Shown here piece by piece: positions 1-29,344 of a DNA stretch of 29,344 nucleotides. Position 1 is the stretch's first letter. Each line of letters starts with the position of its first letter. The position numbers were made by a program, and so were the translations under genes. Source of the stretch: a virus; IMG/VR virus record IMGVR_UViG_3300027865_000030, positions 1 through 29,344 of that record; one strand, written 5' to 3'. The notes below the pieces were generated by a model. That model had not been told where the DNA came from and ran no database searches. It was given only the letters and a program-made list of their open reading frames with translations.

Positions 1-1017
1 TGTGATATTGCCTATGGCAGTTATGGTTGATAGTGCAAACATACTGGCTAATAATATCGTTACACCTTTTATTGTATTCCCCAACCCCCCGAAAACATCA
101 GTTACTTGTAATAAAGCGTTGATTAACTGTTTTCCTATTTTTATGGTAAATATCATTCCTTTACCAATTTCCTCAAATATTTTCTTGCCTTTTTGTATTA
201 TTAACCTTTTACTTACTTCAAGGAATTTTAAAAATTGTATTTCTATAGCTTTTGCTTGTGGCAATAGAGTCTTTCCGATGTCTTTAGCAACTAAGGTAAT
301 AACATCTCTAATGTTTGACCATATACCCAAAAATGTTTTACTTTGTCTTTGCATAAGGTTGAAAAACTGACCGCCTTCGCCGCTCATATTTATAAAAGCT
401 TGTTCAACAATATCAAAACTGATTGCTCCGCTTTCTCCCATTTTTCTTACATCCGACTGAGCCACTCCCATTACTTTTGCTAACTCTTTAAATATGGGAA
501 TACCGGCTATCGCGAATTGATTCGCATCTCTACCCAATAATCGTGTCGCCGTTCGTACTTGTCCAAAATTAAGAGCTATTCTCTGAAACGTTTGGCTTAA
601 ACTATCACCAGGTCTAACAACTCCTGATGCAACATCGCCCAACCTTGTTAATGTGGGTATTAATTCGTCTACTTCAAAGCCGAATGCCTTTAATTGTTTC
701 GCGGCACCGATTACTTCTTTTACTTCAAAGGGAGTGGTTTTTGCAAAATCATATAATTCTTCTAATACCGTAGCCGCTTCTTCTGCTGAGCCAAGCATTA
801 CTTCAAACGATAGCTCTACTTGCTCGAATTCCCCAGCCAGCTTTAGAAAGATGCCTCCGATGCCTCCTGAACCAAGCATAGCTATCGACACATTACGCAA
901 CGTCCGTAAATTGCTCTTTAAACTAGTAACCCCCCTGTCTATTCGAACCAGGGGGGCATCATCTGCGTCAAAACCGATCCTGACGAATAGGTCTCTGAGA
1001 CTTAATCCTTTTGCCAT
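1..1017 (-). CDS. Tail tape measure protein, N-terminal part (runs off window)
   Basis: The frame is open for 339 codons from an ATG at 1017 to the window edge with no stop, so the C-terminal part is missing. The N-terminus (MAKGLSLRDLFVRIGFDADD, then an alpha-helical stretch with SEVMLGSAEEA-like and FEVKEVIGAAKQLKAFG motifs) is the typical start of the phage tape measure family, followed by the conserved LGRDANQFAIAGIPIFKEL block and a hydrophobic segment near the edge. Tape measure proteins set tail length and occupy the tail lumen. The start lies one base after the stop of the frameshifted chaperone product, the normal gene order. Family call is strong; length and C-terminal domains cannot be judged. 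Confidence 0.9.
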   Translation of the reverse strand, partial: MAKGLSLRDLFVRIGFDADDAPLVRIDRGVTSLKSNLRTLRNVSIAMLGSGGIGGIFLKLAGEFEQVELSFEVMLGSAEEAATVLEELYDFAKTTPFEVKEVIGAAKQLKAFGFEVDELIPTLTRLGDVASGVVRPGDSLSQTFQRIALNFGQVRTATRLLGRDANQFAIAGIPIFKELAKVMGVAQSDVRKMGESGAISFDIVEQAFINMSGEGGQFFNLMQRQSKTFLGIWSNIRDVITLVAKDIGKTLLPQAKAIEIQFLKFLEVSKRLIIQKGKKIFEEIGKGMIFTIKIGKQLINALLQVTDVFGGLGNTIKGVTILLASMFALSTITAIGNIT

Positions 1018-1018
1018 T

Positions 1019-1653
1019 TTATTTACTTTTTTCTCTTGCCTGTCTTATCTCCCAGGCCTCGGCTGCTTGTTGTATGTCTAAGGCTTCATGTGCATCCAAT
1101 AGATCATCAATTGTCCATGATTCCTCTATTTCCTGTAAAGTGGTTATCTTTGCTAAAATCGGTCTCCATATAAACCAATCTATATTTGTTTCTCCGGGGT
1201 CATATCCTTGGCTGCATTCAGTCTTTCTTGTAGGCTGACCCCTTCTCCGAAAAAATTATCATACTCTACAAACAACGCTTGTTTTATTACCTTGAAAACA
1301 TGGGCAATTCCGGTATCAGCAAATATTGCGTCGTAATTTTTTTTACAATTACCTAATCCTTTTTGATCGCTGTTGCCGTTATGTAAAATTTGATCAAAAA
1401 GATTATCTATAATTTCCTCAACTTCTTTTTCATCCATTCTTGAACAGAGCATCGTGACAGCACTACCGAGGTCTATTTTTTGATCGAGTAATTCATCTAT
1501 GCTTCTAAGGGATGTTTTTCCTACCCCAGCGGCTAATGAAGGTGCAACTATTTTTAATATTCTGCTGAATATCCTGCGACTATTTTTTGGCGTGTGCCTT
1601 CCGAATGTATATTTGATTTCGTCAATAGTTTCCTGTACTGGTTCACGGGCCAT
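1019..1653 (-). CDS. Tail assembly chaperone, long product by -1 frameshift
   Basis: From the slip site at 1249-1255 the -1 frame stays open to a TAA at 1019-1021, one base before the tape measure ATG. This gives a fused protein of about 211 residues (135 zero-frame plus 76 from the -1 frame). The -1 frame segment (containing NIDWFIWRPILAKITTL and EAWEIRQAREKSK) has clear protein character, is amphipathic, and has no start codon of its own after the slip site. This is the G/GT arrangement conserved in tailed phages, where a minority long form bridges tape measure and tail tube subunits. What is seen: heptamer in exact register and two open frames. What is inferred: that slippage occurs in vivo. 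Confidence 0.8.
1180..1653 (-). CDS. Tail assembly chaperone, short (zero-frame) product
   Basis: A 157-residue mostly helical protein between tail tube and tape measure, the position held by tail assembly chaperones (lambda G type) that coat the tape measure during tail assembly. Its start codon overlaps the stop of the tube gene by one base. It contains a T TTT TTC slip site in register at codons 134-135, after which ribosomes may continue in the -1 frame (see 1019-1653). Residues after the slip site are specific to this short form. Sequence identity to a named family is not obvious; the call rests on position, size and the frameshift architecture. Confidence 0.75.
   Translation of the reverse strand: MAREPVQETIDEIKYTFGRHTPKNSRRIFSRILKIVAPSLAAGVGKTSLRSIDELLDQKIDLGSAVTMLCSRMDEKEVEEIIDNLFDQILHNGNSDQKGLGNCKKNYDAIFADTGIAHVFKVIKQALFVEYDNFFGEGVSLQERLNAAKDMTPEKQI
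1249..1255 (-). promoter_or_regulatory. Programmed -1 frameshift slippery heptamer
   Basis: Reads T TTT TTC on the minus strand. With the gene starting at 1653, codons 134 and 135 are TTT and TTC, so the site fits X XXY YYZ exactly. A slip continues into the open -1 frame that ends just before the tape measure gene. Confidence 0.8.
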
Positions 1654-2048
1654 TAACTATTACCCCCCTCATGCAATTCGCCTTTGCCCTGAATTATCCA
1701 CTCGTTTTGCCCTGATTCTTTTGCTCTACCAATTTCAGGTCTTTTGGTGAATACTGCCTCGGCAGAGGTAGCAACCATAGTGCCCTGTGCATCTCTCATG
1801 CCAATAATAAAAGCTTCATCTGCTAATGCCAATGCAGCAAGGGTATCGTTGTCTTTATGGGTTTGAGGAAGCAGCAACGTCCATTGAATTATTTTATTGA
1901 GGTTTTTTGTTCTCGTTACCTCGCCCCTAGTTCCAGCTGTAAGCGTGTTCCTGTCTTCAATATACCCAGCTTTTATATCATCTGGAGCAAGAAGATTTCC
2001 GGCAACTGCGACTGACACATCTTCCGGATTATATGTTTTTAAACTCAT
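1653..2048 (-). CDS. Tail tube protein (DUF3277-type)
   Basis: A 131-residue protein starting MSLKTYNPEDVSVAVAGNLL, which resembles the DUF3277 family of myovirus structural proteins (K-T-Y-x-P-x-x-V opening, then a beta-rich core). It lies directly downstream of the sheath gene and upstream of the tail chaperone, the standard place for the inner tail tube subunit. Good Shine-Dalgarno (GGGAGAAAT) before the ATG. The tube polymerises inside the sheath and is driven through the envelope on contraction. Family recognition is from memory of the opening motif plus gene order. Confidence 0.75.
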   Translation of the reverse strand: MSLKTYNPEDVSVAVAGNLLAPDDIKAGYIEDRNTLTAGTRGEVTRTKNLNKIIQWTLLLPQTHKDNDTLAALALADEAFIIGMRDAQGTMVATSAEAVFTKRPEIGRAKESGQNEWIIQGKGELHEGGNS

Positions 2049-2064
2049 TTATTTCTCCCGTTTT

Positions 2065-3717
2065 TTAAATGGATAACTTGCCGTCAATCTTTACTTTATG
2101 AATGGCACCAGCTAAAGTGGCACCAAATTTTACATCTGGAAGAAACCTATTGGCTTTGTTGGCTGTGCTAACATCGGCCACTTTTGGAGCCGTTATTGTG
2201 ATTGTGTTCGCGACCAATATCCCGTTATCAACAGCTTGTTCCAATACCGACTGGATTGCTGTTTTTATCATTTCAACACCGGCATCGGTGTATGGGACTT
2301 TGTCGGCATTTACTAAAACAGTAAAAACCTCTTCAGTTATTCGTGACTGAATCCAATCAACCCCACGGATTACACCAATAAACTCACCACTGGCAACAAC
2401 GCCTTCATGGATCATATTGACACCACCGATAGTTTCATAAATATTGGCGTTTTTTCCTTGTACATTCGTGACAACTGTTGAGGTCAATGTGTCCGGATTT
2501 ATCCCTGTCAGAGTTTTAAACTTCCATGTGATAGAACCGGGTGTTTTGGGTAGTTGACCGCCGAGCCATGCTGCTTCAGGAAATGAAGTCTCACCAGCTT
2601 GTTCCTCAGTAATGACCGTTGAGGTTGTACCAGTTAAGCTGGAAACATCAACGGTTATTGCGCTTATCGGTTTATTGCCGTCAATACCGTCCCATTCAAT
2701 GGTAAAACCGGAGGCGTCCATTATCCCTGTAACGGTAACCGAACCTATATTGGTCATGTTCTCTAGCGCGGTCTTGATAGCGGTATTAATTGCATCGTAA
2801 GCAATATCCGCTGAAGTAACACCATCCAATGTAATTGTAAAAGTACCGGCTGACGGTGCGGCATTTGGAACAACTTTTTGCTGTTCATTCTGCCCTGCTG
2901 ATGTCAGATAGACCAAGCCGGTTCTGTCATAATTTAACCCTTTTAACAGAGACATCAAATCAGCTGTTCCAGAACCCGCAATATCAGAATCTTCTGAAAC
3001 GGCGATAAAAATCTTTGGAGTACTGGCGGCTTCTATATCCTCGGCTATATCCAAAATGTCCTGTTCTGTTCGTGACAAAATACTCAAGGCATACCAATCA
3101 TCATCACCACCCGCTCCTTCATTCCTGATTGCTGCAAGGGCAGTTTTCCATGACTCTGTTGCCGATCCTGCCTGTATTACGGTTATGGTTCCAGCTGTAA
3201 CACCAGTGAGTGAACCAACAGTCACTGTCATTGTTGAAACAGCTTGCAATCCCGGATTAAGGAATTCAATGGTAAACCCTGCCGCCATTGTTCCACTTAC
3301 ACTGACTGAAGTGACAGCTGTAAGTGCCTCAAGTGCTGTTTCTACATCTGCTGCAACGTCGTCCCAGTTGATAGCACCGGTTGTTTCTGCTCCCAGTGTT
3401 AGTGTCCACGTCCCTGCTGTCGGAGTACCGGTGAATGAAACTTTTTGGATTGCATTGTAATCTGCTAATTTTTTGCCAATCTTAAATAATGTCGGTGACA
3501 ATTCTTGGCTCATTAATTTTATAGCTGCTAAATAATGAGAATCTGTTGTAAAAAACCCATCATCTAACATGTCGGCAGGATCATTGTAGGACCGAATACG
3601 ATCAGTAAAACGCGCGTGTTCTCCTAATATCGTTGGCGTACCGAATCCAACCTGTGTCACCCGTGCAGATTCTCTGGTAATGTTTACTTCCACTATATCT
3701 TTAATTTCTGTACTCAT
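2065..3717 (-). CDS. Contractile tail sheath protein (DUF3383-type) with two inserted beta domains
   Basis: A 550-residue protein with the DUF3383-type opening (residues 1-80) and C-terminal part (about 390-550, with the TLTSTVVTNVQGKNANIYE block and the D-G-I-L-V-A-N segment), as in sheath proteins of KPP10-like myoviruses. Two stretches, about residues 90-186 and 279-376, are related to each other: both carry G-T-x-T-x-T-L, a helix ending T-A-L-E, V-T/S-V-x-G, G-F-T-I-E and a run to V-x-x-G-x-x-x-x. They look like duplicated surface-exposed beta-sandwich insertions. The sheath contracts to push the tube. It sits between the neck terminator candidate and the tube gene. Confidence 0.85.
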   Translation of the reverse strand: MSTEIKDIVEVNITRESARVTQVGFGTPTILGEHARFTDRIRSYNDPADMLDDGFFTTDSHYLAAIKLMSQELSPTLFKIGKKLADYNAIQKVSFTGTPTAGTWTLTLGAETTGAINWDDVAADVETALEALTAVTSVSVSGTMAAGFTIEFLNPGLQAVSTMTVTVGSLTGVTAGTITVIQAGSATESWKTALAAIRNEGAGGDDDWYALSILSRTEQDILDIAEDIEAASTPKIFIAVSEDSDIAGSGTADLMSLLKGLNYDRTGLVYLTSAGQNEQQKVVPNAAPSAGTFTITLDGVTSADIAYDAINTAIKTALENMTNIGSVTVTGIMDASGFTIEWDGIDGNKPISAITVDVSSLTGTTSTVITEEQAGETSFPEAAWLGGQLPKTPGSITWKFKTLTGINPDTLTSTVVTNVQGKNANIYETIGGVNMIHEGVVASGEFIGVIRGVDWIQSRITEEVFTVLVNADKVPYTDAGVEMIKTAIQSVLEQAVDNGILVANTITITAPKVADVSTANKANRFLPDVKFGATLAGAIHKVKIDGKLSI

Positions 3718-3725
3718 TTGATCTC

Positions 3726-4253
3726 CTAAATTTCTATATCTGTATTGACATTTTCAAATTTCGTTCCAGATATTCCAGATACATTTGTTTTGATAATCTC
3801 ACCCGTTGGATCGTCTACTTCTTCAGCATATGCCATTGTCACATCAATCGATCCGCGCTTTTCAATTCCCGTATTAATCAGTTCTGATATATTTGTTGGG
3901 GATATACTGGTGTTGTTATAGACCGCCAAACCTGCTGCTTTCAATATTCCCGCTTTTGATGGCAATGTTATTGAGTTAATTAAATCAGACAATAAAGCTA
4001 AATGATTCGTGTTTGAAAAAGACTGGATTGAAAGAGTAAAAACTTTCCTGTATAAATATGTGAATATATTGGTTGTCTTATAAGTCCTTTGAGGTGTTCC
4101 GTCTAGTTGCGGTCCTGCGATTATATTGATTGATATATATGGTAGTGCTGGTCTCAAAGAGTTTTGATCTGTCCATATAGCTGAAATACCTAAAGTGGTT
4201 TCAATCCAACCTTGAATTGCTATTTGTTTTGTTGAATTTAACCGTTCCGGCAT
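3726..4253 (-). CDS. Neck/tail terminator-like protein (LIC_12616-type)
   Basis: A 175-residue protein just upstream of the sheath gene. The core (W-I-E-x-x-L-G-I-x-A-I-W-T-D-Q-N, then R-P-x-L-P-Y-I-S-I-N-I) resembles the family usually labelled phage neck terminator gp12-like or LIC_12616. Such proteins cap the tail and form part of the head-tail interface. The two-base gap to the next upstream gene implies translational coupling. The family call is moderate; gene order supports it. Confidence 0.65.
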   Translation of the reverse strand: MPERLNSTKQIAIQGWIETTLGISAIWTDQNSLRPALPYISINIIAGPQLDGTPQRTYKTTNIFTYLYRKVFTLSIQSFSNTNHLALLSDLINSITLPSKAGILKAAGLAVYNNTSISPTNISELINTGIEKRGSIDVTMAYAEEVDDPTGEIIKTNVSGISGTKFENVNTDIEI

Positions 4254-4254
4254 T

Positions 4255-4575
4255 TTACGTGTCCTTGAGCATTAAAAATGTTTTGTAATGTTGTAACTTT
4301 CCCTGCCTTGACCAATTCTCAATTGGATGTGCTTCAAATTCTTTATTATCAACCGTTACAATGTCATTAAGCATTAATTCTTCTGTCGTGTAGATTTTGA
4401 TGACTTGTCTTTTTCTGTCACCCTCTGAGATCTGCAAGATTTCATTCCCGGAAACCGGCTGACAATTTCCCTTAACCGTGAGGTTGGTAACAGCTCCTGC
4501 AACGAAAATCCCGTCTGTGTATGAGCCTGTCGCTGTTCTTTTGACTGCATAGGTTTCTTTATTTATCAAGCTCAT
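4255..4575 (-). CDS. Head-tail joining protein candidate
   Basis: A 106-residue, beta-rich protein (MSLINKETYAVKRTATGSYT opening; K-G-N-C-Q-P-V-S-G-N-E near residue 35; I-E-N-W-S-R-Q near 88). Its start overlaps the end of the preceding morphogenesis gene by 17 bases. Size, beta content and position between the gp10-like and terminator-like genes fit a head completion or stopper protein. No specific family is recognised with certainty. Confidence 0.5.
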   Translation of the reverse strand: MSLINKETYAVKRTATGSYTDGIFVAGAVTNLTVKGNCQPVSGNEILQISEGDRKRQVIKIYTTEELMLNDIVTVDNKEFEAHPIENWSRQGKLQHYKTFLMLKDT

Positions 4576-5011
4576 GTGTTATTGAATTAAGCATGCGACC
4601 GGTATCTATCAATGGTCTGGTTGACTTCTTTCTTTTTATTGTTGCAGGAGCATTAGGCGTAAACGGTCCTTTTTTTATCTTACTTTTAACTAATGATGTA
4701 ACTTTTAAACCAATTCTGTTTAATGCCCTATCGAGTGAGGTAACTGCTTTTATATAATTTATAAACTCCTTACCAACGAATTTAGTAATTATTTCCCTTT
4801 TCTCTATTACTGTTGACCTAAGAAAAGACCTTTCCGGGATGTGTCCATCTTCTGTACCAAATTCGTTCGAAGCGGCTTGAATTACTAAGTCTGAACCCTG
4901 TTTTCCAAATAGACCGATTTTTACCGTTGGTTTATTCCTTTTAACGAATTTTATGTCTCGCCTCAGCCTATCCCATTCTGCACGGCTATCAGTTATTTCA
5001 AGTCTTGACAT
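4559..5011 (-). CDS. Virion morphogenesis / HK97 gp10-like neck protein
   Basis: A 150-residue basic protein with two hallmarks of the phage virion morphogenesis and gp10-like group: the N-E-F-G-T-E-D-G-H-I-P-E-R-S-F-L-R segment (about residues 49-65) and a C-terminal R-P-L-I-D-T-G-R-M-L-N-S-I-T block (131-144). These proteins act in head-tail joining or tail completion. It overlaps the next gene and follows the DUF4054-type gene by one base. Confidence 0.75.
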   Translation of the reverse strand: MSRLEITDSRAEWDRLRRDIKFVKRNKPTVKIGLFGKQGSDLVIQAASNEFGTEDGHIPERSFLRSTVIEKREIITKFVGKEFINYIKAVTSLDRALNRIGLKVTSLVKSKIKKGPFTPNAPATIKRKKSTRPLIDTGRMLNSITHELDK

Positions 5012-5012
5012 T

Positions 5013-5381
5013 TTACGGTGTTACAAAGATTGCACCCATACCAGCTGATGTTTTTCTCTTTATTGACTCGTAGATTGACCCGTATGAAGTTACGTCATAA
5101 CGAGTGGAGTCTTTGATGTTTTGGAGACCGTTATACTCTTCTTCATGATCACCTACCTTTACCTTTTTAATTCCTCCAGGGGATGTAACGTTCTTGTCAT
5201 CTGGATTTAAAAGTGTTAGGTAGTGGGCTGCTAGATATCTCTGTGCCTGCTCCTGTTTGTCTCCAAAACAAGCCCCCACTTCTTTCTGTACGTCTTCAAT
5301 GATTAAGCCAAACAACCCTTTTTCAACTTCACCCAACTCTGGTGCGATACAAATTACATTTTCTCGTGTGGTATTAGACAT
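5013..5381 (-). CDS. Head-tail connector protein (DUF4054-type)
   Basis: A 122-residue protein with features of DUF4054: A-Q-R-Y-L-A-A-H-Y-L-T-L-L in the middle (residues 46-58), a V-K-V-G-D-x-E-E-E-Y strand, and a C-terminal Y-D-V-T-S-Y-G-S-I-Y-E-S-I-K-R-K block. The family forms the connector ring below the portal in myovirus-like phages. Placed directly downstream of the capsid region, in its expected order. Confidence 0.75.
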   Translation of the reverse strand: MSNTTRENVICIAPELGEVEKGLFGLIIEDVQKEVGACFGDKQEQAQRYLAAHYLTLLNPDDKNVTSPGGIKKVKVGDHEEEYNGLQNIKDSTRYDVTSYGSIYESIKRKTSAGMGAIFVTP

Positions 5382-5389
5382 TTTCAGCT

Positions 5390-5929
5390 TTATTCGTTGG
5401 GATCGGTTCTGGTCTCAATTTCTTTCTTGAGTAACTTCTGAACAGTTTTTCTCGGTCCACCAACCCTTTGCTCTTCTTGGTCGGAGAATTCTTCAATCTC
5501 TTTATCTGTCATATCTGCAATTAACACTTTTATGGCAGCAACAGTCTGCTCTTTTCTCGCTGGATCTCCTGCGTTGAGGTCCGTTTCTTCAGCTTTTAAC
5601 CGAGAATCCATTTCCTCTTGAATCTTATCTACAGTATCCTGATTTTCTCCGCCTATTTTTACTTGCTCAGTTTCAAGCAAACTTTCCAGCTCTTTACGAG
5701 AATAACCGGATAGATCAATTTCTACCTCTTCATGGTTACCGGCATTGGTGGGTGTTATTACTGAAAGGTACTTACAGTAATGATTTGCCCACTTTTTTCC
5801 TGCCTGTTTAATTACTGCATCAAGATCTTCTTGGCTCACCTCGTTGATTCCTGGCTGGAAACGGATGTGCTTTCCGGTCCCGTTGGGTAAATAGGCGATT
5901 GCCTTGCTATTATTGGTCACAACTACCAT
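5390..5929 (-). CDS. Hypothetical protein between capsid and connector
   Basis: About 179 residues from the ATG at 5929, preceded by CAGGAGACATTAAGA, a clear ribosome site. A longer reading from a TTG at 5971 has no such site and is not preferred. The N-terminal 60 residues look like a small beta fold (VVVTNNSKAIAYLPNGTGKH). The rest is acidic and charged, with two helical segments holding D-L-S-G-Y-S-R-K-E-L-E-S-L-L and D-K-E-I-E-E-F. Possibly a minor head protein. No family is recognised. Confidence 0.6.
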   Translation of the reverse strand: MVVVTNNSKAIAYLPNGTGKHIRFQPGINEVSQEDLDAVIKQAGKKWANHYCKYLSVITPTNAGNHEEVEIDLSGYSRKELESLLETEQVKIGGENQDTVDKIQEEMDSRLKAEETDLNAGDPARKEQTVAAIKVLIADMTDKEIEEFSDQEEQRVGGPRKTVQKLLKKEIETRTDPNE

Positions 5930-5985
5930 TCTTAATGTCTCCTGTTTTTTTATTGTTTTAATGAATATCAAAAAAACAATAAGGA

Positions 5986-6942
5986 TTAGATACCGGTTGC
6001 AATTATCATTGCAAGTGGATACCTAACAACTGTTCCACCGTGCCGGGATTCAACATTGAAAGTGAATTGGAATCCTTGAATCTGCATTGGATGAATGATC
6101 AACTCCAAGGGAATTCTCTGCTCCAACACATCCGGGTTTCTGTCGTAAAACAACGCACCGTCTTCTGTGCCACCTGTAAACGCACTGTCTAATTCCGTTG
6201 GTAGACTTGATATAGTATCCAATCCATAAGCTTCTTTGTTCTGAAGTATGAATTCCAATACCGTCCTATCGCTGTTGGTAGATCGTGGCAAACCTGCTAT
6301 TCGGAGATATTGAGTTATAGGCAACAAAGCAGCGTTAGGCGTCCTTGTTCCTTTTGTCTGAACCTGTACTGCAGATATCAAAGCGGTAAAATCTGCAATT
6401 ATTTCGTCTGCACTTGCAGTTGCACTCCAGTCTTTTGATACTCCCAGCGTAGGGATGTTCTGACTGGTAGAAAACAGACCGGGTATACCGGAATCATCAT
6501 CACCATTCCATGCGACGTCGTTTTCTGCCTCGTGTATTGACCGTGAAGCCGCGCGCGACTCCTGTTGTTCTAGTGGAGTACCGGCCATAGCCGATGCCCT
6601 TAGTTCTTGCACACTATAGCCAAAAGAGCTTGTTATGCCGAACACCTTCTGTGTGTGTTCGGTGGCGTACGCGTTTGCTCTCGGTAAATCTTTTCCGTAA
6701 GCAGCTGCACCACGTTTGGCCTTCCCAACTCTCCGCACCATGCGATATGTAACTTCTTCTGCTCCCGGATTGGCGGCGTTATTAACCGGGATAAACTCCC
6801 GATATTTTAATAGTCTTTCATCGTATTCATAAAGCTTTGGTTCAATTTCCTCTAGCTGGCGGAGAAAATGCATTGTTTCTTGGGCATCCAGTGTCTGCCG
6901 TGCTAAATTTTCTACTTGATCGTAACGAATTCCTTCTAACAT
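5986..6942 (-). CDS. Major capsid protein (DUF2184-type)
   Basis: A 318-residue protein with the look of the DUF2184 / HK97-fold capsid group: an N-terminal region with R-E-F-I-P-V-N-N, Y-R-M-V-R-R-V-G-K-A, a central I-H-E-A-E-N-D-V-A-W-N-G-D helix, and C-terminal P-L-E-L-I-I-H-P-M-Q-I-Q-G and S-R-H-G-G-T-V-V-R-Y-P-L-A segments. It lies downstream of protease/scaffold and cement genes, as expected. Good ribosome site (TAGGAGGGGTTA) before the ATG. Length is normal for the family. Confidence 0.88.
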   Translation of the reverse strand: MLEGIRYDQVENLARQTLDAQETMHFLRQLEEIEPKLYEYDERLLKYREFIPVNNAANPGAEEVTYRMVRRVGKAKRGAAAYGKDLPRANAYATEHTQKVFGITSSFGYSVQELRASAMAGTPLEQQESRAASRSIHEAENDVAWNGDDDSGIPGLFSTSQNIPTLGVSKDWSATASADEIIADFTALISAVQVQTKGTRTPNAALLPITQYLRIAGLPRSTNSDRTVLEFILQNKEAYGLDTISSLPTELDSAFTGGTEDGALFYDRNPDVLEQRIPLELIIHPMQIQGFQFTFNVESRHGGTVVRYPLAMIIATGI

Positions 6943-7001
6943 TAACCCCTCCTAAAAGATTATTTTTTTTATACCTGTATCCCTTTATTCATGAAGGAAT
7001 A

Positions 7002-7790
7002 TTACGTAAGGTTCAGGTTAAGAATTGTTAAATTCCGGCCATCAATGACCTCTGAATCTTGTTGGAATCGTGCGCTCGGCAATACCGAGGCATCGGATGT
7101 ATCTGCATCATTCCGGAAAGCTCCTCGTTTTTCCGGGGAAGTAGCAGCAAACCGGACATAAACAGGATCACCCGCGACTACTGTTACTTCTGTTTCAACC
7201 CATACATTACCCTTCTTCAGTACAGACATGGCGGATTGAGGATCGTAACCAATGTTATTGGCAGCTGGGCGGCTTTGCATATTGGTGTGTTCATGAATTG
7301 CCACACCGAGTACTTTTGCTGCGTTGGTAATATCGGTTGTCAGATTAGGTAGATGGGCTCTGTTTTGCCTTGTAGCTGTACCCCAGTCGGCAGTAACGAC
7401 TTTTCCGAATTCTACAGATGCTTCGTTCAAGATGACATCGGTAGATGCAACATTTACGGTATCGGCATATGTAAAAGCAGTTCCAGAAACATCAGCTTCA
7501 ACATAAAGTTCATCAGCATCTTTTATTGATGCAGTTACAGGTTGTGCTCCTGCATTAATTGCAGCTATAAGCAAATCCCTTAATTCTGTCTTGGTCAATG
7601 AAGCTGCACCAGCATTTACATTAAATGCAGTACCATTAATCGTAAGCGTTGTGGATAAATCTGCTGCTGATATAACCACGCTGGTTGTCTGCTTGGAATT
7701 GTTTATCCTGCTGATAATTTCTGTCTGGACATTATCAGAAAGCATCCCAGGAATTGCCGGTAACTGGTTGTCCAAATAACTTGTTTGCAT
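7002..7790 (-). CDS. Structural cement protein (gp24-type) with inserted domain
   Basis: A 262-residue protein. The N-terminus (M-Q-T-S-Y-L-D-N-Q-L-P-A-I-P-G-M-L-S-D) and C-terminal two thirds (H-T-N-M-Q-S-R-P-A-A-N-N-I-G-Y, V-L-K-K-G-N-V-W-V-E, V-A-G-D-P-V-Y-V-R-F) match capsid cement proteins of the gp24 type that stabilise the shell. Residues about 32-120 form an extra beta-rich stretch (T-L-T-I-N-G-T-A-F-N-V, then L-R-D-L-L-I-A-A-I-N-A) that resembles the inserted domains of the sheath protein. Preceded by AAAAGGAGAAAAG. Confidence 0.72.
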   Translation of the reverse strand: MQTSYLDNQLPAIPGMLSDNVQTEIISRINNSKQTTSVVISAADLSTTLTINGTAFNVNAGAASLTKTELRDLLIAAINAGAQPVTASIKDADELYVEADVSGTAFTYADTVNVASTDVILNEASVEFGKVVTADWGTATRQNRAHLPNLTTDITNAAKVLGVAIHEHTNMQSRPAANNIGYDPQSAMSVLKKGNVWVETEVTVVAGDPVYVRFAATSPEKRGAFRNDADTSDASVLPSARFQQDSEVIDGRNLTILNLNLT

Positions 7791-7851
7791 CTTTTCTCCT
7801 TTTTAAAATCATTGCAGATCGGAAAGTCATTTTATTAAGGCAAGAAACCCG

Positions 7852-9315
7852 TTAAGCCGCTTTAGATTTCCACATATTTCTGCTTCTTTCCATAGCTTTT
7901 GCTCTTGGGGTTTCCTTGTTGTCGTTTTTCCCCTTGTCTATATTTTTTAAGAACGAAGACAAGGATTCTTTCGACTTATCAGTCTTTTCTATATCGTCTT
8001 TGATAGAAGAACAGATTTGATCATATCTTGCAGCGACGTAGGTTTCACTTCCGCTATCTCCATCAGCCTTATAACCTTCCGATACCGCCGAGATAACACC
8101 TATTCTGATTTCGTGATCGGTCTTTCCTTCGATATCAACGTTGAAATGTTCTGCAACAGCTTTCATCTCAGCTTTATTGGCTAACATTTCTTGCATCCGG
8201 TCTGAATCGAGGTTGGTCAATTCAGAGATTTCTGCATCTTTCTTTTTTGCATTCTCTTCCAGCTGATCGGCCTTTGCCTTAATTTTGCTGGTTTCGTCTT
8301 TGATTTCGGCAATAGCTTTTTCACTATCAGTTTTGGCGGTTTCGCGCTGTAACGCTATTTCGCCGATCTTTGCCACTGCTTCATCAAGCTTCCGGGATAA
8401 AAGAGAAACAACGGTTTCAGATTCATCGTGATAATTCACATCTATCATATCCATGTGAAAACCCTCTATTGCCACTTGATCCTTTTTAATGTGCTTCATC
8501 GAATCTTTCCTTTCTTTGGGTTTTGCAAATACTAATGAAATGCCCCTATTACCGATATTGAACGTTCTAAAGCTTCCTAAGTCGAATCCTTCTAATGGTT
8601 TTTGTTCGAATTCAAAACTATGATGACCTTCTTTTAATGTTGAATTATCACCGAATTCACTCGCCATTTTCTTGGCAAAGTCGGTGGTCTGGGCCATTCC
8701 TTTTGAAACTATAATATTTTGTAAAGTTTTATCTTCTTTTTGATGATCAATTAAAAAAGAGACTAATTTCCCCGTCTCTTCACTATCAAATTTTAATTTT
8801 GCACCGCGCCCGGCCCTTGCCGATCCTTGGTCGCATAAAGCTGCGTGATTAATTCTTATATTCTTCTGAATTGCATCATATTTTTCATCTCTGAAAATTC
8901 CGGGTTCTTCTATTACCTCAGAGTTATAACCCATGGATATCTCAACTTCTTTGCCATTCTCCACCTGATCTTTAATCCAGTTAATCGCCCCTCCGTCCAT
9001 TATTCGGAAGTCATTTTTAAGAAAATCCCCATCTCGCCTTGGATTGGTACCTGTTATTCCTACCGATAAATCTTTGAAAGTATCACAATCAACCAAGCTG
9101 TTAGGGTGTTGGATAGTTACCGGCTGGAGCTTGTGGCTTTCAAGGCTATCTTCGTTAAATACTTCCTCTTCAGACCGGAATTCTTTAAACGGTTTCCCAT
9201 CCTTGGAATAAACCTGTACCCCAATGCGAGCGCAAGAACCAACACAATCAAGATAACCCTCTTTAGTTGTATTTATCTTGCTTGTATCAAGTTTAAAGTT
9301 GTAATTTCTTAACAT
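7852..9315 (-). CDS. DUF2213-type prohead protease fused to scaffold-like C-terminus
   Basis: A 487-residue protein. Residues 1-170 resemble DUF2213 (G-V-Q-V-Y-S-K-D-G-K, S-E-E-E-V-F-N, Q-P-V-T-I-Q-H-P-N-S-L-V, V-E-I-S-M-G-Y-N-S-E, N-H-A-A-L-C-D-Q-G-S-A-R-A-G), a head maturation protease-like family. His in QHP and Ser in the A-L-C-D-Q-G-S-A-R motif are candidate catalytic residues. Residues about 310-400 are a charged coiled coil, as expected of an internal scaffold. In between is a 100-residue spacer rich in Phe and charged residues. Directly upstream of cement and capsid. A terminator-like hairpin precedes the gene. Confidence 0.75.
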   Translation of the reverse strand: MLRNYNFKLDTSKINTTKEGYLDCVGSCARIGVQVYSKDGKPFKEFRSEEEVFNEDSLESHKLQPVTIQHPNSLVDCDTFKDLSVGITGTNPRRDGDFLKNDFRIMDGGAINWIKDQVENGKEVEISMGYNSEVIEEPGIFRDEKYDAIQKNIRINHAALCDQGSARAGRGAKLKFDSEETGKLVSFLIDHQKEDKTLQNIIVSKGMAQTTDFAKKMASEFGDNSTLKEGHHSFEFEQKPLEGFDLGSFRTFNIGNRGISLVFAKPKERKDSMKHIKKDQVAIEGFHMDMIDVNYHDESETVVSLLSRKLDEAVAKIGEIALQRETAKTDSEKAIAEIKDETSKIKAKADQLEENAKKKDAEISELTNLDSDRMQEMLANKAEMKAVAEHFNVDIEGKTDHEIRIGVISAVSEGYKADGDSGSETYVAARYDQICSSIKDDIEKTDKSKESLSSFLKNIDKGKNDNKETPRAKAMERSRNMWKSKAA

Positions 9316-9336
9316 AAGTCCTCAAGCACAAAAAAA

Positions 9337-9392
9337 AAGCCCGAATCGTCTTTAACGAACAATATATATGTCGTTAATTACGATCCGGGCTT
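9337..9392 (-). terminator. Rho-independent terminator-like hairpin upstream of protease gene
   Basis: The arms AAGCCCG-A-ATCGT-C-TTTAACGA and TCGTTAA-TTA-CGAT-C-CGGGCTT pair around an AT-rich loop. On the minus strand the stem is followed by about ten U residues, just before the protease ATG. It would end leftward transcripts or act as an attenuator inside the late operon. Confidence 0.7.
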
Positions 9393-9434
9393 AATTTAGA
9401 CTACCAGCAATGGGTAGGGAATTAATGGTCGGAT

Positions 9435-9638
9435 TTAGTTTTTATTAATAGGTAGGGGTTTTGGTCCCCTTAAAGCATTTCTTATTCTCCCAGCATAAAA
9501 AATCAGTGTTACCTGACCAGTATATTGGTTAGGCAGTAATCCATGTTTTTTTATTATGTCAGCGATTTCTTTCTTCCATTTGTCATCCTGACTATACCTA
9601 TCTTTTTTAATTTTATCCATGTTTTTTTCAAATGTCAA
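9435..9638 (-). CDS. Small hypothetical protein, start uncertain
   Basis: Up to 67 residues (TTG start at 9638), or about 61 from the ATG at 9620. Lysine-rich N-terminus (M-D-K-I-K-K-D-R-Y-S-Q-D-D-K-W-K-K-E-I-A-D-I-I-K), then a short beta-rich end with V-T-L-I-F-Y-A-G-R-I-R-N-A-L. No good ribosome site for either start. The first codons coincide with a consensus promoter (9610-9638), so either the gene is expressed by readthrough or the frame is partly fortuitous. Family unknown. Confidence 0.4.
   Translation of the reverse strand: MTFEKNMDKIKKDRYSQDDKWKKEIADIIKKHGLLPNQYTGQVTLIFYAGRIRNALRGPKPLPINKN
9610..9638 (-). promoter_or_regulatory. Candidate sigma70 promoter, TTGACA-N17-TAAAAT
   Basis: On the minus strand TTGACA (9638-9633) is followed by 17 bases and TAAAAT (9615-9610). 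The element is identical in both boxes and spacing to the promoter at 26538-26566. It would initiate upstream of the hairpin at 9337-9392 and the head genes. Confidence 0.5.
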
Positions 9639-9650
9639 TAGAATTGTTCG

Positions 9651-9808
9651 TTAATCAAGCTTTTTAATTGACGTCACGTTTCTTTTTACCTGCTTTGTTA
9701 AAACAGACAAGACTTCTTCTATCTTCTGTCTTACTATCTCAACGTTGTAGAGTGCATAATTGGAAGAATTAGCTGGCCGGTTTTCTCCCTTAATTGCTTT
9801 TTTTTCAT
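9651..9808 (-). CDS. Small phage protein read through an A8 frame break
   Basis: An ATG at 9808 with a GGGG ribosome site begins ATG AAA AAA AAG. In the annotated base sequence the zero frame stops after 24 codons (TAG at 9734-9736). The -1 frame after A AAA AAG is open to TAA at 9651-9653. It reads like a real helical protein (N-Y-A-L-Y-N-V-E-I-V-R-Q-K-I-E-E-V-L-S-V-L-T-K-Q-V-K-R), with no start codon of its own. The joined product is 52 residues. A AAA AAG is a known strong bacterial slip site; a missing A in the run would give the same picture. Function unknown. Confidence 0.45.
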
Positions 9809-9850
9809 AGCTAACCCCTTAATTGTTAACGATATTATAACGGGCCCAAA

Positions 9851-9988
9851 TTAAGCATTAATAAGACTTGAATAAGTATACCTCAAGTAAATTATCGCTC
9901 TTTTGGTTAACCTAACCGGGCGCACCCATTGACCTTTCTTTATTCTCATAGGTCCGGGTGCTATTTCAAGATACCAAGGTAGTTTCAT
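9851..9988 (-). CDS. Small basic protein, 45 residues
   Basis: Starts MKLPWYLEIAPGPMRIKKGQ after an AAGG ribosome site about ten bases upstream, and ends at TAA 9851-9853. It is basic with a hydrophobic C-terminal half (R-A-I-I-Y-L-R-Y-T-Y-S-S-L-I). Similar very short MKLPxYL-type proteins occur near head genes of myovirus-like prophages; their role is unknown. The 14-base sequence 9874-9887 inside it matches half of the operator at 19452-19475. Confidence 0.55.
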   Translation of the reverse strand: MKLPWYLEIAPGPMRIKKGQWVRPVRLTKRAIIYLRYTYSSLINA

Positions 9989-10052
9989 CTATACAGGCAC
10001 CTTCTTAATCTACCTCTTTTTTCTATTTTATTTCTTCTTGGAATCTAAAACC

Positions 10053-11135
10053 CTATAAAAACCCCGCTTGTATAGGGCTGAGCCTTGATATCTCTTGGCT
10101 CGTTATGCTACTAGCGAAAAAATCAGTTAAATCTGGCCTTGGCCAACATCTACACTGAAAATCTTGTCCAGGGTGCAATTTTGCTCCTTTTGCCCCTACT
10201 GCCGGTGGAGACTTCCAAGAAAAACGTTTTCCATCTACTGCCGCATGCCTTGGCCTAACCCTTTCATCATCAGAAGTTTCCCAGAAATAATGTGTTACAC
10301 CTACTTCTGTCTGTCTCAATTCACTTAGCTTGCCATGGAATTTTCCTATCTGATCACGGGCTATGAGCTTAGCCCGTTTCTTTGTACTTTGGAATTTCTC
10401 CTTTATTTCTTTTGTAATTGACGTTGTTGTTGCTCCTTGCTCAATTCTTGTTCGAAGCAAGATTTCAACATCTTTTAAAAATTCCTCTGGTATTGATTTT
10501 ATTAAACCTACATTTCTTTCTACAAAACTATCTACGAGGGGAATTAAATATTGCTCGGTCCTTATTGGGCTAACGGCGAGAACCGATGAGAATTGTTTAT
10601 CTACCTGTTTCCGGTTAAAATCAGAAGTTTCAAGGCTAATTTTTTCTGCCTCCTGTCCCAACTCTGACTCGGTGAAAACACCACTAAAAGCTATATTTAT
10701 ATCTCCAAATTTTTGTGTTATAGTTTCTCCAAAAGTGTCAACCCTTGTTTCTCTCTTAAACTCATCTATGATAGCAGGTAAGCTGGGAAGGAGTACTTCC
10801 TGAAGGATTTGTCTTACTGGGGAAATGATGGATAAAATTGAGGAATAATATGACCTCTCAAGAGTAGCGGTAGATGCCATATTAGGTGGGATCTTGGTGG
10901 GTCTTGGAAGACTCCCCCCAGCTCTTATTACCTGTTCTCGCCTTTGCCTGATTGTTTCTTTTTTCTGTTCTGGGGAATTTGTGAACAACGGCAGTACTTG
11001 ATCTTTTTTGTTTGCTTGTATTGCTCTGCCTTGATTAATTGCTCTTTGTCTTGATTCTGGGCCAATGAAGCACTTTCCGGAGTCACCCCACTTATGACCC
11101 ATTTTACCGTTAGATTGGCACCGTTTTAGAGGCAT
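10053..11135 (-). CDS. Minor head protein, Mu gpF-like head morphogenesis protein
   Basis: A 360-residue protein. Its C-terminal third carries the hallmark of the phage Mu protein F family: a helical R-A-K-L-I-A-R-D-Q-I-G-K-F-H-G-K-L segment, then H-Y-F-W-E-T-S-D-D-E-R-V-R-P-R-H, A-A-V-D-G-K-R-F-S-W, and H-P-G-Q-D-F-Q-C-R-C-W-P near the end. The N-terminal 50 residues include C-Q-S-N-G-K-M-G-H-K-W-G-D-S-G-K-C, possibly metal-binding. The family is a minor capsid protein needed for head assembly and is usually beside the portal; here about 4.7 kb of other genes lie between them. Confidence 0.88.
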   Translation of the reverse strand: MPLKRCQSNGKMGHKWGDSGKCFIGPESRQRAINQGRAIQANKKDQVLPLFTNSPEQKKETIRQRREQVIRAGGSLPRPTKIPPNMASTATLERSYYSSILSIISPVRQILQEVLLPSLPAIIDEFKRETRVDTFGETITQKFGDINIAFSGVFTESELGQEAEKISLETSDFNRKQVDKQFSSVLAVSPIRTEQYLIPLVDSFVERNVGLIKSIPEEFLKDVEILLRTRIEQGATTTSITKEIKEKFQSTKKRAKLIARDQIGKFHGKLSELRQTEVGVTHYFWETSDDERVRPRHAAVDGKRFSWKSPPAVGAKGAKLHPGQDFQCRCWPRPDLTDFFASSITSQEISRLSPIQAGFL

Positions 11136-11346
11136 ATTAATAGCTCAGCTTCTCTGGTTGTATTATCTAAAGCTTTTGAAACAGCTATAAAAGCATTTTC
11201 GTAATTCCTTTGGGCACTGCTGGACCTGTATATACAGCGTTGATTTCGTCTACATACCTACCGGCAACCTTGCCACAGTCACATTTTTTGTTGTGCGATT
11301 TAAGGCGGATTACATCACTACATTCTGTGCATAGTAAAAGTTTCAT
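11126..11346 (-). CDS. Small zinc-ribbon protein with a frame break near its end
   Basis: From the ATG at 11346 (overlapping the previous stop, TAATG) the zero frame encodes MKLLLCTECSDVIRL, then K-K-C-D-C-G-K-V-A-G-R-Y-V-D, so C-x2-C and C-x-C give a zinc-ribbon look. It goes on to N-A-V-Y-T-G-P-A-V-P-K-G-I and stops at 11185 (53 residues). The -1 frame from about 11197 continues N-Y-E-N-A-F-I-A-V-S-K-A-L-D-N-T-T-R-E-A-E-L-L to TAA 11126-11128, overlapping the next start by ten bases. The -1 segment has no start of its own. Homologues that I recall continue after the A-V-P-x-G motif, so one base may be missing here. Confidence 0.5.
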
Positions 11347-11504
11347 TAACCATCCAGTATTTTTATTATACTTTCTCTTGTGGGGGTAGTTCCGTCTTTT
11401 GCACATTTCACGATAAAAGCTAAGTCTTCTAATTTTTGGGACCGCTTTTTTATTAGTGCGGCATACCATCGCTGTGAATTGTCACTTCCTGCTTTTTGTG
11501 TCAT
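11346..11504 (-). CDS. Small hypothetical protein, 52 residues
   Basis: The ATG at 11504 is preceded by AGAGGTG at good spacing. An upstream extension in the same frame overlaps the Acb2 gene and is not preferred. The protein is helical and basic (W-Y-A-A-L-I-K-K-R-S-Q-K-L-E-D-L-A-F-I-V-K). Its stop overlaps the next start. Five bases separate it from the Acb2-like gene. Family unknown. Confidence 0.5.
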   Translation of the reverse strand: MTQKAGSDNSQRWYAALIKKRSQKLEDLAFIVKCAKDGTTPTRESIIKILDG

Positions 11505-11508
11505 CGGA

Positions 11509-11736
11509 TTACACCTCTTGTTTATTTTTTTCATTACAAGCAATAGATGAATTTGCCCACATGATAGCTTCTTGCAGCTTTGTGATAGCCAAGGACTTCT
11601 CTCTACTGTCCGGGCAAAATTTGTCAATTAACACCGCAAGTTCCTTGGCATGTTTTCTTAACTCGACATATCTTTCTTGTTGGTCTCCTTTTGGAGCATG
11701 GTAAGTGAATCTGTTTTCTAAGTCTGAACTATCCAT
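11509..11736 (-). CDS. acb2: Acb2/Tad1-type hairpin protein, anti-CBASS cyclic nucleotide sponge
   Basis: A 75-residue all-helical protein with the conserved layout of the Acb2/Tad1 hairpin family: E-N-R-F-T-Y-H (residues 7-13), P-K-G-D-Q, R-Y-x-x-L-R, then C-P-D-S-R-E-K-S-L-A (41-50), T-K-L-Q-E-A (52-57) and M-W-A-N-S-S-I-A (59-66). Length fits Acb2, which lacks the N-terminal beta domain of Tad1. Acb2 forms hexamers that bind CBASS second messengers such as cGAMP and cyclic trinucleotides and so prevent effector activation. It sits in the leftward late cluster between the appendage genes and small genes before the F-like head gene. Binding range of this copy is inference; gcADPR sequestration (Tad1-like) is a less likely alternative. 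Confidence 0.85.
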   Translation of the reverse strand: MDSSDLENRFTYHAPKGDQQERYVELRKHAKELAVLIDKFCPDSREKSLAITKLQEAIMWANSSIACNEKNKQEV

Positions 11737-11947
11737 TTAATTCTCCTTTTATGTGGTTATTGGTGGACCGTATTTTTTCGACTCTCCGGCCTTCAATGGC
11801 ATTTATTCTGCTAAACATGTGAAGACTAAAGATAAACAGTGCCCCACAGAGCGCCAAAACAAGAAGAAGACACAAAAAAAGACAATTTTTAGATTCTTCT
11901 ATTTGTGGCTCCCTAAAAAGAAAAACCCACCAATATTGAGCATGCAA
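11729..11947 (-). CDS. Small membrane protein, start uncertain
   Basis: Overlaps the start of the Acb2-like gene by eight bases. The reliable part is a hydrophobic helix (C-L-F-L-C-L-L-L-V-L-A-L-C-G-A-L-F-I-F) followed by a basic tail (R-I-N-A-I-E-G-R-R-V-E-K-I). A TTG at 11947 is the only conventional upstream start and has no ribosome site; AGGGAG precedes an ATA codon that could be a rare start. Possibly a holin or spanin-like accessory, but nothing specific is seen. Confidence 0.4.
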   Translation of the reverse strand: MHAQYWWVFLFREPQIEESKNCLFLCLLLVLALCGALFIFSLHMFSRINAIEGRRVEKIRSTNNHIKGELNG

Positions 11948-12024
11948 AGGCAGAGGCTTGGCGGGTATGCTATAAACAGTCTACCGCTTCCACCACCACA
12001 TGTCAACTTATCCAGGATATTCAT
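11899..12024 (-). CDS. Doubtful 41-residue frame after the appendage gene
   Basis: The ATG at 12024 is 29 bases after the stop of the 491-residue gene, with only a weak GGTG ahead of it. The product is short, Cys- and Gly-rich (K-L-T-C-G-G-G-S-G-R) and overlaps the membrane protein frame. It may be the broken beginning of that gene. Low support. Confidence 0.2.
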   Translation of the reverse strand: MNILDKLTCGGGSGRLFIAYPPSLCLCMLNIGGFFFLGSHK

Positions 12025-12052
12025 TGGCACCAATTTTGAATTTAATACTTCC

Positions 12053-13528
12053 CTAAGCTCCTGCAACTGTTTTTTCTGCTCCGTTATAATAAATATGAAG
12101 TCCATCGTTTTCCATCCACATCATTCCATTTACTAAGCTGGCAGGAGCAGCCCCCAGATAAGGTAATTGTACCACCCCATCACCTCTTATTATCATTCCT
12201 CCTGTTTGATCTGCAAAGGTCTTGAAAAAGCTTTCTGTAGGTGTTGTATAAGACCCTAGTCGAGTTCGCTTAATTCCTATGTAATAAGCATCTGTTATGT
12301 CACCATCAATTTCTGCTTCATCGTCTTTGGCCCAAGAACCGGGAGCACTAAAAGCAATAAGCCCTGAATTCTGGAACCCGTTTGTGCTGTCTGCAGGAAA
12401 GAATTGTGTCCAGGCGGCAAACCCAGAACCAGCAGTAGAATAATAAAACTCCAATTGTGAATCAAAAGCACCGCCAGTAACAAGCGATACATCTATAATC
12501 TCGAATGTGTTATCCGATCCTATAAGAAAATAATCATTGACGGAATCTAATAATACAACATCGGTACCTGCCACGATAAAAGCATCATTTCCGCCACCTC
12601 CAGAGTTAACACGATCAACAACAGATCCGGACGAGACCTCATATCCGTAACCAGGGTCTTCAGATGGAGTGCCGACGACATGAAGGGCTTTTTCAAACCC
12701 TGGATTTACATGGATTGCATCTGTGCTTAGATTTGGATTCGAGTTTGTTTTTTCTATTTCTATCATATGAACATGGGTTGTTCCATCAGCATTTACCGAG
12801 CCCGTCTCATCCAAAGATAAATGAATTAGATCATTCCTATCCCCTGGTTGAATGTCTCCGGGTTCGTATGCTAAGCGGATACCCTCCAAATCATTAAATC
12901 CATTTCCTTCAATATCCATTCTCAGGCAAGATGTTACGTCAGCGGCGATTCGATTAAAAAGCTTTACCATCCCTGATCCAGTATAACCGTAGCTAGATAT
13001 TTGAAAAGAGCCTTTATCTTTTACAGAAAATTCATGTCTCGGCCCTGCACCAGATGAAAATGTAGGGTGTTTAATTATTTCGAATGTTTGAGGTGCAAAA
13101 TCTCCATCTAATCCGAAACCATCGACTACAACATTATTTACATCTATGAATTGTTTTATTTCTGCATAGGTGCCTGCGTTTACCCCTGTTAATTTTATGA
13201 AATTCTCATTAATGGCATCGTCAGCAGTAAAATCATCACCTATAGTCTTCGTGAACAACCTTTCGGAAGCACCCCCAGTATGATCATATGATCCTGTCTG
13301 ATTTGTGTGCTCAGGCGTCTCTTCGCCGAATAGATGAATTAAAATGCCGGGTCCATATTGATTTGTTATTGATCTGATAATCCCGGACGTTATTATCTCA
13401 CCAATATTTACTATGTTATTATTTCCTAGGTCTAAATCTGTATCAATTAGATGCCCCGCAATTGACCATAGTAATTTGTCAAGTGCGGCGTGATCTTTTA
13501 TCCCCCCCAGAACTATTTGTTTAGACAT
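12053..13528 (-). CDS. Virion appendage / tail fibre-like protein
   Basis: A 491-residue protein with a short phage-adaptor-like N-terminus (V-L-G-G-I-K-D-H-A-A-L-D-K-L-L-W-S-I-A-G-H-L-I-D), then a long beta-rich, Gly- and Asp-rich body and a C-terminal strand-turn end (M-M-W-M-E-N-D-G-L-H-I-Y-Y-N-G-A). The closing W-M-x-x-D-G-L-H-x-Y-x-N-G pattern is common at the ends of phage fibres and appendages. GAGGG ribosome site before the ATG. Receptor-binding is plausible; no exact family is recognised. Confidence 0.6.
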   Translation of the reverse strand: MSKQIVLGGIKDHAALDKLLWSIAGHLIDTDLDLGNNNIVNIGEIITSGIIRSITNQYGPGILIHLFGEETPEHTNQTGSYDHTGGASERLFTKTIGDDFTADDAINENFIKLTGVNAGTYAEIKQFIDVNNVVVDGFGLDGDFAPQTFEIIKHPTFSSGAGPRHEFSVKDKGSFQISSYGYTGSGMVKLFNRIAADVTSCLRMDIEGNGFNDLEGIRLAYEPGDIQPGDRNDLIHLSLDETGSVNADGTTHVHMIEIEKTNSNPNLSTDAIHVNPGFEKALHVVGTPSEDPGYGYEVSSGSVVDRVNSGGGGNDAFIVAGTDVVLLDSVNDYFLIGSDNTFEIIDVSLVTGGAFDSQLEFYYSTAGSGFAAWTQFFPADSTNGFQNSGLIAFSAPGSWAKDDEAEIDGDITDAYYIGIKRTRLGSYTTPTESFFKTFADQTGGMIIRGDGVVQLPYLGAAPASLVNGMMWMENDGLHIYYNGAEKTVAGA

Positions 13529-13538
13529 TATGTACCCT

Positions 13539-13655
13539 CTATTTCTTTGTTCTTGTGATTTTTACACGGGTACCTGATTTACCAGGTTTGGTAGGTTTTG
13601 TAGCACTTACTTTTGTTTTACCTGTATTTCCTTGCTTTGCAGTATTCTTAGGCAT
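13539..13655 (-). CDS. Tiny Lys/Thr-rich basic protein, 38 residues
   Basis: MPKNTAKQGNTGKTKVSATK and a similar tail, about one third Lys/Arg with no acidic residue. A strong GGGAG site six bases before the ATG and tight packing between two genes argue that it is translated. It could bind nucleic acid or be an anchor peptide. Family unknown. Confidence 0.5.
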   Translation of the reverse strand: MPKNTAKQGNTGKTKVSATKPTKPGKSGTRVKITRTKK

Positions 13656-13657
13656 AA

Positions 13658-13852
13658 TTAACTCCCATGGCATATTGGACAATGAATATTATTGATAAAG
13701 ACGTTATATAATTCCTCTGTATCAACGAAAAACTCAACTGATTTTTCTTGTAACAGTATATATATTAACAGAAAAATGATTACAATTAAGCATGCTACAA
13801 CCAGCTTCAACTGTAACTTTTCATTCCCTTTTAATTCAAGATACCATTTCAA
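13658..13852 (-). CDS. Small single-pass membrane protein ending in a CXXCH motif
   Basis: 64 residues from a TTG start that overlaps the TGA of the previous gene (TTGA), so probably translationally coupled. Basic N-terminus, one hydrophobic helix (about residues 17-35, V-V-A-C-L-I-V-I-I-F-L-L-I-Y-I-L-L), then an acidic tail ending H-C-P-I-C-H-G-S. Positive-inside bias puts the C-terminus, with its C-P-I-C-H, outside the cytoplasm. That motif can bind haem c but is only a short match. Function unknown. Confidence 0.5.
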   Translation of the reverse strand: MKWYLELKGNEKLQLKLVVACLIVIIFLLIYILLQEKSVEFFVDTEELYNVFINNIHCPICHGS

Positions 13853-14448
13853 TATCTTCGCTCACAAGCAAAAAAACTACCGATTGGCAATATATCCTTT
13901 GAAAAATTGTCGTCGTGTCTCGTTTGCAATGATAAATAGTCCCCTTCATTTAACTGAACCAGAGGGGTTTCGTCGATTATTGTTAATATGGAAGAGTCTT
14001 TACTCCCTACTCCCGTACTTTCTGAATGAAGAAGATTTACTGTATCGTTCTTTCTTATTCTCAGATCGTAACTAAACTTATCGTCCGATGACATCCGAAT
14101 TTTATAAAGAAAAACATAGAAGCCATCCTTTCTTATAGTTATTCTCTGAATATTGGAAGAAAGTGAATGTAAGTCGTTGCTATCATGATCTTCCACATTC
14201 CATTCTACATCCGTCCAAACAACACCCGGATCAATAGTCTGAGAGTCATTCTTAGATAGGCAACAACGATCAAACCCTTCATGAGGGATGGTGCAAACAT
14301 GCCCCCCGAAAACGGCTTTAATCTCTGACGTATCTAAATTTGTCCACACCTCTCCATTAACAGGAGAGACAGGGTCATTTACACAACCGGGCAATATTAT
14401 AGATGATCTGTCCGTTACTCTTAAATTATTATTATGGATGCCAAGCAT
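13849..14448 (-). CDS. Virion appendage protein with C1q/TNF-like C-terminal fold candidate
   Basis: 199 residues. The N-terminus has G-E-V-W-T-N-L-D-T-S-E-I-K, a pattern seen in phage fibre attachment regions. The C-terminal 115 residues (V-V-W-T-D-V-E-W-N-V, I-R-K-D-G-F-Y-V-F-L-Y-K-I-R, S-Y-D-L-R-I-R-K-N-D, L-N-E-G-D-Y-L-S-L-Q-T) follow the strand order of C1q/TNF-like jelly rolls found at receptor-binding tips. Strong AAAAGGAG site. The fold assignment is by pattern and not certain. Confidence 0.55.
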   Translation of the reverse strand: MLGIHNNNLRVTDRSSIILPGCVNDPVSPVNGEVWTNLDTSEIKAVFGGHVCTIPHEGFDRCCLSKNDSQTIDPGVVWTDVEWNVEDHDSNDLHSLSSNIQRITIRKDGFYVFLYKIRMSSDDKFSYDLRIRKNDTVNLLHSESTGVGSKDSSILTIIDETPLVQLNEGDYLSLQTRHDDNFSKDILPIGSFFACERRY

Positions 14449-14463
14449 AAAAAGTCTCCTTAA

Positions 14464-14781
14464 TTAACTGAACCAGGCAACAACGAGTATGTTTTTTATT
14501 GAACCTAGTTCATTGTTGAATCCTACAAATCCGGCGGCGTTGAATATATTGAACTTACCTGCATTGTCCTCGGTTGTGGTTATATTAGCTGAGTTTGTTA
14601 TTAACGTGATCACACCCGAAGAACTGAATCCAAAGTAACCATACTCTTCGTTATCACCGACTCGTATTATTCCGAAACCCCCATGCGTACCAGTTGAATC
14701 CATATACGTCTTGCCGCCATCAGCTAAGTTATCATTCCTGGTCCACTGATGAGCGGGAGAGCCTAATATTTTCTGTTTCAT
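14464..14781 (-). CDS. Small beta-rich virion protein candidate
   Basis: 105 residues (MKQKILGSPAHQWTRNDNLA opening), Gly- and Asn-rich with G-G-F-G-I-I-R-V-G-D and a hydrophobic end. It starts about ten bases after the upstream gene and shares its neighbourhood of appendage-like genes. AGGG lies eight bases before the ATG. Family unknown. Confidence 0.5.
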   Translation of the reverse strand: MKQKILGSPAHQWTRNDNLADGGKTYMDSTGTHGGFGIIRVGDNEEYGYFGFSSSGVITLITNSANITTTEDNAGKFNIFNAAGFVGFNNELGSIKNILVVAWFS

Positions 14782-14791
14782 CCTTGTAGCC

Positions 14792-15610
14792 CTAGTTCAA
14801 GCTAATTGGAACAATTTCCCCTTCAATGGTCAACTGGACCGTTCCTGTCAATGTATGAAGGAAGAATCTTATGTATTTATTGGGAGTATTGGCAGACATA
14901 AAGAAAGTCCCTTTATTTCTGGCTATTTCATCAGAATCAAGGATTTTACTATCAATCTCCCTGTATGAACTGGTTATGTCAAAAAAAGTGGCCGTATCAA
15001 CGTCCACACCATCTGTTATGTCGTCAGTATTGGCCGTCCACAATCCAGCATCATTTGCTATCAGAATAAACCCTATCCTTATATAATCTGTCGGTGGAAG
15101 GAACTCAGATTGATTAATATTAGCAAGGGCATCTTCTACGTTATCAAACGAAAGCGTGTCGGTCTGGGCCGTACTATTGATCTGTGTATTTATAGTTCCG
15201 GCAGCATTTATATTTATTGCAATACAACCGAATTTACTTGCTGCAATTTTGTGGACGGCTGTAAAAACTACACCAACCGCATCAGCTGCTTTATTGTAAT
15301 TGACGCCGTTGATCCTAAAAGGGAATGCTCCAAAGGCTACCTTTTCAGCTGTAGAACCTACTGCAAGCGTAGCAGGGATTACGGCACCATCACCAGCAAT
15401 AGGGGTAGCCACGCCAGATATTACTCCGGCACCATCGGGACTGCCTTGCAAGTGAATTACTGTTGGTGCTGCAAGCTTCGTGACGCCAACTAAAACGGTT
15501 TCCCAGTTCATCCGGACAATCAACTGCTCTGCATTATGCACTTGGGGCGTTTTGAGTTGTATTGGACTGCTTACACCAACGATAGAGGTTACAAAATCAA
15601 GTTCAGCCAT
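14792..15610 (-). CDS. Beta-rich virion structural protein
   Basis: 272 residues. Starts A-E-L-D-F-V-T-S-I-V-G-V-S-S-P-I-Q-L. The body is rich in Ala, Gly, Ile and Thr, with V-I-H-L-Q-G-S-P-D-G and K-Y-I-R-F-F-L-H-T-L-T-G-T-V-Q-L-T-I-E-G-E-I-V near the end; this pattern suggests a beta-sandwich surface or appendage protein. Strong AAAAGGAG site before the ATG. First gene of the appendage-like block after the portal region. Confidence 0.55.
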   Translation of the reverse strand: MAELDFVTSIVGVSSPIQLKTPQVHNAEQLIVRMNWETVLVGVTKLAAPTVIHLQGSPDGAGVISGVATPIAGDGAVIPATLAVGSTAEKVAFGAFPFRINGVNYNKAADAVGVVFTAVHKIAASKFGCIAININAAGTINTQINSTAQTDTLSFDNVEDALANINQSEFLPPTDYIRIGFILIANDAGLWTANTDDITDGVDVDTATFFDITSSYREIDSKILDSDEIARNKGTFFMSANTPNKYIRFFLHTLTGTVQLTIEGEIVPISLN

Positions 15611-15637
15611 GTTGTTTATCTCCTTTTAAAAATAAAA

Positions 15638-15856
15638 TCAACAATATAATATTGGTCTATTCAATACATCGGTTATGGAATCATCTAATGATCTATCCAA
15701 ATATTCTTTTTTTCTTCTATTTATTTCAACATTCTTACCCGCAATAAAAATACCATATTTTTTTTCTTTTGTAACAAAATTAAATGAATACACACTAGCA
15801 ATATGATCTATAGTATCATGGTTACAATCATCAAGGTTTATAGTAAAATAATCCAT
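15638..15856 (-). CDS. Small hypothetical protein after the portal
   Basis: 72 residues starting MDYFTINLDDCNHDTIDHIA, with a charged second half (K-N-V-E-I-N-R-R-K-K-E-Y-L-D-R-S-L-D-D-S-I). Starts two bases after the portal stop, so it is probably coupled. No family recognised. Confidence 0.55.
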   Translation of the reverse strand: MDYFTINLDDCNHDTIDHIASVYSFNFVTKEKKYGIFIAGKNVEINRRKKEYLDRSLDDSITDVLNRPILYC

Positions 15857-15858
15857 TC

Positions 15859-17277
15859 TTATTGATCCTCATCAGGTTCGTCTAATAGATCAAACTCTTT
15901 TCGTAATTCAAAGTCAATGTTTATAGTTTCATTTGAATAGCCAGATTTTGGAAATCTACTTTTTGCAACTTCTTCTGGCGAGACAACACTGTTTTCTATA
16001 TATATTTTATCAGATTCTGCTGTTATACGCTTGGTTTCTTCTTTAGTCTTTTCATCTGGTTCCCAAAGGGAATTGAAAGAATAAGTCCAGTCTTTAGGTA
16101 TTTTTCCTCTTGTAACAGAATTCTTGTTTAGCAGCAACAGCGTTAACGTTCTTGCCATTGGATCGGACAAGTGCTTGTTTTGGAATGCTGTTGCTGTATC
16201 AAAATACCTCCTTGTCTCTTCCGTCGCCCCCGCCATCTTTCCCATTTGCTGAGAGAATAATCTTGACCGTGGGGTTTCTGCTGCACCACAAACATCCTCT
16301 ATAATTTTATCATGAAGATTACTTAGACCGGACACGGGAGATTGTTTCTTTTCGAAATCCTCGTCTTCCATGTCGACCAATGCAATGCCAATTGACGACA
16401 TGCTTTTGGCAAATAATGCAAGCCTGCCCTCAATTGCTGTTTTTGCGTCTTCATTGCATATTTTATCCGCTAAACCCTTCGTCTTCAATATCTTCAACAC
16501 AAAATCCTGTAATATGGCGGATATACTTTGAATTGAAGAGCCATACCTCTTAAGCATGGCATTGATATTTATTATTAGAGAATCATTCCATCCACCATTA
16601 TGAACCTTAATCAAATCGGGGGTGTAAGGTCCGTCAAACTTTATTACCCTGGATGCATGGATAATCTTGTTATTTTCGAATAATTTAGTTAATTGTTTTA
16701 AGAATGCGGCAAACCCACTATGCCCTGTAATGGGTTGCAAAGAATAAAGTTCTGGCTGACCAAAGTTTAATTCTAGTGGATTCGAGTTTGTGCCAACAAT
16801 ATGAACTTGATGACGATCTAGCTTTGTAAAATGGGTTATATCTCTTATATTGTTTTCGTTTAAAGGCTGGGATATGTCTTCACCGTCGATTGCTCCGATA
16901 ATTACAATTGATCCGCCAAATAACCTAGAGTCAATCAATGCCTCGTTAAAGGTTTCCATTATATTAAATTTATCTATAGAATCATTAATATAACCAACTA
17001 TATTGGGATCTTCGGTATTAAATTTTATGCCCTTGCTAGTTGCATCATTTGGTAAAATATTGACAATCCTTCTCGTCAACCAATCCGTGCGATACATATA
17101 AGCAAGAGTAACATGATCAATAAAAAAGGAGTTTGGTGTCTGGAAAGATGTTAGTGACATCGGGTCATTGTTTCCACCAAAACCCGATACACTATTTTGC
17201 CAATTGTCGTACTTTTTTACCGCATATTTAGAGAATGCTTTTAAAAAAGAATCTTTCTTGACTTCTTCGTCCATCAT
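15859..17277 (-). CDS. Portal protein (DUF1073-type)
   Basis: 472 residues with features of the DUF1073 portal group: a Y-R-T-D-W-L-T-R-R-I-V-N-I-L-P-N-D-A-T-S segment near residue 60, E-A-L-I-D-S-R-L-F-G-G-S-I-V-I-I-G (about 105-120), R-V-I-K-F-D-G, and the P-R-S-R-L-F-S-Q-Q-M-G-K-M-A-G block (about 340). The portal is the dodecameric channel for DNA entry at one capsid vertex. It overlaps the end of the terminase frame by four bases. Length is normal for the family. Some databases file relatives under an Acb1-like name; the residues here fit a portal. Confidence 0.85.
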   Translation of the reverse strand: MMDEEVKKDSFLKAFSKYAVKKYDNWQNSVSGFGGNNDPMSLTSFQTPNSFFIDHVTLAYMYRTDWLTRRIVNILPNDATSKGIKFNTEDPNIVGYINDSIDKFNIMETFNEALIDSRLFGGSIVIIGAIDGEDISQPLNENNIRDITHFTKLDRHQVHIVGTNSNPLELNFGQPELYSLQPITGHSGFAAFLKQLTKLFENNKIIHASRVIKFDGPYTPDLIKVHNGGWNDSLIININAMLKRYGSSIQSISAILQDFVLKILKTKGLADKICNEDAKTAIEGRLALFAKSMSSIGIALVDMEDEDFEKKQSPVSGLSNLHDKIIEDVCGAAETPRSRLFSQQMGKMAGATEETRRYFDTATAFQNKHLSDPMARTLTLLLLNKNSVTRGKIPKDWTYSFNSLWEPDEKTKEETKRITAESDKIYIENSVVSPEEVAKSRFPKSGYSNETINIDFELRKEFDLLDEPDEDQ

Positions 17278-18002
17278 TTATTCTCCGAGAAAATATCTAG
17301 CATTGTTCTTTTAACTTCCAGCCTATCCGCCATAGAGGTACAATCCACATCCTCGTCATGTGCCGCATTTGGGAATGTTATAAGCCGCGTCTCGAATTCA
17401 GATAACCAATGTGCGTTCTTAGGGAAAAAGACTCTCTCGTTCTCGCAATAATTAGCCATAGGCGTTGCCCTGGCGTACTTATCCAGTCCCCCCGTGGGAA
17501 TCTCTTTGAAAGGTATTCTCTTTCCCCCATACGAATCCTTGCCCTCGCTTTGCTTGACTAATACCTTTCCGAGCTTTTCGTTTTCTATTCCTACCTCAGT
17601 GCAATCGTTCTTAAAAGCAAACTTCAATATTTCTTCATGGACTTTCCTATGTTCTATCCTATCATTAATTCTATCCAGCAGCAACCATATTCTGTTAGTC
17701 CTGCAATAACCCCATGCAAGCATACCGGTGGGATCATTTGTCTTCTTTATCTCGATAGCCGGATCAACATATACATGCCTAGTTATAGATTTTCTTTTTA
17801 TCCTGATCGGTTTTTCTTCATCTTTTCGCCAGCACAGGAAATCATACGTCCGTGGATCTATTTCATAATATCTGAAATGATCAGATTTAAAGAGCGTCCC
17901 TCCCCTTATTACGGGGTTAGCTTGGAATAATGCGCTCCAAACATAGGGAGCTATCGCGTTTTTTATATTATTTAATGCGGATTCATTCTTCACCAGGGCC
18001 AT
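17274..18002 (-). CDS. Terminase large subunit, nuclease part (separate frame)
   Basis: 242 residues. It begins at an ATG inside the end of the ATPase frame and carries the second half of TerL: A-P-Y-V-W-S-A-L-F-Q-A-N-P-V-I-R-G-G, then the RNase H-fold nuclease with V-Y-V-D-P-A-I, V-G-I-E-N-E and D-E-D-V-D-C-T-S-M-A-D as candidate metal-ligand regions. Joining the ATPase frame by a -1 shift gives L-W-P-W-V-K-N-E-S-A-L, the normal continuation of the family. It is thus either a naturally split gene using ATG 18002 or a one-base indel. Confidence 0.85.
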   Translation of the reverse strand: MALVKNESALNNIKNAIAPYVWSALFQANPVIRGGTLFKSDHFRYYEIDPRTYDFLCWRKDEEKPIRIKRKSITRHVYVDPAIEIKKTNDPTGMLAWGYCRTNRIWLLLDRINDRIEHRKVHEEILKFAFKNDCTEVGIENEKLGKVLVKQSEGKDSYGGKRIPFKEIPTGGLDKYARATPMANYCENERVFFPKNAHWLSEFETRLITFPNAAHDEDVDCTSMADRLEVKRTMLDIFSENK

Positions 18003-18748
18003 AATGCCTCACCCGGTTTTCTGCCAAGAATATCGTTTTCTTCTGCTATGGCCGGTAATTTTATGTTGATTATGTTAAAGGGACAATCTTCTCCTAACTC
18101 TTGTTCTTGTTTTAACAACCTTCCACATAGATCATCATCATGCCACCTGGTGGCGTAAATTACAACAAACCCGCCCGGATGTATTCTGTGTAATGCCGCC
18201 GACTCCCACCAATCCCATACATTATCCCGTTGTAATTGCGATTCCGCCGATAGCGAATCTTTGTGATAGTCATCTATCAATAGAATATCAGCACCGAATC
18301 CAGATGCACCCGATTCTATACCCACAGATTTTACACCACCACCCAGCGACGTTTCCCAATCTGAACCTGCGAAAGTGTCTTCACTGGGATAAGATCCCCA
18401 CAAAAATGGGGCATGTTCTTTGAATAATCCCCGTGCTTTCCTTGAATGTTTTTCGGCTAACCTTGATTGATAAGCTGCTATAATAATCCTCTTTGTCGGA
18501 AAATTGCCTAATATCCAAGCACTGCCATGACAGCACGTAAGCTCTGTCTTGCCATGGCGTGGCGGGCCACCAACCATTATTATTTTATGTTTCTCATGCC
18601 TCTTACTAATATCATTCATATCTTTCAGTGCATTATCAATTATATTTGATAAATACCGTGAATGCATCGGTATCTGAAAGTTTGAAGCGTATTTTGTAAA
18701 GGCGCACAAAGAACTGCTCGCCAGTCCTGCGTAGGCATCTTCTGTCAT
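17990..18748 (-). CDS. Terminase large subunit, ATPase part (separate frame)
   Basis: 252 residues. It holds the DNA-packaging ATPase: G-G-P-P-R-H-G-K-T-E (Walker A type, about residues 59-68), a D-I-L-L-I-D-D-Y-H-K-D Walker B region near 150, and the coupling segment Y-A-T-R-W-H-D-D-D-L (about 200). It ends G-E-A-L-W-P-W at a TGA, exactly where complete TerL proteins pass into the nuclease domain. Its ATG overlaps the stop of the XRE gene. Confidence 0.88.
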   Translation of the reverse strand: MTEDAYAGLASSSLCAFTKYASNFQIPMHSRYLSNIIDNALKDMNDISKRHEKHKIIMVGGPPRHGKTELTCCHGSAWILGNFPTKRIIIAAYQSRLAEKHSRKARGLFKEHAPFLWGSYPSEDTFAGSDWETSLGGGVKSVGIESGASGFGADILLIDDYHKDSLSAESQLQRDNVWDWWESAALHRIHPGGFVVIYATRWHDDDLCGRLLKQEQELGEDCPFNIINIKLPAIAEENDILGRKPGEALWPW

Positions 18749-19098
18749 TATAGATTATTAATACCTAACTCGTTGATGTTAGTCAAGTTTTTGGTCACAA
18801 CAGTAATTAATTGTTTTAATGCGTTCGCTGTTATCTCGTCTAATTTATTATAATGATGTATGTGTGCACTGACAGGATAGTCTTGTAATAAGTGGCTTGT
18901 TTCCTTGCCGATCCATTCGCAAAGTTTAATTATCGTTGCAATATCTGGCATACCTTCCATTCTCTCGATCCGTGCTATAGTTGAGAAACTAACGCCTGAA
19001 TCAATAGCAGCATCCCGCAAAGATATCTTTTCTGCTAACCGCTTTTCTTTAATTTTTGCTGATAGTTCCTTAATGTTTATTATAGTATCATGCCTCAT
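18748..19098 (-). CDS. XRE-family helix-turn-helix regulator
   Basis: 116 residues from the second ATG of an ATG ATG pair, with AAAGGG just ahead. The HTH is clear (residues about 12-55: I-K-E-K-R-L-A-E-K-I-S-L-R-D-A-A, then S-F-S-T-I-A-R-I-E-R). The C-terminal half may dimerise. Sitting between a truncated YopX gene and terL, it may repress the divergent control region at 19389-19476; the perfect inverted repeat there is a suitable operator, but no direct link is visible. Confidence 0.8.
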   Translation of the reverse strand: MRHDTIINIKELSAKIKEKRLAEKISLRDAAIDSGVSFSTIARIERMEGMPDIATIIKLCEWIGKETSHLLQDYPVSAHIHHYNKLDEITANALKQLITVVTKNLTNINELGINNL

Positions 19099-19255
19099 CA
19101 TTCGCCCTTTCGTCGGCCTGTTCGTCATGAAGATATGCACCATCTCCGCTCAATTTCGGCACGTAAATTACCGACTTTCTCGCCATACGCAAGAAAGACC
19201 CATAAACCCATTCCCTCGTATCCAAAGCTATACCGCGAAATAGTATTTCTCTCAT
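19088..19255 (-). pseudogene. Truncated YopX-type protein
   Basis: 55 residues from the ATG at 19255, after a GAGGGGAG site. The opening M-R-E-I-L-F-R-G and E-W-V-Y-G-S-F match the start of YopX-family proteins, which are normally more than twice as long. After about 40 residues the similarity ends in a charged stretch that overlaps the XRE gene. It is probably a remnant; translation is still likely because the start is good. Confidence 0.6.
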
Positions 19256-19280
19256 TTCAACTCCCCTCTTCAACAAAATA

Positions 19281-19376
19281 GCCCTGACAGGAAGTTGTCC
19301 GGCTAGGGATTCCCATCAGGGCCTGAAGCGCCCGGAGGCGCAATTTATATAATAGTTTGGGCACCCACCGGACAAC
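19281..19376 (-). ncRNA. Structured leader RNA with pseudoknot-compatible pairings
   Basis: In the leftward leader, GTTGTCCGG/CCGGACAAC (19368-19376 with 19294-19302) and GCCCTGA/TCAGGGC (19316-19322 with 19281-19287) pair perfectly and cross each other. Between them a GCGCC hairpin (19328-19341) has a UCCG tetraloop closed by C-G, a UNCG-type loop. The first arm begins about six bases after the predicted start of transcription. It could be a regulatory leader for the YopX-XRE-terL operon or an independent RNA. No known family is claimed. Confidence 0.55.
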
Positions 19377-19388
19377 CAATACACCTAT

Positions 19389-19416
19389 ATTATACCAATC
19401 CGTAGAGACAGTGCAA
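19389..19416 (-). promoter_or_regulatory. Leftward promoter of the divergent control region
   Basis: TTGCAC (19416-19411), a 16-base spacer and a perfect TATAAT (19394-19389) on the minus strand. It is back-to-back with the rightward promoter and drives the structured leader, truncated YopX and XRE genes. Confidence 0.6.
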
Positions 19417-19445
19417 TATTTTTTTAATTTATCTTCAAGAAACGC

Positions 19446-19476
19446 TTGACAAAGTATACCGCTTGAGGTATACTTT
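19446..19476 (+). promoter_or_regulatory. Rightward early promoter with overlapping perfect inverted-repeat operator
   Basis: TTGACA (19446-19451), 17-base spacer, TATACT (19469-19474). Ten-base arms AAAGTATACC and GGTATACTTT (19451-19460 and 19467-19476) flank a six-base centre and cover the spacer and -10 box, so a bound repressor would block RNA polymerase. The first gene follows at 19518. A similar promoter lies at 29260. Confidence 0.8.
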
Positions 19477-19517
19477 AAATATAAGGTTAAGGGTAACCAA
19501 TACAAAGGAGATGGGCA

Positions 19518-19763
19518 ATGACAAAGTTAACGGGATCAGAAAAACAAATAGCATGGGCCGAAACAATCCGTTCTGATTTTTCTAGAAGTTTGGAAGCATT
19601 AAAAGGGAAAATCACCGACTCCGATAAATCCGACCCGCGAATGGTAAGAGCACAGGAAATAGTGACAGAATTAGAAAATGAAATAGATCAGGTCGAAGAG
19701 TCTCGGTGGTGGATCGACAATCGCCAAACAAGCGCCGCGCTCATTATTAAAGAGAAATTTTAA
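19518..19763 (+). CDS. Early hypothetical protein (TGSEKQxxWAE type)
   Basis: 81 residues, charged and helical. The opening M-T-K-L-T-G-S-E-K-Q-I-A-W-A-E-T-I-R and a later W-W-I-D-N-R-Q are hallmarks of a small phage and plasmid protein group without known function. First gene after the rightward promoter, AAAGGAG site. Confidence 0.65.
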   Translation: MTKLTGSEKQIAWAETIRSDFSRSLEALKGKITDSDKSDPRMVRAQEIVTELENEIDQVEESRWWIDNRQTSAALIIKEKF

Positions 19764-19806
19764 ACCAAAACAAAGGAGGGAATACCATGGGAAAAGGAGG
19801 AATACA

Positions 19807-19986
19807 ATGACAGGTCTTTTTACGACAACCGATTTAGCAGGAATTTATAAGGTTGGCACCCGGCGAATCAGGGCCATCGCTACATCAAGAGATGTGGGGA
19901 AAAAGATAGGTGGCCATTGGTTTTTTACGGTAGAGGATATAATAAAACTCAAACCCGGCAAAACAGGGAGATCGAGGAATGAATAA
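19807..19986 (+). CDS. Small helix-turn-helix DNA-binding protein
   Basis: 59 residues with a MerR/excisionase-like layout: L-F-T-T-T-D-L-A-G-I-Y-K-V-G-T-R-R-I-R, then G-G-H-W-F-F-T-V-E-D-I-I-K-L-K-P, i.e. a helix-turn-helix and a beta-wing. AAAGGAGG site before ATG 19807. Its end overlaps the next start (ATGAATAA). Early regulator or excisionase-like role is possible. Confidence 0.6.
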   Translation: MTGLFTTTDLAGIYKVGTRRIRAIATSRDVGKKIGGHWFFTVEDIIKLKPGKTGRSRNE

Positions 19987-20194
19987 GATGTTTTTTATTT
20001 GTCTGCCAATTTTTTGTTGGCTAACTGTTTTTATGGCTCGTTATTCTCCAGATGATGTAGAGCTAATTATTAAAAGTAATGCTGCCGTTTTTCCTGTAAT
20101 AATATCTTTTGGTTGGTGTAGTTTATTAACTCTTTTATTATTCTACACGATCTTCAATTTTGCGAAAATGTTACGTTGTGTTTTCGCTTCTTGA
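19979..20194 (+). CDS. Small two-helix membrane protein
   Basis: 71 residues with two hydrophobic segments (F-F-I-C-L-P-I-F-C-W-L-T-V-F-M, and P-V-I-I-S-F-G-W-C-S-L-L-T-L-L-L-F-Y) separated by a short polar loop with D-D-V-E-L. Overlaps the HTH gene, same early unit. No family recognised. Confidence 0.5.
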   Translation: MNKMFFICLPIFCWLTVFMARYSPDDVELIIKSNAAVFPVIISFGWCSLLTLLLFYTIFNFAKMLRCVFAS

Positions 20195-20244
20195 TTTGGT
20201 ATATTGTGTGTGTGGAAAAGCATTACATCGGGTTTGTTATGTTT

Positions 20245-20718
20245 CTATCCTTCCTCCCCCTTCAATTCGTCCAACAATCTTTCCTTCTCTTCGGGGTCAT
20301 TATTTAATCTATCCCTCACCTTTTTGATCCCTTCTTGGAAAGTCATCTCGGTTCTTTTTGTTACGTCAATCTTATGTTTAAAAGAATTACTAAAATTCTC
20401 GAACTTCTCATAAAATAATCTTGCTGCTGCGACATCACCATTCGCGGCTTTTCTTGCCAAAGCCATGTCGACTACAACGGACAACTTTGAGTATTTTTCT
20501 CTCCTGATCTTTAATGCTTCTATCCATAATTCTGGGGTTAGGTACCTCAGTGTTTGTCGAATTCCTAGATTTATATGACTTGCTATGTCAGTTGTTTTAA
20601 GGTTTCCATTGTCAAGATCGGCAATGTATTCAATAATTAACCGCTTTTTTTGTTCTTTAGTGCTAATCCGTTTTTTAGACTTCTTGCGACTTTTATTCTT
20701 CTTTTTATCATCTGCCAT
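20245..20718 (-). CDS. Terminase small subunit candidate
   Basis: 157 residues from ATG 20718 (GGGAGAG just upstream; a GTG two codons earlier is less likely). Basic N-terminus, then an HTH-like region (residues about 38-60: T-T-D-I-A-S-H-I-N-L-G-I-R-Q-T-L-R-Y-L) and A-L-A-R-K-A-A-N-G-D-V-A-A-A-R-L-F-Y-E-K, a pattern of small terminase and phBC6A51-type proteins. It binds packaging sites on phage DNA. It is separated from terL by the control region and three rightward genes. Alternative: a DNA-binding protein of other role. Confidence 0.55.
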   Translation of the reverse strand: MADDKKKNKSRKKSKKRISTKEQKKRLIIEYIADLDNGNLKTTDIASHINLGIRQTLRYLTPELWIEALKIRREKYSKLSVVVDMALARKAANGDVAAARLFYEKFENFSNSFKHKIDVTKRTEMTFQEGIKKVRDRLNNDPEEKERLLDELKGEEG

Positions 20719-20788
20719 ATCCACTCTCCCTTATCAAAGCTGCCCTACACCTCATTAGCAGTTAACTGGCTCCCGCATTCCAGCCTGT

Positions 20789-20927
20789 GAAGGCAGTACG
20801 ATAGTTTTTGAAGGCAATTTAGTGAAGTTTGAAGGTTATAACCCTAATAATTGACTCAAAGTATGTGTTTTGCATTGATTTTGAAGGCAAAACAAGGGAA
20901 CGAGAAGGCTTCACTATCCTCACCTTC
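20789..20927 (+). repeat. Array of GAAGGC iterons with 21-base spacing
   Basis: GAAGG(C) begins at 20789, 20810, 20831, 20883 and 20904, giving two phased groups with exact 21-base spacing, two helical turns. An inverted copy (CCTTC) lies at 20923-20927. Three copies have the fuller TTTGAAGG. The array lies in the gene-free space between the small terminase candidate and the duplicated early promoter. Suited to a phased DNA-binding protein: origin iterons, terminase site or operator. Confidence 0.55.
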
Positions 20928-20944
20928 AAGATCAATTATACCAT

Positions 20945-21060
20945 TTATTTTAATTTCTTTTAACATTTCTTTATAATAGTACTTGACGTATTCTAATATT
21001 ATTGGTATACTCAATGTATAAAGAGTAGGGAAACACAAATAAAAGGAGAAAACAATGAAA
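20945..21060 (+). repeat. 116-bp promoter module, copy 1
   Basis: Repeats at 21965-22080 with four mismatches. It holds TTGACG (20983-20988), a 17-base spacer, TATACT (21006-21011), the AAAAGGAG ribosome site and the start of the gene at 21055. The spacer and -10 region form an imperfect 23-base palindrome, a possible operator. Confidence 0.8.
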
Positions 21061-21330
21061 ATAGAAATAACAGTAAGAAGGCCGGAAGGAAACATAGAGA
21101 AGGTAATCACCGAAAAATTCGGTAATCTTAATAAGGCCCTATGGCAAAAAATGATTGAGACCACCAGGTCCTCTGGTAAGGGAGAATGTTTGAGCTATCG
21201 CAAGATTGAAACAGAAATAGTTTACAATCCGAACGAGAAAGCACAATGCAGTTTTTGCGGGACTTGGAGCATAGCCAAGAAGATGGAAAAAAGAGGAATT
21301 GATTTTTTTCATCGCGGCTGCACTATTTAA
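21055..21330 (+). CDS. Early protein with a zinc-ribbon-like end
   Basis: 91 residues. Beta-rich N-terminus M-K-I-E-I-T-V-R-R-P-E-G-N-I-E-K-V-I. The C-terminus has C-S-F-C-G-T-W (residues 65-71) and H-R-G-C (86-89), which together could hold one zinc ion. First gene behind promoter copy 1 and in the same cassette as the Csx3-like gene. Function unknown; an accessory or anti-defence role is only inference from context. Confidence 0.55.
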   Translation: MKIEITVRRPEGNIEKVITEKFGNLNKALWQKMIETTRSSGKGECLSYRKIETEIVYNPNEKAQCSFCGTWSIAKKMEKRGIDFFHRGCTI

Positions 21331-21370
21331 AAAGGAGCAAACAATGAAATTATTTAAAAAGGAGCAGAAA

Positions 21371-21529
21371 ATGAAATTATTTTTTTTAGCAGGGGTTATC
21401 GGTTTTCTTTCGTTTTCAATTCCATTATCTACTGATTGCCCATTTTTGGGTTTAATAGGAGGCATATGCTTAGTATGCTCTTTTATGTATTTTAAACTGG
21501 CAATCGCTGGAACCGAGGAAAGATACTAA
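21371..21529 (+). CDS. Small two-helix membrane protein
   Basis: 52 residues from ATG 21371; an in-frame ATG at 21344 adds M-K-L-F-K-K-E-Q-K. Both starts have an AAAGGAGCA site, because the segment ATGAAATTATTTAAAAAGGA repeats the start and ribosome site. Two hydrophobic segments (F-F-L-A-G-V-I-G-F-L-S-F-S-I-P and L-I-G-G-I-C-L-V-C-S-F-M-Y-F). Between the zinc-ribbon protein and the Csx3-like gene. Confidence 0.5.
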   Translation: MKLFFLAGVIGFLSFSIPLSTDCPFLGLIGGICLVCSFMYFKLAIAGTEERY

Positions 21530-21582
21530 GAAGACTAGCGGCCTCACAAGGAGCCGCCAATTATAATAAAAAGGAGCAGAAA

Positions 21583-21951
21583 ATGGAAAAGCTTATAAAA
21601 AGTTCCCGCCCAGCCATCTACAAAAAGATCTACCCGGAGGACGTCACCGAGGTTGAAAAGATTATGTCCGAAGCCCTCCCGCCGGGCGCTCCCGCTGACA
21701 CTGGAGATGCGGGAATTGTCTTAGAACTTTCCACGCTATTCTCTGAAAAGGCCAAAATAGTGGAATTGGATAAATATATTCAGATAGCTAATAATTTTGC
21801 TGGTGAGGGTAATGATATTATTCTATCCGGTAATGCGCCAGTATGGTTATACCTTAAGGTGGCACATGCTCTACACGGTAAGGCTCTTAAACTCAGTTAT
21901 TCCTCACCAGTAACAGGTGAAGTTGTAATCTTTGATCACAATCCCTTTTAG
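21583..21951 (+). CDS. Csx3/Crn3-like protein, candidate phage ring nuclease or cOA binder
   Basis: 122 residues. The C-terminal 75 follow the Csx3 pattern: I-I-L-S-G-N-A-P-V-W-L-Y (residues 79-90), A-H-A-L-H (94-98), S-Y-S-S-P (105-109) and G-E-V-V-I-F-D-H-N-P (112-121). In Csx3 as I recall it these are S-G-x-x-P-x-W-L, A-H-x-x-H, Y-D-P-R and G-A-V-V-V-x-x-H-S. Both His positions and the G/W core are kept; the Asp of Y-D-P-R is Ser107 here. Csx3 (Crn3) binds and cleaves the type III CRISPR messenger cA4. An N-terminal 45-residue extension is extra. Strong AAAAAGGAGCAG site. No cas gene is nearby. It may degrade, or only sequester, cyclic oligoadenylate; or it may be a divergent fold relative. 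Confidence 0.6.
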   Translation: MEKLIKSSRPAIYKKIYPEDVTEVEKIMSEALPPGAPADTGDAGIVLELSTLFSEKAKIVELDKYIQIANNFAGEGNDIILSGNAPVWLYLKVAHALHGKALKLSYSSPVTGEVVIFDHNPF

Positions 21952-21964
21952 AGTCGACTTCACC

Positions 21965-22080
21965 TTATTTTAATTTCATTTAACATTTCTTTATAATAGT
22001 ACTTGACGTATTCTAATATTATTGGTATACTCATTGTATAAAGAGTAGGGAAACACAAATAAAAGGAGCAAAAAATGAAA
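21965..22080 (+). repeat. 116-bp promoter module, copy 2
   Basis: Second copy of 20945-21060, 1020 bases away. TTGACG 22003-22008, 17-base spacer, TATACT 22026-22031, ribosome site and ATG 22075. It gives the downstream genes their own promoter and brackets the Csx3-like cassette. Confidence 0.8.
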
Positions 22081-22179
22081 TTATTTAAAAAGGAGCAGAA
22101 GCTGGAACCTCAGACGGGAGGTAAAAAGTTCAAAAAAACAAAGAAAAATAGAAGGAGAAAAGAAAATGAAACGTTCTAA
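22075..22179 (+). CDS. Very basic 34-residue leader-type peptide
   Basis: Starts behind promoter copy 2 with an AAAAGGAG site: MKLFKKEQKLEPQTGGKKFK, then more Lys/Arg. The first eight residues copy the start at 21344, so it is the broken end of the duplicated start module fused to new sequence. It overlaps the next gene and may act only as a translational leader. Confidence 0.4.
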   Translation: MKLFKKEQKLEPQTGGKKFKKTKKNRRRKENETF

Positions 22180-22492
22180 TGATCAAGTAATTCAAGAAAA
22201 CGATGAAATTTCAGACTGTGCTAAACGATCGGTTATCCGCTCAAAACAAGGAGAAAATGCCATGATTACCCTAAAGAACGACTTTCATAACACAGAAGTA
22301 AGAGTTAACCCCAAAGACTTTGAATTATCAGCAGGACAAGTAAAACGTGCAGGTAAAGTACTTTGCGGAATAAATGGTTGTGGATGTGGCAATAGCGCAG
22401 GGATGAGAGGTCATGACAATCCCGCGATTGAATTCAACCAGGACTGGATTGATAATAAATTGGTTATCACGGGCACAATTTTAGAATCTTAA
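22166..22492 (+). CDS. Early hypothetical phage protein
   Basis: 108 residues, with an internal ATG at 22262 (AAGGAG eight bases ahead) that may be the true start. From there M-I-T-L-K-N-D-F-H-N-T-E-V-R-V, Q-V-K-R-A-G-K-V-L-C-G-I-N-G-C-G-C-G match a small group of phage proteins with an N-D-F-H-N-T-E and a Cys-rich motif. The three Cys may bind metal. Function unknown. Confidence 0.55.
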   Translation: MKRSNDQVIQENDEISDCAKRSVIRSKQGENAMITLKNDFHNTEVRVNPKDFELSAGQVKRAGKVLCGINGCGCGNSAGMRGHDNPAIEFNQDWIDNKLVITGTILES

Positions 22493-22518
22493 GATTATTG
22501 AGATAGAGGTTTTTGCCG

Positions 22519-22704
22519 ATGAAATTTAATAAGATCATAAAAAAAGCCTTAGAGGATCAGGGTATCTCTCAATACCGCCTGTGCAAGGATCTGGGAATAA
22601 ACCAGGGGCAGTTTTCCCACTTCCTTTCTCATAATGATAATCTTTCAACCAAGAATTTACAAATAATTTTCGACTACCTTGGAATTGAATTAATCACCAG
22701 CTAA
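22519..22704 (+). CDS. Small XRE-type helix-turn-helix protein
   Basis: 61 residues from ATG 22519: G-I-S-Q-Y-R-L-C-K-D-L-G-I-N-Q-G-Q-F-S-H-F-L, then a helix and an L-G-I-E-L end, i.e. a bare HTH domain. Could be the Cro-like regulator of the early region. It overlaps the 3' end of the methyltransferase gene on the other strand by 15 bases. Confidence 0.7.
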   Translation: MKFNKIIKKALEDQGISQYRLCKDLGINQGQFSHFLSHNDNLSTKNLQIIFDYLGIELITS

Positions 22705-23967
22705 TTCTTCCCATGAGTATTCTTTCCCGTCTCTGTAAAAAGTTACATCCTCCGGCCTGCCAGTGAAATCAATCCAGCGCTGGGCTGATACCTGGACGTA
22801 GCCGGGGTCAATCTCTATCCCGTAGCATATTCGGTTTGTAGATTCACAGGCGATCAAAACCGTCCCAGACCCCAAACAAAAATCGGCTACTATCATTTCT
22901 TTTTTTGTGCTGTTTAAAATTGCATTTTCAATTAACTCGACTGGCTTCATGGTTGGATGTAGATCATTCTTTTGCGGTTTATCGACGTTCCAAACAGATG
23001 TCTTGTGCGTGCCCTCACCATAAAATCTGTGGCGGTTCTTCCACCCGAACAGTATCAATTCATGTTGATAATTATAGTCGCACCGCCCCAGTACATGGTT
23101 GTTCTTTGCCCAGATCAGAATATGGCGCATTGGTATTTTAGCTGTTCCCATTTCTTCTATAAGCTCATATATCTGTGTTGATGATCCGAAAATATAATAA
23201 CTCGAATAATCGTTTAGGTAGTATGATATTAGATTAAAAAGTAACGCCCAAAAAGCGGCGGTTTCCTTCGTTGTTCCATGATCTAGTTCGATATCTTTTT
23301 GATTTCTGCTTCCGTTGTCGATTTCGTTTAAAAACTTATTCTTTGTCGTATACGACACACCGTATGGCGGATCAACAATAGCACAATCAATTTGACGCCC
23401 CGCCATCAGCATATCAACATCGTCTTTCTTGGTGGAATCACCACAGAGTATTTTATGGTTCCCAAGCCTCACTAGATCCCCTGTCTTGATTGCGGTTTCT
23501 TCGGGTGCGCCCGGTACCGCATCGGGATCGGTATTACCATTGATAACCGGTTCGGGAATCTCCGGTACATCGTCAAATAATGCATCAAAATTAAGGTTTT
23601 CGAATAGACTGGGTGTATCTTCCTTGATTTCATTGAGGATCACCCCTAGACCTGCCGTCCAGTCACCAGAGATATATTTACTGTTCAGTGCGACATTGAG
23701 CGCTTTTTCTTTTTCAAGGGAAAGATCGACTACAACAACTTCAGTATCACTGGCTCCCTCGGCTTCTAATACTTTTAACCGCTGATGGCCACCGACGACA
23801 TTGCCGGTTTGTTCATTCCAGATAATTGGCTGAACACAGCCGAATTCCTTCATACTAGTTGTAAGCCCAGCTAACGCCTCTTCGGATATCTGACGAGGGT
23901 TATACTTTGCAGGTTTTAGTTCTGATATTTTTATAGTCTTAACAATATTAGCAATTGATTTTTTCAT
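22690..23967 (-). CDS. ParB-domain DNA methyltransferase (adenine-N6 type)
   Basis: 425 residues from ATG 23967. The N-terminal ParB/Srx-like domain (about 5-110) has K-Y-N-P-R and G-N-V-V-G-G-H-Q-R-L-K. The methyltransferase follows: D-P-P-Y (about residues 199-202, catalytic motif IV), then F-C-L-G-S-G-T (motif I, about 370), so the order is beta-class. D-P-P-Y points to N6-adenine. Common in phages, where it protects DNA from host restriction or marks packaging or replication sites. No restriction enzyme gene is visible, so it is an orphan enzyme here. Lies downstream of the small lysis-region genes. Confidence 0.85.
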   Translation of the reverse strand: MKKSIANIVKTIKISELKPAKYNPRQISEEALAGLTTSMKEFGCVQPIIWNEQTGNVVGGHQRLKVLEAEGASDTEVVVVDLSLEKEKALNVALNSKYISGDWTAGLGVILNEIKEDTPSLFENLNFDALFDDVPEIPEPVINGNTDPDAVPGAPEETAIKTGDLVRLGNHKILCGDSTKKDDVDMLMAGRQIDCAIVDPPYGVSYTTKNKFLNEIDNGSRNQKDIELDHGTTKETAAFWALLFNLISYYLNDYSSYYIFGSSTQIYELIEEMGTAKIPMRHILIWAKNNHVLGRCDYNYQHELILFGWKNRHRFYGEGTHKTSVWNVDKPQKNDLHPTMKPVELIENAILNSTKKEMIVADFCLGSGTVLIACESTNRICYGIEIDPGYVQVSAQRWIDFTGRPEDVTFYRDGKEYSWEELAGD

Positions 23968-24105
23968 ATCCTTACCTATCCACAACACCGGCATGTATCT
24001 GTTAAACTATTATAATATTTGATAAAATAACTTACAATACTTTTCTTAATGAATAATGTCATATTTGTTTCGTCCATCTCAAAAAGGAGCAAAAAGGGAT
24101 TGCGA

Positions 24106-24282
24106 CTATTTCTTATTAATCCTTCTGCTATTCCTAGCTATTTTCCGCCTTGCTTTAGCCTTTTTAAAATCATACCTTTTGTACATCCCCCTCCGACCAA
24201 GAACATTACCGGGAAGATGTTTTCTTTCTCTAGCCGAGAGAAACGCCATCATTAATCCAGTCATGTAACTGAAATTGCTCAT
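24106..24282 (-). CDS. Small very basic protein
   Basis: 58 residues, ATG 24282 after an AGGA site. N-terminus S-Y-M-T-G-L-M-M-A-F-L-S-A-R-E-R, then a strongly basic C-terminal half (Y-D-F-K-K-A-K-A-R-R-K-I-A-R-N-S-R-R-I). Seven bases after the previous gene, so one operon. Possibly nucleic-acid or membrane binding. Family unknown. Rightward frames in this stretch are antisense to it. Confidence 0.5.
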   Translation of the reverse strand: MSNFSYMTGLMMAFLSARERKHLPGNVLGRRGMYKRYDFKKAKARRKIARNSRRINKK

Positions 24283-24288
24283 ATATGG

Positions 24289-24486
24289 TTATCCTTTATA
24301 TAGAAGAACTATTACTCCCGCTAGGTTTGATATTAACAACAGTAACATTGCATTATATTTCTTCTCAACTGTTTTTATCCATTTTTCTAGCCCTTCTATT
24401 TGTTTTTTGAGGTCTTTTACCTGAACATTTAGACCAAAATGTTTTTCTGCACACAGGTCGGATCTGACAACGTCTTGATCTGGCAT
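24289..24486 (-). CDS. Small coiled-coil membrane protein, XhlA/holin-accessory-like
   Basis: 65 residues: a helix with heptad character (V-K-D-L-K-K-Q-I-E-G-L-E-K-W-I-K-T-V) followed by a C-terminal membrane segment (A-M-L-L-L-L-I-S-N-L-A-G-V-I-V-L-L-Y). This is the layout of XhlA-type lysis accessories. AAGGG site before ATG. Placed near the amidase gene, which supports a lysis role, though the family is not certain. Confidence 0.5.
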   Translation of the reverse strand: MPDQDVVRSDLCAEKHFGLNVQVKDLKKQIEGLEKWIKTVEKKYNAMLLLLISNLAGVIVLLYKG

Positions 24487-24488
24487 GA

Positions 24489-24651
24489 TTACCCTTCGGA
24501 ATTATCCTTTACCATCATGTATCTGTTGATTATCTCCAACTTTATGTTAATGAATTCTGCTTTCGCTGGAACAACCGCGAAAACTCTAATATTTTTGATC
24601 TTGTTTTAAGTCAATCCGTTTTATAAATTTCTTATTAAGCTTTTCCTTCAT
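24489..24651 (-). CDS. Small gene broken in two frames
   Basis: An ATG at 24651 overlaps the stop of the upstream gene (ATGA) and encodes [21 protein letters not shown] before a TAG at 24586-24588. The +1 frame at the same place continues [18 protein letters not shown], with no start codon, to TAA 24489-24491, just before the next gene. Joining the frames by loss of one A in a five-A run would give about 53 residues. Function unknown. Confidence 0.4.
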
Positions 24652-25469
24652 TTAAGCCCCGTTTCTAATATTTCAACATTTGGGTCAAAAGAATTTTGAT
24701 TCCTTATGAACTGAATTCTTATTGTTGCCGACAAAATTTCATCCGGATAGTCAGGTCTTGTAATGTTAACTAACATAATAGCAGGATTCCTTAATTCTGC
24801 ATCCGGTTTTCCACTTCCCACACCCCCAATATAAATATCAGGAGATACATAGGGGCTTGATCTTTTTTTTAATGATACCAACGGTATTGTTTTTGGTGTT
24901 TTTGTACTTACTACCACATTTGAGATTAGCGGGAATGGTATGTTCTTACTAAATCCACGAGGAATTGATTTTGTCACTTCATGATAGAAATCAACAAACT
25001 CTACAGTCACATTATTAATGGGTTTTGTTGAGATATTACACAATACAATACTAAAGACATCCCATTGTTCCGTTTGTTTTTCAGGAAGGGAAATAGAAAT
25101 TAGTTTATGCTCTATTTTGATGGTTATTGGTAATGGTTCTTTTTCCACTACAAGAGTAGATTCTTGGTTTCCTGAGGAAGCTTCCTCTTTCCTTTTCAAT
25201 TGGCTCTCTAACTTTTTTATTTTACCGTTTCCTGATTCTAAATTAGTTTCCAAGTCGGTCTTTTTCTTTTCTAGTAATTTGACTTCTTTTTCTCTATCTT
25301 CAAGTAAATGAGCTTTTGAGTCTATGAGACCTTTATAATAATACCTAGCGGCCAACCAAGATAAAACAGGCAACCCAATAAGGATTTCGGGTATTTGCAT
25401 CATTATGATCCAATTGGTTTTTATATAATTAATTGTCCAGTGAACATCTTTTGCTTTATCTTCTATCAT
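24648..25469 (-). CDS. Membrane-anchored coiled-coil protein with beta C-terminal domain
   Basis: 273 residues from ATG 25469 (GGAGGGGGTT ahead; an ATG four codons earlier overlaps that site). A hydrophobic N-terminal segment (I-P-E-I-L-I-G-L-P-V-L-S-W-L-A), then a charged coiled coil (about 50-95, E-K-E-V-K-L-L-E-K-K-K-T-D-L-E), a linker, and a beta-rich domain with I-S-I-S-L-P and C-N-I-S-T-K-P-I-N-N-V-T-V-E-F. It may be an accessory (moron-like) gene. The domain is not recognised. Confidence 0.55.
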   Translation of the reverse strand: MIEDKAKDVHWTINYIKTNWIIMMQIPEILIGLPVLSWLAARYYYKGLIDSKAHLLEDREKEVKLLEKKKTDLETNLESGNGKIKKLESQLKRKEEASSGNQESTLVVEKEPLPITIKIEHKLISISLPEKQTEQWDVFSIVLCNISTKPINNVTVEFVDFYHEVTKSIPRGFSKNIPFPLISNVVVSTKTPKTIPLVSLKKRSSPYVSPDIYIGGVGSGKPDAELRNPAIMLVNITRPDYPDEILSATIRIQFIRNQNSFDPNVEILETGLK

Positions 25470-25555
25470 AACCCCCTCCATGTTATAGTTAACAAAGAGG
25501 GTATCAAATATGCTAAAATATCACAATAATCTTACCTTCATAAAAGGAGATTGTT

Positions 25556-25798
25556 ATGTCACAAACAAGTTATAGTAACAACATGCCTTCGAATAACGTT
25601 CTTAAGTTAAGCTCATTTAAATTCATTGACTCTCGTATTAAAGTTGAATTCTCTTTTTGTGATAGAGTGGAGAATAAAGAACTGACTGTGTCTGTTTTTA
25701 TAAACAAAGATAATGGCAATGAAAGTCTATCTATTGACAAACTAAAAGAAAAGGCTGTAGCAAAAGCAAAATCATTGCTTGATACTGTCTCGTTTTAG
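25556..25798 (+). CDS. Small hypothetical protein, divergent from the membrane gene
   Basis: 80 residues, AAAAGGAG site. Beta-rich first half (N-V-L-K-L-S-S-F-K-F-I-D-S-R-I-K-V-E-F-S-F-C-D-R) and a helical end (L-K-E-K-A-V-A-K-A-K-S-L-L-D-T). The only rightward gene in the lysis region; its end overlaps the next gene (opposite strand) by four bases. Function unknown. Confidence 0.5.
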   Translation: MSQTSYSNNMPSNNVLKLSSFKFIDSRIKVEFSFCDRVENKELTVSVFINKDNGNESLSIDKLKEKAVAKAKSLLDTVSF

Positions 25799-25807
25799 TC
25801 CGAGACA
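25786..25807. terminator. Hairpin at the overlapping ends of convergent genes
   Basis: TGTCTCG (25786-25792) and CGAGACA (25801-25807) pair across an eight-base loop, and GATA/TATC extend the stem past one mismatch. It lies where the two convergent genes meet and could stop both transcripts, but has no long U tract. Confidence 0.4.
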
Positions 25808-26022
25808 ATATCACTATATTTAGACGGCGTATCTATCAATATTTTATTGCCGGACAGAACTTCCCTTTTGTATGCTTGGTATTGTTTTAAAGCTTTTAAT
25901 TCAACCTCTAGAGATTCAATAATAATATCTACTTTTGACAACAAGCTCGCATCTCTTAGGCGTATTTTTTCTGATTCAGTTTCGATTATTGATGGTTCGT
26001 TCTGCTGTTCAACGTTTTCCAT
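25795..26022 (-). CDS. Small helical protein in the lysis region
   Basis: 75 residues, ATG 26022 with an AAAGGA site. Acidic start, then a helix with R-L-R-D-A-S-L-L-S-K-V-D-I-I-I-E-S-L-E-V-E-L-K-A-L-K. 47 bases after the amidase gene. Not recognised. Confidence 0.5.
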   Translation of the reverse strand: MENVEQQNEPSIIETESEKIRLRDASLLSKVDIIIESLEVELKALKQYQAYKREVLSGNKILIDTPSKYSDIVSD

Positions 26023-26069
26023 AATTTATTCCTTTATTACTGTACGTTAAGGGATAATTCCGTTACCCT

Positions 26070-26495
26070 TTATGGTTCCAGTGACAACAAATGGTTTTCC
26101 AAAGGTTCTTTATCACCCCTCAGCCAGTCTTTGACGCTGAATCCCGGACATGTCTTGTTCTGGTTGAGTTCATTATGCCCATGTATCCTACACCCTTTGT
26201 ATTCTACTTCTAACTGCCTGATCATACCACGAATAATTAACCATTGCCCTCGTGTGAATTTATCTGTACCGACCAGGCATATACCTATCGAATCTTTGTT
26301 ATGACCTTTGCAATGAGCGCCTATTAATTCTCTTTGTCTTCCCTTTTCACCCACCCCATTAACCGTAACAACGTAATGGTATCCTATCCCCATCCAGCCC
26401 CGTTCCTTGTGCCATCTATCTATATCCTGGACGGTTTCATGCCTTCCGTTTGGAGTAGCAGAGCAATGTATTATTATTTTTTTTATGTCTCTCAT
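26070..26495 (-). CDS. Endolysin, T7-lysozyme-like N-acetylmuramoyl-L-alanine amidase
   Basis: 141 residues, amidase_2 type. I-I-I-H-C-S-A-T-P (H10), W-H-K-E-R-G-W-M-G-I-G-Y-H-Y (Y39), G-A-H-C-K-G-H-N-K-D-S-I-G-I-C-L-V-G, and I-H-G-H-N-E-L-N-Q-N-K-T-C-P-G-F with H107, K114 and C116. The zinc ligands (two His and Cys) and the catalytic Tyr/Lys are all present, so it should cut the amide bond between MurNAc and L-Ala. No signal peptide, so it needs a holin; the 24289-24486 protein is a candidate partner. Length is normal. Confidence 0.9.
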   Translation of the reverse strand: MRDIKKIIIHCSATPNGRHETVQDIDRWHKERGWMGIGYHYVVTVNGVGEKGRQRELIGAHCKGHNKDSIGICLVGTDKFTRGQWLIIRGMIRQLEVEYKGCRIHGHNELNQNKTCPGFSVKDWLRGDKEPLENHLLSLEP

Positions 26496-26537
26496 TTTTT
26501 TATCTTTCTATTTATTAATCACACCATATCCATCTTA

Positions 26538-26566
26538 ATTTTATCTATTATTACGATATATGTCAA
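26538..26566 (-). promoter_or_regulatory. Leftward promoter of the lysis region
   Basis: TTGACA (26566-26561), a 17-base spacer and TAAAAT (26543-26538) on the minus strand, about 40 bases before the amidase ATG. Same boxes and spacing as 9610-9638. A ten-base inverted repeat lies just upstream. Confidence 0.6.
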
Positions 26567-26578
26567 ATATATAATTTC

Positions 26579-26608
26579 ATGCAGTAATCTCTTCGGCAAT
26601 TACTGCAT
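26579..26608. repeat. Perfect ten-base inverted repeat upstream of lysis promoter
   Basis: ATGCAGTAAT (26579-26588) and ATTACTGCAT (26599-26608) around a ten-base centre. It is next to the -35 box and could be an activator or repressor site. From 26609 to 26790 nothing else is seen. Confidence 0.5.
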
Positions 26609-26790
26609 TCAGTACATTCTTTTATGGAGAAGCTTTTTATGATAGCATTATATGTCCTGAACCACTGCAATGCTTTCTGTAGTTTTTTTCCCTTAGTAAA
26701 CGTAACTATTTTGGGGAGTTATATACTTTACGCACATAACTAAAAAACTCTCTCTATCCAGTCTTCATTAAATTGAACCACTCTTAAGAT

Positions 26791-27003
26791 ATGTTGAGGT
26801 TCAATAAGGCCAGGGTGACGATTAATACGAAATTTATGTGCCGACACTGGGACAGTTTTGATTATAGTGAATTGAGAGCCGGAAGACTGCCACGTGAAAC
26901 CATGAACTTAATAAAGATTTTTAAGAAATTCCCGGAGCAAGAAGATTTACAAGTTCAACCCCGACGAAATCTCTTACTGCCTGATCCTTCCCACCGACCA
27001 TAG
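26791..27003 (+). CDS. Possible small gene before the repeat terminators
   Basis: 70 codons starting M-L-R-F-N-K-A-R-V-T-I-N-T-K-F-M, with charged, helical features (R-L-P-R-E-T-M-N-L-I-K-I-F-K-K-F-P). A later ATG (codon 16) is another start. No good ribosome site. A rightward terminator begins 36 bases after the stop, which favours a real transcript. No family recognised. Confidence 0.3.
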   Translation: MLRFNKARVTINTKFMCRHWDSFDYSELRAGRLPRETMNLIKIFKKFPEQEDLQVQPRRNLLLPDPSHRP

Positions 27004-27038
27004 TTTGTAAAAAACCCGAAAAGATATACCCCCACACC

Positions 27039-27264
27039 ATGGCCGTTTTTATGCGGCCATTTTTTTGTACACCCTATCCTATTGATATATCAATAAATAC
27101 TGTTTGTCCCTCACTCTGTCCTTCAGCTGTCCATCCATTGTCCCTCACTATATGGCCGTTTTTATGCGGCCATTTTTTTGTACACCCTATCCTATTGATA
27201 TATCAATAAATACTGTTTGTCCCTCACTCTGTCCTTCAGCTGTCCATCCATTGTCCCTCACTAT
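27039..27264 (+). repeat. Two perfect 113-bp tandem repeats, each with a rightward terminator
   Basis: Units 27039-27151 and 27152-27264 are identical. Each starts with ATGGCCG/CGGCCAT hairpin arms and a T7 run, a rho-independent terminator for rightward transcripts. Each also holds the palindrome ATTGATATATCAAT and two GTCCCTCACT words. Perfect identity suggests a recent duplication. Confidence 0.85.
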
Positions 27265-27318
27265 TTTCTATGCTTAAGACCGGATAACGGATTCACCCTA
27301 ATTCATCCGGGAGAAATC

Positions 27319-27507
27319 ATGGAAAAAGAATGGCGTTGCAGCAGTTGCGGAAATTTGATCGGGATCATCAAAGATCACCGGGTATCCATCCGCTTTAAAA
27401 AAATCCAATACATCGTGACATTGATTAAAGGCTCGATTCTGAACGTCTGTCGTAATTGTTCCACTATCAACGAATTGGATCTGGAAGCTGCAAAACAAAC
27501 GGGATAA
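27319..27507 (+). CDS. Com-like zinc-ribbon protein
   Basis: 62 residues, ATG 27319 with GGGAG ahead. E-W-R-C-S-S-C-G-N-L-I-G-I and V-C-R-N-C-S-T-I-N-E-L make a C-x2-C ... C-x2-C zinc ribbon, the layout of phage Mu Com and its relatives, which regulate translation of a DNA-modification gene. No mom-like gene follows; the next sequence is a transposase remnant, so the original partner may be lost. Confidence 0.65.
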   Translation: MEKEWRCSSCGNLIGIIKDHRVSIRFKKIQYIVTLIKGSILNVCRNCSTINELDLEAAKQTG

Positions 27508-27558
27508 TAAACCACAATCAAATACAGAGGTGCATGACGCCCAATCGGCCTTTATGAG

Positions 27559-27903
27559 GTGCTTGACGCCCGGTCTGGAAAGGATCGGGAAAGGTGTCGG
27601 GAGAACATCGATACAGAGAATTCTACTCTAATGACCGACGAATACAAGGGTTATCTCACAATGTCCTCTATAATTGAGCATAAGACTATTAATCATCAAC
27701 AATGGTATGTGTTTGGTGAGATTCACACCAATACCATCGAATGTTTTTGGTCTATCCTTAAAAGAGGATTGGTTGGTCAATTCCATAAGGTAAGCGTGAA
27801 GCATCTCAATAAGTACATTGATGAATTCTGTTACCGTTTCAACAATCGCAAGAATGATGATGTCTTTGCTTTAACCTTACAAAGAGCCGTGGGGATATTC
27901 TAA
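27559..27903 (+). pseudogene. IS1595-type transposase, C-terminal remnant
   Basis: The last ~95 codons of a transposase: T-D-E-Y-K-G-Y-L, I-N-H-Q-Q-W-Y-V-F-G-E-I-H-T-N-T-I-E, F-W-S-I-L-K-R-G-L-V-G-Q-F-H-K-V-S and H-L-N-K-Y-I-D-E-F-C-Y-R-F-N-N-R, all typical of the DDE end of the IS1595 (ISXO2-like) family. The N-terminal zinc ribbon and the first acidic residues are absent, and the opening ~20 codons do not fit. No terminal inverted repeats were found. Confidence 0.75.
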
Positions 27904-28388
27904 TGGAAGAGAAAAAGCCGGAAGCGGTATGTCAGGGTACTTTAAATATTGGAAATAAAGAAATAGACTGTGCGGTCCTCGATAATGATACCCGGATAAT
28001 ATCAAGAAACGCTATCTATAGGGCTTTCGAGAGAACAAAACGCGGCAGAGCAAAGAGTGAAACAAGGGTGCCCAACATGCCCAGTTTTATTGATGCGAAC
28101 AACCTACAGCCCTTTATTGATGAGGACTTGAAGGGTGAGCTCATGCAGATAGAATATAAAAACAGAAACGGGCGCATTGTAAAAGGCTATAATGCCACTA
28201 TACTACCTTCTTTGTGTGATGTTTATCTATCTGCTAGGTCGGAAGGAATTCTTGCAAAGCAACAACTGCCTATCGCAAAACAAGCGGAGATACTGGTAAG
28301 GGGATTTGCCCGAATAGGAATTATTGCTTTAGTCGATGAAGCAACAGGATATCAAGAGATAAGAACAAGAAAAGCTCTAGAGGAATAA
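27903..28388 (+). pseudogene. P63C-type protein, N-terminal part only
   Basis: 161 residues that read like the N-terminal half of P63C-domain proteins: A-V-C-Q-G-T-L-N-I-G, I-D-C-A-V-L-D-N-D-T-R-I-I-S, G-Y-N-A-T-I-L-P-S-L-C-D-V-Y-L-S-A-R, and G-I-I-A-L-V-D-E-A-T-G-Y-Q-E-I-R-T-R-K-A-L. It ends right after that conserved point, so the C-terminal P63C domain is missing. The ATG overlaps the stop of the transposase remnant. Function of the family is unknown. Confidence 0.6.
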
Positions 28389-28391
28389 TAA

Positions 28392-28679
28392 CTACATTGC
28401 ACAGGTAAAACAAAAACTTTTCATAGGCAGCCCAAAAATACTACATAGTTGCCTGAGGGTATAAAAATCTAGAGGAGCATAAAAATCTAATTCGGGGAGA
28501 GCGGACATTATTGTCGGTCCATCGTCAATTACACGCTCTAAATATTTAACTGGATAACTTTTGCCACTGGGTGATATTAGTTTGTTTGGTTTTTCTTTTA
28601 ACTTTAATCCATATTGCTTTGCTATATCTATGAATTGTCCTAAGGTGAGAGAGCTATCAATATAATGAATACTATCCAT
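28392..28679 (-). CDS. Partner gene of the HicB-like protein
   Basis: 95 residues from ATG 28679, overlapping the stop of the HicB-like gene (TGATG), so the two are co-translated. It has K-L-I-S-P-S-G-K-S-Y-P-V-K-Y, D-D-G-P-T-I-M-S-A-L-P and L-R-Q-L-C-S-I-F-G-L-P. It is not a clear HicA; it may be the toxin or an unrelated partner in a toxin-antitoxin-like pair. Confidence 0.5.
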   Translation of the reverse strand: MDSIHYIDSSLTLGQFIDIAKQYGLKLKEKPNKLISPSGKSYPVKYLERVIDDGPTIMSALPELDFYAPLDFYTLRQLCSIFGLPMKSFCFTCAM

Positions 28680-29014
28680 CAACCGCAAATCCTTCTTTCT
28701 GGTATTTGATAAGAAGGCATTTTTGTAGGCAAGTCTGTAAAATTATCAAATATATTCTTACCTGGCATGAGTTGTTCCGATTGTTCAAACATATCAAAAA
28801 ATTCTTGAGGGGCTTTTTTAAATTGTGACAGAGCGACTATGCCTGCCTCTAAGTTAATAATAATATTAGACACAAAAACTCTCTCGAACGCTTCTTGTGC
28901 TTCTTTTTGAGTCTTTCCTTGTGCTACAATGTCATATTCTAAGCATTGAGCTACCCAAAAATATCCCCTTTTAAGAAACAATACTCTTAACGCTAAAGCG
29001 CCTTGATTGGACAT
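28679..29014 (-). CDS. HicB-like antitoxin-type protein
   Basis: 111 residues. W-V-A-Q-C-L-E-Y-D-I-V-A-Q-G-K-T-Q-K-E-A-Q-E-A-F (about 20-43) is the partial RNase H-like fold of HicB. The C-terminal half has P-Q-E-F-F-D-M-F-E-Q-S-E-Q-L-M-P-G and R-R-I-C-G, with no HTH. First gene of a two-gene unit; GGAGG site before the ATG. Confidence 0.65.
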   Translation of the reverse strand: MSNQGALALRVLFLKRGYFWVAQCLEYDIVAQGKTQKEAQEAFERVFVSNIIINLEAGIVALSQFKKAPQEFFDMFEQSEQLMPGKNIFDNFTDLPTKMPSYQIPERRICG

Positions 29015-29066
29015 GGAATTTCCTCCTTAAACAAATAATAGACAATCATGATGATTTATGCAAGTA

Positions 29067-29344
29067 TTATATCATAAAATGAACTTTTCGTTTCCCACTA
29101 CCTATTAATGGGACTTTACGTAATTCTTTATTTATCTCTTGAACTGCTGTTGAAATACCTATTAATGAACTTATTAAAGTACCTGCATCAACCTCCGACA
29201 AGTCCCCATCTAGCTTAACTTTAAATTCGGGTAGTGGGTCAGTTTGAAACCTGCCCCTCTTGACATGCGATACCGCTCTGGTATACTCAAGGTATGATAA
29301 AGAAAAAACTCCCAGCCGATTTGAACCAAAAAGCTTTTGCCATT
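29067..29344 (-). CDS. Partial or broken gene at the right edge, start not found
   Basis: The frame is open from the edge to TAA 29067-29069. The convincing part is below about 29250: F-K-V-K-L-D-G-D-L-S-E-V-D-A-G-T-L-I-S-S-L, then T-A-V-Q-E-I-N-K-E-L, which resembles a small bacterial protein group. It then ends early (K-V-H-F-M-I). No ATG, GTG or TTG is in frame near an AAGAGGGG site, and the upper part overlaps a rightward promoter, so the gene may be frame-broken at its start. Confidence 0.35.
   Translation of the reverse strand, partial: WQKLFGSNRLGVFSLSYLEYTRAVSHVKRGRFQTDPLPEFKVKLDGDLSEVDAGTLISSLIGISTAVQEINKELRKVPLIGSGKRKVHFMI
29260..29287 (+). promoter_or_regulatory. Rightward promoter resembling the early promoter
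   Basis: TTGACA (29260-29265), a 16-base spacer, TATACT (29282-29287). It shares with 19446-19474 the order TTGACA, four bases, ATACCGCT, two to three bases, GGTATACT, so the same regulator may bind both. Confidence 0.6.
29294..29344 (+). CDS. Start of a rightward gene leaving the window
   Basis: 17 codons starting M-I-K-K-K-L-P-A-D-L-N-Q-K-A-F-A-I after the promoter. The L-P-x-D-x-N-x-x-A-F-A-I pattern looks like the start of small conserved proteins. The ATG coincides with the expected transcription start, and AAGG is too close for a normal ribosome site, so a leaderless message is possible. Confidence 0.4.
   Translation, partial: MIKKKLPADLNQKAFAI

Follow-up and report, generated by a model that had tools for sequence, protein, structure and literature searches.

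Does a Csx3/Crn3-like gene carried by a phage act against type III CRISPR signalling? The window analysed here, the whole 29,344-nt stretch of virus record IMGVR_UViG_3300027865_000030, contains at positions 21583–21951 (+) an intact ORF of 122 aa with a strong ribosome-binding site, AAAAGGAGCAGAAAATG, ahead of it. A preliminary description made from the sequence alone had proposed that the product is Csx3/Crn3-like, and profile searches bore this out. The C-terminal part scored 27.3 bits against Pfam PF09620 (Cas_csx3), above the gathering cut-off of 21 (E = 3e-6), and among PADLOC profiles it matched Csx3 (E = 1e-14) and, most strongly, the terminal Csx3 portion of CARF2--CARF_HEPN_CSX3 (E = 1e-33). 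A phmmer search of PDB sequences placed Archaeoglobus fulgidus Csx3 (AfCsx3, AF1864) on top with weak E-values of 0.01–0.2. Against the NCBIfam crn3 equivalog TIGR02579 the phage protein scored 27.3 bits, below the cut-off of 55.4, which is also missed by its relatives from CRISPR loci (22.6–30.1 bits). The Csx3 pattern in the phage ORF is more than chance, and the C-terminal 78 residues (residues 45–122; positions 21715–21948, +), as delimited by alignment with 17 relatives, model confidence and PDB matches to AfCsx3, form a Csx3/Crn3-type domain. The preceding residues 1–44 (positions 21583–21714, +) form an N-terminal extension that is missing from the stand-alone bacterial members of that alignment. 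PADLOC and tblastn alignments extending into this N-terminus prompted the idea that it is the relic of a HEPN tail from a CARF-HEPN-Csx3 fusion; the idea was rejected, since 16–22% of shuffles aligned equally well to the two fusion linkers.

The preliminary description had proposed a predicted structure as a check on the Csx3 assignment, and the outcome was favourable. An AlphaFold2 model built from 18 sequences gave block means of pLDDT of 86–98 over residues 41–120 and poor values for the first 40 residues. When this model was compared with the PDB by Foldseek, the ten best matches were all A. fulgidus Csx3 (probability 0.99–1.00), with E-values of only 0.008–0.08. In VIA-align the five best rows were likewise AfCsx3 (Z of 8.1 over 75 residues at 2.1 Å), followed by Cat1 and SAVED proteins with Z of about 5 to 6.6; a search of a viral structure library with the phage model returned no Csx3-like match. 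The predicted fold of the phage domain is that of Csx3.

In Csx3 the active site is shared between stacked dimers: cA4 is sandwiched between two of them, one supplying the D69 face and the other the histidine face (PMC7371418). AfCsx3 uses D69, R71, and R46 for cleavage of or contact with cA4; the D69A or H60A mutation abolishes activity, and R71A or H80A removes most of it (PMC7371418). The histidine metal face is intact in the phage protein, where H95, H98, and H119 correspond to H57, H60, and H80 of AfCsx3 (codons H95–H98 at 21865–21876 and D118–H119 at 21934–21939, both +), and the SG-x-x-P-x-W and G-x-V-V motifs are shared as well. In contrast, on the cA4 face Ser stands in place of D69 and Val110 in place of R71 (codons S107-S108-P109-V110 at 21901–21912, +, corresponding to D69-P70-R71), R46 is replaced by Asn84, and the protein stops just past H119, so that the last part of the Csx3 fold is absent. 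It was proposed earlier that the Asp of the Y-D-P-R motif has become Ser107. The replacement by Ser stands, and the residue is Ser107 if that position lies opposite D69; the HMMER alignment, however, sets S108 opposite D69 and takes S107 as an insertion. The changes at R71 and R46 and the early end of the protein had been overlooked. Because D69, R71, and R46 are all replaced, canonical catalysis by the phage protein is doubtful.

The exchange of Asp for Ser did not arise in the phage. When the phage protein was used to scan genomes of bacteria and archaea, 18 loci were recovered, 17 of them at 53–73% over residues 45–122 or part of that range and one, a fusion, at 42%. The phage protein is not a Csx3 that has degenerated since the phage acquired it, but a member of a conserved Csx3-variant family of about 82 residues (64 distinct members), a grouping defined in this analysis. 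Ser-Pro is present in 64/64 members, Val occupies the R71 position in 61/64, and R46 is kept in only 3/64, while H57, H60, H80, and an Asp directly before H80 (D118 in the phage protein) occur in every one of the 64 distinct sequences. All of the family motifs, TG..P[VI]WLYL..AH.LHG, Y.SP[VT].G, and FDH, are found in the phage protein, with SG for TG. Of the two faces of the known active site, the family thus keeps one and has rebuilt the other in a conserved manner. The phage copy itself looks constrained, because T82S is its sole departure at the A2 alignment columns conserved in at least 90% of sequences. Profile searches detected the variant in 31 of 296 sampled genomes of Nitrospirota, the phylum of Thermodesulfovibrio, in 15 of 395 from the phylum of a Syntrophorhabdaceae genome, and in 7 of 398 from that of a Desulfoscipio genome. 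The family tree, built on 81 columns, is mostly unresolved and gives the window protein no supported sister. We know of no biochemistry for this family.

The genomic setting of the bacterial members strengthens the link to type III signalling suggested in the preliminary description. Relatives 47–67% identical to the phage protein are located in type III loci, and cas or CARF genes lie within about 1.6 kb on either side of 51 of the 60 distinct bacterial variant members, compared with 0 of 90 control windows (3.2 kb each, drawn from 20 member genomes, in each from the first contig, and not position-matched on contigs). The cas/CARF reference proteins were chosen by reading the loci and were partly profile-checked; when the loci that supplied them were left out, 38 of 46 members were still beside cas or CARF genes. 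The variant gene overlaps a CARF-PDDEXK gene of the Can2/Card1 kind in two loci (L009 and L018), directly follows one in two others (L015 and L017), and lies ahead of an AAA-Csx3 gene in L016. In two genomes it is fused to a Csx1-like CARF-HEPN effector, and the Csx3 domain of the fusion has the same variant motif. The overlaps with Can2/Card1-like CARF nuclease genes and the CARF-HEPN fusions tie the variant to cyclic oligoadenylate effectors, and the family likely has a role in cyclic oligoadenylate control, although context is not proof. A reverse-transcriptase-like gene of one kind is also found close to the variant in eight CRISPR-linked loci (L012, L013, L016, L080, L082, L084, L089, and L098).

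The window has no cas-like or CARF match, as expected of a phage copy; neither a CRISPR array nor a known structured RNA was seen in it. It encodes a tail sheath, major head protein, portal, terminase, and amidase, and the variant gene sits between the phage terminase and methyltransferase genes, in agreement with the phage location first noted. A 119-nt direct repeat (96% identity) forms two promoter and ribosome-binding site cassettes. Copy 1 (20945–21063, +), with a promoter-like site TTGACG-17-TATACT at 20983–21011, precedes a run of small plus-strand genes whose last member is the Csx3 variant, and copy 2 (21965–22083, +), with its promoter-like site at 22003–22031, lies just downstream of the gene. 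The gene may be expressed early. With a cassette on either side of the run, the small early genes look as though they could be swapped as modules. Genes nearby, at 21055, 21299, and 22166, may likewise serve counter-defence; those at 21055–21330 (+), upstream in the same run, and at 22166–22492 (+), after the second cassette, are ORFs of unassigned function with no PHROGs match. The portal protein was matched at only 24% identity in one genome from each of two phyla and at less than 30% in cultured phages, which points to no host; if the protein acts as proposed below, the host would carry a type III system.

The large terminase gene (17274–18748, −) occupies two ORFs that overlap in different frames. 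In L007 the relative has a single 490-aa ORF, so the split reflects either a frameshift or an error in assembly. Towards the contig's right end lie a 113-nt tandem duplication (96%; 27029–27254) and a piece of an IS1595-family transposase (27559–27903), possibly host DNA or an insertion. Given the split terminase and the transposase piece, the window may be a decaying prophage; it may also be a prophage end or hold assembly errors.

The window is not the only phage location of the variant. It was found in three more viral contigs (L034, L035, and L036) and in five prophage-like genomic loci (L126–L130) with phage capsid or integrase genes, three of which group with L034 in the tree (support 98/80). 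With the window protein alone as query, no close viral relative was retrieved, and no relative was found in cultured phages. An Arg opposite D69 together with an Asp after the turn is present in 45 of 54 chromosomal variant members, while in the nine copies from phages or prophages this pair reads S/E (the window), E/K, T/E, R/D and, five times, D with P, R, or K; the Arg is absent from eight of the nine. A phage signature at this pair is possible but only a lead, and the events are few because most prophage copies are related to each other. In L034 the contig also bears Csf2-like, Csf3-like, and CysH-like genes (2218–4467), a combination found in type IV-B CRISPR, and these lie close to phage genes for recombination. 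Canonical Csx3, with an intact DPR motif and no cas genes nearby, makes up a separate, second group of viral genes: it comprises nine viral contigs, several of which were checked for phage genes, and a Pyramidobacter phage-like element reached via plasmid matches (L002, L004–L006, L027, L028, and L030–L033). A survey of 28,114 phage genomes by Hoikkala and colleagues found AcrIII-1, Csx20, and Csx16 and named no Crn3 (PMC12409355). Literature coverage was restricted to open-access papers, so a viral Crn3 may have been reported elsewhere before.

On balance, we read the gene as a Csx3/Crn3-like accessory of type III CRISPR that is carried here by a phage, and we lean towards the view that its product antagonises cyclic oligoadenylate signalling by either cleaving or sequestering the messenger. 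In bacteria the family probably sets the level of a cyclic oligoadenylate. This is most likely cA4, which the accompanying Can2/Card1- and Csx1-type effectors have as their ligand. The phage-made protein would bind the host messenger between stacked dimers, like Csx3, and remove it by metal-dependent cleavage through the intact histidine face or by sequestration, and the CARF effectors would thereby stay off.

Within this same frame, it is possible, if rather doubtful, that the protein binds cyclic oligoadenylate and hardly cleaves it. Such a sponge would accord with the replacement of D69 and R71 and with the loss, in eight of nine phage or prophage members, of the Arg that most others have opposite D69. 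It would also have a precedent in Csx15, which binds cA4 strongly in stacked dimers and is a very slow ring nuclease, yet can damp effectors when overexpressed; Csx15 belongs to another family and is not found in phage genomes. The three metal-face histidines and the extra Asp are invariant, however, and a pure binder would not obviously need them. It is unlikely that the family has a ligand other than cA4, such as other ring sizes, SAM-AMP, or RNA, and that the phage copy works against this other signal. R46, D69, and R71 of the ligand face are indeed altered in a conserved way, and AfCsx3 was originally described as an RNA deadenylase (PMC7371418), but the CARF-PDDEXK and Csx1-like neighbours are of kinds known mostly for cA4.

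Slightly less probable still is a role on the prophage side, in which the protein quiets the lysogen's own type III system, or joins and blocks host Csx3 oligomers, rather than serving lytic infection. The five prophage-like loci and the sharing of the active site between stacked dimers would suit such a role; no integrase was found within the window, however, and mixed oligomers are without support. That the gene is a neutral passenger, a CRISPR gene acquired by chance and unused, is improbable, for the regional decay hinted at by the split terminase and transposase piece is set against an intact frame, a strong ribosome-binding site, conserved motifs, and repeated occurrence in viral genomes.

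An antagonist of cyclic oligoadenylate signalling based on Csx3 would differ from the known ones. Like AcrIII-1 (viral Crn2, DUF1874), the phage protein would be viral and homologous to a ring nuclease of cells; AcrIII-1 is of another fold family, and the phage protein has no match to the DUF1874 profile, a Pfam scan to an E-value of 10 giving only Cas_csx3 and a SecA domain. AcrIII-2, a viral SAVED ring nuclease featuring a head-to-tail sandwich of cA4, is a precedent for viral capture of a type III protein's messenger-binding domain, but its SAVED domain has 235 residues and VIA-align gave a Z of only 4.9 to the phage model. The best profile match was to the C-terminal Csx3 domain of the CARF_HEPN_CSX3 fusions (PADLOC PDLC01844), and the phage protein lacks their CARF and HEPN domains. 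More tentatively, and short of what we would call probable, the protein could represent a new kind of viral anti-CRISPR directed at type III systems and built on Csx3, with a rebuilt site (Ser-Pro-Val-Thr-Gly and the invariant Asp-His) and a non-Crn3 mechanism on cyclic oligoadenylate, taken from CRISPR loci more than once and altered in its phage copies at the conserved Arg/Asp pair.

In summary, the presence of Csx3 in viral contigs, in both canonical and variant form, would extend the viral countermeasures to type III CRISPR by this family. Since just one half of the known active site is retained in the variant, it allows a direct test of whether a Csx3-type protein can do without D69 and R71, as a sponge or on another ligand.
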